From an uncultured Mycobacteriaceae bacterium (lineage in GTDB: Bacteria > Actinomycetota > Actinomycetes > Mycobacteriales > Mycobacteriaceae): a stretch of DNA of 64,000 nucleotides. The notes under the pieces are model-generated. The model was not told the DNA's origin, ran no database searches, and saw only the letters and a list, made by a program, of their open reading frames with translations. This document shows positions 1 to 64,000 of the stretch, in pieces. The stretch covers positions 1 to 64,000 of the forward strand of contig CADEGF010000044.1 of the NCBI GenBank assembly GCA_902826815.1. Direction: 5' to 3'. How positions within the stretch are numbered: the stretch's first letter is position 1; every line of letters starts with the position of its first letter. A program made the translations under genes and the position numbers.

Positions 1-51
1 AGCCAACCGACTCAACTAGCAACGGCCAAGGCCACTCACGAAAGATCGAGG

Positions 52-693
52 CTAGGTGCCGCGGCGGGCGACTCCTGCGGCCCGCAGTTCGAGTGCGGCG
101 AGGCCCTGTATCGCCGCGACGTCTTCGCGGCGCCACGCGCCGACGGGATCGTCGTTGATCGCCGCGAGCTTGGCCAGCGGGCGGTTCGCCAGCGCCCGCA
201 GCGCGAGCAATTGTTCGCCCGCGGGTGTCCTTGCCAGCGTCAGCGCCACCCACTTACGGCGGAAGAACCGGAGCCGCAGCACCAGCCACGGCGCCGCGAT
301 CGCCATGATCGGTGGCGCGGCGACCGCCAGCGCCAGCAGCCACGCCAGCCAGGTCGCCGTCGAGTTCAGTTGCGCGCCCGCGCCCGCGATGTCGCGGGCG
401 AAACCGCCTGCGGCCCTCAGCGGGCTGCTGAGCGCATCGCCGATCAGCGGGACGCTGTCGGCGTTGTCCCCGGCCGAGTCGAGGTTGCCCGCGATGCCGT
501 TGGCCCCGGTCTCCACGTCGCCGCCGAAGTTGGCGATCGCCGCGACAGCCGCGTGCACCGCCATTCCGACCACCACCCAGATGGCGATCCACGCGGCGAC
601 GACGATGTCGCTGACCAGCTGTGCGAGGAGGCGGGCGGGAGTGGTGGCGTAGGGCACATACCTCGATGTCATGCCGTCGATCCCAGCACACAT
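52..693 (-). CDS. Conserved mycobacterial membrane protein (Rv0779c-like)
   Basis: A 213-residue protein with two clear hydrophobic segments (about 25-50 and 112-140). Between them lies a Gly/Ala/Asp-rich stretch that is probably outside the membrane, and after them a basic C-terminal tail (RFFRRK) that is probably cytoplasmic. It is divergent from purC, the same arrangement as Rv0779c/purC in M. tuberculosis, and no function is known for that family. The first start gives 213 residues; an in-frame ATG at 672 (MTSRYVPY) is equally possible. No catalytic motif is visible. Confidence 0.75.
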   Translation of the reverse strand: MCAGIDGMTSRYVPYATTPARLLAQLVSDIVVAAWIAIWVVVGMAVHAAVAAIANFGGDVETGANGIAGNLDSAGDNADSVPLIGDALSSPLRAAGGFARDIAGAGAQLNSTATWLAWLLALAVAAPPIMAIAAPWLVLRLRFFRRKWVALTLARTPAGEQLLALRALANRPLAKLAAINDDPVGAWRREDVAAIQGLAALELRAAGVARRGT

Positions 694-700
694 GGACCGC

Positions 701-706
701 TAGGCT
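701..706 (+). promoter_or_regulatory. -10 element of purC, leaderless configuration
   Basis: TAGGCT is followed by 6 nt and then the purC ATG at 713. TAnnnT at this distance puts the transcription start on the start codon, so the mRNA should lack a 5' UTR. No good -35 was found. Confidence 0.55.
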
Positions 707-712
707 GACCCG

Positions 713-1609
713 ATGCGCCCAGGTCTGTCCGACTACCAGCACGTGGCCAGTGGCAAGGTTCGCGAGATCTACCGAATCGACGACGACCATCTGCTGTTCG
801 TCGCCAGCGACCGCATCTCGGCGTTCGACTACATCCTCGACAACGCGATCCCCGACAAGGGCCGCATCCTGACCGCGATGAGCGTCTTCTTCTTCGACTA
901 CCTCAAGGAGACGCCCAACCATCTCGCAGGCCCGCCGGACGACCCCCGCATCCCCGACGAGGTGCTCGGCTGCGCGCTGGTGGTGCGCAAGCTGGACATG
1001 ATCGCCGTGGAATGCGTCGCCCGCGGCTACCTGACGGGCTCGGGCCTGCTGGACTATCAGCGCACCGGCGCGGTCAGCGGTATCGCGCTGCCGCCCGGTC
1101 TGTCGGAGGCCAGCAAGTTCGACTCCCCGCTGTTCACACCCGCAAGCAAGGCCGAGCTCGGTGAGCACGACGAGAACATCTCGTTCGCCCGCGTGATCGA
1201 GATGGAGGGCGCCGAGCGCGCCAACCAGCTGCGCGATCAAACGCTGCAGACCTACGTCCGCGCGGCCGACCACGCCTTGACGAAGGGAATCATCATCGCC
1301 GACACCAAATTCGAGTTCGGCGTCGACGAATACGGACAGCTGGTGCTGGCCGACGAGGTATTCACGCCGGACTCGTCGCGGTACTGGGACGTGGAAACCT
1401 ACCGGGAAGGTGTCGTGCAGCCCAGCTTCGACAAGCAGTTCGTGCGCAACTGGCTGCTGAGCCCAGAGTCGGGCTGGGACCGCGGGGGCGGCGAGCCACC
1501 GCCACCGCTGCCGCCCACCATCGTGGACGCCACCCGCGAGCGTTATATCAATGCCTACGAGCGCATTTCGGGTCTCAGTTTCGCCGACTGGATCGGGCCG
1601 CAGGCATGA
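713..1609 (+). CDS. purC: Phosphoribosylaminoimidazole-succinocarboxamide synthase (SAICAR synthetase)
   Basis: A 298-residue enzyme of de novo purine synthesis. It joins CAIR to aspartate with ATP to give SAICAR in the cytoplasm. The N-terminal GKVREIY motif (about residues 11-17), the SDRISAFDY block (about 37-45) and the [11 protein letters not shown] block (about 100-110) are the family's signature regions. The length fits the longer actinobacterial form. The ATG at 713 directly follows a leaderless-type -10. The 3' end overlaps ptrB by 4 nt (ATGA), so the two are probably co-transcribed and translationally coupled. Confidence 0.96.
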
Positions 1610-3750
1610 CCCAAACTCCTGTACCGCCGATCGCCAAGCGGGTCGAGCACCGCCGCGAGCATCACGGCGACGTCTTCGTCGATCCCTACGAGTGGCTGCG
1701 CGACAAATCCGACCCCGCGGTGATCGAGTACCTCGAGGCCGAGAACGCCTACACCGACAAGATCACCGACCACCTTGCGCCGTTGCGGCAGAAGATCTTC
1801 GACGAGATCAAGGCCCGCACCAAGGAAACCGATCTGTCGGTGCCCGTCCGGCGTGGCGCATGGTGGTACTACGCCCGCAGCTTCGAAGGCAAGCAGTACG
1901 GCGTGCACTGCCGTTGCCCGATAACCGATCCCGACGACTGGGCGCCGCCGCAGTTCGACGAACACACCGAGATTCCCGGCGAGCAGGTGCTGCTCGACGA
2001 GAACGTCGAGGCCGATGGTCACGACTTCTTCGCCATGGGCGCGGCATCGGTCAGCGTCGACTCCCATACCCTTGCCTACTCCGTCGACGTTCGCGGTGAC
2101 GAGCGATACACGTTGCGGTTCAAGGACTTGCGCACCGGCCAGCTCTACGACGACGAGATCGTCGGCATCGGCGCAGGAGCGACCTGGGCCGCCGACAGTC
2201 GGACCATCTACTACACGACGGTCGACGACGCGTGGCGGCCTGACACCGTGTGGAGGCATCGCATCGGCTCGGGCCTACCCGCCCAGAAGGTCCATCACGA
2301 GCCTGACGAGAAGTTCTGGCTCGCGGTGGGGCGCACCCGTAGCGACAAGTACCTCATCATCGCCGCGGGCAGCGCGGTGACCTCGGAGATCCGCTACGCC
2401 GACGCCACCGACGCCGAAGCCGAGTTCACCGTCGTCTGGCCGCGGCGCGAGCGCGTCGAGTACTCCGTCGAACACGCCGTCGTCGGCGGCGAAGACCGGT
2501 TCCTCATCCTGCACAACGACGGTGCCGAGAACTTCACCCTGGTCGAAGCGCCGGTGAGTGACCCCACCGCCACCCGCACGCTCATCGAGCACCGCGACGA
2601 CGTCCGCCTCGATGCCGTCGACGCGTTCGTCGGACACATCGTCGTCAGCTACCGCAGCGAGGCGCTGCCCCGTATCCAGCTCTGGCCGCTCTACGCGCAG
2701 GGCGAGTACGGCCGTCCGGAGGAGCTCACGTTCGAATCCGAGCTGACATCGGCGGGTCTGAGTGGCAACCCCAACTGGGATTCGCCCAAGCTGAGGATCG
2801 GCTCGACGTCGTTCATCACCCCCGTGCGCATCTACGACGTCGACCTGGCCACCGGTGAGCGGACGCTGCTGCGCGAACAGCCGGTGCTCGGCGGCTATCG
2901 GCCCGAGGACTACGTCGAGCGGCGCGACTGGGCGGTCGCCCCTGACGGCGCGCGGGTGCCGATCTCGGTCATCCACCGCGTCGGCCTGCAATTTCCCGCC
3001 CCCACACTGCTTTACGGCTACGGCGCCTACGAATCGTGCGAGGACCCGCGGTTCTCTATTGCGAGGTTGTCGCTGCTGGACCGCGGCATGGTGTTCGCGA
3101 TCGCGCACGTGCGCGGCGGCGGGGAACTCGGCCGGCCCTGGTACGAGCACGGCAAGCTGCTGGAGAAGGTGAACACCTTCACCGACTTCGTCTCCGTCGC
3201 AGCACATCTCACCAACACCGGCGTGACCCGGCCCGAGAATCTGGTCGCGCTTGGCGGCAGTGCGGGCGGACTGCTGATCGGCGCGGTGGCCAACATCGCA
3301 CCGCAGTTGTTCGCCGGCTTCCTGGCTCAGGTGCCGTTCGTGGACGCGCTAACCACCATCCTCGACCCGTCGCTGCCGCTGACCGTCACCGAATGGGACG
3401 AGTGGGGCAACCCGCTGCACGACGAGAATGTCTATCACTACATGAAGTCCTACTCGCCCTACGAGAACGTCACGGCCAAGGACTATCCACCCATTCTCGC
3501 CATGACCTCGCTCAACGACACCAGGGTGTACTTCGTGGAGCCGGCGAAATGGGTTGCGGCGCTGCGATACACGAAAACCGACACCCATCCGGTGCTGTTG
3601 AAGACCGAGATGAGCGCCGGCCACGGTGGCATCAGCGGTCGATACGAGCGCTGGAAGGAAGCGGCGTTCCAGTACGCGTGGCTACTGGACACCGCCAAGG
3701 CCAACCATGAGGGCGGCGCCTACGAAGACGACCTGCTCGATGGTTCGTAG
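1606..3750 (+). CDS. ptrB: Oligopeptidase B (S9A prolyl-oligopeptidase family)
   Basis: A 714-residue cytosolic serine peptidase that cuts short peptides after Arg or Lys. An N-terminal beta-propeller region (about 70-410) is followed by an alpha/beta-hydrolase domain. The catalytic triad reads as Ser552 in GGSAGG, Asp638 in LNDTRV and His673 in AGHGG. It overlaps purC by 4 nt. In M. tuberculosis the equivalent locus is annotated as two pieces (ptrBa/ptrBb); here the frame is intact with all three catalytic residues. The last 69 bp overlap the convergent DoxX-like gene. Confidence 0.95.
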
Positions 3751-4131
3751 CGGCAGCTGCGTCGCCATCGACTTCGGCGGGCTCGGCATCCGCGACGCGT
3801 AGACGTTCGCGGGGAACATCGCCAGCATCATCACACCGAGTGCGACGGCCGCCGCCGCCCTGGTCGGCGGGTACAGCAGTCCCGCGGCGCCGAGCAGTTC
3901 GAGCACGCCGGTTGCGGTGACAAGCAGGGCCGGTGCCGGCAGCGACGGCGGCACGATCGCGATCATGTCTCTGCGCAGCGGGTTGACGAAGTGGGCGACG
4001 CCGGTGACCACGAACATCAGCGCCAACCCCACGGCGATGGCCGACGGCCAGCCGTCGGCGTAGTCCACGCCCAACGAGCCAACCAGCCGGGCGGCGAGCG
4101 TACCCAGCACGAGTGCGATGAGGGGGGCCAT
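3682..4131 (-). CDS. DoxX-like integral membrane protein
   Basis: A 149-residue protein with four predicted membrane helices and the GVAHFVNP and GVLELLGAAGLL motifs typical of the DoxX/DoxX-like family. That family is poorly defined and sometimes linked to redox or quinone chemistry. I chose the ATG at 4131 over an upstream start at 4158 because a GGAG lies about 7 nt before it. It is divergent from a TetR gene, which is its likely repressor. Its 3' end runs antisense into the last 69 bp of ptrB. Confidence 0.75.
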   Translation of the reverse strand: MAPLIALVLGTLAARLVGSLGVDYADGWPSAIAVGLALMFVVTGVAHFVNPLRRDMIAIVPPSLPAPALLVTATGVLELLGAAGLLYPPTRAAAAVALGVMMLAMFPANVYASRMPSPPKSMATQLPLRTIEQVVFVGAALMVGLGGVQ

Positions 4132-4142
4132 TTTCAACTCCA

Positions 4143-4161
4143 ATCTAGACAGTGACAAGAT
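4143..4161. promoter_or_regulatory. Operator-like repeat 1 between DoxX and TetR genes
   Basis: ATCTAGACAGTGACAAGAT is a 19-nt imperfect palindrome. It matches the second copy (4177-4195) at 16 of 19 positions in direct orientation, with 34 nt between starts. It lies downstream of the DoxX promoter elements. Likely bound by the adjacent TetR protein (inference). Confidence 0.6.
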
Positions 4162-4164
4162 GCA

Positions 4165-4195
4165 CCGTAAGCAATGATCTAGGCACTGTCAAGAT
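4165..4195 (-). promoter_or_regulatory. SigA-type promoter of the DoxX-like gene
   Basis: On the minus strand a consensus -35 TTGACA (4192-4187) is followed by 17 nt and then TACGGT (4169-4164), a common mycobacterial -10. The -35 lies inside operator repeat 2, so repressor binding would block RNA polymerase. Confidence 0.6.
4177..4195. promoter_or_regulatory. Operator-like repeat 2 between DoxX and TetR genes
   Basis: ATCTAGGCACTGTCAAGAT is an imperfect palindrome (14 of 18 paired positions). It covers the -35 of the DoxX promoter and the putative -35 (TAGGCA, 4180-4185) of tetR, so one protein could control both directions. Confidence 0.6.
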
Positions 4196-4202
4196 AGGCG
4201 GC

Positions 4203-4208
4203 TATGAT
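4203..4208 (+). promoter_or_regulatory. -10 element of tetR, leaderless configuration
   Basis: TATGAT lies 17 nt after TAGGCA (4180-4185) and 6 nt before the ATG at 4215. This predicts a leaderless tetR mRNA. Confidence 0.55.
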
Positions 4209-4214
4209 GGCCGT

Positions 4215-4772
4215 ATGAGCAGCAGAGGCAGCTACCACCACGGCGATCTGAAGGCCACGATCCTGGCCGAAGCGGCGGGATTGGTCGCCCAGCGCGGCGC
4301 CGACGGCCTCTCGCTTCGTGAGCTGGCCCGTGCGGCGGGTGTGTCCCATGCGGCGCCCGCCCATCACTTCACCGACCGCCGCGGCCTCTTCACCGCACTG
4401 GCGACAGAGGGGTTCGGCATGCTGGCCGACGCGCTGAAGAGTGCGCGGCCGGACTTCCTCGACGCCGCGCTGGCCTACGTGCGTTTCGCGCTCGACCATC
4501 CCGGCCACTACGACGTGATGTTCGACAAGTCCCTGTACGACGCCGCCGACCTCGGCCTGGTCGCAGCGGAAGCCGCCGCAGGCGCCGAACTCGCCGCCGG
4601 TGTCAGGACCCTGGACGATCCACGCGCGAAGGCTGACCCGCAGGCGGCCCAGCTCGCGGCATGGTCTCTCGTGCACGGCTTTTCGCTGTTGTGGCTGAAT
4701 AGGGCCATCGACGACGAAACCGATCCGATGGCCACCGTCCGCAGGGTGGCCGGAATGCTGTACGGGACCTAG
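4215..4772 (+). CDS. TetR-family transcriptional regulator
   Basis: A 185-residue regulator. The N-terminal helix-turn-helix (about residues 10-55) includes GLSLRELARAAGVSHAAPAHHF, a layout typical of TetR proteins with a WHG-type ligand-binding C-terminus. The ATG at 4215 (MSSRGSYHHGDL) is preferred over an upstream start at 4152, which would lie in the operator region. Two related 19-nt operator-like repeats sit between it and the divergent DoxX-like gene, so autoregulation and control of that gene are likely. The ligand is unknown. Confidence 0.88.
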   Translation: MSSRGSYHHGDLKATILAEAAGLVAQRGADGLSLRELARAAGVSHAAPAHHFTDRRGLFTALATEGFGMLADALKSARPDFLDAALAYVRFALDHPGHYDVMFDKSLYDAADLGLVAAEAAAGAELAAGVRTLDDPRAKADPQAAQLAAWSLVHGFSLLWLNRAIDDETDPMATVRRVAGMLYGT

Positions 4773-4838
4773 CCGGACGACGATCAAGCGGCGAGGCACG
4801 AGCCGCGTTGAGGAGTGCGCCGCGACTAACACAGCCGG

Positions 4839-4844
4839 TAGTGT
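4839..4844 (+). promoter_or_regulatory. -10 element of the peroxidase gene, leaderless configuration
   Basis: TAGTGT is followed by 7 nt and the ATG at 4852. Confidence 0.45.
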
Positions 4845-4851
4845 CGCCAGC

Positions 4852-5349
4852 ATGACGGACACGCAGCTGCGCGACATCGCCCTCACTACCCTCGACGGCA
4901 ACTCCACCACACTGGCCGAGCTCGCGGACGGCGCCGCGCTGGTGGTCAATGTCGCCTCGAAATGCGGTCTGACACCGCAATACAGCGCGTTGGAGAAGCT
5001 CGCGCAGGACTACGGGGACCGGGGACTCACGGTGATCGGCGTGCCGTGCAACCAGTTCATGGGCCAGGAGCCGGGCACCGCCGAGGAGATTGCGACGTTC
5101 TGCTCCACCACGTACGGCGTCACGTTCCCGCTGCTTGCCAAGACCGACGTCAACGGGCCGGACCGACACCCGCTGTTCACCGAGCTGACGAAGACCGCCG
5201 ACACCGAAGGCGAAGCGGGCGACGTGCAGTGGAATTTCGAGAAGTTCCTGCTCGCACCCGGCGGCGAGGTGGTCAAGCGGTTCCGCCCGCGCACCGAGCC
5301 CGACTCGCAGGACGTCGTCGAGGCCATCGAGGCGGTCCTGTCGCGATAG
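4852..5349 (+). CDS. Glutathione peroxidase-family thiol peroxidase
   Basis: A 165-residue thioredoxin-fold peroxidase. The peroxidatic Cys38 sits in NVASKCGLTPQY, where animal enzymes have selenocysteine. The GVPCNQFMGQEPG block (about 63-75) supplies the conserved Gln, and VQWNFEKFL carries the conserved Trp-Asn. Cys84 (ATFCSTTYGV) is placed like the resolving cysteine of non-selenium members, which are reduced by thioredoxin rather than glutathione. Mycobacteria lack glutathione, so peroxide reduction by thioredoxin is the likely activity (inference from family). Confidence 0.92.
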   Translation: MTDTQLRDIALTTLDGNSTTLAELADGAALVVNVASKCGLTPQYSALEKLAQDYGDRGLTVIGVPCNQFMGQEPGTAEEIATFCSTTYGVTFPLLAKTDVNGPDRHPLFTELTKTADTEGEAGDVQWNFEKFLLAPGGEVVKRFRPRTEPDSQDVVEAIEAVLSR

Positions 5350-5372
5350 CCGAATAGACAACTGCTGTAAGA

Positions 5373-5394
5373 GTGTCGTAAACCGTTGCGACAC
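5373..5394. repeat. Short inverted repeat before the deacetylase-like gene
   Basis: GTGTCG and CGACAC are a perfect 6-bp inverted repeat separated by 10 nt. It lies 24 nt after the peroxidase stop and 19 nt before the next start. It could be an operator or a weak terminator. Confidence 0.35.
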
Positions 5395-5413
5395 CTGGCG
5401 TTGCAACAATGCC

Positions 5414-6121
5414 GTGGTGGCTGGACAACTGATCGTCTCGATCTCCGGCATCAGTGAGCAGACGCTGCCCGACGTCGCCGCGTTCTGCGAACGACTGGAC
5501 AAGCGCGGGGCGCCGGCCTCGTTGCTCGTCGCACCGCGGCTGAAGGGCGGCTACCGACTCGACGAAGACCCCGCGACGGTCGAATGGCTGGCTGGGCGGC
5601 GAGCCCGCGGTGATGCCATCGTCCTGCACGGTTTCGACGAGGCGGCGACCAAGAAGCGGCGCGGCGAATTCGCGACGTTGCCCGCGCACGAGGCCAATCT
5701 TCGGCTGATGGGCGCTGACCGGGTGCTCGAACATCTCGGACTGCGCACCCGGCTTTTCGCGGCCCCGGGCTGGACGGTGTCGCAGGGCGCCATGGTTGCT
5801 CTGCCGCGCAACGGATTCCGACTGGTGGCCGGGCTCAGCGGAATCACCGACCTTGCGCGAAGGACCACGGTTCGCGCGCGCGTGCTCGGCATCGGCGAGG
5901 GTTTTCTGTCCGAGCCGTGGTGGTGCCGAACCCTTGTGCTTTCCGCCGACCGCACCGCGCGGCGGGCAGGCGTCGTACGGGTCGCGGTTGCCGCGCGGCA
6001 TCTGCGCACGCCAGGGCCGCGCCAGGCCATGCTGGACAGCGTCGACCTCGCCCTGATGCATCAGTGCGATCCCGCGGTCTACGAGTGGCGGCCCTATCCC
6101 GCGCTGACCGACGCCGCCTGA
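5414..6121 (+). CDS. DUF2334-type polysaccharide deacetylase-like protein (Rv0784-like)
   Basis: A 235-residue cytosolic-looking protein. The N-terminus (LIVSISGISEQTLPDVAAF) and the VLHGFDE block (about residues 70-76) resemble DUF2334 proteins, which have the fold of NodB-like polysaccharide deacetylases. A further conserved Pro-Gly-Trp (AAPGWTVS) and a His-Gln (LMHQCDP) follow. It holds the Rv0784 position between ptrB and the flavoprotein. Start is GTG-GTG at 5414. Substrate unknown and metal-dependent deacetylase activity is not proven by the motifs. Confidence 0.72.
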   Translation: MVAGQLIVSISGISEQTLPDVAAFCERLDKRGAPASLLVAPRLKGGYRLDEDPATVEWLAGRRARGDAIVLHGFDEAATKKRRGEFATLPAHEANLRLMGADRVLEHLGLRTRLFAAPGWTVSQGAMVALPRNGFRLVAGLSGITDLARRTTVRARVLGIGEGFLSEPWWCRTLVLSADRTARRAGVVRVAVAARHLRTPGPRQAMLDSVDLALMHQCDPAVYEWRPYPALTDAA

Positions 6122-6129
6122 CCGAGGGC

Positions 6130-6135
6130 TAGATT
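6130..6135 (+). promoter_or_regulatory. -10 element of the flavoprotein gene, leaderless configuration
   Basis: TAGATT is followed by 7 nt and the ATG at 6143. It supports that start over a TTG at 6134, which overlaps the hexamer. Confidence 0.5.
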
Positions 6136-6142
6136 GGCGGCC

Positions 6143-7786
6143 ATGGCAGATGCTGATGTCATCGTCGTCGGAGCGGGCCTCGCGGGCCTGGTGGCGGCCT
6201 GTGAGCTGGCCGAACGGGGCCGTCGCGTCCTGATCGTCGACCAGGAGAACGACGCCAACATCGGCGGTCAAGCGTTCTGGTCCTTCGGCGGCCTCTTTTT
6301 CGTCGACAGCCCCGAGCAGCGCAGGCTGGGTATCCGCGACAGTCACGAGTTGGCGCTCCAGGACTGGCTGGGCACCGCGGGCTTCGACAGGCCCGAGGAC
6401 CACTGGCCGCGGCAATGGGCGCACGCCTACGTCGACTTCGCGGCTGGGGAGAAGCGCAGCTGGCTGCGTGAACGCGGTCTGCGCACCTTCCCGCTCGTGG
6501 GCTGGGCCGAGCGGGGCGGCTATGACGCACGCGGACACGGAAACTCGGTGCCGCGCTTCCACATCACCTGGGGCACCGGACCGGCGATCGTCGACGTGTT
6601 CGCACGCAGGCTTTGCGACAACGACAAGGTGACGTTCGCGCACCGGCATCGCGTCGACGACCTGATCGTCGACGAGGGTGCTGCCGTCGGTGTGCGTGGC
6701 GCGGTGCTGGAGCCGACGGATGCCGCGCGCGGAGTCGCGACGTCACGAAACACGAACGGCGAGTTCGAGTTCCGCGCACAAGCGGTGATCGTCGCCAGCG
6801 GTGGCATCGGCGGCAACCACGACCTCGTCAGGAAGAACTGGCCGAGGCGGATGGGCCGGGTGCCAGAGCAGCTGCTGTCCGGCGTGCCCGCGCATGTCGA
6901 CGGCAGGATGATCGGCATCACCGAGTCTGCGGGTGCCCACGTCATCAACAGCGATCGGATGTGGCACTACACCGAGGGCATCACGAACTACGACCCGATC
7001 TGGCCGGATCACGGCATCCGCATCCTGCCCGCGCCTTCGTCGCTATGGCTCGATGCCACCGGAAAGCGTTTGCCCGCACCGCTTTACCCCGGTTTCGACA
7101 CCCTCGGCACACTGGAACACATCGCCCGCACCGGCCAGGACTACACCTGGTTCGTGCTGAACGCCCGCATCATCGCCAAGGAGTTCGCGCTGTCCGGCCA
7201 GGAGCAGAACCCCGATCTGACCGGACGCAGCGTCCGCGATGTGCTGGCAAGGGTCAAGCCGGGTGCCCCCGCGCCGGTGCAGGCCTTCGTCGACAAGGGC
7301 GTCGACTTCGTCAGCGCGAATACTCTGCGGGACTTGGTGTCCCGGATGAACTCTGTGCCCGACGTCGAACCGCTGGACTACGCCACCGTCGAGGCGGAGG
7401 TGACCGCGCGCGACCGCGAGGTCGCCAACCGGTTCACCAAGGACACGCAGGTGACGGCGATCCGGGCAGCGCGCGGATACCTCGGCGACCGCTTCACCCG
7501 AGTCGTCGCCCCGCATCGGCTGACCGACGAGAAGGCCGGGCCGATGATCGCGGTGAAGCTGCACATCTTGACGCGGAAGTCGTTGGGTGGCTTGGAAACG
7601 GACCTCGAATCACGCGCACTGCGCGACAACGGCGAGGTCTTCAGCGGGCTGTATGCGGCTGGCGAGGCGGCCGGGTTCGGTGGCGGCGGCGTGCACGGCT
7701 ACCGCTCGCTGGAGGGCACGTTCCTCGGCGGCTGCATCTTCTCCGGCCGGGCCGCGGGGCGCGCCGCCGCCCGCGACACAGGCTAG
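6143..7786 (+). CDS. FAD-binding dehydrogenase (Rv0785-like; fumarate reductase/KstD superfamily)
   Basis: A 547-residue flavoprotein. The N-terminal Rossmann motif GAGLAGLVAACELAERG (about residues 10-26) binds FAD, and a C-terminal GEVFSGLYAAGEAAGFGGGG block (about 500-520) closes the FAD site as in the FAD_binding_2 family. That family includes 3-ketosteroid dehydrogenases, but the substrate cannot be read from sequence. There is no signal peptide. ATG 6143 was chosen because of the leaderless -10. It ends 4 nt into the convergent MBL-fold gene. Confidence 0.88.
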   Translation: MADADVIVVGAGLAGLVAACELAERGRRVLIVDQENDANIGGQAFWSFGGLFFVDSPEQRRLGIRDSHELALQDWLGTAGFDRPEDHWPRQWAHAYVDFAAGEKRSWLRERGLRTFPLVGWAERGGYDARGHGNSVPRFHITWGTGPAIVDVFARRLCDNDKVTFAHRHRVDDLIVDEGAAVGVRGAVLEPTDAARGVATSRNTNGEFEFRAQAVIVASGGIGGNHDLVRKNWPRRMGRVPEQLLSGVPAHVDGRMIGITESAGAHVINSDRMWHYTEGITNYDPIWPDHGIRILPAPSSLWLDATGKRLPAPLYPGFDTLGTLEHIARTGQDYTWFVLNARIIAKEFALSGQEQNPDLTGRSVRDVLARVKPGAPAPVQAFVDKGVDFVSANTLRDLVSRMNSVPDVEPLDYATVEAEVTARDREVANRFTKDTQVTAIRAARGYLGDRFTRVVAPHRLTDEKAGPMIAVKLHILTRKSLGGLETDLESRALRDNGEVFSGLYAAGEAAGFGGGGVHGYRSLEGTFLGGCIFSGRAAGRAAARDTG

Positions 7787-8433
7787 AAAGCCGTACCGTT
7801 CTCCTCTTCGAGCACCTGGAAGTCGGTGTCGGTCATCTCCGACAGCCTGCCGTAGTAGATCCCGCGCGCATTCGGCTCGACGATCGCCTGGTGGATCGGC
7901 ACCGCGCGGGCGGGCGCCACCGCGCGCAGATAGTCAACGGCCTCAGAAATTTTCATCCACGGCGCGGCGGCTGGGGCAGCGAGCACGTCGACCGGCTCGC
8001 CCGGGGTGAACAGCGCGTCGCCTGGATGCATCAGCCGGGCCGGGTGGTCGCCGTCGCCGATCAGATACGAGATGTTGTCGATCACCGGGATGTCCGGATG
8101 AATCACCGCATGCTTGCCGCCGACGCCGCGCACTGTCAGCGAGCCGACGGTGAACTGGTCGCCGACATTCACGGCCTTCCACGGCCCGCCGAGCTGTGCC
8201 GCCGTCTGCGGGTCGGCGTACAGCGCGGCCTGCGGGTTGGCGTCGATCAGCGCGGGCAACCGCACGGTATCGGCGTGATCGGGGTGCTGATGGGTGATCA
8301 GAATCGCGTCAAGACCGGTGATTCCCTCGAAGCCGTGCGAGAAGTTTCCCGGGTCGAACAGCACCGTGGTGGCGGCGGAATCGTTGCTGAACTCGGCGAG
8401 AAGGCACGAATGGCCGAAATGAGTCAACTGCAT
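7783..8433 (-). CDS. MBL-fold metallo-hydrolase (Rv0786c-like)
   Basis: A 216-residue metallo-beta-lactamase superfamily protein with the zinc motif THQHPDHAD (HxHxDH, about residues 49-57). Later His residues (KHAVIHP, about 107-113; LMHPGDALF, about 135; PIHQA, about 185) complete the usual metal-binding set. It resembles the UPF0173/YcbL-like hydrolase group, whose substrate is unknown. It is convergent with the flavoprotein gene (4-nt overlap) and divergent from an exported protein gene. Confidence 0.87.
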   Translation of the reverse strand: MQLTHFGHSCLLAEFSNDSAATTVLFDPGNFSHGFEGITGLDAILITHQHPDHADTVRLPALIDANPQAALYADPQTAAQLGGPWKAVNVGDQFTVGSLTVRGVGGKHAVIHPDIPVIDNISYLIGDGDHPARLMHPGDALFTPGEPVDVLAAPAAAPWMKISEAVDYLRAVAPARAVPIHQAIVEPNARGIYYGRLSEMTDTDFQVLEEENGTAF

Positions 8434-8464
8434 GCCTATATTGTGCGCTCAGGGGTGGTGGTCG

Positions 8465-9142
8465 ATGCGACTGATGCTGGCGGTGTTACTGACAGCCTGC
8501 GGCCTGGCTGTTGCGCCGGGCGCGATCGGGCCTGCGTATGCGGTTCCGATGGATTGCCCGCCCAACTGTGACCGCATCCCGAGCTCCGCGTGGATCGACT
8601 CGACGGTGCTTCCGCTGTATTCGACGTATCGCTGGCCGGGTTTGGCCGGAATCGCCGTCACGGCGACCAACCCGCGGTTCAAGTTCGAAGAGGCATGCGC
8701 CACGCCGCCCACACCCGATGACCCCAGAAACGAAGTCGTCGCTGCGCGCGCCGTCGTGCCGCAGCCGGAGGGGCAGTGGCAGCTCCAGGTCCAGGTGTTG
8801 CACTGGCGGGGCGAGACGTGGCGTGGCGGCCAGCTCGCAACCGCCGTCTTCGACAAGGCGGTGGCCGCACTTCGTGGTTGCCAGCTGACCTCCCCGCTGA
8901 CTTCGCCGTCACTGACCACCGATAGCCCCAACCGGGTGGCCGCGGTGGTCAGCGGGGTACTGCCGGGACAGTCGGTGCTGCGCGAATACCTGCTGGTCAA
9001 CCCCTACAACAGCACGATCGTCGAGGTGGCGATGTGGGCCGCCACCCCGCCGCGGGTGGACTGGCCCGCCGTCGCCGACGCGCAGATCCTCGACGCCATG
9101 AATGCGCCGTTGTGCACGGCGTACATCGCTTCGTGCCGGTGA
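8465..9142 (+). CDS. Exported hypothetical protein upstream of purS
   Basis: A 225-residue secreted protein of unknown function. The first 26 residues form a signal peptide with a likely signal peptidase I site after AYA; a lipobox-like LTAC at residue 12 comes too early to be convincing. Six or more cysteines in the mature part (CPPNCD, FEEAC, RGCQL, LCTAYIASC) suggest disulfides. I chose ATG 8465; GTGs at 8456/8459 and an ATG at 8432 are alternatives. It occupies the Rv0787 slot before purS, but similarity to Rv0787 itself is not established. Confidence 0.65.
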   Translation: MRLMLAVLLTACGLAVAPGAIGPAYAVPMDCPPNCDRIPSSAWIDSTVLPLYSTYRWPGLAGIAVTATNPRFKFEEACATPPTPDDPRNEVVAARAVVPQPEGQWQLQVQVLHWRGETWRGGQLATAVFDKAVAALRGCQLTSPLTSPSLTTDSPNRVAAVVSGVLPGQSVLREYLLVNPYNSTIVEVAMWAATPPRVDWPAVADAQILDAMNAPLCTAYIASCR

Positions 9143-9165
9143 GGCGGACCTGCCGGGGCCGCCGG

Positions 9166-9171
9166 TAGAGT
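9166..9171 (+). promoter_or_regulatory. -10 element of purS, leaderless configuration
   Basis: TAGAGT is followed by 7 nt and GTG 9179. It supports GTG 9179 over GTG 9170, which falls inside the hexamer. Confidence 0.5.
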
Positions 9172-9178
9172 GAGCGCC

Positions 9179-9418
9179 GTGGCAAAGGTGGTTGTGCACG
9201 TGATGCCGAAGGCCGAAATCCTCGACCCCCAGGGGCAGGCGATCGTCGGCGCGCTGGGCCGTCTCGGCTACGGCGGAGTATCAGATGTGCGGCAGGGCAA
9301 GCGGTTTGAGCTCGAAGTCGACGACAACGTCGCCGATGAGACGGTCGCCGAGATCGCCGAATCGCTGCTGGCCAACATCGTGATCGAAGACTGGTCGGTC
9401 AGCAGGGAGCCGTCGTGA
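9179..9418 (+). CDS. purS: Phosphoribosylformylglycinamidine synthase, PurS subunit
   Basis: A 79-residue protein that forms the structural bridge of the three-part FGAM synthase (PurS-PurQ-PurL). The N-terminus [16 protein letters not shown] and the [16 protein letters not shown] block are family hallmarks. The length is normal. Start chosen at GTG 9179, matching the usual N-terminus. It overlaps purQ by 4 nt (GTGA). purL, the partner, is 7.7 kb away on the same strand. Confidence 0.94.
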
Positions 9419-10092
9419 CCGCTCGGGTGGGGGTCATCACCTTTCCCGGCACCCTCGACGACGTGGACGCCGCACGCGCGGTCCGGCTGTCCGGCGCGGA
9501 GGCCGTCAGCCTCTGGCACGCCGACGCTGACCTCAAGGGTGTCGACGCCGTCGTCGTTCCCGGCGGCTTCTCCTACGGCGATTACCTGCGCTGCGGCGCC
9601 ATCGCCAAGTTCGCGCCCGTGATGAAGTCGGTCATCGACGCCGCAGGCAGCGGCATGCCGGTGTTGGGGATTTGCAACGGTTTTCAGGTGTTGTGCGAAG
9701 CGGGGCTGCTGCCCGGCGCACTGACCCGCAACGCCGGGCTGCACTTCGTGTGCCGCGACCTGTGGCTGGAGGTGGCGTCCAACACGTCGGCGTGGACGAC
9801 CCGCTACGACCTGGGCGCCGACCTTCTGGTGCCGCTGAAATCCGGCGAGGGCCGCTATGTGGCGCCCGAGGATGTGCTCGACAAGCTCGAGGGCGACGGC
9901 CGCGTGGTGTTCCGCTACCGCGACAACCCCAACGGCTCGATGCGCGATATCGCGGGCATTGCGTCTGCAAACGGCCGGGTGGTCGGGCTGATGCCGCACC
10001 CCGAGCACGCGACGGAGGCGCTCACCGGGCCGTCCGACGACGGGCTCGGGCTGTTCTACTCCGCGATCGACGCGGTTCTCGCCAACGCCTGA
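9415..10092 (+). CDS. purQ: Phosphoribosylformylglycinamidine synthase, glutaminase subunit
   Basis: A 225-residue class I glutamine amidotransferase that supplies ammonia to PurL. The nucleophile is Cys87 in [13 protein letters not shown]. The catalytic His and Glu are in [11 protein letters not shown] (His195, Glu197). The oxyanion region is [17 protein letters not shown] start overlapping the purS stop indicates translational coupling. Confidence 0.96.
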
Positions 10093-10101
10093 GCCGCGGG
10101 C

Positions 10102-10129
10102 CGCAGTGCGCTGGACGCAGTGCGCTGGA
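10102..10129. repeat. Tandem duplication, 14 bp x 2
   Basis: CGCAGTGCGCTGGA occurs twice head to tail, then a third unit starts and diverges (CGCACG). It sits just after purQ in the gap before the convergent encapsulin gene. Confidence 0.8.
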
Positions 10130-10136
10130 CGCACGA

Positions 10137-10194
10137 CGAGCGTGCACAGAATGCCAGTATCGAGCGGCGTGTCGTGTGCGAACGCGCACGCTCG
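10137..10194. repeat. 58-bp intergenic hairpin element (copy A)
   Basis: Terminal 9-bp perfect inverted repeats CGAGCGTGC and GCACGCTCG bound a 58-bp unit in the purQ/encapsulin convergent gap. A smaller stem (GTGCG/CGCAC) lies inside. It may act as a bidirectional terminator or be a dispersed palindromic repeat. A structurally similar 62-bp unit follows pstB. Confidence 0.55.
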
Positions 10195-10203
10195 CGGTCC
10201 CGA

Positions 10204-11001
10204 TCAGGGGGCCAGCGCCACCGAGGCTTCCGCGGTGTAGCACAGGAACGTCAACGTCTCCTGCAGGTACAACCGCACTGTCTCTGCGTCATGCGAAAGA
10301 TATCCGATACACACATCTGTACCGAGCTGAAGATCGAAATCACCACCGCGGGTGGACAATACGAAGGCGCCGTCGATGGCGGGCGCCCAGATGATCTCGC
10401 CGTCGACCAGCCGGTTGAGGTGCTCTCGGATCGGATAGCCGTGCGCGGTGGTCTCGCTGACCTTCGTGTAGATGTCGGCAGAAAGCAGTACCGAATACGG
10501 CCCGTCGACGCCGGCGAGCCGCAGCTCGGAGAGCGCCTGCGCGAGCACGTCGGGCATGTCCCCCGGGTCGCTCGGCAGCGCCAGCGCCGGGTTGGAGCTG
10601 CAGGCGCGGATGCCGTCGATCGCCCCGGCCTTGTAGCCCTCGAAGATGGCCCGGTCCTCCACGAACGCCAGCTTCTTCGCGGCTTCCTTGACCGGATCCC
10701 AATCCGAGTCCTGCGAACCGCGCTCGACATCATCGATATCGGTGCGCGACAACGTGAACGGCACCCGCAGCCGCACCAGCGGCCTACTCTCCCGGAGGTG
10801 GGCGATCACACCGTCGCCGGGGGCGCCCACATCGAGCAGATGCCCGGTGCTGATCGCAGCGGTGGCCGGGCCGCTCGGCTCGCTGACGTCGACGACGCGC
10901 CGCCCCGCGATGTGTCGCTTGAAGGTGCGCGTCGCCTCCATTTCTATTTCCGCCCAGGCCTCCTCGGTGATCGGAGCCAGGTCGCGGTAGAGGTTGTTCA
11001 T
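10204..11001 (-). CDS. Encapsulin nanocompartment shell protein (Cfp29-like)
   Basis: A 265-residue HK97-fold shell protein with the family N-terminus NNLYRDLAPITEEAW and conserved blocks AGRRVVDVSEPSGP, RVPFTLSRTDIDDVERGS and RAIFEGYK. Copies assemble into a hollow cage. It directly follows its cargo, the DyP peroxidase, with a 4-nt overlap (10998-11001), so both come from one mRNA. The M. tuberculosis equivalent is Cfp29 (Rv0798c). Confidence 0.95.
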   Translation of the reverse strand: MNNLYRDLAPITEEAWAEIEMEATRTFKRHIAGRRVVDVSEPSGPATAAISTGHLLDVGAPGDGVIAHLRESRPLVRLRVPFTLSRTDIDDVERGSQDSDWDPVKEAAKKLAFVEDRAIFEGYKAGAIDGIRACSSNPALALPSDPGDMPDVLAQALSELRLAGVDGPYSVLLSADIYTKVSETTAHGYPIREHLNRLVDGEIIWAPAIDGAFVLSTRGGDFDLQLGTDVCIGYLSHDAETVRLYLQETLTFLCYTAEASVALAP

Positions 11002-12026
11002 CGGGGGGTTCCTTTCAGGCTGCCGATGCCGAGTGATCCGTCACTGGGTAGGACGGGGACTGTCGCAGGTTCGGGTTCGGCGGGCGCCGAATCCGCCAGC
11101 GGCGGTGGATCATCGAGGAAGTCGACGGTCGGGGTGAAGAACATGCTTCCGGTCAGCGCGGTGGAGAAGTCCAAGATCCGGTCGGTGTTTCCGGGCGGGT
11201 CGCCGATGAACATGTTGTCCAGCATGCGCTCGGTCACCGCGGGCGTGCGGGAGTAGCCGATGTAGTAGGTGCCGAACTCGCCCTTGCCGATCTCACCGAA
11301 CGGCATGTTGGCCCGCATGATCTTGAGCTCGTTGCCGTCGGCGTCTTCGATGACGTTCAAGGCGAGGTGTGAATTGGCAGGCTTGACGGCATCGTCGAGC
11401 TCGATGTCGTCGAGTTTGGTGCGGCCGATCACCCGTTCCTGCTCTTCGGTGGACAGCGAGTTCCACGAATCCATGTCGTGCACGTACTTCTGGACGTGCA
11501 CGTAGCAGCCGCCTGCGAAGTCGGGATCCTCGTCGCCAACCTGGGTGGCCGACACCGCGATCGGCCCGTCCGGGTTCTCGGTGCCGTCGACGAACCCCAT
11601 CAGGTCGCGGTTGTCGAAGAATTTGAAGCCGTGCACTTCGTCGACGATCGTCACGGCCCCGCCCATCGACTCGACAATCTTGGTGGCCAGCTCGAAGCAG
11701 ACGTCCATCGACTCGGCGCGGATGTGAAACAACAGATCGCCGGGCGTCGACGGAGCGTTGTGCCTGCCGCCCTGGACTTCGACGAACGGGTGCAGCTCGG
11801 CCGGCCGCGGTCCGGAGAACAGCCGGTCCCACGCCTCGGATCCGATCGAGGTGACCACCGAGAGATGCTTCGTCGGGTCGCGGAAGCCGATCGACCGGAC
11901 CAACCCCGATACATCGGGCAGCGCATCGTGGACGGCGGACTCGCCGCGTTCATCGATCGTCGCCACCAGGAAAATCGCGGCAGGAGTCAGCGGCGCTAGG
12001 ACCGGTTGCGGCTGAACTGCGGGCAC
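10998..12026 (-). CDS. Dye-decolorizing heme peroxidase (DyP), encapsulin cargo
   Basis: A 342-residue heme peroxidase. The distal GFVDGTENP motif gives Asp147, the proximal heme ligand is His220 in PANSHLALN, and Arg238 (KIMRANMPFGE) is the distal Arg. After a Pro/Ala-rich linker the C-terminus ends in DGSLGIGSLKG, which matches the known targeting peptide that docks cargo inside encapsulin shells. There is no signal peptide. Start GTG 12026 has a leaderless-type -10. Role: peroxide-dependent oxidation inside the nanocompartment; natural substrate unknown. Confidence 0.95.
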   Translation of the reverse strand: MPAVQPQPVLAPLTPAAIFLVATIDERGESAVHDALPDVSGLVRSIGFRDPTKHLSVVTSIGSEAWDRLFSGPRPAELHPFVEVQGGRHNAPSTPGDLLFHIRAESMDVCFELATKIVESMGGAVTIVDEVHGFKFFDNRDLMGFVDGTENPDGPIAVSATQVGDEDPDFAGGCYVHVQKYVHDMDSWNSLSTEEQERVIGRTKLDDIELDDAVKPANSHLALNVIEDADGNELKIMRANMPFGEIGKGEFGTYYIGYSRTPAVTERMLDNMFIGDPPGNTDRILDFSTALTGSMFFTPTVDFLDDPPPLADSAPAEPEPATVPVLPSDGSLGIGSLKGTPR

Positions 12027-12032
12027 CGTTGA

Positions 12033-12038
12033 ACCCTA
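12033..12038 (-). promoter_or_regulatory. -10 element of the dyp-encapsulin operon, leaderless configuration
   Basis: On the minus strand TAGGGT is followed by 6 nt and the dyp GTG at 12026. Confidence 0.5.
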
Positions 12039-12068
12039 AATCAAGATCTTGGGCGAAGATGGTGAACC

Positions 12069-13349
12069 ATGTCGGCAAGTGCACAGGGGCTGTGTGAGTT
12101 CATCGACGCCTCGCCGTCGCCGTTTCATGTCTGCGAGACGATCGCCCAGCGGCTGCGGCAGGCGGGCTTCGTCGAACTTGCTGAGTCCGATAGCTGGCCT
12201 GCCGCGGCGAGCCGCGAATCAGGCACAGCCGGTGACTTCTTCACCGTCCGTGCGGGTTCGCTGGTGGCGTGGCGGCCAGGTAACGCGTCCGATGCCCCGT
12301 TCCGGATCGTCGGCGCCCACACCGACAGCCCCAATCTGCGGGTCAAACAGCATCCCGACCGCTTCGTATCCGGTTGGCAGGTGGTCGCGCTTGCGCCCTA
12401 CGGCGGGGCGTGGCTGAACTCATGGCTCGATCGCGACCTCGGTATCAGCGGCCGGCTGTCGGTGCGCGAGGCCGACAGAATCGGACACCGGTTGATCCGG
12501 ATCGACGAGCCGATCCTGCGGGTGCCGCAGCTGGCGATCCACCTGGCCGAAGACCGCAAGGCGGTATCGCTGGATCCGCAGCGGCACGTGAACGCCGTAT
12601 GGGGTGTCGGCAGCGGACCGCGGTCGTTCCTTGGATATGTCGCCGAGAAGGCCGGGGTGGACGCCGACGAGGTGCTGGGAATCGACCTGATGACCCACGA
12701 TCTGACCCCGTCGACGCTGGCGGGCGCAGTGGGCGAGTTGGTCAGCGCGCCGCGACTGGACAACCAGTGCACCTGCTACGCGGGCCTCGAGGCGTTCCTG
12801 GCCGCGGAGCCGACGGGCCACGCTCCGGTGCTCGCCCTCTTCGACCACGAGGAGGTCGGCTCACAGTCCGATCACGGCGCGCAGTCCGAGCTGCTGCTGA
12901 CGGTCCTCGAGCGCATCACGCTTGCCGCGGGCGGCGGCCGCGAGGACTTCCTGCGCAGGCTGCCCGGCTCGATGGTGGCGTCGGGCGATATGGCGCATGC
13001 CACCCATCCGAACTACCCCGAGCGCCACGAGCCGTATCACCTGATCGAGGTCAACGCGGGCCCCGTGCTCAAGGTGCAGCCGAACCTGCGTTATGCCACC
13101 GACGGTCGCACCGCGGCGGCGTTCGCACTCGCCTGCAGGCAGGCGGACGTCCCGCTGCAACGCTACGAACACCGTGCCGACCTGCCGTGCGGATCGACGA
13201 TCGGCCCGATGACCGCGGCAGGTACCGGAATCCCGACGGTCGACGTCGGCGCCGCGCAGCTGGCCATGCACTCGGCCCGAGAGGTGATGGGAGCCGACGA
13301 TGTCGGCGCGTATTCGGCGGCGCTGCAGGCGTTCCTGGCGCCCGGCTGA
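12069..13349 (+). CDS. pepC: M18-family aspartyl aminopeptidase (Rv0800-like)
   Basis: A 426-residue zinc aminopeptidase that removes acidic N-terminal residues. Metal and catalytic motifs are visible in order: [13 protein letters not shown] (first zinc His-Thr-Asp), [12 protein letters not shown] (catalytic Glu-Glu) and the C-terminal [22 protein letters not shown] (zinc His). The length fits the family. Start ATG 12069. It is divergent from dyp, with 42 bp between the starts. Confidence 0.94.
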
Positions 13350-13357
13350 GCTCTCGC

Positions 13358-13747
13358 TCAGGCGGGCTCGACCAGGTCGTAGCGGATGACGTTCTCCACC
13401 ACGACGCCGTTGCGGGCGCGGACCCGATCGAGGCCGCGGATCGCGATCGGGCCGTCCGGTCCGGTGCCGTTGCCGGTGTAGTGCAGGTACACGAGCTGCT
13501 CGCCGGGCTCGGCGCCGTCCACGGTCGCGCTGTCGACGAGCTCGAGCGTCAGGTCGGGTACGGCGCCGATCAGCTCGGCGATCTTGCCGACGTAGGGCTC
13601 CTTGCCGCGCACCGGGGTCGGATCGCCCTGCCAGTAGCCGACGATGTCGTCGGCGAGGACGTCGCCTGCGCGAGACGCATCCGGCGCGGCCCAGAATGCG
13701 GCCCACAACTCGGCGCTGAACTTGGGTTGGGTCTGTGTTTCGGTCAT
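13358..13747 (-). CDS. SnoaL-like/NTF2-fold small protein
   Basis: A 129-residue protein with the pattern of the NTF2/SnoaL fold: an N-terminal helix (AELWAAFWAAP), the YVGKIAELIGAVPDLTLELVD core and a C-terminal strand pair around RGLDRVRARNGVVVENVIRYD. Members are often small isomerases, cyclases or stress proteins; no specific activity can be assigned. Convergent with pepC (8 bp apart). Confidence 0.68.
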   Translation of the reverse strand: MTETQTQPKFSAELWAAFWAAPDASRAGDVLADDIVGYWQGDPTPVRGKEPYVGKIAELIGAVPDLTLELVDSATVDGAEPGEQLVYLHYTGNGTGPDGPIAIRGLDRVRARNGVVVENVIRYDLVEPA

Positions 13748-13837
13748 GGCCCAAGCCTGCGTCGTGTTCGGCCGCAGCTCAATTACGTGCGAGGTAATGC
13801 CTTACTGCGATCCCGCCGACTTGTCAGGGGGCTGGAA

Positions 13838-13843
13838 TAGGGT
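13838..13843 (+). promoter_or_regulatory. -10 element of the VOC protein gene, leaderless configuration
   Basis: TAGGGT is followed by 7 nt and the ATG at 13851. Confidence 0.5.
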
Positions 13844-13850
13844 CAGCGGT

Positions 13851-14195
13851 ATGGCGCTCAAAGCAGAGAACATCACCATCGACACCACCGACCCCGAGAA
13901 GCTCGCCGCCTGGTGGGCCCGCGCGCTCAACGGAGAGGTAAACGCTGTCGCACCACCGTTTTTCGTCGTCGTGGCGCTGCCGGAAGGGCCCGGCCTTGCC
14001 TTCCAGCAGGTCGAGGACCCCACGCCGGGGAAGAACCGCGTGCATGTCGACTTCAGCACCTCCGATATGGAGGCCGAGGTGAAACGGTTGGTCGACCTCG
14101 GCGCCAGCGAAACCGGCAGGGGAAACTTCGGCGAATTCGAGTGGGTGGTGCTCGCCGACCCCGACGGCAACGCGTTCTGCGTGGCAGGCGGCTAG
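13851..14195 (+). CDS. VOC-superfamily (glyoxalase-like) protein, Rv0801-like
   Basis: A 114-residue single-repeat vicinal-oxygen-chelate protein. Pattern: ENITIDTTDPEKLAAWWARAL at the start, HVDFSTSDMEAEVKRLVDLGA in the middle and VVLADPDGNAFCV at the end. The first metal-ligand position of true glyoxalases is not clearly kept, so enzymatic activity is uncertain. ATG 13851 is supported by the -10 just upstream. Confidence 0.82.
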   Translation: MALKAENITIDTTDPEKLAAWWARALNGEVNAVAPPFFVVVALPEGPGLAFQQVEDPTPGKNRVHVDFSTSDMEAEVKRLVDLGASETGRGNFGEFEWVVLADPDGNAFCVAGG

Positions 14196-14206
14196 CGGCA
14201 GCCGGT

Positions 14207-15361
14207 TCAGCCCTGGCTGCCGCTGTGCACGACGCTCTGCCAGAGGTCGGACCAATCCGAGTACTGCTCCGAGATCGCTTCGACGTCGGACTTGATCGGG
14301 TCGATCTTCACCCCGCCGAAGCTGTCGGCAGCCATGTTCTCGTTGCTGGGCGTACGGCTGTCCCCGATGAACGCCTGCTGGCCTTCAGGTCCGAGAATGA
14401 AGTCCTGTAGCAGCAGCGCGCCCGCCGGGTTCGCCGCCGCACACGTCACCCCGACACTCGTCACCTCGGCGACAACGGGAACCGCCACCGGGGTGAACTC
14501 CAGCGGCGCGCCCTTGGCCTGAAGCTCGCGGATCCGGGCGATGTAGATGTTGGCGGCGATGCCGTACTGGCCCGCGACGACGAGGTCCGCTGTCGCGGTG
14601 TGCCCGTCAGTGATCGCCGAGTTGGACGCGATGTCCTTGAACAACTGCACGGCCTGATCCTTCGTCATGCCCTGCGTCTGCAGATAGTTCACCAGCGAGG
14701 CGAACCAGAACACGTCGCTGCCCTCCAACGCCAACTTGCCCTTGAACCGCGGATCCTTCAGGTCCTCCAACGACTTCGGCGCCTGCTCAGGTGTGACAGC
14801 GTCGGTGTTCCAGACCGGCACGATGTAACTAAGCCGGTCTCCGGTGAAGTTGTCGAACCTCGCGCTCTCGGTGACACCGTCGATGAACGGGGAGTCGGCG
14901 GGTGCGAGCAACTTCTCTTGATCGAGGATCGCCATCTCCAACGAGTCGAGCTCGATGAGATCGGCTCCGGCGAAGTTGGCCTGCGACTCCTGCAGCACAC
15001 GCTCGCGAATCTGCTCGCTGCCCGCGCGATAGACGCTGACGTGCAGACCGTCGTACTTCTTTTCGAACGGGTCGGTGATGATCGTCGGATCGTTCACCTC
15101 TCCGTACAGGTTGACCGTTCCGTCCTTGGTCTTCTTCGCCTCCTCGAGCAAGGCCTTCTCGCGGTCCTGCGGCGACATTCCCTTGAGCTTGTCCTCCAAC
15201 GCGATGGTGGTGCTGTTGTCGCACTTGCCCTTACCGGCGGCCGCGTCTGGCGAGCCCGACTCGGAATCACCACCTGGCGCCGAGCACGCGGCTACGACGA
15301 GCGCCGTCGAAAGCAGGCCTGCGAGCAATCCGCGTTGCGACATGGAACAGAAGAACGACAT
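14207..15361 (-). CDS. ABC-transporter substrate-binding lipoprotein (family 1)
   Basis: A 384-residue lipoprotein. The signal peptide ends in the lipobox VAAC (Cys26). The mature part has the type II periplasmic-binding fold pattern of iron/thiamine/putrescine-type binding proteins (GTVNLYGEVNDPTIITDPFEKKY, LIVPVWNTD-like block, FILGPEGQQAFIGDS). No permease or ATPase gene is next to it, so it is an orphan binding protein here; a cupin gene lies just upstream on the same strand. Start ATG 15361 has GGAGAAG 7 nt before it; ATG 15343 is an alternative. Confidence 0.85.
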   Translation of the reverse strand: MSFFCSMSQRGLLAGLLSTALVVAACSAPGGDSESGSPDAAAGKGKCDNSTTIALEDKLKGMSPQDREKALLEEAKKTKDGTVNLYGEVNDPTIITDPFEKKYDGLHVSVYRAGSEQIRERVLQESQANFAGADLIELDSLEMAILDQEKLLAPADSPFIDGVTESARFDNFTGDRLSYIVPVWNTDAVTPEQAPKSLEDLKDPRFKGKLALEGSDVFWFASLVNYLQTQGMTKDQAVQLFKDIASNSAITDGHTATADLVVAGQYGIAANIYIARIRELQAKGAPLEFTPVAVPVVAEVTSVGVTCAAANPAGALLLQDFILGPEGQQAFIGDSRTPSNENMAADSFGGVKIDPIKSDVEAISEQYSDWSDLWQSVVHSGSQG

Positions 15362-15410
15362 CGGTCTTCTCCGATCGTGCAGGACGAGAGTTGAGAGCTT
15401 GAAGTGCCTG

Positions 15411-15836
15411 TCACTCAGTGCTGTTCGCGATTTGCGAACCTCTGAACTTGCGCGGCCTGTGGTCGACGCGGGTGTCGGGGTTGACGCGTGGGTCGCGGGC
15501 GGCCACGTGCAGGATCTCGAGCATTTCGTCGCCGGCGCCCTCGAACCAGTACGGGGTGTCGTGTTCGATCAGGATGCCCTGCATCGGGCCGAGGTCCCCG
15601 ATCACTTCGTCATCGTGGTCGTAGAACTTCGCGCGCCCCTTGAGCACGAACCAGAACCCGTCATTGCCGGTGTGGCTGTGCAGATTGTTGGCCCCCTTCT
15701 CGCCGAGGACCTGGACGTCCGCGTCGAGCAGCGACGTTCGGCAGAGCCGGAAGTGCTTCTTCGGTGCGTTGAACGGCGGCGGTGTGCCGCCGTACTCGAA
15801 TCTGGCTGGGGTGGCCTGGTCCTGCGAACCCTCCAT
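15411..15836 (-). CDS. Cupin-domain protein
   Basis: A 141-residue single-domain cupin. The first metal motif is seen as NNLHSHTGNDGFWFVLKGRAKFY (about residues 50-72) and the second as GILIEHDTPYWFEGAGDEMLEILHV (about 90-115). ATG 15836 was chosen with GGAG upstream. It is 49 nt before the lipoprotein gene on the same strand and probably in the same operon. A 19-bp palindrome lies 34 nt upstream of its start. Confidence 0.78.
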   Translation of the reverse strand: MEGSQDQATPARFEYGGTPPPFNAPKKHFRLCRTSLLDADVQVLGEKGANNLHSHTGNDGFWFVLKGRAKFYDHDDEVIGDLGPMQGILIEHDTPYWFEGAGDEMLEILHVAARDPRVNPDTRVDHRPRKFRGSQIANSTE

Positions 15837-15869
15837 GACACTCCGTTCTCCGCCAGAGCGAATATTGCA

Positions 15870-15888
15870 TTGTATATCTAAAATACAA
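15870..15888. promoter_or_regulatory. 19-bp palindromic operator upstream of cupin/lipoprotein genes
   Basis: TTGTATATCTAAAATACAA has perfect 6-bp arms (TTGTAT/ATACAA) around a 7-nt centre, in an AT-rich promoter region. The form resembles GntR-family operators, but no regulator gene of that family is nearby. Confidence 0.55.
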
Positions 15889-15949
15889 ACCATAGGACCA
15901 CCGCCAGTCGTGGTCAAGGGTCAACCGAGCCCCGGCTGCACGCGCTGGA

Positions 15950-17170
15950 ATGATCGCGACCGTGCTGCTGTCGCTGATCGCCGTCTCGGTCGTCCTGGTC
16001 GCGTGGTCGCTGCTCGCCCGCCGGTTGGAGCGCTGGCGGGTCACCGCGCCGATGTTCCTTGTGCTCGCGGGCATCGCCGTCGGCCTCTCCGCCCAGGACG
16101 TCCTTGCCGACACGCTGAACACCGATACCGCGCAGCACGTCGCCGAAATCATCCTCGCCGTACTGCTTTTCGTCGACGCCACCGACATCCGCGGCGGGCT
16201 CTTCGGCAGCGAGCCGCGCGGGGCGATGCGAGTCCTGTTCATCGCGATGCCGCTGAGCCTGGCCCTGTCGGTCGCGCTGGGCCTGTGGCTGCTGCCGAGC
16301 CTCGGGTGGGCGGTGCTACTTGCCATCGCGTGCGTGGTGGTGCCCATCGACTTCGCGCCCGCCGCGTCGATCCTGCGCGACCGCCGCGTGCCCGAGCGGG
16401 TGCGCGACGTGCTCAACGTCGAGGCCGGCTACAACGACGGCATCGTCTCACCGCTCTTCATCTTCGCCCTCGCGCTCGCGGGCGACCGCTCGCATGCGGC
16501 GACCCCGATGGACGCACTGGGTTCGGCCGTGCCGCAGGCGGTCAAGGCGGTCCTGGTCGGTATCGCGGTCGGCGCCGCGCTGGCGCTGCTCACCAACGCC
16601 GCCGAGCGGCGCGGGGAGATGACCGACCAAAGCAAGCGGCTTGTTCTGGTGGCCGCGCCGATGCTGGCCTACGGGCTCAGCCTGGCCGTCGACGGAAACG
16701 GCTTCGTCTCGGCTTTCGTCTGCGGGATCGCGTACAACGTGCTGCGTCGCTCCGAGGCGATACGCAGTGAGCTCGAACTGCTCGATGACATCGGCTTCCT
16801 GCTGACGGCTGGGATGTGGTTCGTCTTCGGCGCCACCGCCGTCTTGGCCCTGAACTTCGGGGTGCCGTGGGGAACCGTGCTGTTCTGCCTGCTCGCGCTG
16901 ACGGTGGTGCGGCTGTTGCCCGTGCTTGTCGCGATGCTCGGTTCGGGATTCTCGTGGCCCGAACGGCTCCTGCTCGGCTGGCTCGGGCCTCGCGGCACCA
17001 CGTCGATCGTGTTCGGGTTGCTGGCCTTCAACGTGCTCACCGGCGAAGACGAGCGGGCGGTGCTGTTGACCGTGGTCATCGCCGTGCTTGGCAGTGTGAT
17101 CCTGCACGGGATCGGCGCGCCCGCGGCTGCCCGCGCGTATGGCAGGTCGCAAACTAAACTGGCCGAGTGA
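15950..17170 (+). CDS. Cation:proton antiporter (CPA1/NhaP type)
   Basis: A 406-residue integral membrane protein with about 11-12 hydrophobic segments. The conserved [14 protein letters not shown] stretch (about residues 128-141) and [21 protein letters not shown] (about 153-173, with the Asn-Asp pair) are the ion-site helices of the NhaP/NHE family. [14 protein letters not shown] (about 345-358) is the C-terminal conserved helix. Its stop overlaps the purL start by 4 nt, so purL's own promoter lies inside its coding region. Confidence 0.9.
17155..17160 (+). promoter_or_regulatory. -10 element of purL, leaderless configuration, inside the antiporter gene
   Basis: TAAACT is followed by 6 nt and the purL GTG at 17167. 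Confidence 0.5.
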
Positions 17171-19461
17171 CATCGGAGCTCACCCAGACTGTCGATACCG
17201 TCGAGCACGCCGCAACCACTCCCGACCAGCCGCAACCGTTCCGGGAGCTCGGGCTCAAGGACGACGAGTACGAGCGCATCCGCGAAATCCTCGGCCGCAG
17301 GCCGACCGATGCCGAGCTGGCGATGTATTCGGTGATGTGGAGCGAGCACTGCAGCTACAAGTCCTCGAAGGTGCACCTGCGTTACTTCGGCGAGACCACC
17401 ACCGAGAAGATGCGCTCGGACATGCTTGCGGGCATCGGTGAGAACGCGGGCGTGGTCGACATCGGTGACGGCTGGGCGGCCACCTTCAAGGTCGAGTCGC
17501 ACAACCACCCGTCATACGTCGAGCCGTATCAGGGCGCGGCCACCGGTGTCGGCGGCATCGTCCGCGACATCATGGCGATGGGTGCCCGCCCGGTCGCGGT
17601 GATGGACCAGCTGCGGTTCGGCGCCGCCGATGCACCCGACACCCGCCGTGTTGTCGACGGTGTGGTCCGCGGCATCGGCGGATACGGAAACTCTCTTGGC
17701 CTGCCCAACATCGGCGGGGAAACCGTCTTCGATGCGTCATATGCGGGCAACCCACTGGTGAACGCGCTGTGCGTCGGGGTGCTGCGCAAGGAGGATCTGC
17801 ACCTGGCTTTCGCGTCGGGTACCGGCAACAAGATCATCCTTTTCGGCGCGCGCACCGGCCTCGACGGTATCGGCGGGGTGTCGGTGCTGGCCTCGGAGAC
17901 ATTCGGCGGTGACGAGGACGGGGCCGGACGCAAGAAGCTGCCGTCGGTCCAGGTCGGCGACCCCTTCATGGAGAAAGTGCTCATCGAGTGCTGCCTCGAG
18001 CTGTACGCCGCGGGCCTTGTGATCGGCATCCAGGATCTCGGTGGTGCCGGACTGTCCTGTGCGACATCCGAACTCGCCTCCGCAGGCGATGGCGGGATGA
18101 CGGTCGAACTGGACACCGTCCCGCTGCGGGCGGCGAACATGACGCCCGCGGAGATTCTGTCCAGCGAGTCGCAGGAGCGGATGTGCGCCGTGGTCGCACC
18201 CGAGAACGTCGACGCGTTCATGGCGGTGTGCCGCAAGTGGGAGGTGCTCGCCACCGTCATCGGTGAGGTCACCGACGGCGACCGGCTGAAGATCACCTGG
18301 CACGGGGAGACCGTCGTCGACGTGCCACCGCGCACCGTCGCGCACGAAGGTCCGGTCTACGAACGGCCCGTCGAGCGTCCGGACACCCAGGACGCGCTCA
18401 ACGCCGACACGTCAGACAAGCTGCCCCGCCCGAAGACCGGCGACGAGCTGCGCGCGACTCTCCTTGCGATGCTTGGCAGCCCGCACCTGTGCAGCCGGGC
18501 GTTCATCACCGAACAGTACGACCGCTACGTTCGCGGCAACACCGTGCTCGCCGAGAACGCCGACGGCGGTGTGCTGCGGGTCGACGAGTCCACCGGCCGC
18601 GGCATCGCGGTGTCCACCGACGCCTCGGGCCGCTACACGCAATTGGACCCGTACAAGGGTGCGCAGCTCGCGCTGGCCGAGGCGTTCCGCAACGTCGCGG
18701 TGACCGGTGCGACTCCGATCGCGGTGACCAACTGCCTGAACTTCGGCTCGCCGGAGGATCCCGGAGTCATGTGGCAGTTCTCCGAAGCCGTCCGTGGTTT
18801 GGCCGATGGTTGTGCCGCTCTTGGCATTCCGGTGACCGGCGGCAACGTGAGCTTCTACAACCAGACCGGATCGACGCCGATTCTGCCGACCCCGGTCGTC
18901 GGGGTGCTCGGTGTTCTCGACGACGTCAGCCGTCGCATCCCCACCGGGATCGGCACCGAACCCGGCGAAACGCTTCTGCTCCTAGGCGATACCCGCGACG
19001 AGTTCGACGGTTCGATATGGGCGCAGGTCACCGGCGACCATCTTGGCGGCACACCGCCCGCAGTCGACCTCGTTCGTGAGCAACTGCTCGCCGATGTGCT
19101 CAGCGCGGCGTCGCGTGACGGGCTCATCTCGGCGGCCCACGACCTGTCCGAGGGTGGTCTGATGCAGGCCGTCGTCGAAGCGGCGCTGACCGGTGAAACC
19201 GGTTGCCGGATCATCATTCCCGATGATCAGGATGCCTTCGTTGCGTTGTTCTCCGAATCCACCGGGAGGGTGCTTGTCGCCGTTCCGCGCACCGAGGAGA
19301 GCCGGTTCCGGTCCATGTGCGAAGCCCGCGGCCTTCCGGTCACCCGCATCGGCGTGGTGGACCAGGGGAGCAACGCCGTAGAGGTGCAGGACCAGTTCAC
19401 GGTGTCGCTGGAGGACCTGCGCACCACATCGGAAGGTGTCCTGCCCGGGTTGTTCGGGTGA
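17167..19461 (+). CDS. purL: Phosphoribosylformylglycinamidine synthase, PurL synthetase subunit
   Basis: A 764-residue ATP-dependent synthetase of the short (small PurL) type that works with PurS and PurQ to turn FGAR into FGAM. Signatures: [12 protein letters not shown] (about residues 57-68), [27 protein letters not shown] (about 110-136) and the second half's [16 protein letters not shown] and [17 protein letters not shown]. Full length. It overlaps the antiporter gene upstream and the hydrolase gene downstream, each by 4 nt. Confidence 0.97.
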
Positions 19462-21179
19462 CAACCACCAACGAACGACATCCATTCTTCGTCTGGGCGT
19501 GGAGCCTGGTGCGACTCGACTTCCTCGGGATCGCGTTCGGCGCGCTGTTCTTCTGCCTTTCGCTGACGCCGTCCCTGCTGCCGCGCGACTGGTTGTTCCA
19601 GGGACTGATCGGCGGAGTCAACGCCGCCATCGGCTACGGGATCGGTGTATTCGCCCAGAAGATGTTGCACCGCTTCGTGTTACGACGCAGGCGCTGGTGG
19701 CCGCCGTCGAAGCGAGTCCTGTACTGGTGCAAAGCGGCCACCATCACGCTGTCGACCGCCGCGAGCCTGCTGATGCTGATCCCAGCGGCGGCCTGGCAAC
19801 GCAGGGTGTCTGCGGTGATGGGTATCGAAGGTCCTAACACGTTCGGTTACCTTCGCGTCCTGATCATTGCGATGCTGGTGACCGGCCTGTGTGTGTCGTC
19901 GGCGCGCGTCGTCATCGACGTCATCAAGACGATGGCCCGGTACTTCATCCGGCGTTGGCGCCTTCACGACGAGGTTGCGTTGTTCATCGGCACCGCGATC
20001 GTCGTCGTGCTGGCGATCACATTGATCAACGGTGTGCTGATCCGCGGCTTCCTGGCAGGGGCCAACCGGGTGTTCCAACCGCAGAACACCACCACGAGAG
20101 AGGCCATCACCCAACCGCTGAACCCCGAAAGATCAGGTAGCCCAACGTCTCTCGCGCCTTGGGAGACTCTGGGCTACCAGGGCCGCAACTTCGTCGCCAC
20201 CGGACCGGATGCCGACGAGTTGACCCGGCTGAACGGCTCGCCCGCCAAGGAGCCGATCCGGGTGTATGCGGGTCTGCAGACAGCGGACACAGATCAGGCT
20301 CGTGCCGACATCCTTGTCCGCGAACTGGACCGCACCCGCGCGTTCGACCGCAAGGTGCTCGTCATCGTCCCGACGACGGGCACCGGCTGGATAAACCCCG
20401 TCGCCGCGCGGTCGCTGGAACTGATGTACAACGGCGACACCGCGATGGTCGGCTCCCAGTATTCGTATCTGCCGAGCTGGATTTCGTTCCTCGGCGACCG
20501 GGACAAGTCCATGCGATCCGGTCGGACGATGATCGATGCGGTGCACGCCTGGTGGGCGCGTCTGCCCGCCGACCGGCGGCCCAAGCTGATGCTCTACGGC
20601 GAAAGCCTCGGCTCGATGGCCGGCCAGGGCGCGTTCAACTGGCTCCCCGACATTTCCCGGATGGGGTTCTCGTCGGTGCTCTGGGTGGGCCCGCCCAATG
20701 CGAGTCCACTGTGGGAGGCCATCACCGTGCGGCGTGATCCGGGAACCCCTGAGGTCGAGCCGCGCTACGACAACGGGCGCACGGTGCGGTTCTCCCAGGC
20801 CAACGGTGCCGCAGAGATCGCCGCCGACACGGATGCGCCGTGGGAAGGCACGCGCGTGTTGTTCCTCCAACACGCTTCGGACCCGATCGTGTGGTGGTCG
20901 GAAAACCTGATGTTCAATCAGCCGGACTGGCTCAAGGAGCCGCCAGGCCGGGACCGGACTCCGTTGATGCGGTGGTATCCGATCGTCACGTTCTGGCAGG
21001 TCGCCGCGGACATGACGAACGCAAGTTCGGTTCCCGGTGGACATGGACACAACTACGGCGATTACGTGCTCGACGGTTGGGCCGCAGTCGCACCGCCCGA
21101 CGGCTGGACCCCCGAGGACACCAACCGGATCCGGATTGCACTCGAGAAGACCGAGGCTGACGACGGACCTGAGTATTAG
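19458..21179 (+). CDS. Membrane-anchored alpha/beta-hydrolase family protein
   Basis: A 573-residue protein with an N-terminal membrane domain of about four to five helices (roughly residues 20-215) and a C-terminal alpha/beta-hydrolase-like domain. The nucleophile elbow is [12 protein letters not shown] (Ser in GESLGS), the acid may be in HASDPIVWW and the His in [14 protein letters not shown]. The domain pair is common in actinobacteria and of unknown substrate; a lipase/esterase role is a guess. GTG start overlaps the purL stop (GTGA). Confidence 0.82.
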
Positions 21180-21811
21180 TGCGTGCCAATCAGTTTCGGG
21201 CGGTGGCGTTGGCGGCGGGGCTGGTCGGCTGGAATGGCCTGATCGCTCCCCGGATACCGGAGCGGCTACGACCGCTGGCCAACGCGGCATTCGGAGCCGG
21301 GCTGTTGGCGTCGGCCCGGGCTCCGCTCGGTCTGCGGCCACCTCAGCTGTGGTCGGGCGTCAGGCTCGGGCTGGCCGTCGCCGCACCGATCGTCATCGGT
21401 GTCGCCGCATCGACGGCGGCCCCGCCGGTGCGGTCGGCGATGGCCGATCGCGATCTACCCGCATCGCCGTCACTCTGGCTGGGGGTACGGATCCCCTTCG
21501 GGACCGTGTGGTCGGAGGAAACCGCGTTCCGCGCGGCGTTGGGCACGGTTGCCGCAGGCGCGTTCGGGCCGACCGGCGGACGACTGCTGCAATCGCTGGC
21601 TTTCGGGCTGTCTCATATCGATGACGCCCGCAGCACCAGTGAACCGGTCATCGGAACGGTTCTTGTGACCGGCATCGCGGGGTGGCTCTTTGCGGTACTG
21701 CGTGAACGGTCGGACAGCCTCGCCGCACCGATGCTCGCACACCTCGCGATCAATGAGGCTGGTGCGGTCGCGGCGCTTGCGTTGCAGGGCGCTTATCGCC
21801 GCTCGCCCTAA
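21179..21811 (+). CDS. CPBP-family intramembrane metalloprotease (Rv0804-like)
   Basis: A 210-residue polytopic protein of the CAAX protease/bacteriocin-processing family. Motif 1 is SEETAFRAALGT (EExxxR), motif 2 is AFGLSHI and motif 3 is MLAHLAINE. The start GTG shares one base with the upstream stop (TAGTG), so it ends the purL-hydrolase run. Substrate unknown. Confidence 0.84.
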   Translation: MRANQFRAVALAAGLVGWNGLIAPRIPERLRPLANAAFGAGLLASARAPLGLRPPQLWSGVRLGLAVAAPIVIGVAASTAAPPVRSAMADRDLPASPSLWLGVRIPFGTVWSEETAFRAALGTVAAGAFGPTGGRLLQSLAFGLSHIDDARSTSEPVIGTVLVTGIAGWLFAVLRERSDSLAAPMLAHLAINEAGAVAALALQGAYRRSP

Positions 21812-21816
21812 ACCCC

Positions 21817-21877
21817 CGCGAAATTGCATTCCGGCAGGCCCGCACTCGACTTTTGTCTGCCGGAATGCAATTTCGCG
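21817..21877. repeat. 61-bp palindromic element, copy 1 (left of the nuclease gene)
   Basis: Two perfect 21-nt inverted arms (21817-21837 and 21857-21877, beginning CGCGAAATTGCATTCCGG) enclose a 19-nt loop. Copy 2 at 22773-22833 has the same arm and loop lengths and matches it at 18/21 in the left arm and 19/21 in the right arm. Both copies have the same orientation. Confidence 0.92.
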
Positions 21878-21919
21878 AGAGATGGGAGCGCACTGGGGGG
21901 CGGCGGACGTCTATTCGAT

Positions 21920-22768
21920 GTGGGCGAGGTTTTCATTGGGACCGAGGCAGTGGCCGCCGGCCTCGTCACGCGACATGAACTCGCGCGCTGGTATCGCCCG
22001 TTCTACCCGAACGTGCATGCGCGTCGCGGTCAGCGATTGACCGTTCGCGACCGCACCGTCGGCGCGTGGCTATGGTCCAAGCGGCGGGGGATAGTCACGG
22101 GCGTCGCGGCATCAGCGATGCACGGCGCTGAATGGGTCGATGCGGACATCGATATCGAATTGATCCACCAGTGTCCTCGGCCTCCGGCCGGCATCATCGC
22201 GCGCAATGAACGCATCGCTGACGACGAAATCACCTCCGTCGACGGCATTCCCGTCACAACCATCGCGCGAACCGCACTCGACTTGGGTCGGTACCAGTCG
22301 CGTGGGCAAGCGATTGCGCGGATGGACGCCTTGATGCGGGTTGCGCCGTTCTCGACTGAGGACGTGTTGCAGTTGGCCAAGCGGTACCGCGGCGCGCGAG
22401 GTGTGAAACGACTCAAGGAGGCCCTCCCGCTCGTCGACGGCGGAGCGGCCTCGCCACGGGAAACGTGGCTGCGGCTGATCTACATCGACGCGGGTATGCC
22501 AAAACCAAGAACCCAGATACCGATATTCGATGTCGACGGCACGGTCTTGAGGACCGTCGACATGGGCTGGGAGGAGTTCAAGGTCTTGTCCGAGTACGAC
22601 GGCGATCAGCACCGCACAGACCGCCCGCAATACGTCAAGGACATGCGGGTGATCCCGGAGATCGAGCGCCTCGGCTACATCGTCGACCGGGTCATCAAGG
22701 AAGATCGACCCGCCGCGATCGTGCGTCGCGCCTGGGACGCCATGGTCTCGCGCGGCTGGCGGCCGTAA
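21920..22768 (+). CDS. AbiEi-like winged-helix plus DUF559/Vsr-like nuclease domain protein
   Basis: A 282-residue protein. The N-terminus (about residues 1-60, VAAGLVTRHELARWYRP) resembles the winged-helix domain found in AbiEi-type antitoxin proteins. The C-terminus (about 175-282) has a PD-(D/E)XK/Vsr-like pattern: Glu181, Asp214 and EYDGDQH (Glu225-His231), followed by DMRVIPEIERLGY. GTG 21920 was chosen because an earlier start would run through the palindrome and the family begins at this point. It is bracketed by two 61-bp palindromes. Function unproven; a nuclease linked to defense or to element mobility is possible. Confidence 0.75.
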   Translation: MGEVFIGTEAVAAGLVTRHELARWYRPFYPNVHARRGQRLTVRDRTVGAWLWSKRRGIVTGVAASAMHGAEWVDADIDIELIHQCPRPPAGIIARNERIADDEITSVDGIPVTTIARTALDLGRYQSRGQAIARMDALMRVAPFSTEDVLQLAKRYRGARGVKRLKEALPLVDGGAASPRETWLRLIYIDAGMPKPRTQIPIFDVDGTVLRTVDMGWEEFKVLSEYDGDQHRTDRPQYVKDMRVIPEIERLGYIVDRVIKEDRPAAIVRRAWDAMVSRGWRP

Positions 22769-22772
22769 CCTT

Positions 22773-22833
22773 CGCGAAATTGCACGTCGGCAGGCCCCTT
22801 CTCGCACTTCCGCTGCTGGAATGCCATTTCGCG
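22773..22833. repeat. 61-bp palindromic element, copy 2 (right of the nuclease gene)
   Basis: Arms 22773-22793 and 22813-22833 with a 19-nt loop, starting 4 nt after the nuclease gene stop. The arms pair imperfectly, unlike copy 1, which suggests an older or degraded copy. Confidence 0.9.
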
Positions 22834-22842
22834 GACAACGGG

Positions 22843-24048
22843 CTAGGGGTTGATGGTCGCCTCGCCGATCGTCCGGCCCCAGATGTAGTCCTGGGTGATG
22901 GGCGAAGCGAGCTCCGCGTGGTTGTACGGCGCGATGCTGTAGCCGGTGTCCATCACCAGATACGGGAACGGATACAGGTCTTTGGTGACTTGCTGCCAGC
23001 AGCCGGGGCGACCCTCCGGTCCGCCGTGTGCGTTCACTCTCGGCAGATTGTCCGGGTAGATGAAGGGATTGCCCGGCAACAGAATCGTTCCGTACGACTT
23101 GAGCGCGTAGCCGTTGTCGCCACCCAGCACCTTGGCGAGCTTGGGTCCCTCCTCCGCGTAGTTGCGGATGGTGCAGAAGATCATGGCGCGGTAGTCGTCG
23201 AGCAGTTTGGTGGTCGGCAGCAGGTCCTCGGCGGCGCGCACGAAGTACGGTCCGCCGCGCTCAAAGATTTCGGCGGCGGTGGGGCCGAACCCGATCGCCG
23301 CCATCAGCGCGCTGTCGATATTTCCCTGCTGGTCGTTGAGCGTCCGCGCTGTCGTCGCGGCATTGTCCAGGCCGTCCCACAGGCCGGGGGAGGCGTCGGC
23401 GTACACATCGGCGAGGTCGGCGAGGGCCTGCTGATCGGCGCGGATCTGCGGCATCCGCGGGTTGAGGTCGGCCATGATGCGGTTGGCGTTGATCAGTGAG
23501 TCGCCGAACCGCTGGCCAAGGCCCGTCGTCGCATCGGCGAGTGCGTTGAGCGTCGCGTTGAGCTTGATCGGATCGACCTGCTCCGAGATCGCCGTCACGG
23601 TTTCGAAAAGCGTGTTGAACTCCGTCGTCACCGAGGATGCTTCGATTACGTCCCGGCTCGTAATGCGCTGCGGGCTAGGATCTTTCGGTGAGGTGAAGGA
23701 TATGTACTTGTTTCCGAACACCGTCGTCGCGCTGACGTCGGCCACGACGTTTCTCGGGATGAAGTCGAGATAGCGCGGTTTGACGTTCAGGGTCAGCTTT
23801 GCCTTCGGCGTGCCGTCGACGTTCACGTAGTCGACGCCTGACACCCTGCCGATCTCCACGCCGTTGTAGGTCACCTTGGAACCGGGGTCGACGACCAGGC
23901 CTGCGCGTGGGGCCATCACCGTCAGATGGGTTTTGCGCGTGAGCTCGCCGCGGAACTGGAGATACACGAGGCTCGCGGCAATCGCAGCGAGCACGATCAG
24001 GACCGCCCCGGCCGCCTTGTAAGGCGGCTTATGCCGGTCGACAATCAC
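22843..24048 (-). CDS. Solitary MCE-family (MlaD-domain) protein
   Basis: A 401-residue protein of the mammalian-cell-entry family. One N-terminal membrane anchor (about residues 12-30) is followed by the MlaD/MCE domain (about 38-115: THLTVMAPRAGLVVDPGSKVTYNGVEIGRV) and a helical domain. Such proteins normally form six-gene mce operons with YrbE permeases for lipid uptake; none of these lies nearby, so this one stands alone. GTG 24048 has a leaderless -10. Only 16 bp separate it from the divergent SCP-like gene. Confidence 0.88.
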   Translation of the reverse strand: MIVDRHKPPYKAAGAVLIVLAAIAASLVYLQFRGELTRKTHLTVMAPRAGLVVDPGSKVTYNGVEIGRVSGVDYVNVDGTPKAKLTLNVKPRYLDFIPRNVVADVSATTVFGNKYISFTSPKDPSPQRITSRDVIEASSVTTEFNTLFETVTAISEQVDPIKLNATLNALADATTGLGQRFGDSLINANRIMADLNPRMPQIRADQQALADLADVYADASPGLWDGLDNAATTARTLNDQQGNIDSALMAAIGFGPTAAEIFERGGPYFVRAAEDLLPTTKLLDDYRAMIFCTIRNYAEEGPKLAKVLGGDNGYALKSYGTILLPGNPFIYPDNLPRVNAHGGPEGRPGCWQQVTKDLYPFPYLVMDTGYSIAPYNHAELASPITQDYIWGRTIGEATINP

Positions 24049-24054
24049 CTTGAG

Positions 24055-24060
24055 ACACTA
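24055..24060 (-). promoter_or_regulatory. -10 element of the MCE-family gene, leaderless configuration
   Basis: On the minus strand TAGTGT is followed by 6 nt and GTG 24048. The hexamer occupies most of the 16-bp gap to the divergent gene. Confidence 0.45.
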
Positions 24061-24064
24061 AGGG

Positions 24065-24457
24065 ATGCCTGGCCGCCGCACCGCAGATCCGGTGAAGACG
24101 CGTGCCGCCGTGCTCGCCGTCGCCGACTGGTTGCGCGACGAGAACCGGCCTGCGCCTGAGCGATCCGCGCTCGCCGAGGCCGTTCGGCTGACGGCCCGAA
24201 CGCTCGCCGCGGCCGCGCCGGGCGCGAGCGTCGAGGTCCGAGTGCCCCCGTTCGTTGCGGTGCAATGCATTTCGGGGCCACGACACACCCGCGGTAATCC
24301 ACCCAACGTCGTCGAGACCGATCCGCGCACCTGGCTGCTACTCGCCACCGGGCTGGCCACCGTCGCCGACGCGGCCGCCCGCGGGTTGCTGCAGATGTCG
24401 GGCGGCCGCGCCTCCGAGGTCGCCACCCTGCTGCCGGTGGTGCGGCTGGACGCCTGA
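24065..24457 (+). CDS. SCP-like (sterol carrier family) protein, Rv0807-like
   Basis: A 130-residue protein whose pattern (RAAVLAVADWLRDE at the start, VEVRVPPFVAVQCISGPRHTRGNPPNVVETDPRTWLLLATG in the core) matches the mycobacterial 'sterol carrier family' protein found just before purF. It is 140 bp from purF on the same strand. Lipid or acyl-CoA binding is only inferred from the family name. Confidence 0.75.
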   Translation: MPGRRTADPVKTRAAVLAVADWLRDENRPAPERSALAEAVRLTARTLAAAAPGASVEVRVPPFVAVQCISGPRHTRGNPPNVVETDPRTWLLLATGLATVADAAARGLLQMSGGRASEVATLLPVVRLDA

Positions 24458-24552
24458 CCGACGGCCGAGCCGGGAATCTCAACTGAGCAGTTGTCGTTGA
24501 TCCAACAGGCGACATGACCGCCCGCGATTCAGTGATTGACCCGGCAAGACCG

Positions 24553-24558
24553 TAGACT
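24553..24558 (+). promoter_or_regulatory. Putative -10 of purF
   Basis: TAGACT lies 38 nt before the purF GTG. With GGAG at 24582-24585 this predicts a short leader and a Shine-Dalgarno start, unlike the leaderless purC, purS and purL. Confidence 0.4.
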
Positions 24559-24596
24559 GAACCCGTCACCCACCGCCCAATGGGAGCAGCCCTATC

Positions 24597-26120
24597 GTGA
24601 CCGTCGAGCAAACGGAGAACGAACCAAGAGAAGAGTGCGGCGTCTTCGGCGTGTGGGCCCCCGGCGAAGAGGTCGCCAAGCTCACCTATTACGGCCTGTA
24701 CGCCCTGCAGCACCGCGGCCAGGAAGCCGCAGGTATTGCCGTCGCCGACGGCTCGCAGGTGCTGGTGTTCAAGGATCTCGGGCTGGTCAGCCAGGTTTTC
24801 GATGAGCAGACGCTTGGCGCCATGGAGGGCCACGTCGCGATCGGGCACTGCCGCTATTCCACGACCGGCTCCACCACCTGGGAGAACGCCCAGCCTGTGT
24901 TCCGGAACACAGCCGCGGGCACCGGCGTCGCTCTCGGACACAACGGCAACCTCGTCAACACCACCGAACTGGCCGCGCGGGCACGTGACCTGGGGTTGAT
25001 CAACATGCGCGGGGCCGCGGCTGCGACCACCGACTCCGACATCCTCGGCGCCTTGCTGGCGCACGGGGCGGCGGACTCGTCGCTTGAGCAGGCGGCGCTC
25101 GAGCTGCTGCCCACCGTGCGTGGCGCCTTCTGTCTGACGTTCATGGACGAGAACACCCTCTACGCCGCCCGCGACCCCTACGGGGTGCGGCCGCTGTCGC
25201 TGGGGCGCCTCGACCGCGGTTGGGTGGTCGCCTCTGAGACCGCCGCCCTTGACATCGTCGGCGCATCGTTCGTTCGCGACATCGAGCCCGGTGAACTCTT
25301 GGCGATCGACGCCGACGGCGTCCGCTCGAGCCGGTTCGCTCCGCCGTCGCCGAAGGGCTGCGTCTTCGAGTACGTGTACCTCGCGAGGCCCGACAGCACG
25401 ATCGGCGGCCGTTCCGTGCACAAGACGCGCGTCGACATCGGACGCAGGCTTGCCCAGGAAGGACCGGTGGACGCCGACCTGGTGATCGGCGTACCCGAGT
25501 CCGGCATCCCCGCCGCCGTCGGCTACGCCCAGGAGTCGGGAATTCCGTACGGGCAGGGCCTGACCAAGAACGCCTACGTCGGCCGCACGTTCATCCAGCC
25601 GTCGCAGACCATTCGCCAGCTGGGTATCCGGCTCAAGCTCAACCCGCTCAAAGAGGTGATCCGCGGTAAGCGGCTGGTCGTCGTCGACGATTCGATCGTG
25701 CGCGGCAACACACAGCGCGCGCTCGTCCGAATGTTGCGCGAGGCGGGCGCGGTCGAGGTGCATGTGCGCATCGCCTCGCCGCCGGTGAAGTGGCCGTGTT
25801 TCTACGGCATCGACTTCGCCACGCCCGCCGAGCTGATCGCCAACGCCGTCGAGAACGAGGAGGAGGTTGTCGAGGCCGTCCGCCACGGCATCGGCGCCGA
25901 CTCGCTGGGCTACATCTCACAACACGGCATGATCGCGGCCACCGAACAGCCCGCGTCGCGACTCTGCTCGGCCTGCTTCGACGGCAAGTACCCGATCGAG
26001 CTTCCCGGCGAGACGGCGCTCGGCAAGAACGTCATCGAGCAGATGCTCGCGACCGCCGCCAAGACAGGCATACCGATCCAGGCCGACAACGACAACGCAT
26101 CAGCCCTGCGCCGTCCCTGA
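24597..26120 (+). CDS. purF: Amidophosphoribosyltransferase
   Basis: A 507-residue enzyme for the first committed step of purine synthesis: PRPP plus glutamine gives phosphoribosylamine. A short propeptide precedes the N-terminal nucleophile Cys14 (ECGVFGVW), exposed by self-cleavage. The glutaminase domain spans about 14-245. The PRPP-binding loop is VVVDDSIVRGNT (about 360-371). C-terminal cysteines (RLCSACFDGKYP) fit the 4Fe-4S class. It ends 3 bp from the convergent oxidoreductase stop. Confidence 0.97.
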   Translation: MTVEQTENEPREECGVFGVWAPGEEVAKLTYYGLYALQHRGQEAAGIAVADGSQVLVFKDLGLVSQVFDEQTLGAMEGHVAIGHCRYSTTGSTTWENAQPVFRNTAAGTGVALGHNGNLVNTTELAARARDLGLINMRGAAAATTDSDILGALLAHGAADSSLEQAALELLPTVRGAFCLTFMDENTLYAARDPYGVRPLSLGRLDRGWVVASETAALDIVGASFVRDIEPGELLAIDADGVRSSRFAPPSPKGCVFEYVYLARPDSTIGGRSVHKTRVDIGRRLAQEGPVDADLVIGVPESGIPAAVGYAQESGIPYGQGLTKNAYVGRTFIQPSQTIRQLGIRLKLNPLKEVIRGKRLVVVDDSIVRGNTQRALVRMLREAGAVEVHVRIASPPVKWPCFYGIDFATPAELIANAVENEEEVVEAVRHGIGADSLGYISQHGMIAATEQPASRLCSACFDGKYPIELPGETALGKNVIEQMLATAAKTGIPIQADNDNASALRRP

Positions 26121-26123
26121 AAC

Positions 26124-27101
26124 CTATTGCGGTGCAGTCGGACTGAACTTCACCAGGTGGCGCCTACCGCCGACTGACGCAGTGCCGTCGCCCTTGAGTG
26201 CCTCGGTAACCGAAGCGCGGTAGCCGGTCGGCCCGCCCTGCGGCGGCGCGATGACGCCGTCGATGTCGTGGTCGCGCATGACGGCATCGCATTCCAGCGA
26301 CTCCACCAACGGCCGCGCCAACCCCGACGGGATGGGCGTCACCAGACCCACCCACCAGCTGGCGATGGTCGGCGTCAGAAATGGCAGCACGATGATCAGC
26401 CTGCGGCGTAGACCGGCGACATCGGCGTAGATCTGCAACGCCTCGCCGTACTCCATCACGTCAGGACCGCCGACGTCCCACGTGCGTGACGATCCGACGT
26501 CGGCGGTGGCGGCCCCGGCAAGGTAGTGCAGGACGTCGTCGATGGAGATCGGCTGGATCTTGTTGTGCACCCATTTCGGTGTCGTCATCGCGGGCAGGCG
26601 GTCGGTCAGGTGGCGGATCATCTCGAACGACGCCGATCCGGAGCCGACCACGATCCCGGCCTGCAGCACCACCGTCTCGATACCCGAGTCGATGAGGATC
26701 TCGCCGACCTCGGTGCGCGACCTCAGGTGGCGGGACAGGTCGGCATCCTCGGGGTGCAGGCCGCTCAGGTACACCAGCCTGCGCACGCGCGCCTGTTTCG
26801 CCGCGTGGACGACGTTGCGGGCCGACTGCTGCTCCTCGGCGACGAAATCCTTCGACGTCCCCATCGAATGCACCAGGTAGTAGACGACGTCGGCGCCGTC
26901 GAACGCCTCGGTGAGGGACGCGCGGTCAGTCAGGTCGCCGCGTGCCACATCCACGTCGTCGCGCCACGGCGCCGACGCCAGCTTGTCGGGATGACGCGCC
27001 AGCGCCCGCACCCGCAGACCGGCGTCAAGCAGCTGCGGTACCAGCAGCCCACCGATGTAGCCGGTCGCGCCGGTCACCAAGCAACGGATATCTCCAGCCA
27101 C
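26124..27101 (-). CDS. NAD(P)-binding SDR-like oxidoreductase
   Basis: A 325-residue atypical SDR/NmrA-like protein. The N-terminal GATGYIGGLLVPQLLDAG (about residues 10-27) is the nucleotide-binding motif, followed by RGDLTDRASL. The VVYYLVHSMG block is typical of a mycobacterial group of 'NAD(P)H-binding' proteins lacking a canonical YxxxK site, so catalytic competence is unclear. Convergent with purF, 3 bp apart. Confidence 0.82.
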   Translation of the reverse strand: MAGDIRCLVTGATGYIGGLLVPQLLDAGLRVRALARHPDKLASAPWRDDVDVARGDLTDRASLTEAFDGADVVYYLVHSMGTSKDFVAEEQQSARNVVHAAKQARVRRLVYLSGLHPEDADLSRHLRSRTEVGEILIDSGIETVVLQAGIVVGSGSASFEMIRHLTDRLPAMTTPKWVHNKIQPISIDDVLHYLAGAATADVGSSRTWDVGGPDVMEYGEALQIYADVAGLRRRLIIVLPFLTPTIASWWVGLVTPIPSGLARPLVESLECDAVMRDHDIDGVIAPPQGGPTGYRASVTEALKGDGTASVGGRRHLVKFSPTAPQ

Positions 27102-27126
27102 AGAGCCGGAATGACCGCTTCATCTG

Positions 27127-27588
27127 TCAGGCAAACCCGCAGCCCGGATCGGGCTGGTCGTCGGCCAGCGGCGCGCCTGCCGGATCGATGTAGAGAACCT
27201 GCAGGACCAGCGGCCCCGGGCCAGGATTGCGGCCGATGTGCACGTAGCCGGGACCGCCCTTTTCGGCGATGCTCTGGCCCGTCAGGTACAGCCCGTCCAT
27301 CGAGCAGTCGGCCCGATAGTGCATCAGGACGCCTTCCTTGACGCTGCCGAGCAACTCGCCGTCATGAGAATGCCAGCCGGTGCTGCCGCCAGGGGCGATG
27401 GTGATCTCGCGGAAGATGTAGTCCTTGCCTGCGTCGCTCGTCTGCCAGATGACGGTGCCATCCGTATCACGCGGTGGTGTGGCGGTGGCGACGGCGGGAA
27501 GCGCCACCGAAACGGCTGCCATCGCGGCGGCGCTCAACGCAATCCAACGGGCTGGTGCCACACTTGCTACTCGGATGCGCCGGGTCAT
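27127..27588 (-). CDS. Exported cupin-domain protein
   Basis: A 153-residue secreted protein. The signal peptide covers about 36 residues, with an Arg-rich start (MTRRIR) and a likely cut after ATA. The mature part holds one cupin motif (GGSTGWHSHDGELLGSVKEGVLMHYRAD). Two cysteines (Cys in RADCSM and near the end, PGCGFA) may pair. Function unknown. Lies 25 bp upstream of the SDR gene on the same strand in transcription order. Confidence 0.78.
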   Translation of the reverse strand: MTRRIRVASVAPARWIALSAAAMAAVSVALPAVATATPPRDTDGTVIWQTSDAGKDYIFREITIAPGGSTGWHSHDGELLGSVKEGVLMHYRADCSMDGLYLTGQSIAEKGGPGYVHIGRNPGPGPLVLQVLYIDPAGAPLADDQPDPGCGFA

Positions 27589-27624
27589 GGTCGGTCACCC
27601 TGTCACAACACTCGTTACGCCCGG

Positions 27625-27630
27625 TAGATT
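27625..27630 (+). promoter_or_regulatory. -10 element of purM, near-leaderless
   Basis: TAGATT is followed by 8 nt and the ATG at 27639. Confidence 0.45.
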
Positions 27631-27638
27631 TGGCTGCG

Positions 27639-28712
27639 ATGACCGATCGCGCCGCACAACACGGCATCTCCTATGCATCGGCCGGGGTGGACATCGAAGC
27701 TGGTGACCGCGCCGTCGAACTGTTCAAACCGCTGGCGAGCAAGGCGACCAGGCCCGAGGTACGCGGTGGGCTTGGCGGGTTCGCCGGGCTGTTCGCGCTT
27801 CGCGGCGGGTACCGCGAGCCGGTGCTGGCCAGCTCGACCGACGGCGTCGGCACCAAGCTGGCCGTGGCCCAGGCGATGGACAAGCACGACACCGTCGGCC
27901 TGGACCTCGTCGCGATGGTCGTCGACGACCTGGTGGTGTGCGGTGCCGAGCCGCTTTTCCTGCAGGACTACATCGCCGTCGGGCGCACCGTCCCCGAGCG
28001 GGTGAGCGAACTCGTGTCAGGCATCGCCAACGGCTGCGTGATCGCCGGTTGCGCGCTGCTCGGCGGTGAGACCGCCGAACACCCCGGGTTGATGGCTCCT
28101 GACCACTACGACATCTCGGCGACGGGGGTCGGCGTCGTGGAGGCCGACGACGTGCTCGGCCCCGACCGGGTCAAACCCGGTGACGTGATCATCGGCATGG
28201 GCTCCACCGGCCTGCACTCCAACGGCTACTCGCTGGCCCGCAAGGTCCTTCTGGAGATCGACCGGATGAACCTCGCCGGACACGTCGAGGAGTTCGGCCG
28301 CACGCTGGGCGAAGAGCTGCTTGAGCCCACCCGCATCTATGCCAAGGACTGTCTGGCGCTGGCCGCCGAATCCCAGGTGCGCACGTTCTGCCACGTCACC
28401 GGTGGCGGGCTCGCTGGCAACCTGGAGCGGGTCATCCCGCCCGGGTTGGCGGCCGAGGTCGACCGCGGTACGTGGACGCCCGCGCCGGTGTTCGGCATGA
28501 TCGCCCAGCGCGGGCGAATCGATCGCGTCGAGATGGAGAAGACGTTCAACATGGGCGTCGGGATGATCGCCGTCGTAGCGCCCGACGACACTGACCGCGC
28601 GCTCGCGATCCTGACCGCCCGGCACCTGAACTGCTGGATTCTCGGGACCGTCAAGAAGGGCAGTAAGGACGGCCCACGCGTACAACTCGTGGGTCAGCAC
28701 CCACGCTTCTAG
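27639..28712 (+). CDS. purM: Phosphoribosylformylglycinamidine cyclo-ligase (AIR synthetase)
   Basis: A 357-residue enzyme that closes the imidazole ring (FGAM to AIR, ATP-dependent). Signatures: YASAGVDIEAGDRAVELFKP at the start, STDGVGTKLAVAQAM (about 77-91), DLVVCGAEPLFLQDYIAVG and MGSTGLHSNGYSLAR. The ATG at 27639 matches the family N-terminus and the -10; the open frame extends further upstream but without family similarity. A 7-bp hairpin lies over its last codons. Confidence 0.97.
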   Translation: MTDRAAQHGISYASAGVDIEAGDRAVELFKPLASKATRPEVRGGLGGFAGLFALRGGYREPVLASSTDGVGTKLAVAQAMDKHDTVGLDLVAMVVDDLVVCGAEPLFLQDYIAVGRTVPERVSELVSGIANGCVIAGCALLGGETAEHPGLMAPDHYDISATGVGVVEADDVLGPDRVKPGDVIIGMGSTGLHSNGYSLARKVLLEIDRMNLAGHVEEFGRTLGEELLEPTRIYAKDCLALAAESQVRTFCHVTGGGLAGNLERVIPPGLAAEVDRGTWTPAPVFGMIAQRGRIDRVEMEKTFNMGVGMIAVVAPDDTDRALAILTARHLNCWILGTVKKGSKDGPRVQLVGQHPRF

Positions 28713-28725
28713 GGGGACCACCCCT
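28688..28725 (+). terminator. Double stem-loop at the 3' end of purM
   Basis: CGTGGGT/ACCCACG form a perfect 7-bp stem with a 4-nt loop (28688-28705) within the last codons. AGGGG/CCCCT (28711-28725) form a second small stem right after the stop. There is no U-tract, as is usual for mycobacterial terminators. Confidence 0.5.
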
Positions 28726-28739
28726 GCGGACTGAGGGGA

Positions 28740-28925
28740 CTAACGTCGCCAGTCGTCCTCGGGGACCCAGTCGACGCTGTCGGCGCCGTTGAGATCATCG
28801 TCAGGCTCGTTGCCTTCCGACCCGGCCAGCTCTCGTTGAAGCTGGCTGAAATCGGTCTGCGGTGAGCTGTATTTGAGCTCACGAGCAACCTTGGTCTGCT
28901 TTGCCTTCGCCCGGCCGCGGCCCAT
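28740..28925 (-). CDS. DUF3073 small protein (Rv0810c-like)
   Basis: A 61-residue protein: a basic N-terminus (GRGRAKAKQTKVARELKY) and an acidic C-terminus ending VDWVPEDDW. This split-charge layout defines DUF3073, conserved in actinobacteria next to purM, function unknown. ATG 28925 matches the conserved N-terminus; an upstream frame start at 28961 is less likely. Confidence 0.85.
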   Translation of the reverse strand: MGRGRAKAKQTKVARELKYSSPQTDFSQLQRELAGSEGNEPDDDLNGADSVDWVPEDDWRR

Positions 28926-29062
28926 GGGGGGACCCCCTCGCGCAATAACGGAGCGGCCCAATTAACAGGCGGCTCCGATCTGTGTGTCATTTATTGTCCT
29001 GCCAACACTTTACCGTGCCCTGCCGCGGCCCGCTGGCAGGCCCTCACCCGGCGCGGATCGGC

Positions 29063-30136
29063 TCACCGCGCTCCGCCCCGCAGTCGCTCGACAGCCATCC
29101 GCCCGGCACCGGTGACGTCGGCGGCGGGCATCGAGTCGGCGTCGATCACGGCAGGTACCTCGATCTCACCGCCCGTGGTCAGGGCCGTGTCGCCGGGTAG
29201 GCCGCGTTTGAGAAGCGCCAGCGCGACGGGGCCGAGGTCGACGTGGTCGACGACGGTGCCGAGGCGGCCAACGGCGCGACCACCTGCGAGCACCGGGTCG
29301 CCCGTCGCAGGCCGGTCGGTGGACCCGTCGAGATGAAGCAGCACCAGCATTCGAGGCGGTTTACCCAGGTTGTGGACGCGTGCGACGGTTTCCTGTCCGC
29401 GGTAGCAGCCCTTGTCCAGGTGCACTGCGCTGCCGATCCAGCCCACCTCATGCGGAATCGTCCGCTCGTCGGTGTCGACGCCGAGCCGCGGCCGCAGCGC
29501 CGTCACCCGGTGTGCCTCGTAGGCCCACACCCCGGCCCGTCGCACGCCCGTCGCGGTCAACCGGTCCAGCCAGTCGGCCGCCTGCGCGCGCGGCACCACC
29601 AGGTCGAGTTCGATACCAGGCCCGCCGAGCCGGCGCGCAAACCCGCCGCCTGCCAGGGCCGCGGCGGAGTTTTCAGCTGGTAGCGAAGAGAGGCCGAGAA
29701 GATCGAGCACCCGGTCGTCGGCGAGCCGTGGGCCGAGCAGCGACAGCACCGAGAGGTCGGCCTGCTCGATCGTCACATCGGCCCAGAACACCATCTTGCG
29801 CAGGTAGGCCAGCAATGGCTCACCGCGCCAGGATTCGGTGTCGAGGTAGGTGGTATCGCCGAGCTCCGTCTGAATCCAGTGATCCTCGACACGACCCTGG
29901 CCGTCGAGGCTCAGATTCTGGGTGACCGTGCCGTCGGGGAGCTCGCTGACGTGCTGGCTGGAGATGTTGTGAAGCCAGCTCTTGCGCTCGCCGCCGGTCA
30001 GCTGGAGCACCACCCGATGCGAGCGGTCCACCACCACGGCCTCGTCTGCGGCGGCACGCTGTTCGCCAAGCGGATCGCCGTAGTGCCACACGGCGCCTGC
30101 GTCTGGCCCCGATTCGGGGGCGGGAACTGCTGACAT
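29063..30136 (-). CDS. YgfZ/GcvT-type folate-binding protein (Rv0811c-like)
   Basis: A 357-residue protein related to the glycine-cleavage T protein. The motif KGCYRGQE (about residues 240-247) is the YgfZ signature; YgfZ helps repair or assemble some Fe-S proteins in a folate-dependent way. It is divergent from the PabC-like aminotransferase, itself a folate-pathway enzyme, which fits a shared folate theme. ATG 30136 has GGAG and a TACGAT hexamer just upstream. Confidence 0.9.
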   Translation of the reverse strand: MSAVPAPESGPDAGAVWHYGDPLGEQRAAADEAVVVDRSHRVVLQLTGGERKSWLHNISSQHVSELPDGTVTQNLSLDGQGRVEDHWIQTELGDTTYLDTESWRGEPLLAYLRKMVFWADVTIEQADLSVLSLLGPRLADDRVLDLLGLSSLPAENSAAALAGGGFARRLGGPGIELDLVVPRAQAADWLDRLTATGVRRAGVWAYEAHRVTALRPRLGVDTDERTIPHEVGWIGSAVHLDKGCYRGQETVARVHNLGKPPRMLVLLHLDGSTDRPATGDPVLAGGRAVGRLGTVVDHVDLGPVALALLKRGLPGDTALTTGGEIEVPAVIDADSMPAADVTGAGRMAVERLRGGAR

Positions 30137-30143
30137 GTCTCCA

Positions 30144-30149
30144 ATCGTA
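30144..30149 (-). promoter_or_regulatory. -10 element of the ygfZ-like gene, leaderless configuration
   Basis: On the minus strand TACGAT is followed by 7 nt and ATG 30136. It faces a TACGCT hexamer (30156-30161) of the divergent gene. Confidence 0.45.
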
Positions 30150-30155
30150 CGGCGC

Positions 30156-30161
30156 TACGCT
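30156..30161 (+). promoter_or_regulatory. -10 element of the PabC-like gene, near-leaderless
   Basis: TACGCT is followed by 8 nt and ATG 30170. Confidence 0.4.
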
Positions 30162-30169
30162 TCTTGCCC

Positions 30170-31057
30170 ATGGCGAGCGAACCCGGGGTTGTGGTCACGC
30201 TCGACGGGCAATTGCACGATCCGCAGACACCGCTGCTGCACGCCGACGACCTGGCCGCAGTGCGCGGCGACGGCATCTTCGAATCGCTGCTTGTGCGCGA
30301 CGGGCGGCCGTGCCTGATCGAGGCGCACCTCGGCCGGTTGACGCAGTCGGCCAGGCTGATGGACCTGCCCGAACCCGACCTGGCGCGCTGGCGCGCCGCG
30401 GTGGCTACCGCGACAGCGCGCTGGACCGACCTCGGCGGAGCGGAGGGTGTGCTGCGGCTGATCTACAGCAGGGGCCGCGAAAGCGGCTCAGAGCCCACGG
30501 CATTCGCGATGATCGGCGCGGTGGCCGACAGGGTCGCCGCGGTCCGTTCGGACGGGATCGCGGCCGTGACGCTCGAGCGCTGCCTACCCGCCGAGGGCGC
30601 GGCCGACATGCCGTGGCTGCTCGCGGGTGCCAAGACGCTGTCGTATGCGGTGAACATGGCGGCCCTGCGTCATGCCGAACGGCAAGGCGCAGGCGACGTG
30701 GTGTTCATCAGCTCAGAGGGCACCATCCTGGAGGGGCCACGTTCGACGGTGGTGATCGCCACGGACGTGGACGGGAAGGGCGGAAGTCCTTGTCTGCTGA
30801 CCCCGCCGCCCTGGTATCCGATCCTGCGGGGCACCACGCAGCAGGCGCTGTTCGAGGTGGCCCGCAACAAGGGCTACGACTGCGATTACCGCGTGCTTCG
30901 GCCTGCGGATCTGTTTGCCGCCCAAGGGGTTTGGCTGGTTTCGAGCATCACCCTCGCGGCCCGCGTGCACACCATCGACGGCAAGGCGCTGCCGCGGTCC
31001 CCGATAGCCGCCGAACTCGCCGAGCTCGTCGACGCCGCCGTCGTCAGCGATCGCTGA
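30170..31057 (+). CDS. pabC: Class IV aminotransferase / 4-amino-4-deoxychorismate lyase-like (Rv0812-like)
   Basis: A 295-residue PLP enzyme. The catalytic Lys is in LLAGAKTLSYAVNM (about residue 155) and the phosphate-binding region in VFISSEGTILEGPRSTVV. In folate synthesis PabC releases p-aminobenzoate from aminodeoxychorismate; branched-chain or D-amino acid aminotransferases share the fold, so the exact reaction is likely rather than certain. ATG 30170 (MASEPGVV) is chosen over 30164. Confidence 0.85.
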   Translation: MASEPGVVVTLDGQLHDPQTPLLHADDLAAVRGDGIFESLLVRDGRPCLIEAHLGRLTQSARLMDLPEPDLARWRAAVATATARWTDLGGAEGVLRLIYSRGRESGSEPTAFAMIGAVADRVAAVRSDGIAAVTLERCLPAEGAADMPWLLAGAKTLSYAVNMAALRHAERQGAGDVVFISSEGTILEGPRSTVVIATDVDGKGGSPCLLTPPPWYPILRGTTQQALFEVARNKGYDCDYRVLRPADLFAAQGVWLVSSITLAARVHTIDGKALPRSPIAAELAELVDAAVVSDR

Positions 31058-31061
31058 CGAC

Positions 31062-31739
31062 CTACGGTTTCCGGCCGGAGAGCATCAGGAGCGGCAATCC
31101 CTCGATGCGAGAGACGTCTTTGTCGACGAGCTCGAGTCGACTCGCGAGGTCGCGTACGTCGTCCAGATCGAGCGACCGCCCGGCGATCCAGGTGCGGAAG
31201 AACGCGAGGTTGGGGCCACCGAGGAAGCGCGGAGTGGTGTAGTTCGCGACCAGGTTCTCGGAGTCTTCGAAGGTCGCGCTGCGATCGGCATCGGTTACCA
31301 GCAACGGACCTCCGGGTTTGAGGACGCGCAAGCACTCGGCGAGCCCGGCGTCCTGGCTCGTCCAGTGTTTGATCGAGCCGTAACTGATCACGCCGTCGAA
31401 GCCGGCATCGGGGAAGTCCAGTGCAGTGGCATCGCCCAGTTCGAACCGGACCCGGTCGCCGTAGCCGCGCATGAGCTTTGCAGCGCGCGCGATCTGAGGC
31501 TTGGACAGGTCGATGCCGACGATGTGGACGTCTGGTCGCTGATCGGCGATGTACTTGGTGAACTTGCCGCCGCCACATCCCACGTCCAGCACGCGGGCGT
31601 CCTGCGGGAGATGTGGCAGAAACCTGTCGTCGATCACGTGCCGTGACAGGTAGACGGCGGGCGCGACGATGGTCTCGTAGGTCCACGCGTGAAACGACGT
31701 GTAGATCGCGGTGATGTCGTCGAACGGTGCCATCGCCAT
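31062..31739 (-). CDS. Class I SAM-dependent methyltransferase
   Basis: A 225-residue Rossmann-fold methyltransferase. Motif I is VLDVGCGGGKFTKYIA (about residues 52-67), motif II GIDLSKPQIARAAKLM, then ELGDATALDFPDAGFDGVISYGSIKHW. Substrate unknown. ATG 31739 follows GAGGGGAG; a TATGAT hexamer at 31774-31769 is a possible -10. Convergent with pabC (4 bp between). Confidence 0.85.
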   Translation of the reverse strand: MAMAPFDDITAIYTSFHAWTYETIVAPAVYLSRHVIDDRFLPHLPQDARVLDVGCGGGKFTKYIADQRPDVHIVGIDLSKPQIARAAKLMRGYGDRVRFELGDATALDFPDAGFDGVISYGSIKHWTSQDAGLAECLRVLKPGGPLLVTDADRSATFEDSENLVANYTTPRFLGGPNLAFFRTWIAGRSLDLDDVRDLASRLELVDKDVSRIEGLPLLMLSGRKP

Positions 31740-31856
31740 AATTTCGCTCCCCTCAGACAGGCGCGCCAATCATATGCGCGGAGATTAAATCGCTAGCAGC
31801 CGTGTGCAAGCGCGAGTACTTTCGTCATTACACAGGGAAGGAGGTGGTCCGACAAA

Positions 31857-31895
31857 TTGATTGACTTATGGACATGTGAGGTGGCTGCGAGCTAG
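31857..31895 (+). CDS. Possible 12-residue leader peptide (MIDLWTCEVAAS)
   Basis: A TTG-started frame of 12 codons, 12 nt after AAGGAGG. The spacing is long and the start codon is weak, but the strong Shine-Dalgarno has no other sensible target except a 3-codon ATG frame at 31868. It contains Trp and Cys codons, and stem-loops follow. Unproven. Confidence 0.3.
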   Translation: MIDLWTCEVAAS

Positions 31896-31977
31896 CAGCG
31901 CCAGGGAATGAGCTAAACGCTCTTCGCGCAAGCGCTCATCGCAACCTGCGCGCGCTGGCGAATTCCCCGCAGTCACC

Positions 31978-32028
31978 CGGCCCCCGAGCCCTTGGTTTTG
32001 TCCAACCAGTACAGCGGCTCGGGGGCCG
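31978..32028 (+). terminator. Strong 13-bp stem-loop
   Basis: CGGCCCCCGAGCC (31978-31990) pairs perfectly with GGCTCGGGGGCCG (32016-32028). TTGG/CCAA (31992-32005) form an inner stem. TTTTC follows at 32033. It reads as an intrinsic terminator although no protein gene precedes it on the plus strand. Confidence 0.6.
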
Positions 32029-32063
32029 CACCATTTTCGGGGTCGGATCACCCCTTCCCGATC

Positions 32064-32069
32064 TAGGCT
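32064..32069 (+). promoter_or_regulatory. -10 element of the SDR gene, leaderless configuration
   Basis: TAGGCT is followed by 6 nt and ATG 32076. Confidence 0.5.
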
Positions 32070-32075
32070 CTGCCC

Positions 32076-32867
32076 ATGCAAATCTCCGGCTCGACCGTTC
32101 TGTTGACCGGCGCCACCGGCGGAATCGGGCACGCAATCGCGCAGGCTGTCGCGCAGCGCGGCGGACGTCTCATCGTGACCGGCCGACGCGGCGACGCGCT
32201 CGAGCAGCTCGTGGCTCAGTTCGATGCGCGGGCCCTGACTGTCGACCTGGCTGTGCCCGATCAGGTCGAACACCTTGCACAAGAGGCGGGCGAGGTCGAC
32301 ATCCTGATAGCCAACGCCGCTCTGCCCGCGTCGGGCGCACTCGATTCCTTCACCGTGAACGAAATCGACCGCGCGCTCGACGTCAACCTGCGCGCTCCGA
32401 TATTGCTGGCGAAGCAGCTTTCACCCGCGATGGTCACGAGAGGGCGAGGGCATCTCCTTTTCACATCCTCGTTGCTCGGCAAGTTTCCGTCGCCGAGCTC
32501 ATCTGTCTACTGCGCTACCAAGTTCGGCCTTCGTGGCTTCTCCGGATCACTGCGCAACGACCTCCACGGCACCGGAGTGGGAGTGTCGGTGGTGTTTCCT
32601 GGCATCATCCGCGACGCGGGCATGTTCGCCGACGCGAAGGTCGACGTCCCTGGCGGCGTCGGTACCAGCTCGCCGGACGACGTCGCCCGCGGAGTTGTGA
32701 GAGCGATCGAGAAAAACCGAGGCGAGGTTGTCGTCGCGCCTGTTGCACAGCGGCTCCTCGGCGCGTTGGGTGCTGTCTCGCCCGGTTGGTTCAGCGGTAT
32801 CTCCCGGCTCGCAGGCACGGACAAGGTGACCGCGAAGGTCGCCGAGGGTCAGCGCGACAAACGCTGA
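32076..32867 (+). CDS. Short-chain dehydrogenase/reductase
   Basis: A 263-residue classical SDR. The cofactor motif is LTGATGGIGHAIAQAVAQRG (about residues 9-28); the catalytic Ser is in FTSSLLGK and the Tyr-Lys in SVYCATKFGLRG (YxxxK, about residues 144-148). The NANAA-like motif is IANAALPASG. Substrate unknown. Followed 15 nt later by a binding lipoprotein gene. Confidence 0.92.
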   Translation: MQISGSTVLLTGATGGIGHAIAQAVAQRGGRLIVTGRRGDALEQLVAQFDARALTVDLAVPDQVEHLAQEAGEVDILIANAALPASGALDSFTVNEIDRALDVNLRAPILLAKQLSPAMVTRGRGHLLFTSSLLGKFPSPSSSVYCATKFGLRGFSGSLRNDLHGTGVGVSVVFPGIIRDAGMFADAKVDVPGGVGTSSPDDVARGVVRAIEKNRGEVVVAPVAQRLLGALGAVSPGWFSGISRLAGTDKVTAKVAEGQRDKR

Positions 32868-32882
32868 GGATGGCGGCGTGCA

Positions 32883-33734
32883 ATGATGCGGCGCATGCCC
32901 TCGCTGTGGCGGCTCGTCCCGCTGCTGGCCGCCGTGCTGGTCAGCTGCGCCCCGGCGGCTGAGCCGCCCGCCGCGCAAGGCCTGTCGCAGTGCAAGCGGG
33001 ATTCGCTGGACACGCTGTACAAGGGCGTCTTCACCTTCGGCACGGACCAGCCCGTCTACCCGCCGTGGTACATGGGCGACAACCCCGAGAACGGCGAGGG
33101 CTTCGAATCCGCGCTCGCCTACGCCGTCGCCGCCAGGTTCGGATATCCACGCGACGAGGTGCGCTGGGTGCGGGTGCCGTTCAACGCGGCGCTGGCGCCG
33201 GGTGAGAAGGAGTTCGACGCGAGCCTTTCGGAGTTCTCCATCACCGACCAGCGCAAGGCGGCCGTTGATTTCTCGACGCCCTATTTCGACGTCACGCAGG
33301 CCGTGGTCTCGGTGAAATCGTCACCGGCGGCCGCGGCCCGCAGCGTGGATGCGCTCAAGCCACTGCGGCTTGGCGTGCAGGTCGGCACCACCAGCTACAC
33401 GGCGGCCACCTCGGTGAACGGCGTCAACCCAGTGGCGGTCTACAACACCAACGTCGACGCGAAAGTGGCGTTGAGCAGCGGTCAAATCGACGCCCTCGTT
33501 GCGGATCTGCCGACGGCATTCTCGGTCGCCAACGAACTGCGCGACGGCGTCATCGTCGGTCAATTGCCTGCTGTCACAAACGATGGCGAGCAATTCGGGA
33601 TCGTTTTGAACAAGGACAGTTCGCTGACCCGCTGCGTCTCATCGGCCGTCGACGCGCTTCGTGACGACGGAACGTTGGCCGCGCTGCAGACGAAATGGCT
33701 CGCCGAGGCGGGCAAAGCGCCTGCTCTTCGCTAG
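32883..33734 (+). CDS. Amino-acid-type ABC transporter substrate-binding lipoprotein (family 3)
   Basis: A 283-residue lipoprotein with lipobox LVSC (Cys22). The mature part has the family 3 fold pattern: FTFGTDQPVYPPWYMGDN at the start, DASLSEFSITDQRKAAVDFSTPYFDVTQAVVS (about 105-136) and LGVQVGTTSYTAA. No transporter genes are adjacent. It overlaps the convergent small lipoprotein gene by 4 nt. Confidence 0.87.
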   Translation: MMRRMPSLWRLVPLLAAVLVSCAPAAEPPAAQGLSQCKRDSLDTLYKGVFTFGTDQPVYPPWYMGDNPENGEGFESALAYAVAARFGYPRDEVRWVRVPFNAALAPGEKEFDASLSEFSITDQRKAAVDFSTPYFDVTQAVVSVKSSPAAAARSVDALKPLRLGVQVGTTSYTAATSVNGVNPVAVYNTNVDAKVALSSGQIDALVADLPTAFSVANELRDGVIVGQLPAVTNDGEQFGIVLNKDSSLTRCVSSAVDALRDDGTLAALQTKWLAEAGKAPALR

Positions 33735-33994
33735 CCGGCGTCGGGTCCAGGCGCAAGCGATGCGCACGCTTGCGTGGCCTTGTGCCATGTCGCTTCGTCG
33801 GTGCCGGGCGGCGGGCCTGCGACGGGTCCCGGAGGTGCCGAAACACCGTGCTCGTGAAGGCAACTCGCGTAGCCGCCGTGATCGCTTGGCGCAGGCGCCT
33901 TGGTCGACGACTCCTCGGGCGGGGCTTGGGTGGTCGTACAGCCCGCGACGATGACCGTGGCGGCCAGTACTGCCGCCAACCGAATCTTGGGCAT
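33731..33994 (-). CDS. Small lipoprotein of unknown function
   Basis: An 87-residue protein with a lipoprotein signal peptide (lipobox VAGC, Cys19) and a short Pro-rich mature part with Cys pairs (ASCLHEHG ... TQACASLAP) that could form a disulfide. Its ATG overlaps the nitrobindin stop (TGATG), so it is the last gene of that operon. Confidence 0.72.
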   Translation of the reverse strand: MPKIRLAAVLAATVIVAGCTTTQAPPEESSTKAPAPSDHGGYASCLHEHGVSAPPGPVAGPPPGTDEATWHKATQACASLAPGPDAG

Positions 33995-34650
33995 CAGCCG
34001 ATAAACCTCGTCAGCCTGGCCGACAGGTGCGGCACCAGTCCGCCGTCGGCGTCAACGCGTTCCTCGACGTAAGCCAAATCGCCCCCCTCGACAATGCCGT
34101 ACAACCGTTTTGCGCCGCCGACCAGCATCCCGGACTTGCTGCGCGCCAACGCATCTGTCACCAGCTCCCACGACGATTGGTTGAGGGGCTGGCCGTAGAA
34201 AAGTTCGACGTAGCCTGCGGAGTTCGCAAGAAGCAGTTCGATTGCCTGGGATTCACCCGGATCGTTCGGGTCGTTGACGAACCGCCAGAACCCCGACTCC
34301 CGCAGGCCGCGCTCGTCGAATTCGCCTGCCTCGGTGAGTCGCCATGATCGCGCCTCCCAGATCAGGTAGTCGCCGCCGTCATGGGACACCACGATCTGCT
34401 GGCCGAACCGGTAGTCGCCCTCTGCCCCTCGGCCTTCGCCTTCGCCGCGCCACACCCCGACCAGGGGCAGTAGCGCAAGCAGCGCGCTGTTGAGGTCCGC
34501 GCCCTCGCGGAGATTCGCGGTGTCGGCAGGGGCGGGCAGATCGGAGAATGCCGGGATGTTGCGCGCGGCCGTCACCTTGGCCCGTTCGGCCGCGGCGGCA
34601 ACTGCCCGGTCGCCGGATCCGCCGGCGGCGGTGCTCTCGTCAGACGTCAC
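33994..34650 (-). CDS. Nitrobindin-like heme protein / peroxynitrite isomerase (Rv0813c-like)
   Basis: A 218-residue protein. After a disordered N-terminus (about 1-40) comes a beta-barrel beginning [11 protein letters not shown] (about 70-80), the nitrobindin signature. The heme-ligand His is in [14 protein letters not shown] near the C-terminus. Family members bind ferric heme and isomerise peroxynitrite to nitrate. GTG 34650 overlaps the stop of a tiny membrane-protein gene by 4 nt. Confidence 0.9.
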
Positions 34651-34745
34651 GATTCGTCGGTGATGAGCCGATACAGCGTGTACAGCGCGAACCAGGTGAT
34701 GACCACAACGGTCACCACAAGCAGGAGTTCGAAGATCAACACCAC
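34647..34745 (-). CDS. 32-residue single-span membrane protein heading the nitrobindin operon
   Basis: A GTG-started frame of 32 codons: a hydrophobic helix (about residues 3-24, rich in Val/Leu/Ile, with Trp18) and a short polar tail ending ITDES. Its stop overlaps the nitrobindin GTG (GTGA), and TAGACT lies 6 nt before its own start, so translation coupling and a leaderless promoter both support it as real. Function unknown. It is shorter than usual gene-calling cutoffs. Confidence 0.68.
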
Positions 34746-34751
34746 GGCGCG

Positions 34752-34757
34752 AGTCTA
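34752..34757 (-). promoter_or_regulatory. -10 element of the small-membrane-protein/nitrobindin operon, leaderless
   Basis: On the minus strand TAGACT is followed by 6 nt and GTG 34745. Confidence 0.5.
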
Positions 34758-34793
34758 GCCCGCGACGGGGTGTCGCCGCTGCCGCCTTCGCCG

Positions 34794-35096
34794 CTACGCG
34801 ACCTTGACGTCGACCTCATGGATGCCTGCGCCCGACGGTGCGACGCTCGCGTCGCCGTTGCCCGACGGCGACAGTGCCCGCAGCGTCCAGGTGCCGGGCG
34901 CTGCGAAGAACCGGAAGTCACCGGTGGCCGACGCGACGACCTCGGCGGTGAACTCGTCGGACGAATCCAGCAGCCGCACGAACGCGCCACCGACGGTCTG
35001 ACCGGACCCGTCGACGACGCGACCGGTGATCACCGTTTCCTTCTCCAGGTCAACGCCGGCAGGCAGCGTCTGTCCTTGTTTGGGTGCAGAGCACAT
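34794..35096 (-). CDS. sseC2: DUF1416 protein (SseC2-like, Rv0814c)
   Basis: A 100-residue protein that always travels with the rhodanese CysA2 in mycobacteria. It starts [20 protein letters not shown], then a beta-sandwich-like stretch ([23 protein letters not shown]). ATG 35096 lies one base after the cysA2 stop. The frame is open far upstream on this strand, but that part is antisense-frame overlap with cysA2. Role in sulfur metabolism inferred from context. Confidence 0.9.
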
Positions 35097-35097
35097 A

Positions 35098-35931
35098 TCA
35101 ACTTCCCAACTCAATCGGGGCGCCCACAAGGGAGCCGTATTCCGTCCAACTGCCGTCGTAGTTCTTGACGTTCTTATGTCCCAAAAGTTCCTGCAGGACG
35201 AACCAGGTGTGCGACGAGCGCTCACCGATGCGGCAGTACGCGATGGTCTCTTTTTCGCCGTCCAGTCCGGCCTCGGCGTACAGCGTGGCGAGGTCGTCGT
35301 CCGACTTGAACGTGCCGTCCTCGTTGGCCGCCTTGCTCCACGGCACGTTGATCGCGCCGGGGATGTGGCCTGGGCGCTGGCTCTGCTCCTGCGGCAGGTG
35401 GGCGGGCGCAAGGATCTTGCCCGAGAACTCGTCGGGCGAGCGCACGTCGACCAGGTTCTTGACATTGATGGCGTCGATGGTCTCGTCGCGGAACGCGCGG
35501 ATGCTGTTGTCGGGAGCCTTGGCGGTGTACGTCGTCGACGCCCGGTCAGGAACATCCGTGACGAGGGGGCGGCCGTCGAGCTCCCACTTCTTGCGTCCGC
35601 CGTCGAGCAGCTTGACGTTCTCGTGGCCGTACAGCTTGAAGTACCAATACGCGTACGCCGCGAACCAGTTGTTGTTGCCGCCGTACAGGATCACCGTGTC
35701 GTCGTTGCCGATGCCCTTGTCCGACAACAGCTTCGAGAACTGCTGCTGGTCGACGAAGTCACGCTTGACCTGATCCTGAAGCTCGGTCTTCCAGTCCAGC
35801 CGGACGGCGCCTGCGATGTGGCCGCCCTCGTAGGCGGAGGTGTCCTCGTCGACTTCGACGAAGACGGTGTTGGGTGCATCGAGATTGCTCTCGGCCCAGT
35901 CGGTGCTGACCAGGACGTCGGAGCGTGCCAT
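35098..35931 (-). CDS. cysA2: Thiosulfate sulfurtransferase (rhodanese)
   Basis: A 277-residue two-domain rhodanese. The active-site loop in the C-terminal domain is YCRIGERSSHTW with Cys233; the N-terminal domain (about 1-130) lacks the cysteine, as usual. It moves sulfur from thiosulfate to an acceptor. It lies in a minus-strand run with lmeA, thiX, DUF4395 and sseC2, downstream of a polycysteine leader peptide, which suggests control by cysteine supply. The 36-bp gap to DUF4395 holds an RBS (GGATTTCC-type region) but no clear promoter. Confidence 0.95.
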   Translation of the reverse strand: MARSDVLVSTDWAESNLDAPNTVFVEVDEDTSAYEGGHIAGAVRLDWKTELQDQVKRDFVDQQQFSKLLSDKGIGNDDTVILYGGNNNWFAAYAYWYFKLYGHENVKLLDGGRKKWELDGRPLVTDVPDRASTTYTAKAPDNSIRAFRDETIDAINVKNLVDVRSPDEFSGKILAPAHLPQEQSQRPGHIPGAINVPWSKAANEDGTFKSDDDLATLYAEAGLDGEKETIAYCRIGERSSHTWFVLQELLGHKNVKNYDGSWTEYGSLVGAPIELGS

Positions 35932-35967
35932 GAAGGAAATCCTTTCGGTTGCTTAATAATTCAGGTA

Positions 35968-36453
35968 CTACGCGGGGACCCTCGAGCGACGCAGGCGCGC
36001 CACCAGCGGGTAGAGCTGACAGCCAAGGCAGATGGCGAAGGCTGCGTTGAGGAATGCGGCGACCAAGGCGAACCCGGTGGCGATCAGGCCGAGCGTGCCG
36101 AGGCCCGTCGCGAACCCGACGGCGCCGACGACGGCGAAGACGAACCCGACCAGTTGCGCGAACTTGAGCGGCGGCACGGGTTCCTTCTCGGTGACCGGTG
36201 CGAGCCGGGGGGCGACGAACTTGGCAAAGATCCGACCGTACGGGTGCTTACGCGGCCCGCCGAGCGCACCGATCGCGAACACCACCGACTGCACGCCGAG
36301 AATGACCGCGGCGGCGACCAGGCTGACGCTCGAGACGAGCAGCGTGACGACGAGAACCGCCGTCGTGACCCAGGCGGCGAAGCGGGGCCCGCGGACGTCG
36401 ACCTGATCGACGGCGGCAGTGATCTTGCTGGGCGATCCCAGTTCGGATGTCAT
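35968..36453 (-). CDS. DUF4395 integral membrane protein
   Basis: A 161-residue protein with four membrane helices and the core DVRGPRFAAW at the start, matching DUF4395. The family sits beside rhodanese and thioredoxin genes in actinobacteria and may take part in sulfur transport or redox, by context only. ATG 36453 follows AGGAG at 10 nt; an earlier GTG at 36501 would run into the attenuator region. Confidence 0.85.
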   Translation of the reverse strand: MTSELGSPSKITAAVDQVDVRGPRFAAWVTTAVLVVTLLVSSVSLVAAAVILGVQSVVFAIGALGGPRKHPYGRIFAKFVAPRLAPVTEKEPVPPLKFAQLVGFVFAVVGAVGFATGLGTLGLIATGFALVAAFLNAAFAICLGCQLYPLVARLRRSRVPA

Positions 36454-36519
36454 GGAAGTCACACTCCTGTTGTTGGGTAGGGCTGGTTGCGAGCAGGCCA
36501 CATAGGGGCTGCTCCGAGC

Positions 36520-36547
36520 GAGCGCGCGAGACCGCGCGGCTGCGCTC
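36520..36547 (-). promoter_or_regulatory. Putative attenuator stem after the polycysteine leader
   Basis: On the minus strand GAGCGC (36547-36542), overlapping the leader's stop codon, can pair with GCGCTC (36525-36520). Pairing at the leader stop is what a ribosome-controlled attenuator needs. Confidence 0.35.
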
Positions 36548-36614
36548 AGCAGCTACAACAACAACAACAACCCGCGACGCGGCACAGGTCGACTGTGCGG
36601 CGCTTGGTGAGCAT
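36546..36614 (-). CDS. Polycysteine leader peptide (22 residues)
   Basis: An ATG frame of 22 codons starting MLTKRRTVDLCRVAG and ending in five consecutive Cys codons (TGT), then Ser-Cys and a stop. Seven of 22 residues are Cys. Polycysteine short frames in this position are known in mycobacteria as cysteine-responsive attenuators of the cysA2 operon: when Cys-tRNA is short, ribosomes stall and downstream genes are expressed. A TAAGCT hexamer lies 28 nt upstream (36648-36643). Too short for normal gene callers. Confidence 0.85.
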   Translation of the reverse strand: MLTKRRTVDLCRVAGCCCCCSC

Positions 36615-36642
36615 CACCAGGAGGCGGGCGGACACGCCGGTC

Positions 36643-36648
36643 AGCTTA
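36643..36648 (-). promoter_or_regulatory. Putative -10 for the polycysteine leader transcript
   Basis: TAAGCT on the minus strand, 28 nt before the leader ATG; a TTGGCT 19 nt further up is a possible -35. It overlaps the 3' end region of thiX. Confidence 0.35.
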
Positions 36649-36664
36649 CCCAACGACATGGCGA

Positions 36665-37096
36665 TCAAGCCAACAGCGGTTCGAGCGCAGACCGCAGGTC
36701 ATCGGCGGTCGGGACACCGGACGCCCGGTATCGCCTCCGGCCGTCGGCGTCGAAGACGAACGTTGTCGGCAAGGACAGCACCGAGAGGCGGCGTGCGGCG
36801 TCGGGGTGGTCGTCCATGTCGATCTCGACGTCGGCCACTCCCGGCAGGTCCTCGCACACCTGGTCGACCACCCGCCGCACACCGCCACACGGCCCGCACC
36901 AAACCGCGCTGAAGTGCACGATTGTCGGTCCGGTCGTCGAAAGACCGAGGTCGGACGTGTCCACCGGCTCGGTATCGGCCGTGACGGGGGTTTCCTTGAG
37001 CAGCCCGGCCCGCAGGGCGATCAATCTGTTGATCGCATAGGCGATGCCGAACGCCGCGATCAGCACGACGAGGACGACGGCAAGCGAAGGGCTCAT
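36665..37096 (-). CDS. thiX: Membrane-anchored thioredoxin (ThiX)
   Basis: A 143-residue protein: one N-terminal membrane helix (about residues 5-25), a linker, then a thioredoxin fold with active site AVWCGPCGGVRR (WCGPC, about residues 66-70) and the cis-Pro in SLPTTFVF. Likely a thiol-disulfide protein at the membrane. It overlaps lmeA by 4 nt (ATGA) and precedes the polycysteine leader. Confidence 0.92.
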   Translation of the reverse strand: MSPSLAVVLVVLIAAFGIAYAINRLIALRAGLLKETPVTADTEPVDTSDLGLSTTGPTIVHFSAVWCGPCGGVRRVVDQVCEDLPGVADVEIDMDDHPDAARRLSVLSLPTTFVFDADGRRRYRASGVPTADDLRSALEPLLA

Positions 37097-37947
37097 GACT
37101 GTGTGAACTCATTCAGCGAGATGGTTACTCCCTCGGCGATGCCCTCGATGATGACATCGGATCCGCGGGCACCTTCGCTGGTCGGCTTGAGACCGAACGG
37201 CAGCTTCAGCCCGGGCATCGTGGTGGTGAACGCGGCCAGCACGGCCGCAGTCTTGTCCTCGGGCACCTCCTGGTCGGCGGTGCCCGCGCCGGTGAGCACG
37301 CCTGTCGGGGTGAACACCAGGGTTGTCTGGTCAGGACCTCCGACGGACAGGTCCACCGAGATGCTCACCCTCTCGTGGAAGCCGGCTGCCTTCGGCGTAC
37401 CGGTGAAGACCAGCCCCTTATTGCCCGAGATACCCGACTCGGTGGTCCCGCCGGTGGGATTGTTGGTCTCCTTGGGCGGCGCCTCCACCAGCAGGTCGGG
37501 GATGCCCATGAAGCGCCCGAGATGGGTGGAGTCGATGATGATGCGGCTCTCGACCTTGGCCACCGGAAGTTCGGATTCCGTATCGATGAGCCAGGAGTCC
37601 TTCGGCACGTCGACGGAATACAAGGTCGCCTCGTAGGAAACCTTGCCCGCGACGGGGTGAGCTACCCCGTTCGCACGGATCTCGATCTGGCTGTAGTTCC
37701 GGTCGACGGCCTGGGAGATGAATGGAAACCCGATGATGCCGACCCACGGGTCGAAGTCGAGCTTCGACTCGCTGCGAACGGCCCTGGCCAGGTGATATTC
37801 GGCGTAGATCGCCGCCCCGAAGTCGACGCCGACCGCCGCGATCGCCACCGCGGCCACCGCCGACACCACCCCGACCACCACCTTGCGCACCCCGACATTC
37901 TGGCCCACCGGTCCGGCCCTGCCCTGCTCGGCGCGGCTAATCGGCAT
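37093..37947 (-). CDS. lmeA: LmeA-family phospholipid-binding protein (lipomannan elongation factor)
   Basis: A 284-residue DUF2993 protein with an N-terminal membrane segment or uncleaved signal (about residues 22-48) and an exported beta-rich domain ([32 protein letters not shown]). The mycobacterial member LmeA is needed for mannan elongation of lipomannan. ATG 37947 is used; a GTG at 37890 (RKVVVGVVS) is a strong alternative because the extra N-terminus is polar and unusual. Divergent from glnR. Confidence 0.85.
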
Positions 37948-38056
37948 GTATCGGGTTATCGTTAGTGCACCGGTAACGCCCAGATGTCGGACACGAATCT
38001 GGGAGGTATCTGCAGACAGCGATGTCAGTCAACCTGCCCGGCACGCTGGAGGGCCC

Positions 38057-39735
<1,679 letters not shown>

Positions 39736-39785
39736 CGCCGCTAGTCCCTCGCAAGCTGGGGAACCCCAGAAAGCCAGCCGTACCT

Positions 39786-39807
39786 GTTCACCGTTCGTTC
39801 ACCTTCC
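39786..39807 (+). promoter_or_regulatory. Phosphate box (two 11-bp direct repeats) upstream of pstS
   Basis: GTTCACCGTTC (39786-39796) and GTTCACCTTCC (39797-39807) are adjacent 11-bp units. This GTTCACC repeat form is the known PHO box of actinobacteria (SenX3-RegX3 in mycobacteria, PhoP in Streptomyces). It ends 27 bp before a TACGTT -10. Confidence 0.82.
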
Positions 39808-39834
39808 ATCCCACAGCCGTCCACCGCGGCCGCA

Positions 39835-39840
39835 TACGTT
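39835..39840 (+). promoter_or_regulatory. -10 element of the pst operon
   Basis: TACGTT, about 50 nt before the pstS GTG, with the phosphate box over the -35 region. GGGAG precedes the start codon. Confidence 0.55.
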
Positions 39841-39890
39841 GCCGGAGAGCCGCAAGCCCGTCAGGGTTCGTCAACGGAAAGTGGGAGTAA

Positions 39891-41027
39891 GTGAAGCTCA
39901 ACAACATTGGCAAGGCGTTCGGTACGACGCTGTCCGCCGCGGCGCTCGCCGCGCTGACGCTGTCTGGCTGCGGTAGCGACAACAACGCCGGAACGAGCAC
40001 CTCATCCGGTGCATCCGGTGCATCGGGAACCGCCTCGTCATCGGCCGAATGCGGCGGCAAGAACTCCCTGACGGGTGAGGGGTCGACGGCCCAGCAGAAC
40101 GCGATCGCGGAGTTCAACAAGGTGTGGGGCCAGGTCTGTTCGGGCAAGACGGTGGCTTACAACCCGACCGGTTCTGGCGCAGGCGTTGACCAGTTCATCG
40201 CCAAGCAGGTCGACTTCGCAGGCTCCGACTCGGCGCTGAAGGACGATCAGGTCGCCAAGGCCGCCGAACGCTGCGGCGGCGGCGAGGCGTGGAATCTGCC
40301 GCTGGTGTTCGGCCCCGTGGCGATGGCCTTCAACATCGAGGGCGTCGACACTCTGGTCGTCAACGCCGATGTGCTCGCCAAGATCTTCGGTGGCCAGATC
40401 AAGAAGTGGAACGATCCGGCCATCGCTGCGCTGAACTCCGGTGCGGCCCTGCCCGATGCCGACATCAAGCCGATCTACCGGTCGGACTCCTCGGGCACCA
40501 CCGACAACTTCCAGACGTACCTCGGCGCGGCCGCGCCAGAAGCGTGGACGAAGGGCGCAGGCAAGGAGTTCCAGGGCGGCGCAGGTGAAGGTGCGCAGAA
40601 GTCGTCCGGTGTCGTGCAGGCCATCCAGGCCACCCCCGGCTCGATCGGCTACGTGGAGAAGGGCTTCGCGCAGCAGGCGGGACTGCCCTTCGCGCAGATC
40701 GACAGCGGTGCGGGTGCCGTCGAGCTCACCGACGAAACCACCGGTAAAGCCGTTGACACCGCCAAATTCAAGGGCGAAGGCAACGACCTGGTTCTCGACC
40801 TCGACGCGCTGTACGCCAGTAAGGAAGCCGGCTCCTACCCGCTGATGCTGGCGACGTACGAGATCGTCTGCTCGACGGGCTACGACGCCGACACCGCCGC
40901 TGCGGTGAAGTCGTTCCTCACGGTGGCGGCGAACGAGGGTCAGGCGAACCTCTCGGCCGCGGGCTACGTTCCGTTGCCGGACGCGTTCAAGGAGCGACTG
41001 CTCAAGTCCGTCGACGCAATTGCGTAG
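39891..41027 (+). CDS. pstS: Phosphate-binding lipoprotein PstS
   Basis: A 378-residue lipoprotein of the high-affinity phosphate transporter. The lipobox is LSGC (Cys27), followed by a Ser/Gly/Ala linker. Phosphate-site motifs are LTGEGSTAQQNAI, YNPTGSGAGVDQFI, DFAGSDSAL and YRSDSSGTTDNFQTYL. First gene of pstSCAB; its promoter carries a phosphate box. Confidence 0.96.
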   Translation: MKLNNIGKAFGTTLSAAALAALTLSGCGSDNNAGTSTSSGASGASGTASSSAECGGKNSLTGEGSTAQQNAIAEFNKVWGQVCSGKTVAYNPTGSGAGVDQFIAKQVDFAGSDSALKDDQVAKAAERCGGGEAWNLPLVFGPVAMAFNIEGVDTLVVNADVLAKIFGGQIKKWNDPAIAALNSGAALPDADIKPIYRSDSSGTTDNFQTYLGAAAPEAWTKGAGKEFQGGAGEGAQKSSGVVQAIQATPGSIGYVEKGFAQQAGLPFAQIDSGAGAVELTDETTGKAVDTAKFKGEGNDLVLDLDALYASKEAGSYPLMLATYEIVCSTGYDADTAAAVKSFLTVAANEGQANLSAAGYVPLPDAFKERLLKSVDAIA

Positions 41028-41063
41028 TTGCGCAGCGCGTCAGCACAATTGTGGTGAGGATGG

Positions 41064-42131
41064 GTGCCGAAACCGATGACGGATAGGCTCGATGTGACGG
41101 AAGCGAACGGGCTGCCAGATCCATCTGACGCGGGGTCGGGTGAAGTGATCGCTTCACCCTTTCCCGAACCGGCGCCCATTTCCACCGATCCCTCCAAGCG
41201 TGCGAAGGTCCGGATAGGCGACCGGCTATTCCGCGGCCTCGCCGAGGGATCCGGCATCCTGATCGTCGTCATCATCGCCGCCATCGGGGCGTTCCTGCTC
41301 TGGCGCGCCGTCCCAGCGCTGACCCGCAATGAGGCGAACTTCTTCCTCTACGGCGGGAACTGGGTCACCACCGACACGTCGGCGATGCAGTTCGGCATCC
41401 TCGACCTCTTGCAGGTCACCGTCTTCGTGTCGCTGTTCGCGCTGATTCTCGCGATGCCGGTGGCACTGGGGATTGCCATCTTTCTGACCCAGTACGCACC
41501 GCGTCGGGTTTCGGGCCCGCTGGCCTACATGGTGGACCTGTTGGCCGCGGTGCCGTCGATCATCTACGGCGTGTGGGGCCTTTACGTGCTCGCCCCTGCG
41601 ATCAAGCCGTTTGCAATGTGGCTGAACGAGAACCTCAGCTGGCTCTTTCTCTTCCAGACCGGCAACGCCTCGGTGGCCGGTGGCGGCACGATCTTCACCG
41701 CGGGCATCGTTCTGGCCGTGATGATCCTGCCGATCATCACAGCGGTCACCCGGGAAGTGTTCGTCCAGACGCCGCGCGGACAGATCGAGGCGGCGCTGGC
41801 GCTCGGCGCCACCCGCTGGGAGGTCGTGAAGACGACGGTGCTGCCGTTCGGGTTGTCCGGTTACATCAGCGGCGCGATGCTCGGCCTTGGCCGAGCGCTC
41901 GGCGAGACGATCGCGCTGCTGATCATCCTGCGCGGCACGCAGCAGGCGTTCGGATGGTCGCTGTTCGACGCCGGCTACACGTTCGCTAGCAAGATCGCCG
42001 CTGCCGCTTCGGAATTCAACGATCAGTACAAGGCGGGTGCGTACATCGCGGCGGGTCTGGTGCTGTTCATCCTGACGTTCATCGTCAACTCGCTGGCGCG
42101 GGCAGCCGTCGCCGGAAGGAGCAAGTCATGA
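41064..42131 (+). CDS. pstC: Phosphate ABC transporter permease PstC
   Basis: A 355-residue membrane protein with a long cytoplasmic N-terminus (about 65 residues) and six helices. The EAA loop contacting the ATPase is [29 protein letters not shown] (about 240-270). GTG 41064 is used (GAGG 4 nt before it); ATG 41076 is possible. Overlaps pstA by 4 nt. Confidence 0.95.
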
Positions 42132-43042
42132 CGGCGACACTCGACCGGCCGGTCAAGGCGCCGACGTTCCAGCGGCTGAGCCTGCGTCGCAAGGTGGCCG
42201 ACAATGTCGCGACGGTGCTGGTGACCCTGTCGGTGGTGATCGCGATGGTGCCCCTGGTATGGGTGCTCTACACCGTGATCGTGAAAGGCATCGGCGCCGT
42301 CATGTCGAGCACGTGGTGGTACAACTCGCAGGCGGGGATGACGGCCTTCCAGGCGGGCGGTGGGGCGTACCACGCGATCGTCGGAACTCTGTTGCAGGGC
42401 TTGGTGTGTGCGATCATCTCGATCCCGATCGGCGTGTTCGTCGGCATCTATCTGGTCGAGTACGGCGGCGGCACCAGACTCGGGAAGTTGACCACGTTCA
42501 TGGTGGACATCCTGACCGGTGTGCCCTCGATCGTGGCCGCACTGTTCATCTACGCGCTGTGGGTCGCGACGCTCGGCTTCCAACGGTCGGGCTTCGCAGT
42601 GTCGCTTGCGCTGGTGCTGTTGATGATCCCGGTGATCGTCCGATCCACCGAGGAGATGCTGCGCATCGTCCCCATGGATCTGCGCGAAGCGAGTTATGCG
42701 CTGGGCGTGCCGAAGTGGCGAACCATATCCTCGATCGTGATTCCGACCGCACTGTCAGGCATCGTCACGGGCATCCTGTTGGCGCTCGCCAGGGTGATGG
42801 GGGAGACGGCGCCGTTGCTGATCCTGGTCGGATACGCGCAGGCGATGAACTTCGACATGTTCGGCGGCTTCATGGGATCGCTGCCCGGCATGATGTACGA
42901 CCAGACGTCGGCGGGCGCAGGTGCCAATCCCGTTCCGACGGACCGGCTTTGGGGTGCTGCGCTGACCCTCATCGTGCTGATCGCGCTGCTGAATGTCGGC
43001 GCGCGCTTCATCGCCAAGTTCTTTTCCCCGAAAAAGGTTTAG
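42128..43042 (+). CDS. pstA: Phosphate ABC transporter permease PstA
   Basis: A 304-residue permease with six helices and the EAA-type loop [30 protein letters not shown] (about 178-207). Pairs with PstC to form the channel. ATG in the pstC stop (ATGA). Confidence 0.95.
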
Positions 43043-43053
43043 GAGTCACTGAG

Positions 43054-43830
43054 ATGGCCAAGCGCCTCGACCTCAAAGACGTCAACATCTACTACGGCTC
43101 GTTTCACGCCGTTGCCGACGTTTCGATGGCGATCCCGCCGCGACATGTGACGGCTTTCATCGGCCCCTCGGGTTGCGGCAAGTCCACCGTGCTGCGCACG
43201 CTGAACCGGATGCACGAAGTCATTCCCGGCGCGCGCGTCGAGGGTTCGGTACTGCTGGACGGCGACGACGTCTACGGCGCGGGCGTCGACCCCGTCGGCG
43301 TCCGCAAGACCATCGGCATGGTGTTCCAGCGGCCGAACCCGTTCCCCACCATGTCCATTCGAGACAACGTGGTGGCCGGCCTCAAGCTGCAGGGTCTCCG
43401 CAACAAGAAGACCCTCGACGAGGTGGCGGAGAAGTCGCTCAAGGGCGCCAACTTGTGGAACGAGGTGAAGGACCGGCTGGACAAGCCGGGCGGCGGTCTG
43501 TCCGGTGGTCAGCAGCAGCGGCTGTGCATCGCGCGCGCGATAGCCGTCCAACCCGACGTGCTGCTGATGGACGAGCCGTGTTCGGCGCTTGATCCGATCT
43601 CCACCCTGGCGATCGAGGATCTGATCGCCGAGCTCAAGCAGGACTACACGATCGTCATCGTCACGCACAATATGCAGCAGGCTGCCCGGGTCAGCGACCA
43701 GACGGCGTTCTTCAACCTCGCGGCGACGGGTAAACCCGGCAGGCTGATCGAGATCGACGACACCGAGAAGATCTTCTCCAACCCGACGGAGAGGGCGACG
43801 GAGGATTACATCTCGGGCCGCTTCGGCTAA
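43054..43830 (+). CDS. pstB: Phosphate ABC transporter ATPase PstB
   Basis: A 258-residue ATPase. Walker A is GPSGCGKST (about 37-45), the signature LSGGQQQR, Walker [13 protein letters not shown] and the H-loop [13 protein letters not shown] is 8 nt before ATG 43054. Its M. tuberculosis counterpart at this locus is called phoT. Last gene of the operon. Confidence 0.96.
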
Positions 43831-43837
43831 CGCGGGG

Positions 43838-43899
43838 CGCCGAACGTGCGCCCACTGCGGAAGACCGCGTCAGAACTCGCAGCCAGCGCACGTTGGGCG
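43838..43899. repeat. 62-bp intergenic hairpin element (copy B), after pstB
   Basis: CGCCGAACGTGCGC (43838-43851) pairs with GCGCACGTTGGGCG (43886-43899) at 13 of 14 positions; an inner CTGCG/CGCAG stem lies within. It starts 8 nt after the pstB stop and probably ends the pst transcript. Its layout resembles the element at 10137-10194. Confidence 0.6.
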
Positions 43900-43943
43900 A
43901 CGCCCGGGGGAATAGCTCGACGGCCACGCCGTTCGTACCTGTC

Positions 43944-44870
43944 ATGAGCAAGGCAGTGCAATTCGACAAGTTCGGCGACATCGACGTGCTCGACGTCCGC
44001 GATGTCGAGCGACCCGCGCCAGGGGCGGGCGATGTTCTCGTCGAGGTCCGGGCCGCGGGAATCAACCCCGGCGAGGCGTCCATTCGCAAAGGCCTCTTGA
44101 AAGACATCTTCCCTACGACCTTCCCGTCCGGTGAGGGCAGTGACTTCGCAGGCGTCGTCGTCGAAACCGGCGCGGGCGTCGATGGATTCAAGGCGGGTGA
44201 TCAGGTATTCGGGTTCAGCGAGAAGCGATCGAGCCATGCCGAGTTCGTCGTCGTACCCGCAGCGAACGTCACCGCCAAGCCCGCCGGAGTGTCCTGGGAG
44301 GTTGCGGGCGGGCTGTTTGTCGCAGGCACCACCGCGTACGCCGCTGTGCGCGCCGTCGATCTGGCACCCGGAGAGGTGGTGGCCGTATCGGGTGCGGCGG
44401 GTGGAGTCGGTGTCATCGGGGTCCAGCTCGCAAAACGCGCCGGTGCCACCGTCGTAGGCATCGCGGGGCCGTCGAACGACGAATGGCTGCGCGCGCACGG
44501 TGTCATCCCCGTCAACTACGGCGACGATCTGGCCGAGCGGCTTCGGGCCGCGGCGCCCGAAGGTCGCATCGACGCGTTCCTCGACTTCTTCGGTGGCGGC
44601 TATGTCGAGCTGGCGGTCGACGAGCTGGGTATCGCGCCAGAGCGGGTGGACACCATCATCGACTTCGCAGCCGCCGAACAGTTCAAGGTGCGGACCGCGG
44701 GCAATGCCGACGCCGCCAACGCCGATGTACTGGCGGAACTGGCAGAACTGGTCGCCGATGGCAGCTTAGAAGTGCCGATCGCCGAGGTTTTCGCGCTCGA
44801 CGACGTTCGGGAAGCTTTCCGCACGCTCGAGCAGCGGCATACCAGGGGCAAGCTGGTGCTCCGCCCGTAG
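43944..44870 (+). CDS. NADP-dependent quinone oxidoreductase-like (zinc-free MDR family)
   Basis: A 308-residue medium-chain reductase. N-terminal GroES-like part (KAVQFDKFGDIDVLDVRDVERPAPGAGDVLVEV) and a cofactor motif VSGAAGGVGVIGVQLAKRAGA (about 145-165). No structural-zinc cysteines, as in quinone oxidoreductases. ATG 43944 fits the family start; a frame start at 43893 would fall in the hairpin. Ends 6 bp from the convergent phoU stop. Confidence 0.88.
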   Translation: MSKAVQFDKFGDIDVLDVRDVERPAPGAGDVLVEVRAAGINPGEASIRKGLLKDIFPTTFPSGEGSDFAGVVVETGAGVDGFKAGDQVFGFSEKRSSHAEFVVVPAANVTAKPAGVSWEVAGGLFVAGTTAYAAVRAVDLAPGEVVAVSGAAGGVGVIGVQLAKRAGATVVGIAGPSNDEWLRAHGVIPVNYGDDLAERLRAAAPEGRIDAFLDFFGGGYVELAVDELGIAPERVDTIIDFAAAEQFKVRTAGNADAANADVLAELAELVADGSLEVPIAEVFALDDVREAFRTLEQRHTRGKLVLRP

Positions 44871-44876
44871 TCGCGG

Positions 44877-45545
44877 TTAGCGCTGCGCGGGCAGTTCGTC
44901 CTCCTCTGGCAGCCTGCCCGTGGCCTGGAAGATGACCCGGCGGGCCACCTCGACGGCGTGATCGGCGAACCGTTCGTAGAAGCGGCTCAACAGTGTCACG
45001 TCGACCGCGGCGGTGACCCCGTGCTTCCATTCCTTGTCCATCAACACGCTGAAGAGGTGACGATGAAGGTCGTCCATCGCATCGTCTTCCTCGCTGATGC
45101 GGGCCGCCTTCTCGGGATCCTTCGTCAACAGCACCTCTTGGGCGCTATTGCCCAGTTCGACTGCCACGCGGCCCATTTCGGCGAAGTATCCATTGACCTC
45201 CTCGGGCAGCACATGCTGCGGATGACGGCGGCGGGCGATCTTCGCGACATGCAGCGCCAGGGCTCCCATCCGGTCGACGTCTGCGACGATCTGAATCGAG
45301 CTGACGATCGCGCGCAGGTCACCTGCCACCGGCGCCTGCAGAGCGAGCAGCACGAACGCCGCTTCCTCCGCCTTGGCGCTCATCGCCGCAATTTGCTCGT
45401 GGTCGGTGATCACCTGTTCGGCCAGCACCAGATCGGCCTGCAGCAGGGCCTGGGTCGCACGCTCCATCGCAACACCTGCCAGCCCGCACATATCGCCGAG
45501 CTGGTTGGTTAGGGCGTCTAGCTGCTCGTGATACGCAGTTCGCAT
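44877..45545 (-). CDS. phoU: PhoU-family phosphate signalling regulator (PhoY2-like)
   Basis: A 222-residue helical protein with two PhoU repeats ([24 protein letters not shown] at the start; [40 protein letters not shown] in the second). It links PstSCAB activity to the SenX3-RegX3 system and shuts the response off when phosphate is plentiful. ATG 45545 is 6 nt after TAGGCT. A phosphate-box array precedes it. Confidence 0.94.
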
Positions 45546-45551
45546 ATCCCC

Positions 45552-45557
45552 AGCCTA
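45552..45557 (-). promoter_or_regulatory. -10 element of phoU, leaderless configuration
   Basis: On the minus strand TAGGCT is followed by 6 nt and ATG 45545. Confidence 0.55.
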
Positions 45558-45564
45558 AGGGCTG

Positions 45565-45608
45565 ATCCGGTGAATCGTCACGATGTGCAGGGTGAACGAA
45601 AGGTGAAT
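45565..45608 (-). promoter_or_regulatory. Phosphate-box array upstream of phoU (three units in 11-bp phase)
   Basis: Read on the minus strand, ATTCACC (45608-45602), GTTCACC (45597-45591) and ATTCACC (45575-45569) occur at offsets of 11 and 22 bp, so they are all in phase. The last unit lies 11 bp before the -10, over the -35 region. The pattern matches the pstS box on the other operon. Confidence 0.7.
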
Positions 45609-45617
45609 GCCGTCCGA

Positions 45618-47822
45618 TTACTCGCAGGCGGTGTCGGCGGCGTTGGTGACCGTGAGGTCCTCAGGCAGCTCAGTCGGCGTGCTTCCGGTGCCGTGAAGAA
45701 CGTGGACCTGCACCGACGAGCCGCTCGGCATCGGCGGGCTCACATTGGCGAAGTCCGACCCGAGCACCACCTGCACGGTGCTGCCTTTCCCGTTGACGCG
45801 CTCGATCGTCGGCTCGACGAAGGCCGATGCCACCGTCGCCGCGGCCTCTTCATTGCCCGGGGAGAAGAACACCGTCGTCTCGCTGAGCGAGCTCGGGTAG
45901 GTGTCGGGGGTCTCCACGTTGAAACCGTGCTGCTGCAATTCCGTTGCCGCAGTTGCCCCAAGGCCGTCCTGCCCTGTCGAGTTCGACACCTGGACGGTGA
46001 CCGACGACGGGTCGGTGGTGACGGCGTCGACCACCTCACCGGGATCGGCGGCAACCTCCGGCGTCGGCGTTTCGCTCGTCGGCGACTCGGGGGTTTCGTT
46101 CGTCAACGACTCCGGCGTGCCAGGAACCGGGGTGTTGTCCGCGTTGCGCTCCTCGGGCAACGGGTCGTCGTTGATGATCGCGTCGAAGATCGCCCGCGTG
46201 TCATCCTCGCGCATGTGCTCGTTGCCCCACTCGTCCATATAGCCGGTGGTGGGGACGGTGAGGAAGGTGATCCGACCGGCCGCGACGTTCTGCAGCGACT
46301 GGCCGAGTGCCACCAGGTCCTTGGTATCGATGTTGTCGACGTAGCTGTCGCTGATGAACTGGTTGACGACGTTGTTGAGCTTGGTGAGGGAGAAGAACAC
46401 TTCCCTGGAGATCAGCGAGCGCAGCAGCGACGACAGGAAGAGTTGTTGGCGCTTGATGCGGCCGTAGTCGCCGTTGGTCTCGGTGGTCACCTGGCGCGCG
46501 CGCACGTAGTTCAGCGCGGTGTGCCCGTCGACCATCTGGCGGCCCGCATTGGGCAGCACCGTGCCGAGTTCGTAATCCTCCAGCGGTGTGGTGCTGCACA
46601 CCTCGACGCCGCCGAGTGCGTCGACCATCTTGGAGAAACCGGCGAAGTCGATCGCCATGAACCGGTTGATGGACAGACCCGACAGCTTCTGGATGACCTT
46701 CACCAGGCATTTCGGGCCGCCGAACGAGAAGGCCGAGTTCAGCTTCGTCTCGGTGTAGATCTCGTCTGGCCCGTACTCACCTGTCTCCTCGTCATACAGT
46801 GGGCCGTACTCGCCGGTCTGGGGGTTCCACGCTTCGCACTCCATCGGCTCGATGTTCAGATCGCGCGGAAACGACACCGCCACAACGCGTTCGCGGTTGG
46901 CCGGGATGTTGACGAGCATGATGGTGTCCGAACGGGATCCGCCTGCGTCCTCGGTGTCGCCCGCCCCCATGTCGGCGTTCTCGCCGAAGCGGCTGTCGAT
47001 ACCGACGATGAGGAAGTTCTCGTCGCCGAACTGCGCATTGGGGTCGAGGATGTCGCGCGAATCCGGGTCAAGCGCCGAGACGCGGTTGAGCATGCTGTTC
47101 TTCGCCGACTGCCACTGCCACGCGCCACCGGTCATCGCCAGCGCGAGCACCGCGAAGATCGCGGCAATGGAGCGGCCGGCCAACATGACGCGACGATGCG
47201 CTTTCCGATTCTTCTTCCTCAGCGGACCGACCAGATCGGTGGAGCCCTCACCGACCCGCTCGGGTGCGACGCGCTCGAGCCGTGCCCGCCGCAACGCGGC
47301 CAGGTCGGGAATCTCGTCGGCGTAGGAGACCCTGGGGATGACCTCGGTATCGGGGTCCGAAAGGTCCTCGGGCTGCGGCTTGGGCCGCAGCGGCAGGGGC
47401 TGCCTCGGCCGCTGCGGAGGAGCCGGCGGTGGTGCAGCAGGTGGCGGAGTCGCACCCTTCGGCGGCATTGCAGGGGGAGGCGTTGCGCGCGGAGCTGACG
47501 AGCGGGGAGGCGTTGCACGCGGAGGCGTCGCCGGGCGCGGGGGCTCCGGTTCGGGCGCAGCGTGCCGGCTCGGAAGGTCCGGCGAGGTGGCGCCGGTGAC
47601 CTTCGCGATCAGATCGGCGACCGTCACACCGTCGGTGTGGCTACCGGTGGGTGCGGGCTTGTCGTTCTCCTCGGGTTCACCTGCAGATCCGCGCTCCCAC
47701 GGAGCGGCGGCTCGCGGTGGGAGTGGAGATCGGGTCAGCCACTGATTGGCGCCGTCTTGATCGGCGCCGTTCATATCGGACGCGCGTCGGCGACCAGGAG
47801 TGGCGTTATCGCCGTCACTCAT
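45618..47822 (-). CDS. LytR-CpsA-Psr (LCP) family protein with LytR_C domain (Rv0822c-like)
   Basis: A 734-residue protein. The cytoplasmic N-terminus (about 1-210) is long and Pro/Ala-rich. One membrane helix (about 212-232) follows, then the LCP domain (about 265-500) with GSRSDTIMLVNI and VSFPRDLNIEP, the pyrophosphate-site motifs. A LytR_C domain (about 620-705) lies near the C-terminus. LCP proteins attach glycopolymers such as arabinogalactan to peptidoglycan outside the cell. ATG 47822 has GGAGG 12 nt upstream. Confidence 0.92.
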   Translation of the reverse strand: MSDGDNATPGRRRASDMNGADQDGANQWLTRSPLPPRAAAPWERGSAGEPEENDKPAPTGSHTDGVTVADLIAKVTGATSPDLPSRHAAPEPEPPRPATPPRATPPRSSAPRATPPPAMPPKGATPPPAAPPPAPPQRPRQPLPLRPKPQPEDLSDPDTEVIPRVSYADEIPDLAALRRARLERVAPERVGEGSTDLVGPLRKKNRKAHRRVMLAGRSIAAIFAVLALAMTGGAWQWQSAKNSMLNRVSALDPDSRDILDPNAQFGDENFLIVGIDSRFGENADMGAGDTEDAGGSRSDTIMLVNIPANRERVVAVSFPRDLNIEPMECEAWNPQTGEYGPLYDEETGEYGPDEIYTETKLNSAFSFGGPKCLVKVIQKLSGLSINRFMAIDFAGFSKMVDALGGVEVCSTTPLEDYELGTVLPNAGRQMVDGHTALNYVRARQVTTETNGDYGRIKRQQLFLSSLLRSLISREVFFSLTKLNNVVNQFISDSYVDNIDTKDLVALGQSLQNVAAGRITFLTVPTTGYMDEWGNEHMREDDTRAIFDAIINDDPLPEERNADNTPVPGTPESLTNETPESPTSETPTPEVAADPGEVVDAVTTDPSSVTVQVSNSTGQDGLGATAATELQQHGFNVETPDTYPSSLSETTVFFSPGNEEAAATVASAFVEPTIERVNGKGSTVQVVLGSDFANVSPPMPSGSSVQVHVLHGTGSTPTELPEDLTVTNAADTACE

Positions 47823-47947
47823 GTCCCTACCGGCCTCCGACTGTTTGAGCAGCGCGCGCGTCGGTTGGTATCAGCCGCTGCGCTGCCTCCACCTGAGTTG
47901 AAGCGGCAATAACCGTGGCCCCGCGTCTGGAGCCAAAAAACGACAAG

Positions 47948-47965
47948 TCTCATATCGTACTGAGA
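47948..47965. promoter_or_regulatory. Promoter and inverted repeat upstream of the LCP gene
   Basis: In an AT-rich patch, the minus-strand -10 TACGAT (47959-47954) is 17 nt from TTACGA (47982-47977). TCTCA/TGAGA (47948-47965) form an inverted repeat over the -10. This predicts a 5' UTR of about 125 nt. Confidence 0.4.
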
Positions 47966-48000
47966 GATCCTGAAATTCGTAATGTCGAGATGGTCTCGGT

Positions 48001-49134
48001 TCACCCACCGGAATGCATCACGTCGGCCCCTTCGGGCACTGTGCAGTCATCCGGGTCGGCCAGCCAACCCTCCGGAAGAGCCACCGAGGCAGGTGATCCC
48101 TGGCGCCCGCGCGGACCGTTCGCGGCCTGCGGAAACGCCACCTCAGAGTCCAGCGTTGCGAGCAGTTCGTCGAGTTGTTTTACCGTCTTGACCAGCGCCA
48201 ATGCTCGACGAAGCTCGGCCCCGGCGGGGAATCCGTGCAGGTACCAGGCAATGTGCTTGCGGATGTCGCGCATGCCCTTGTCCTCGCCGAAGTGGGCGGT
48301 GAGCAGCTCGCCGTGTCGGCGCATGATCACCGCGACCTCGCCCAGTGTGGGCGGTTTCACACCCTCGCGGCCCGCGAAGGCGTCGGACAGCTCGGCGAAC
48401 AACCACGGCCTGCCCAGGCAGCCCCGGCCGATGACGACGCCGTCGCAGCCGGTCTCCGACATCATCGCCAATGCGTCGTCGGCGTCGAAGATATCGCCGT
48501 TTCCGAGCACCGGAATGGCGGTGACGTGCGCTTTCAGCGCGGCGATCTGCTCCCAGTCGGCCGTGCCGGAGTAGCGCTGCGACGCTGTGCGGGCATGCAG
48601 CGCGACGGCAGCGGCGCCTTCCTCAGCCGCGATCCGTCCTGCGTCGAGGTGGGTGTGGTGGGCGTCGTCGATGCCGATCCGGAATTTCACCGTCACGGGA
48701 ACGTCGGATCCCTCAGTGGCCCGCACCGCGGCGGCCACGATCTGACCGAAGAGGCGGCGCTTGTACGGCAGCGCGGCACCACCCCCGCGCCGGGTCACCT
48801 TGGGCACCGGACAGCCGAAGTTCATATCGATGTGATCGGCCAGGTTCTCGTCGACGATCATTTTCGCGGCGGCGTAGGTGTTCACCGGGTCGACGGCGTA
48901 GAGCTGCAGCGACCGGGGCGACTCATCCGGGCCGAAGGTCGTCATGTGCAAGGTGACCGGATGGCGCTCGACGAGCGCGCGGGCGGTCACCATCTCACAG
49001 ACATACAGCCCGCTGACCGTGCCGGCCCGGGCGAGTTCGAGTTCGCGACACAGCGTGCGGAACGCGACGTTCGTCACGCCTGCCATCGGTGCCAGCACGA
49101 CAGGGCTGGCCAGCGCGATGGGACCAATCTGCAA
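48001..49134 (-). CDS. dus: tRNA-dihydrouridine synthase (Rv0823c-like)
   Basis: A 377-residue FMN enzyme that reduces uridine to dihydrouridine in tRNA. TIM-barrel motifs: LAPMAGVTNVAFR (about 15-27), MNFGCPVPKVTRRGGGAAL (about 103-121, catalytic Cys in GCP), VKFRIGIDD, LHARTASQRYSGTADW and GNGDIFDA. The start is the TTG at 49134, matching the family N-terminus (QIGPIALASPVVLAPMAG); it sits 17 nt past the desA1 stop. Confidence 0.92.
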   Translation of the reverse strand: MQIGPIALASPVVLAPMAGVTNVAFRTLCRELELARAGTVSGLYVCEMVTARALVERHPVTLHMTTFGPDESPRSLQLYAVDPVNTYAAAKMIVDENLADHIDMNFGCPVPKVTRRGGGAALPYKRRLFGQIVAAAVRATEGSDVPVTVKFRIGIDDAHHTHLDAGRIAAEEGAAAVALHARTASQRYSGTADWEQIAALKAHVTAIPVLGNGDIFDADDALAMMSETGCDGVVIGRGCLGRPWLFAELSDAFAGREGVKPPTLGEVAVIMRRHGELLTAHFGEDKGMRDIRKHIAWYLHGFPAGAELRRALALVKTVKQLDELLATLDSEVAFPQAANGPRGRQGSPASVALPEGWLADPDDCTVPEGADVMHSGG

Positions 49135-49151
49135 CTGTGTGCGGGATTCCG

Positions 49152-50150
49152 TCAGGACGGAGATGACGCGAGAACCTTCTTGGATTCCAGCCGCTCGGCC
49201 TTCTTCGCCTCACGCGCGAGGCGCTTCTGCTTGGCGACCTCGAACTTGTCGCACGTCTCCTCGAGCTCCTCGATGAGCACGCCGAGATCGTCGCGCATCC
49301 GTGCGGCCTCGCCGCTGAAGTCCTCACGCTCGAAGATTCGCCACTTCTTCAGCACCGGTTTGACGACGTCGTCGAGGTGGATACGCGGGTCGTAGACGCC
49401 GCCGACGGCGATGATCACGGCCTTGCGGCGGAACTCCGGAACGGTGAACCCTGGCATCTTGAAATTGCGCAGCACCCGGTGCAGCGAGAACATCGCCTGG
49501 TCCGGCGCGATGTCGAAACCTGCCTCGCTGACGTCCCGGTAGAAGATCATGTGCAGGTTCTCGTCGGCCGAAACACGTTGCAGCAGTTGATCGGCGATCG
49601 TTTCGTTGCACGCCTTGCCGGTATTGCGGTGCGAGACGCGGGTGGCCAGCTCCTGGAACGTCACGTAGATGACGGAGTCGAAGAGGCTCTCGGCGAACAG
49701 GTCGCCCTGATGGTTCTGGCCCGGGCTGAAGCCGCGGGTCACCTGCTCGAGACGCAAGGTTTCGAGTGCGACGGGGTCGATGGCGCGGGTGACGACGAGG
49801 TAGTCGCGCAGCGCGATACCGTGCCGGTTCTCCTCGGCGGTCCAACGGTTGACCCACTGCCCCCAGGGGCCGTCCATGGAGAAGTTCATCGCGATCTCGC
49901 GGTGGTAGGACGGCAGGTTGTCCTCGGTCAGCAGGTTCTGGACCATCGCCGTCTGCGCGACCTCGGACAGCACCGACTGGCCGGGCTCCCAGTCCTGGCC
50001 GCCGAGCGCGTAATAGTTCTTGCCGTCCGACCATGGGATGTAGTCGTGCGGGTTCCAGTCCTTGCGCATCGAGAGGTGCCGGTTGAGGTTCTTCTCAACA
50101 ACAGGCTCAAGCTCGTGCAGCAGGTGCAGGTCGGTCAGGTTCTCGTGCAT
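49152..50150 (-). CDS. desA1: Acyl-[ACP] desaturase DesA1
   Basis: A 332-residue soluble di-iron desaturase acting on ACP-bound long acyl chains; in mycobacteria DesA1 is needed for mycolic acid synthesis. The iron ligands are in WTAEENRHG (EExxH, about residues 105-113) and SADENLHMIFYRD (DExxH, about 190-205). ATG 50150 matches the family N-terminus (LTDLHLLHELEPVVEKNLNRHLS). Its promoter holds a 19-bp palindrome. Confidence 0.95.
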   Translation of the reverse strand: MHENLTDLHLLHELEPVVEKNLNRHLSMRKDWNPHDYIPWSDGKNYYALGGQDWEPGQSVLSEVAQTAMVQNLLTEDNLPSYHREIAMNFSMDGPWGQWVNRWTAEENRHGIALRDYLVVTRAIDPVALETLRLEQVTRGFSPGQNHQGDLFAESLFDSVIYVTFQELATRVSHRNTGKACNETIADQLLQRVSADENLHMIFYRDVSEAGFDIAPDQAMFSLHRVLRNFKMPGFTVPEFRRKAVIIAVGGVYDPRIHLDDVVKPVLKKWRIFEREDFSGEAARMRDDLGVLIEELEETCDKFEVAKQKRLAREAKKAERLESKKVLASSPS

Positions 50151-50234
50151 TAGGCCTGCGCTCTCCTCTGATTTGGGGTCGTCCGTCGCACTTGGCCGGC
50201 ACCCCGGATTTATCTGTACCTGTTGGTTGCAGTC

Positions 50235-50263
50235 AATATATCTGTGTACCTCAGACACAGCAA
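50235..50263 (-). promoter_or_regulatory. desA1 promoter with palindromic operator
   Basis: On the minus strand -35 TTGCTG (50263-50258), 17-nt spacer, -10 TATATT (50240-50235). The spacer contains CTGTGTACCTCAGACACAG (plus strand 50242-50260) with perfect 6-bp arms. A TetR-type repressor (MadR) is known to control desA1 in mycobacteria, and this could be its site. Confidence 0.65.
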
Positions 50264-50414
50264 GTTGTTCCGTCGGTGTCGCCGCGTCGAAAAGATCACG
50301 ATTCTCTCCGAAGTAGACGCCGGTACTGCTCGCGGGTTGGGCCGCTCGGCGGTATTGTTTCCGCAGGCAATGAAGGGCGCCTGAGTTCGTGGCAACCGTA
50401 GACCTTAGACATAG

Positions 50415-50888
50415 GTGGACAAGTTGAAGAAGATCATCGTTTCGGCCGGCATCGGCGCCGCAGGTGTTGCGCTGGGATTGTTCGGCGCGGGCATCGCGTC
50501 GGCAGCGCCCGACGTGGTGGGAATGACCTACGGCGACGCGGTTTCCGCGATCGAGGACGGCGGCGGCTCCGCCAAGATCTCGGTCACCGTCGGCGATCGT
50601 CAGGATGCGATGGGTGACTGCCTCGTCACCAACGCCACCGATGCGCCGTTCACGCGTTACAACGATGGCGAGGCGGCGCACGCCGACGGCGAGGTGCTGC
50701 TGGCGCTGAACTGCAACCGCGGCGCCGCGACGGCCACCGTGCCCGGTGCTTCGCTGGCCAGCTCGTCGGGCCGGGAATTCCAGGCCAAGGCCGAGGAGGC
50801 CGCGCAGGCCGCGCAGGACGAGCAGGACGAGCTCGCGATGGCAGGCGAGACCCCGGGCGACGCCGAGCCCGAGATCCCGACCGGATAG
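50415..50888 (+). CDS. Exported PASTA-like protein
   Basis: A 157-residue secreted protein: signal peptide of about 30 residues (cut likely after ASA), then APDVVGMTYGDAVSAIEDGGG, which resembles the start of a PASTA domain, two cysteines (GDCLVTN, LNCNRG) and an Ala/Glu-rich C-terminal tail. PASTA domains can bind peptidoglycan pieces or beta-lactams, but this is a single divergent copy. GTG start at 50415. Divergent from desA1 across 264 bp. Confidence 0.78.
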   Translation: MDKLKKIIVSAGIGAAGVALGLFGAGIASAAPDVVGMTYGDAVSAIEDGGGSAKISVTVGDRQDAMGDCLVTNATDAPFTRYNDGEAAHADGEVLLALNCNRGAATATVPGASLASSSGREFQAKAEEAAQAAQDEQDELAMAGETPGDAEPEIPTG

Positions 50889-50949
50889 TTGGCACCCGCC
50901 TCACTGTCTCTTCGCTCGGGATCCTCGGCGCGGCTACTGCGAGTGGGCC

Positions 50950-51534
50950 TCAGTAACTCGACACCCTGCTCAGCAGCATCTCGACGCAATAGTCGATGAA
51001 CTGTTCGCGGGTCGCCGCGAGGCGGCCGTTCAGGTAGGCGGTGAACAGGGCGGTCAGCGCGCCGATCAGGCCGGTGGCCGCCATCGCCTGCACCGCCGGT
51101 TCGGTGATGCGGGTCAGCTTGTGCTGAAGCAGCTCGATGAAGCTGGGCATCCAATCGGCGCCCGACCGCGTCAGCACCGGTTCGACCGCGGGCGCAACGA
51201 GAAGCACCCGGCCGCGGGTCGGATCGTCGACCATCAGCGCGACGAAGCGTTCCACCGCGTCGCGCGCGGTGGTGGACGTCGAAAGGGTGGACATCGCCTT
51301 GGCGCAGACGTCGTCGTAGACCGCTCGCACGAATTCGTCGCGGTCGGAAAAGCTCTCATAGAAGTAGCGTTCGGTGAGGCCTGCGGACTTGCATACCGCG
51401 CGCACAGTCAGGGCAGGGCCGCCTTCACTGCCGAGCAGGCCGACGCCCGCCGCGATCAACTCGTCTCGACGCAGCGCCTGACGGTCCTCGAGCGGAACGC
51501 CCGACCACCGACCCCGCCGTTGACCGCCAGTCAC
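50950..51534 (-). CDS. TetR-family regulator (Rv0825c-like)
   Basis: A 194-residue regulator with an N-terminal helix-turn-helix (about 22-65: ALTVRAVCKSAGLTERYFYESFSDRDEFVRAVYDDV). The C-terminus is an all-helical ligand domain. GTG 51534 was chosen: AGGAGG lies 3 nt before it, while the longer frame begins with a TTG at 51558. Divergent from the DUF2236 gene, its likely target. Confidence 0.87.
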   Translation of the reverse strand: MTGGQRRGRWSGVPLEDRQALRRDELIAAGVGLLGSEGGPALTVRAVCKSAGLTERYFYESFSDRDEFVRAVYDDVCAKAMSTLSTSTTARDAVERFVALMVDDPTRGRVLLVAPAVEPVLTRSGADWMPSFIELLQHKLTRITEPAVQAMAATGLIGALTALFTAYLNGRLAATREQFIDYCVEMLLSRVSSY

Positions 51535-51603
51535 ATCCCTCCTAGAATCGTGTGACAACGCACGTAGTCAAAATCTACCTTGACGCCGATCGGAAGCACA
51601 CCA

Positions 51604-52617
51604 GTGACTCAAGATACTTCTGAGGCATGCCCCGCTACCAGTGATTCGACACCTGTGGCCGCGGGTTGCCCGGTGTCGGCGGGCGGTTATGACGCGCTTC
51701 CGGCCACGCTCGGCCCCGATTCGCTGACCTGGAAATACTTCGGTCAATGGACCGGCATGCTGCAGGGCTCGTGGGCCGGTTCGATGCAGAACATGCATCC
51801 GCAGCTCGGTGCGGCCGTCGAGCAGCACTCGATCTTCTTCATGGAGCGGATGCCGAGGCTCTACCGATCGGTGTATCCGATCGGTGGGGTGGTGTTCGAC
51901 GGAGAACGGGCGCCAAAGACCGGTGCCCAGGTGCGCGATTACCACGTGGGCATCAAGGGCGTCGACGATCAGGGCCGCCGTTACAGCGCGCTCAACCCCG
52001 ATGTCTTCTACTGGGCGCACGCGACGTTTTTCAAGTCGGTGCTGCTGGCCGCGGAGCGGTTCAGGGGCGGCCTGACCGACGACCAGAGGCGACAGCTGTT
52101 CGACGAGCACGTCACCTGGTACCGCTTGTACGGAATGAGCATGCGGCCGGTGCCCAAATCCTGGGAGGAATTCCAGGAGTACTGGGATCACATGTGCAAC
52201 AACGTGTTAGAGAACAATGCCGCGACTCGGGAAGTGCTCGATCTGTCCACCATGACAAAACATCCGTCACTGCAGTGGATCCCGGACTGGATGTGGCGGA
52301 TCAACCTCAAGGTGCTCGAGCGGTTCTTGTTGTTCGTCACCGTCGGCCTCTACGACCCGCCGGTCCGGGAGCTGATGGGCTACACCTGGTCACCTCGCCA
52401 GGAGTGGCTGCATCGTCGGCTCGGGACGCTGGTGCACCTCGCCACCAAACTGACGCCCAACCGCATGATGATGCACCCACGCAAGCGCAGCGCATTCGAT
52501 CGCAAGACAGGCCGAATCCCGTCAGACGCACCCTTGGTGGAGACGCCCGCACGCAACCTGCCTCCGGTCGAGTACCGCGGCGATGGGCGGCACTACTGCC
52601 CTGTGAAAGCCGTATAG
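51604..52617 (+). CDS. DUF2236/MpaB-family oxygenase-like protein (Rv0826-like)
   Basis: A 337-residue protein of the MpaB/latex-clearing-protein-like family, some of which bind heme b and cleave polyisoprene. Family patterns: PDSLTWKYFGQWTGML at the start, NPDVFYWAHATFFKSVL (about residues 135-151, with the conserved His) and the C-terminal YTWSPRQEWLHRR. GTG 51604 has GGAAG 9 nt upstream; a TTG at 51580 would add eight residues. The biological substrate is unknown. Confidence 0.85.
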   Translation: MTQDTSEACPATSDSTPVAAGCPVSAGGYDALPATLGPDSLTWKYFGQWTGMLQGSWAGSMQNMHPQLGAAVEQHSIFFMERMPRLYRSVYPIGGVVFDGERAPKTGAQVRDYHVGIKGVDDQGRRYSALNPDVFYWAHATFFKSVLLAAERFRGGLTDDQRRQLFDEHVTWYRLYGMSMRPVPKSWEEFQEYWDHMCNNVLENNAATREVLDLSTMTKHPSLQWIPDWMWRINLKVLERFLLFVTVGLYDPPVRELMGYTWSPRQEWLHRRLGTLVHLATKLTPNRMMMHPRKRSAFDRKTGRIPSDAPLVETPARNLPPVEYRGDGRHYCPVKAV

Positions 52618-52961
52618 CCGGTCCACCCGCCGCCGTCGAAGAAGCGCAGCTGCGAACGGTTGTGCGGATCCGGGAACCAGCCCGGCTGCACCGGTGGATA
52701 GCGACCGAATATCCCGCGCGGATCGCCGCGCAGGCTCAGCCGGTGCTCGTACTCGGCGCGGGCGCGCAATCCGGCGTCGCGCAGCGCGTTGGCCCTGCTG
52801 CGTTTGCGAAGAGCGAGGCCGAACCAGGCGAGCGCCACGACGGCGACGAACAGTTGCGCTCCGCTCCACAGCAGCCAGCAGGTGAGCGCGACGACTGCCG
52901 CCGCCATGAACGGGTGGCGCTGCCAAATGGGTCGTCGAACGTGCTGGTAGAGCATCTTCAC
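52593..52961 (-). CDS. DUF2510 membrane protein
   Basis: A 122-residue protein with two close N-terminal helices (about residues 18-52) and a C-terminal DUF2510 motif, PGWFPDPHNRSQLRFFDGGGWTGY (about 90-115). The motif occurs in many actinobacterial membrane proteins; its role is unknown. Starts at GTG 52961 or ATG 52955. Its end overlaps the DUF2236 gene by 25 bp on the other strand. Confidence 0.8.
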   Translation of the reverse strand: MKMLYQHVRRPIWQRHPFMAAAVVALTCWLLWSGAQLFVAVVALAWFGLALRKRSRANALRDAGLRARAEYEHRLSLRGDPRGIFGRYPPVQPGWFPDPHNRSQLRFFDGGGWTGYTAFTGQ

Positions 52962-53011
52962 GATGGTACCGACCGGCTGACCCGACCGTGCCTGCGTGGT
53001 AACGGTAGCGC

Positions 53012-53017
53012 TAGCGT
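53012..53017 (+). promoter_or_regulatory. -10 element of the Ser/Thr kinase gene, leaderless configuration
   Basis: TAGCGT is followed by 6 nt and GTG 53024. A palindromic GGTAGCGCTAGC-like stretch overlaps it. Confidence 0.45.
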
Positions 53018-53023
53018 AAGAGT

Positions 53024-54172
<1,149 letters not shown>

Positions 54173-54278
54173 GCACGGCGATCAGCCGGGCAGAAACACC
54201 TCTGCCGCTGCGGTTTCCATGTCGGGCCAGGGGATCTCCTTATCCGTCAATCGGCGGAACAGCGACGATTTCGTCGGC

Positions 54279-54284
54279 TAAATT
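54279..54284 (+). promoter_or_regulatory. -10 element of the epimerase gene, leaderless configuration
   Basis: TAAATT is followed by 7 nt and ATG 54292. Confidence 0.5.
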
Positions 54285-54291
54285 GCGCGTC

Positions 54292-55347
54292 ATGGCTCGG
54301 GATTCAGTCCTGGTGACTGGGGCATACGGTCTGGTCGGCAGGCCGACGGTGGAGCGGCTCGTCGCCGACGGGTTCCATGTCATCGCCACCGCGCACCGCG
54401 CGACGAAACCGGCGCTTCCTAACTCTGTGGATGTGCGCTCGGTCGATCTGACCAAGCCGGATCAGGTCAGCGCGTTGCTCGCCGACGTATCGCCGTCGGC
54501 CGTGGTTCACCTGGCCGCCTACCTACCGCCGATGTGTTACGCCAACCGTGCGCTCGGCCGCGCAGTGAACGTCGACGCGACAGCGACGCTGGTTCGTGCC
54601 GCGGCCGCGCTGCCCTCACCGCCGCGCTTCGTGCACGCATCGAGCATGGCGGTGTACGGCAGCAGGAACCCGCACACGTGTACCGACCTGCTCACCCCCG
54701 AAACCCCGCCGCGGGCCTCGGAACTGTATGGCTGTCACAAACTTGAAGCCGAGAACATCGTGCGCACATCGGGATTGGAGTGGTCGATACTTCGGCTCGC
54801 CGGAGTCATCACGCTAGAACCGCTCGTCGACTACGGCGATTTCGAAACCTTCTATTTCGGCGCGCTGTTGCCCGAGGACAACCGATGCCATTCCGTCGAC
54901 GCTCGCGATGTCGCCTCTGCCTTCGCCGCGGCAGTCACCACCAACGCGATCCGGGAAGTGTTCATGATCGCCGGCGACGACTCCCACAAGGTGACCCAGG
55001 GGGAGAATGGTGTTGCGGGCGCTGACGCCCTCGGGACGCAGGCGATGATGTTTCCCGGTCGTCCCGGCGACCCCCACAGCGACGCGGACTGGTACCCATT
55101 GGACTGGATGGACACCGCCCGCTCCCAGCAGGTGCTGTCCTTCCAGCGGTATTCCAACTCGGAGTCCTACGACGAAATGCGGGCCAGGGGTGGGTGGAAA
55201 GCGCGGAGGATGCGGATGATGGCGCCTGTGCTGGCCCGAGCGATGCGGCGCCGCGCGCCCTACTACAAGCAGCCGGGCGAGTATGCCGACCCGTGGGGAA
55301 GGATTCGCGACCGCTGGGGTGATCCAGCGCCGGACATCAATGCTTGA
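54292..55347 (+). CDS. NAD-dependent epimerase/dehydratase family protein
   Basis: A 351-residue extended SDR. Cofactor motif VTGAYGLVGRPTVERLVADG (about 7-26); catalytic Ser-Met in HASSMAVYGSRN and Tyr-Lys in LYGCHKLEAENIV (YxxxK). The C-terminal 90 residues are rich in Arg and Trp and longer than in sugar epimerases. Substrate unknown. ATG 54292 is set by the -10; the frame is open upstream inside the kinase gene. Confidence 0.85.
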   Translation: MARDSVLVTGAYGLVGRPTVERLVADGFHVIATAHRATKPALPNSVDVRSVDLTKPDQVSALLADVSPSAVVHLAAYLPPMCYANRALGRAVNVDATATLVRAAAALPSPPRFVHASSMAVYGSRNPHTCTDLLTPETPPRASELYGCHKLEAENIVRTSGLEWSILRLAGVITLEPLVDYGDFETFYFGALLPEDNRCHSVDARDVASAFAAAVTTNAIREVFMIAGDDSHKVTQGENGVAGADALGTQAMMFPGRPGDPHSDADWYPLDWMDTARSQQVLSFQRYSNSESYDEMRARGGWKARRMRMMAPVLARAMRRRAPYYKQPGEYADPWGRIRDRWGDPAPDINA

Positions 55348-55537
55348 GCTCGCGTCGCGCGCGGCCAGCTGTGCGAACCCCGTCGTCGGCGAGAAGGCCG
55401 TGGAAGTGCATGTCGTGCCAACCGTCGGCATGTAGGGCTGCGCCACGTCGGATGCCCTCCTTGCGGAAGCCGGCCTTCGCCGCGACGCGGCAGGACGCTG
55501 GGTTATCGCCGGTGGCACCAAACTCGGCATACGACAC
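55337..55537 (-). pseudogene. Remnant of a GNAT acetyltransferase (C-terminal part)
   Basis: About 66 codons that encode only the end of a RimJ/RimL-type acetyltransferase: NPASCRVAAKAGFRKEGIRRGA then LHADGWHDMHFHGLLADD. The acetyl-CoA-binding first two thirds are absent; upstream sequence in this frame runs into the helicase 3' end without resemblance. It is most likely a deletion remnant. It overlaps the epimerase stop by 11 bp. Confidence 0.68.
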
Positions 55538-55572
55538 ATCATCGCCGCTGCGGTGCGCCGGATGCTCGACGA

Positions 55573-58122
55573 TTAATCCAGGCGTCCGGCGTCGATGACG
55601 CGCAGGACCGCCGCACCCTCCTCGTCGGAATCCGCCAGGTCGACTTCAGCTTCAAAGCCCCAGTCGTGGTCACCCGCGGGATCGTCCAGGATCTGGCGCA
55701 CCCGCCACACGTCTGGCCGCCGGTCGATGATCAGTAGCGCTGGCCCGCGGGCGTCTGCGCCGATGCCCACGTCGTCGTGCTCGGCGAAGTACGCGCGGAT
55801 GGCGTCCTCCCAACGTTGCGCAGTCCATCCGGAGCCGGCGTCCAATTCGCCGAGTTCGTGCCAGCGACGTCGCGAGAACAACTCCACCCGTTTGAACAGC
55901 GCATTGCGGACCATCGCGGTGAACGCCCGCTCGTTGCCCGTCAGCGGTCGCGGGCGGGCCGGTACCGCCACCGGAGCATCCAGCGGCTGGTCGGAGCCGG
56001 TGAGCTGCTCCCATTCGTCGAGCAGACTCGAATCCACTTGGCGCACAAGCTCGCCGAGCCACTCGACGATGTCGGTGAGCTCTTCGGTCCGTGCCGCGGC
56101 AGGCACTGAAGACCGCAGTGCCTTGAACGCGTCGGAAAGATAGCGCAGTACCGCACCTTCGGAGCGGGTCAGCCCATAGACGCTGATGAACTCCCGAAAC
56201 GTGAACGCCCGCTCCCACATCTCGCGTACGACGGACTTCGGTGCCAGCTGCCCGTCGGCGGCCCACGGGTTGCTCTGCAAGTAGACCTCGAAGGTGTGCC
56301 GGAGAAGTTCGTCGAGCGGCTTCGGATAGGTGACTTCCTCGAGCAACTCCATCCGCTCGTCGTACTCGATGCCCTCGGCCTTCATCTGGGCCACGGCCTC
56401 GCCTTTGGCCTTGTTCAGCTGCGCGGCCAGGATCTGGCGCGGGTCTTCGAGGGTCGCCTCGATGACCGAAACGACGTCCAGCGCATAGGTTTCCGAAGCC
56501 GAGTCGAGCACATCCATTGCGGCGAGCGCGAACGTCGACAGCGGCTGGTTGAGGGCGAAATCGGCTGGCAGGTCGACCGTCAGTCGGTAGCGCCGCCCGT
56601 CGGGCTCGGGCTCGTCGAGCCGCTCGACGACGCCGGCCTGCAACAGCGAGCGGGCGATGCCGACCGTCTCGCGGATGTGCTGAAGCTGGCGCTTGCGCGG
56701 TTCGTGGTTGTCGGTGAGTAGCCTGCGCATCGCGGCGAACGGGTCACCCGGGCGGTCGACGACGTCGAGGATCATCGCCGTGCTCACCCGCATATTGCTG
56801 GTGAGCGCTTCTGGGGCGGCGTCGACCAACCGCGTCATGGTCGACTCGCTCCACGGCACCATCCCCTCGGGCACCTTGCGGCGCACCAGCTTTCGGCGCT
56901 TTTTCGGGTCGTCGGCCACTTTGGCGAACTGTTTGAGGTTCTCCACCTCGTGGTCAGGCGCCTGGACGACCACGGTGCCTGCCGTGTCGTAGCCCGCGCG
57001 CCCCGCCCGGCCCGCGATCTGGTGGAATTCGCGCGCGCTGAGCAGCCGGGTACGGGTGCCGTCGTATTTCGACAATGCCGAGAAGACGACGGTGCGGATC
57101 GGCACGTTGATGCCGACGCCCAGGGTGTCGGTGCCGCAGATGACCTTGAGCAGGCCGGCCTGGGCGAGCTGTTCGACCAGCCGCCGGTACTTGGGCAGCA
57201 TTCCGGCGTGATGGACGCCGATCCCGTGTCGGACCAGTCGCGACAGTGTGGTGCCGAACGCGGACGAGAACCGGAACCCACCGATCAGGTCGGCGATCGC
57301 CTTCTTCTCCTCCTTGGTGCTCACGTTGACGCTCATCAGTGCCTGAGCCCGCTCCAGTGCGGAGGCCTGGGTGAAGTGGACGACGTAGATCGGTGCCTGC
57401 TTGGTGCTGAGCAGCTCACCGATCGTCTCGTGCATCGGCGTGGTCGCGTAGTAGTAGTGCAGCGGAACCGGGCGCTCGGCGTTGGCGACCAGCGCCGTCG
57501 GCCTACCGGTGCGTCGAGTGAGGTCCTCGCGGAGGAAGCTGACGTCGCCGAGCGTGGCCGACATCAGCAGGAACTGCGCGTGCGGCAACTCCAGCAGCGG
57601 CACCTGCCAGGCCCAGCCGCGGTCGGGGTCGCCGTAGAAGTGGAACTCGTCCATCACGACAAGAAGGTCGGCGGTCGTTTCCGATGGGCCGCCCTCGCGC
57701 AGGGCGATGTTGGCCAACACCTCCGCGGTACAAGTGATGATCGGCGCCGCGGGGTTGACCGAAGCGTCGCCGGTGAGCATCCCGACGTTCGCCGCCCCGA
57801 AGACGTCGCAGAGCGCGAAGAACTTCTCGCTCACGAGTGCCTTGATAGGCGCGGTGTAATAGCTGTGGGTTCCCGCTGCCAATGCCGCGTATAGCGCGCC
57901 GGTGGCCACCAGCGACTTGCCAGAACCGGTCGGTGTCGCCAGGACGACGTTGGCGCCACTGACAAGTTCGATCAGCGCCTCTTCCTGTGCCGGATACAGC
58001 GTGGTGCCGCTTTCCTCGGCCCATGCGGCGAAGGAGGCGAACAGCTCGTCTGGATCGGCGTTCTTCGCGCGAAAGGCGGAAAGGTCGCTCGGGTCGTCGA
58101 GCAGGGAAGGAGCGGGGGTCAT
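55573..58122 (-). CDS. Ski2-like DEAD/DEAH-box helicase with DUF3516
   Basis: An 849-residue superfamily 2 helicase. Motif I ATPTGSGKS (about 62-70), motif II DEFH (158-161, variant of DEVH), motif III LLMSATLGD and motif VI HQIAGRAGRAGYD. The C-terminal half (about 400-849) is the DUF3516 region of actinobacterial helicases. Probably acts on RNA, by similarity to Ski2/HelY types; not shown here. Confidence 0.9.
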   Translation of the reverse strand: MTPAPSLLDDPSDLSAFRAKNADPDELFASFAAWAEESGTTLYPAQEEALIELVSGANVVLATPTGSGKSLVATGALYAALAAGTHSYYTAPIKALVSEKFFALCDVFGAANVGMLTGDASVNPAAPIITCTAEVLANIALREGGPSETTADLLVVMDEFHFYGDPDRGWAWQVPLLELPHAQFLLMSATLGDVSFLREDLTRRTGRPTALVANAERPVPLHYYYATTPMHETIGELLSTKQAPIYVVHFTQASALERAQALMSVNVSTKEEKKAIADLIGGFRFSSAFGTTLSRLVRHGIGVHHAGMLPKYRRLVEQLAQAGLLKVICGTDTLGVGINVPIRTVVFSALSKYDGTRTRLLSAREFHQIAGRAGRAGYDTAGTVVVQAPDHEVENLKQFAKVADDPKKRRKLVRRKVPEGMVPWSESTMTRLVDAAPEALTSNMRVSTAMILDVVDRPGDPFAAMRRLLTDNHEPRKRQLQHIRETVGIARSLLQAGVVERLDEPEPDGRRYRLTVDLPADFALNQPLSTFALAAMDVLDSASETYALDVVSVIEATLEDPRQILAAQLNKAKGEAVAQMKAEGIEYDERMELLEEVTYPKPLDELLRHTFEVYLQSNPWAADGQLAPKSVVREMWERAFTFREFISVYGLTRSEGAVLRYLSDAFKALRSSVPAAARTEELTDIVEWLGELVRQVDSSLLDEWEQLTGSDQPLDAPVAVPARPRPLTGNERAFTAMVRNALFKRVELFSRRRWHELGELDAGSGWTAQRWEDAIRAYFAEHDDVGIGADARGPALLIIDRRPDVWRVRQILDDPAGDHDWGFEAEVDLADSDEEGAAVLRVIDAGRLD

Positions 58123-58160
58123 CGTGAGGACCAGCGTGCCTCAGCGCCGATCTGGCGCGG

Positions 58161-58514
58161 TCAGCGCGCGACGAGTGCGCGGTACTGCGGGCAATAGACG
58201 CTGACGGCACCCCTGAGCAAACCCACGGACTGGCCCTTGTCGAGGCCTTTCGACCGCAGGCTGTTGACCACGCCGCGGACCGTTGGCGCAGGCTCGACCT
58301 TGCCGGCGTCCAACGCCGAGCAGATTCCCCGCCCCACCTGGACTGCGTCGTCGGTTGAGGGCACCGGGATGTTGAGTTGCTTGACGATGGCGATGAAAGC
58401 GTCGTCCTCAGGCGTGGCGTGAGCCGACCCGCATCCGAAGGTGATTGCGACGCTGAGGCTGGCCGCCGCGAACGTCGCAACCAATGCCCCTCTTTGGAAC
58501 CGCGGGGTCAGCAT
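58161..58514 (-). CDS. Exported DUF732 protein
   Basis: A 117-residue secreted protein. The signal peptide covers about 35 residues (cut after AHA), then TPEDDAFIAIVKQLNIPVPSTDDAVQVGRGICSALDAG with a Cys pair (Cys in GICSAL and near the end, YCPQYR), which defines DUF732, a large mycobacterial family of unknown role. ATG 58514 has AGGAG at 6 nt. Confidence 0.87.
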   Translation of the reverse strand: MLTPRFQRGALVATFAAASLSVAITFGCGSAHATPEDDAFIAIVKQLNIPVPSTDDAVQVGRGICSALDAGKVEPAPTVRGVVNSLRSKGLDKGQSVGLLRGAVSVYCPQYRALVAR

Positions 58515-58558
58515 TGGTGCTCCTGTGGTGAGTGTGTCGGGAATGTCGATGACATTAG

Positions 58559-58585
58559 GGTATCCGGCCGGTTGCCGGTGATACC
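58559..58585. repeat. Stem-loop upstream of the DUF732 gene
   Basis: GGTATC/GATACC form perfect outer arms with CGGC/GCCG inside. It lies between the upstream exported-protein gene and the DUF732 gene and may end the former's transcript or bind a regulator. Confidence 0.4.
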
Positions 58586-58679
58586 TCAGCAGCACGGGTT
58601 GAGCGGCTCGCTGATGTCATATGCGGCACCACGTTCAGAGACAGAGCCCTACGTTGCCACCAACTCAGCAACGGCGGGT

Positions 58680-59351
58680 TTAGCAGGGAATGGGCAGCGT
58701 TATGAGGGGGATTACGCGGGCACTGGTGTTGCAGAATGCCTGCTGGGCTTGCTGCCCGCTCTCGATCCCGCGGGGCTGGTTGCCCGTCAGGAGGTCCACC
58801 CCGCCGATGACGGAGTTAGACAGTCCGCAAACCAGCACCACGTTCTGCGGATCGAGCCAATCTGGTATTGCCAGGAACCCGATATCGACGGGCGTTGGGA
58901 TGCTGTCGACCTGGGCCTGGTAGTACCCGCAGTCGGGTTGGCCGTTGGGAAGGACTCCCGGCGCCGGTGCGTTCATGGCTGCCTCGTCGGCAGCCCGCTG
59001 TTCCGCAGCGGCTCGGTCGGCCGCCACCATCTGGTCGGCATTGGCAAGGGCTTGCGAGGATTCCGGTGATGACTTGCCTGAACACGCAAGTATCAGGCGG
59101 CTGTTGTCTGCTTGAGTCTGAAGGTCGTTGTCGGCTAGGGCCTGATCACCCGTCGGGCCGTATGACCCTTGGTCGCTCCTGACTTGGTTGGAAGCAGCAA
59201 CAGTTGCATCGACCAAGGCCTGTTGCCCCTCGGGGGTGCTCATGTCGTAGGGGCAACCAGGGTCAGCTGCCGCTGACGGGCAGTACGCGACCCATGTGGC
59301 GGCTAGAGCGATCGCAGCGCAGCTGGTCACTGATGCAAATTTCTTGATCAT
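58680..59351 (-). CDS. Exported Cys-containing hypothetical protein
   Basis: A 223-residue secreted protein. Signal peptide about 29 residues (MIKKFASV...SAAA). The mature part is rich in Ala, Gln and Asp, predicted mostly helical (about 35-120), with six or so cysteines (PGCPYD, LACSGK, DCGYY, LVCGL, FCNTS, final C). No family recognised. ATG 59351 used; a GTG at 59366 adds five residues. Confidence 0.68.
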   Translation of the reverse strand: MIKKFASVTSCAAIALAATWVAYCPSAAADPGCPYDMSTPEGQQALVDATVAASNQVRSDQGSYGPTGDQALADNDLQTQADNSRLILACSGKSSPESSQALANADQMVAADRAAAEQRAADEAAMNAPAPGVLPNGQPDCGYYQAQVDSIPTPVDIGFLAIPDWLDPQNVVLVCGLSNSVIGGVDLLTGNQPRGIESGQQAQQAFCNTSARVIPLITLPIPC

Positions 59352-59521
59352 CGGCTCTTTTCTCACTTAGCCGCCGCGAGGCGTTCCAGTTCGCTGATTG
59401 GTCGGTCTGGCCCGTTGCCCCTGCCATTTTGTAGCAAATTGACCGAAGTATCAATATGCCATGCGGGGCAGCGTTGTTGAATCAGGTCGGGTCGGCTGCG
59501 TCGGCGAGAACCCGCCCGCGA

Positions 59522-59527
59522 TAAGTT
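59522..59527 (+). promoter_or_regulatory. -10 element of the sugar epimerase gene, leaderless configuration
   Basis: TAAGTT is followed by 7 nt and GTG 59535; a TTG at 59526 overlaps the hexamer and is rejected. Confidence 0.45.
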
Positions 59528-59534
59528 GACTGCT

Positions 59535-60470
59535 GTGGGCCCACGGACCGGAGGTCGCGTACTGATCACCGGCGGTGGCGGCTTTATCGGCGGCGCGGTC
59601 GTGAACGCGTTCCAGAGCCGGGGGGTTCCCGTCACCGTCGTCGACCGGGAGAGCCCCGACGCGGCGCGTGACGGCGTGACCCACGTCGTCGGAGACCTTC
59701 GCGACAGCCATGTCCGCGACGAGGCGATGACACCCGACACGGTCGGCATCGTCCACCTCGCGGCGTTGACGTCGGTCCTCCGCTCGGTGGAGCAGCCCGC
59801 GCAGACGTACGCCGACAACGTAGCTGTCACGCAGGAGCTGCTCGAGCTGGCGCGTACCAGGGGCGTGCGCAGATTTCTCTTGGCATCCACCAACGCGGTG
59901 GTGGGCGACGTGGGCACCACGACGATCACCGAACGGCTGCCGCTGCGACCACTCACGCCCTATGGGGCCACCAAGGCCGCCTGCGAAATGCTGCTGTCCG
60001 GCTACGCGGGGGCGTACAAGCTGGGAGCGTGCGCGCTGCGGTTCAGCAACGTGTACGGCCCGGGCATGGGCCATAAGGACAGCTTCGTGCCGAGGCTGAT
60101 GCGCGCGGCGCTCACCGGGACGACCGTACGGATCTATGGCGACGGATCGCAGCGCCGAGACCTCGTCCACATCGACGATGTCGTGCGCGGTGTGCTGCTC
60201 GCTTGGGACAGCGGCTACGTCGGAAGCGCGATCGTCGGGTCCGGGCGGTCGGTGTCCGTGCTGGAACTCGTCGAGACCGTTCGCCGCGTCACTGGCAAGG
60301 CCTTGATGGCGGAACATGTTGCGGCGCAACAAGGCGAGATGCCCGCCGTTGTCCTCGACCTTTCGCACAGCGCGGACGCCATCGGCTACCGGCCCACCGT
60401 CGAGCTCGCGGACGGGCTCGCCAGCACGTGGCGTTATTTCCGCGACGAGGTTCCAGGCGCGACCGCGTGA
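59535..60470 (+). CDS. NAD-dependent sugar epimerase/dehydratase
   Basis: A 311-residue extended SDR: cofactor motif LITGGGGFIGGAVVNAFQSRG (about 11-31), catalytic STN and TPYGATKAACEMLL (YxxxK), then RFSNVYGPGMGHKDSFVPRLM and the sugar-nucleotide domain. Likely acts on a nucleotide sugar. Its stop overlaps the GT2 start by 4 nt, so the two act in the same pathway. Confidence 0.88.
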   Translation: MGPRTGGRVLITGGGGFIGGAVVNAFQSRGVPVTVVDRESPDAARDGVTHVVGDLRDSHVRDEAMTPDTVGIVHLAALTSVLRSVEQPAQTYADNVAVTQELLELARTRGVRRFLLASTNAVVGDVGTTTITERLPLRPLTPYGATKAACEMLLSGYAGAYKLGACALRFSNVYGPGMGHKDSFVPRLMRAALTGTTVRIYGDGSQRRDLVHIDDVVRGVLLAWDSGYVGSAIVGSGRSVSVLELVETVRRVTGKALMAEHVAAQQGEMPAVVLDLSHSADAIGYRPTVELADGLASTWRYFRDEVPGATA

Positions 60471-61258
60471 GGCGCCTCGCGGACTACCCGGACGAGGTGG
60501 ACACCGATGCCATCGCCGAGTTCCACCAACGCCATCCGGGGCCGCGCTTCTCCCAACTGGTGGTGGTCATCGCCGCGTACAACGAGGCCGCCGGCATCGG
60601 ATCGGTGTTGGGCGACATTCCGAAACGCTGCTGCGGCATGCCAGTGGACGTGCTCGTCGTGGTCGACGGCGGCACGGACGAGACCGCCGAGATCGCGCGC
60701 GAGCACGGTGTCTACACGTGCGTCGCGGCGCGCAACCGCGGTCAGGGCGCGGCGTTGCGCCTCGGTTATCGGATGGCCGCCGAGTGCGGTGCCTGCTACG
60801 TGGTGACCACCGACGCCGACGGACAGTACGACAGTGCGGAGCTGGCCACCCTGGTGCGGCCGCTGGTCGAGGACCGGGCCGATTTCGTGACCGGATCGCG
60901 GCGGCTCGGCCGACACGAGGCGGACAGCCTGCTGCGCTGGATCGGGGTGCGTGTCTTCGCGATGCTGGCCTCGCTGCTGACGTGGCGTCGAATCACCGAC
61001 ACGTCGTTCGGGTTTCGGGCGATGCGAGCCGATCTCGCGTGCTCGGTGCCGCTGGTCGAGCCGCAGTATCAGTCGTCGGAGCTGCTACTCGGCATCACTG
61101 CCCGGCGCGGGCGGGTCCTCGAGGTGCCGATGACGATGCGCCGCCGCAGCAGCGGCGCCAGCAAGAAGGGCGGCGACCTGGTCTATGGCGCGCACTACGC
61201 GCGCGTCATGGTGCGGACGTGGTGCCGGGAGTACGTGCTGCGCGGTCGACGAAAATGA
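60467..61258 (+). CDS. Family 2 glycosyltransferase (DPM1-like)
   Basis: A 263-residue GT-A enzyme. N-terminal LVVVIAAYNEAAGIGSVL (about 30-47), DVLVVVDGGTDET (UDP/GDP site), TTDADGQYD (DxD-like, about 118-126) and the acceptor loop SGASKKGGDLVYG. Resembles polyprenyl-phosphate mannosyl/glucosyltransferases. GTG start in the epimerase stop (GTGA). Its last 53 bp overlap the convergent GtrA gene. Confidence 0.9.
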   Translation: MRRLADYPDEVDTDAIAEFHQRHPGPRFSQLVVVIAAYNEAAGIGSVLGDIPKRCCGMPVDVLVVVDGGTDETAEIAREHGVYTCVAARNRGQGAALRLGYRMAAECGACYVVTTDADGQYDSAELATLVRPLVEDRADFVTGSRRLGRHEADSLLRWIGVRVFAMLASLLTWRRITDTSFGFRAMRADLACSVPLVEPQYQSSELLLGITARRGRVLEVPMTMRRRSSGASKKGGDLVYGAHYARVMVRTWCREYVLRGRRK

Positions 61259-61667
61259 ATCGATCGAAAAGGATGAACTTCAGTAGGAACATCGCGCCGT
61301 AGGTCGCCAGGAACGCGGTGGCCACAAGCGTCACCTGCAGAGCATGTGCAGTGACGTGCTCGTGAACCCAGCGGTCGGCGGCCGTAGTCACGAGAATCGC
61401 GACCAGCGCCGTGACGACGACGATCACCGCGTACGGAAGGACCTCCCTGCCACGGTTCGGGCGTCCGCGGCGCTGCCACGCCCAGTACCGGTTCATCAGG
61501 TAGTTCGGAACCGCGCCCGCGACGAATGCGACGAGGCTGGCCACCAGCGGGACGGACCCGAACCAGTAGGTGATGACGAAGGCGACCTCGCTGATGACGC
61601 CGGCGATGACGGACGCGCCGGTGTAGCGAATCCACAGCCGAATTCGCTTGCCCCGCAGCTGAATCAA
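61206..61667 (-). CDS. GtrA-family membrane protein
   Basis: A 153-residue protein with four membrane helices and the GtrA pattern (RYTGASVIAGVISEVAFVITYW at the start; AGAVPNYLMNRYWAW). GtrA proteins are linked to flipping or using polyprenyl-linked sugars, which fits the GT2 gene next door. Start is TTG 61667, overlapping the methyltransferase stop by 4 nt. Confidence 0.88.
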   Translation of the reverse strand: MIQLRGKRIRLWIRYTGASVIAGVISEVAFVITYWFGSVPLVASLVAFVAGAVPNYLMNRYWAWQRRGRPNRGREVLPYAVIVVVTALVAILVTTAADRWVHEHVTAHALQVTLVATAFLATYGAMFLLKFILFDRFIFVDRAARTPGTTSAP

Positions 61668-62389
61668 CTATCGCCTCGTTTGCGGGCCACACACAACACC
61701 GACTGGCCGAAAGGTACTCGCATCACGCGTTCCAACGCCTTCGTAACCGGCACCACGCAGCGGTCGAAGGCAGCGACCATCCTCGGGTTGGGTGAGGTGG
61801 TGCCGCCTCTGCGAACAGCCAACCACCAGGCGACGCCGCCGAGCAGGTTCACCGGTTTCACCAGCTCGACGTCGAGTCCCGCCCGCCGGACCGCGCTGGC
61901 GAGAGAGCTCGGCGTGTAACGACGGACGTGGCCGACCCTGCGGTCGAACTCGCCGTACAGCTGCTGGTAGCCGGGAACCCAGAGAACCACGCTGCCGCCG
62001 ACCTCGACGACGCCGGCCAGCGACCGCAGCGCACCGGAGTCGTCCTCGATGTGTTCGAGCACGTTGATCGCGACCACCGAGGCGACGGGTCGCTCGAGGG
62101 CAGGCGGCTTGCCCAACTCGACTTGCCGGACCTCCACCTCGGAACGGCCGGCGAACCGGCGGGTCAGTACTGCAACGGCACCCGGGTCCACATCGGTCAC
62201 GATGAGTCGGTCCAGATCACCGAACTGCTCAGCGAACTCGCCGAGTCCGGCACCGACCTCCAGGACGGACCTGCCGCAATGCGGTGCGATCAGGTCGTAC
62301 TGATAGCGCCGGTACCTGGGCTTATCTGGGCCTGCGGCCTCGAGCTGACGACCGGTGGCCGCGGTGAAAGCACCAGAATGCTCGGGCAC
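61664..62389 (-). CDS. Class I SAM-dependent methyltransferase
   Basis: A 241-residue methyltransferase. Motif I VLEVGAGLGEFAEQFG (about 43-58), acidic loop VTDVDPGAVAVL, motif VVAINVLEHIEDDSGAL and WVPGYQQLYGEFDRRVGHVRRY. That last pattern is common in methyltransferases next to GT2/GtrA genes. GTG 62389 has a perfect AGGAG at 6 nt. Confidence 0.88.
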   Translation of the reverse strand: MPEHSGAFTAATGRQLEAAGPDKPRYRRYQYDLIAPHCGRSVLEVGAGLGEFAEQFGDLDRLIVTDVDPGAVAVLTRRFAGRSEVEVRQVELGKPPALERPVASVVAINVLEHIEDDSGALRSLAGVVEVGGSVVLWVPGYQQLYGEFDRRVGHVRRYTPSSLASAVRRAGLDVELVKPVNLLGGVAWWLAVRRGGTTSPNPRMVAAFDRCVVPVTKALERVMRVPFGQSVLCVARKRGDS

Positions 62390-62464
62390 GTGTTACTCCT
62401 CGATCCGCGGGGTATCAGTGCAATTGTGCACGTCAACACTTGCGCTCGTGATGATCAGATTCGA

Positions 62465-62470
62465 TAAGGT
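62465..62470 (+). promoter_or_regulatory. -10 element of the SQD1-like gene, leaderless configuration
   Basis: TAAGGT is followed by 6 nt and GTG 62477. Confidence 0.45.
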
Positions 62471-62476
62471 GATCTT

Positions 62477-63631
62477 GTGCGGGTTCTGGTGCTCGGCGGA
62501 GACGGGTACCTCGGCTGGCCGACTGCCCTTCATCTGTCGGATCGCGGTCACGAAACGGCGGTGCTCGACAACTTCGCGCGACGCGGCTATGACGACGAGC
62601 TGGGCGTCTGCAGCCTGGCCCCCATCGAGGATCTGGACGTCCGGATCACCGCGTGGCGGGACGTCTCGGGCCGAACCATCGCCTCGTACGTCGGCGACAT
62701 GCTGGACGCGGAATTCGTCTACGCCACGTTGCGCGACTTCGAACCCGAAGCGATCGTGCACTTCGCCGAACAACGGGCTGCCCCGTATTCGATGATCGAC
62801 CGCGCACATGCCGTCTACACCCAGCACAACAACGTCGTAGGAACGCTCAATCTGTTGTTCGGCATCGCCGAGACAAACCGGGACGTCCATCTGGTGAAGC
62901 TGGGCACCATGGGGGAGTACGGAACACCCAACATCGATGTCGAGGAGGGCTGGCTCGACCTCGAGCACAACGGCCGCAAGGACCGTGTCCTCTTCCCGAA
63001 GCGGCCAGGATCGTTCTATCACCTCAGCAAGGTGCACGACTCGCACAACATCGAATTTGGTTGCCGTAACTGGGGTTTGCGCGCCACCGATCTCAACCAG
63101 GGTGTTGTCTACGGGCAGCAGACCCCACAGACCGCATTGGACCCTCGGCTGTCTACCCGGTTCGACTACGACGGCGTTTTCGGAACGGTGCTGAACCGGT
63201 TCGTCATCCAGGCCGTCCTCGGCGAGCCGCTGACGGTGTATGGAGCAGGAAAGCAGACAAGAGGACTGATCGACATCCGCGACACCGTGGAGTGCATCCG
63301 GCTCGCGGTCGAGCACCCGGCCGAGCCCGGCGAGTTCCGGGTGTTCAACCAGATGACCGAATCCATGACCGTACGCGACATCGCTGACGTGGTGGCGAAC
63401 CAGTTCCCCGGGCCCGTGCAGATCGAGCACCTGGACAACCCTCGCACCGAGGCCCCGGAGCACTACTACAACGTCAAGCACACGGGTCTGGTCGAACTCG
63501 GCCTCCAACCACACCTGCTGTCAGACACCTTGATCGAGTCGATGTTCGGCATCGTCGAGGCCAACAAGCACCGGGTCGATATCGAGAAGCTGTATCCGAC
63601 CGTGCAGTGGTCGCAACCCAACAACGTGTGA
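62477..63631 (+). CDS. SQD1-like NAD-dependent epimerase (UDP-sulfoquinovose synthase family)
   Basis: A 384-residue extended SDR. Cofactor motif LGGDGYLGWPTALHLSDRG; then HFAEQRAAPYSMIDR (about 95-109), GTMGEYG with Thr144 and Glu147, YHLSKVHDSHNIEF with Tyr181 and Lys185, and DLNQGVVYG. These are the marker blocks of SQD1/SqdB, which makes UDP-sulfoquinovose from UDP-glucose and sulfite. It overlaps a polytopic protein gene by 4 nt. Sulfoquinovose synthesis in this organism is an inference. Confidence 0.88.
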   Translation: MRVLVLGGDGYLGWPTALHLSDRGHETAVLDNFARRGYDDELGVCSLAPIEDLDVRITAWRDVSGRTIASYVGDMLDAEFVYATLRDFEPEAIVHFAEQRAAPYSMIDRAHAVYTQHNNVVGTLNLLFGIAETNRDVHLVKLGTMGEYGTPNIDVEEGWLDLEHNGRKDRVLFPKRPGSFYHLSKVHDSHNIEFGCRNWGLRATDLNQGVVYGQQTPQTALDPRLSTRFDYDGVFGTVLNRFVIQAVLGEPLTVYGAGKQTRGLIDIRDTVECIRLAVEHPAEPGEFRVFNQMTESMTVRDIADVVANQFPGPVQIEHLDNPRTEAPEHYYNVKHTGLVELGLQPHLLSDTLIESMFGIVEANKHRVDIEKLYPTVQWSQPNNV

Positions 63632-64000
63632 CCAGCGTGACGGCCGTCGCGCGCGCTACCCGCAATCTCGTCGCCCGCCATTGGCCGTTCATCGCGCTGC
63701 TGACCGTGGGCGTCGCGTTGCGGGTGGTGACCTGGATTGCTTATCAGCCCGCGTTGCTGTTCGGCGATTCGTTCCGATTTCTCGGCAACGTCGGCATCTA
63801 CGACCCCAGCAATCTCAATCCAATCGGGTACGAGCTTTTCGTGTTGACTCCCGCCCTCGCGGTGGATGGGCTGGAACTGGTTGCTGCGGTTCAGCACCTC
63901 GTGGGCGTGGCCTCGGCCGTCGCGCTGTACGCATTGGCATTGCGGCACGGGGCGAACCGGTGGCTGGCCGCACTCGCCACCGCACCGCTGCTGCTGGACG
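63628..64000 (+). CDS. Polytopic membrane protein, GT-C-like, cut by the window end
   Basis: The first 124 codons of a gene that continues past the window. Three hydrophobic segments are visible (about residues 18-40, 68-85, 88-105), separated by a loop containing GDSFRFLGNVGIYDPSNLNPIGYELFV. Asp47 in the first outer loop is where GT-C glycosyltransferases carry their catalytic Asp. GTG start in the SQD1-like stop (GTGA). A lipid-linked sugar transferase is likely but unproven. Confidence 0.7.
   Translation, partial: MTSVTAVARATRNLVARHWPFIALLTVGVALRVVTWIAYQPALLFGDSFRFLGNVGIYDPSNLNPIGYELFVLTPALAVDGLELVAAVQHLVGVASAVALYALALRHGANRWLAALATAPLLLD

Follow-up and report, generated by a model that had tools for sequence, protein, structure and literature searches.

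The window analysed here, a stretch of 64,000 nucleotides of DNA from an uncultured Mycobacteriaceae bacterium, carries a gene in which an AbiEi-like module is fused to a nuclease domain and which lies between two copies of a palindrome (Table 1). An earlier note on this DNA had described a gene between two 61-bp palindromes with 21-nt arms and 19-nt loops, and the sequence agrees with this layout, which both copies share. The spacing given there also holds: the in-frame GTG at 21920 begins 43 nt past the final base of the left copy, and four bases separate the stop codon (22766–22768) from the right palindrome. This start was set by aligning the closest paralogue; an alternative open TTG start at 21824 falls within the left palindrome. 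The copies are direct, as had been claimed, with the same orientation and 74% identity in direct register over 74 nt. The arm matches of 18/21 and 19/21 reported previously need correction, since the arms are complementary at 21/21 positions in the left copy and at 16/21 in the right copy.

Table 1. Features at the palindrome-flanked locus and elsewhere in the window (positions in the 64-kb window)
Feature	Position	Strand	Description
Left palindrome	21817–21877	none	Perfect 21-nt arms, 19-nt loop; ACTCG at 21844–21848
Right palindrome	22773–22833	none	Arms 16/21; loop orientation as in left copy
Window gene	21920–22768	+	AbiEi-like module fused to Vsr/EDxHD-like nuclease domain
AbiEi-like N-terminal part	21920–22438	+	Model residues 5–177
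Vsr/homing-endonuclease-like domain	22439–22765	+	Model residues 178–286
Stop-to-stop interval of the two neighbours	21812–22842	none	1031 bp; missing in empty-site relatives
Left neighbour	21179–21811	+	Rv0804-family CPBP endopeptidase
Right neighbour	22843–24048	-	Mce-family protein, convergent
Solo palindrome	43837–43898	none	Family of the contig 8 gene copy (L015); outside the window unit

With a score of 21, the left hairpin surpasses every other inverted repeat in the 64-kb window, the runner-up scoring 13; the maximum in five Markov-1 resampled windows was 11–12. Folded as single-stranded DNA, it has a z-score of −8.5. The right copy alone is weak (z = −1.5, with 16 of 200 shuffles folding equally well) and owes its significance to its match with the left copy.

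A structure model of the window protein (pLDDT 96) matches AbiEi (6y8q) and I-Bth0305I (3r3p), and the nuclease domain is nearest to the homing endonuclease I-Bth0305I and to NGO0050. The reading of the protein as AbiEi plus a Vsr/DUF559-like domain is right by fold, although Pfam gives no match at E ≤ 0.01 and AbiEi_1 appears only at E 0.12. The best match to the PADLOC AbiEi models has an E-value of 3.2e-9. Among 85 family members, the Pfam models MTES_1575 REase and DUF559 match 69 and 47, respectively, the window protein matching neither at E ≤ 0.01. In the Vsr-like domain, S182, E185 and R189 are invariant across 85 sequences, and D218 and D245 are nearly so. The protein is under purifying selection, with dN/dS values of 0.08–0.20 across seven gene pairs.

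Comparison with relatives shows how the unit is placed. In three of them, L087 (G151), L094 (G119) and L096 (G061), the two genes that flank the window gene stand end to end or overlap, with −11 to −4 between their stop codons, and neither gene nor palindrome is found at the site. The palindrome–gene–palindrome unit of about 1.03 kb is therefore an insertion, and empty and filled sites, a comparison raised in the earlier note, both occur among the relatives. At six other loci the gap between the neighbours is 84–793 bp and is filled with other sequence; L269 is filled like the window. BLAST similarity to a copy in G145, which is not an orthologue, begins at 21816 and ends at 22834, at the palindrome edge on either side, and other gene copies align with the window unit over less than this copy does. 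Neither a target-site duplication nor an exact junction was established.

The gene belongs to a widespread family. Its own genome has 17 matches to it, and a match was found in 144 of the 148 genomes of a genus-level sample (E ≤ 1e-60) and in 88 of the 118 genomes of a class-level sample (E ≤ 1e-20), covering 58 of 72 genera with its own included. The association of the family with palindromes was assessed by comparing the upstream flank of each gene copy with its downstream flank. At a score of at least 22, a matched pair was found for 48 of 74 gene copies. The same score was reached by 1 of the 107 shifted controls and by 5 of the 359 controls with swapped loci, which bears out the enrichment beside the gene family envisaged in the earlier note. 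At a score of at least 24 the corresponding counts were 45/74, 0/107 and 3/359. One further copy was left out of the set of 74 because its flank was too short, and L014 was scored negative despite a visible pair because its start was placed too far upstream. The earlier note had weighed the prospect of the gene being found everywhere without the repeats; copies with no detectable pair at a score of at least 22 are a minority (26/74).

Further sets of loci gave similar pictures. The nearest 28 homologues in other genomes have a pair scoring at least 20 in 21 cases and below 20 in seven, an uncontrolled count in which ten loci also carry other numbers and one of these ten (L003) is among the 74. 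Pairs were seen at 26 of 32 named loci (36 in total, four being excluded as partial or at contig ends), a count that is likewise uncontrolled and overlaps the other sets. Outside the genus, 25 loci were available, two of them without flank; 20 of the remaining 23 passed, and with L184 dropped for self-overlap at a contig end the result is 19/22, compared with 7/300 swapped controls. The flanking pairs are direct in some loci and inverted in many. Most copies of the gene family carry a lineage-specific flanking palindrome pair.

The specificity of the palindromes was compared across 120 loci, of which 71 with a pair score of at least 24 were kept. The two flanking copies of one locus match with a median score of 36, a value that is raised because the loci were selected for pairs. 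Between loci, the palindrome score follows the identity of the proteins, being 41 above 70% identity, 22 at 60–70%, 12 at 50–60% and 9 below this, and a Mantel-type comparison of protein and palindrome similarity over the 71 loci gives a rho of 0.34 (0 of 1000 permutations). The loop core is conserved while the arms vary: ACTCG, on either strand, occurs in 31 of 71 upstream copies as against nine expected from shuffles, mostly in mid-palindrome and often followed by N-ACTTT, and the motif ACACGCC occurs in 11 of 71 (0.9 expected). The upstream palindromes of L013, L014, L018 and L076 contain TTATCCACA or a similar sequence, which we take to resemble a DnaA box; a strict TTATCCACA-like pattern is present in 3/71 upstream and 0/71 downstream copies, with 0.5 expected.

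Arms also differ between close relatives of one gene. The contig 49 paralogue, which is 82% identical, has different palindrome arms with compensated changes. At one orthologous site six species all carry the gene; three of them have CGCGAAACTGTATTCC-type arms, two have CGCGAAATTGCATTCC-type arms and the sixth has the CGCGAGCCTGTAACCACG type. The arm type is broadly alike at both ends, and the upstream copy is flipped in three. The relative L269, whose gene occupies the same site as the window gene, carries a perfect palindrome on either side; the arms of the two are identical and depart from those of the window left copy at two positions, both compensated. In the window right copy the 3' arm agrees exactly with the L269 arm but the 5' arm does not, so that concerted change, or homogenization, is incomplete at the window site. 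The flanking copies of one gene thus tend to change together between orthologues. Quasi-palindrome correction is a process able to make symmetrical changes within one hairpin, and it could explain these but not the matching across the gene.

The palindromes that flank the genes also exist as solo copies in intergenic DNA. Window-type palindromes were detected in 123 of 148 genomes by a search that counted both strands and scored no more than 36 candidates from any one genome, and a finer search of the window's own genome found at least 29 distinct places, of which three among the 29 listed adjoin gene copies. The earlier note had considered copies scattered with no tie to the gene family; they are scattered, yet tied to it. 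A second gene copy of the same genome also has solos, and the palindrome family of L202, from another actinomycete genus (G253), is found in 36 places, two of them beside its gene. Contig 2 of G253, which bears this gene, holds 14 of the 36, and five besides the flanking two lie within about 100 kb of the gene; this clustering may point to local spreading.

The number of window-type palindromes in a genome rises with the similarity of its best gene copy (rho 0.57, n = 148, uncorrected for kinship; counts on both strands, at most 36 per genome), the median being 24 where the gene is closest (26 genomes) and two where it is most distant (28 genomes). Solos are only modestly better matched to the gene copies of their own genome: the mean score is 37.5 against own-genome gene-flanking copies and 33.5 against those of other genomes, and the own-genome copies have a mean rank of 5.0 of 12 (n = 38, p 0.005). 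The match of solos to the own gene is clear in the window's own genome but not in G106 and G035, where the gene palindromes are degenerate.

The solos sit near gene ends. From a rough gene call, 17 of 35 distinct solos lie between convergent, 14 between tandem and one between divergent genes, with one inside an open frame and two at an edge; a few of the 35 are mutually orthologous. Such placement, near gene ends and mostly between convergent or tandem genes, could be expected of passive hairpins, that is, of selected bidirectional terminators or of palindromes that stand beside these genes by chance. We regard this as very improbable, in view of the lineage-specific match on both sides of one gene family and not at shifted positions, and of the conserved loop core. 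In addition, no T run follows either window palindrome on either strand, and a scan limited to loops of 3–8 nt likewise found none at the window palindromes.

The same placement bears on a second alternative, that of an AbiEi-type regulator or defence protein which controls its own expression, with the palindrome as its operator and the solos as a regulon or by-products. AbiEi and Rv2827c are described as binding 23-bp inverted repeats and thereby repressing their own promoters (PMC7319586), and the window protein has the AbiEi fold and one palindrome directly upstream of its gene. Relatives also match defence models weakly, 10 of 85 the NCBIfam anti-phage ProA model (best 1.7e-5) and 5 of 21 the PADLOC model PDC-S37. 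An operator would not, however, account for the second copy directly past the stop codon, and across 71 loci the downstream copies are as self-complementary as the upstream copies (median 0.25 versus 0.26 per nt, p 0.32); nor does the scarcity of solos between divergent genes suggest a regulon. We therefore consider this explanation improbable. The defence or toxin module offered by the earlier note is likewise less favoured, though the weak anti-phage matches would allow a defence role: a search of a phage collection gave no match, and the neighbours of the window gene are the CPBP protease and the Mce gene. No toxin partner (AbiE nucleotidyltransferase) stands beside it.

A comparison of two genomes that are about 95% identical, G106 and G035, is informative about how sites change. 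One intergenic site is occupied in G035 by a complete palindrome–gene–palindrome unit (gene against the family profile 2.9e-22, pair score 35) and in G106 by a single palindrome with other arms. This pair of sites is compatible with a homing-type element, in which the nuclease would cut a solo palindrome and the gene with one palindrome would be copied in by homologous repair; the gene would end up between two palindromes, and recombination loss would restore the solo. The resemblance of the nuclease domain to I-Bth0305I and NGO0050 also speaks for homing. We nevertheless hold it to be unlikely. The three empty relatives at the window site have no palindrome at all, the pair is inverted rather than direct in many loci, the G035 and G106 palindromes differ in their arms, and the dispersal to new sites would be left unexplained.

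A solo that G106 has at another site is missing from G035. In G147 and G044 a palindrome adjoins the same right-hand gene, with a different left-hand neighbour, G149 has one likewise placed but with other arms, and G130 has none; it seems that G035 lost the palindrome rather than that G106 gained it. At some sites, gene-order differences between relatives stop no more than a few bases from a solo palindrome, as though the palindromes marked rearrangement breakpoints. Such sites are L245/L246 (G106 674433, G035 C9:88865–90397), L240/L244 (G106 1122538, G035 C78:92449–93968) and the site with a solo in G106 and none in G035. One extra stretch at these sites looks, from its translation, like a CoA-ligase gene.

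The explanation that we favour, and judge to be probable, is that the palindrome–gene–palindrome unit acts as the master locus for a family of dispersed hairpin repeats, organized like a REPtron but with an unrelated hydrolytic nuclease. A REPtron consists of a RAYT gene flanked by its own palindromic repeats, with solo copies in intergenic DNA and a gene that is kept vertically (PMC3733652, PMC8049555). The window family resembles this arrangement (RAYT with REP or REPIN) in that its gene is flanked by cognate palindromes, the same repeat is dispersed as solo copies and the gene is vertically inherited under selection, as seen from the site shared by six species and the low dN/dS. It differs in its enzyme, which combines an AbiEi-like module with a Vsr/EDxHD nuclease and is not an HUH tyrosine transposase, in its elements, which are hairpins of roughly 50–65 nt, and in the absence of GTAG at the ends of 11 aligned window-type copies. 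A Y1/HUH transposase (PF01797) is absent from 9 of 11 palindrome-rich genomes tested (the window's own and eight of ten others), and in those nine the palindromes cannot be put down to a RAYT. The REP-like hairpin unit with its own non-RAYT nuclease that the earlier note proposed is therefore supported; its further step, mobilization by the protein, is one that we infer, as we do that the nuclease binds and cuts its palindrome.

In such a master locus, the AbiEi-like module would bind the palindrome arms as double-stranded inverted repeats. By analogy, the two 23-bp repeats of AbiEi resemble two 21-nt arms with a 19-nt spacer, and arm recognition is therefore a natural guess. The Vsr/EDxHD-like domain would then nick or cut the palindrome, either in the region of its core (ACTCG-N-ACTTT for the window type) or once it is extruded as a hairpin, and host repair or recombination would copy the palindrome into other breaks and homogenize existing copies. 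The gene would stay put and be vertically inherited while its palindromes multiply in trans. Here a hydrolytic PD-(D/E)XK-type nuclease would replace the HUH tyrosine transposase. The fold of the nuclease part cuts DNA by hydrolysis, so joining and spreading would have to come from host repair; mycobacteria possess end joining, which would suit the spreading of palindromes.

More broadly, actinomycetes may have an independent counterpart of the RAYT/REP system, with several AbiEi–nuclease fusions per genome that each spread their own hairpin through host break repair, arms and DNA-binding modules that co-diversify, and private pairs that coexist in one genome. For this extension we consider the balance to be about even.

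The other known systems share parts of the organization. Vsr-like (EDxHD) homing endonucleases, including I-Bth0305I, have the same catalytic fold and conserved acidic residues, but the window locus has no intron or intein and its gene is bracketed by palindromes that also occur alone. With AbiEi and Rv2827c (type IV toxin–antitoxin) the window unit shares the AbiEi fold and an inverted repeat upstream of the gene; unlike them it has an extra nuclease domain, a second palindrome downstream and solos, and its gene lacks a toxin partner. MTES_1575 is described as a novel Vsr-type REase domain in a large fusion with helicase, HEPN and wHTH domains (PMC3710099), and the text of that paper has no word beginning with 'palindrom'. 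Among the papers listed by searches of the open-access literature, none dealt with an association of AbiEi–nuclease genes with palindromes. Within these papers the repeat–nuclease partnership is new, because its enzyme is unrelated to the known mobilizer, and it may be functionally convergent with REPtrons.

Dispersed palindromic repeats occur in many bacteria. The dedicated mobilizer described for them in two papers on REPtrons is an HUH transposase (PMC3733652, PMC8049555). If the explanation is right, a second, unrelated enzyme class has the same organization, in a family matched in 58 of 72 actinomycete genera, and repeat–nuclease partnerships would have evolved convergently. It would also give a function to the abundant protein group that joins AbiEi-like modules to DUF559/MTES_1575 domains, account for one class of hairpin found between mycobacterial genes and supply many natural protein–palindrome pairs for reading out DNA recognition.

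Some other arrangements were seen in and around the family. L022, L023, L024, L048, L044, L062, L065 and L083 form a second subfamily, more distant at about 25% identity, which also has its own palindromes; several of these contain GGCGTGTCG/CGACACGCC. The family gene copy at L043 (G004:C1:5569853–5576329) is broken by about 2.6 kb, a tandem double palindrome lies upstream of the L054 gene, and three palindromes cluster within 1.7 kb at G147:C1:943598–945257.
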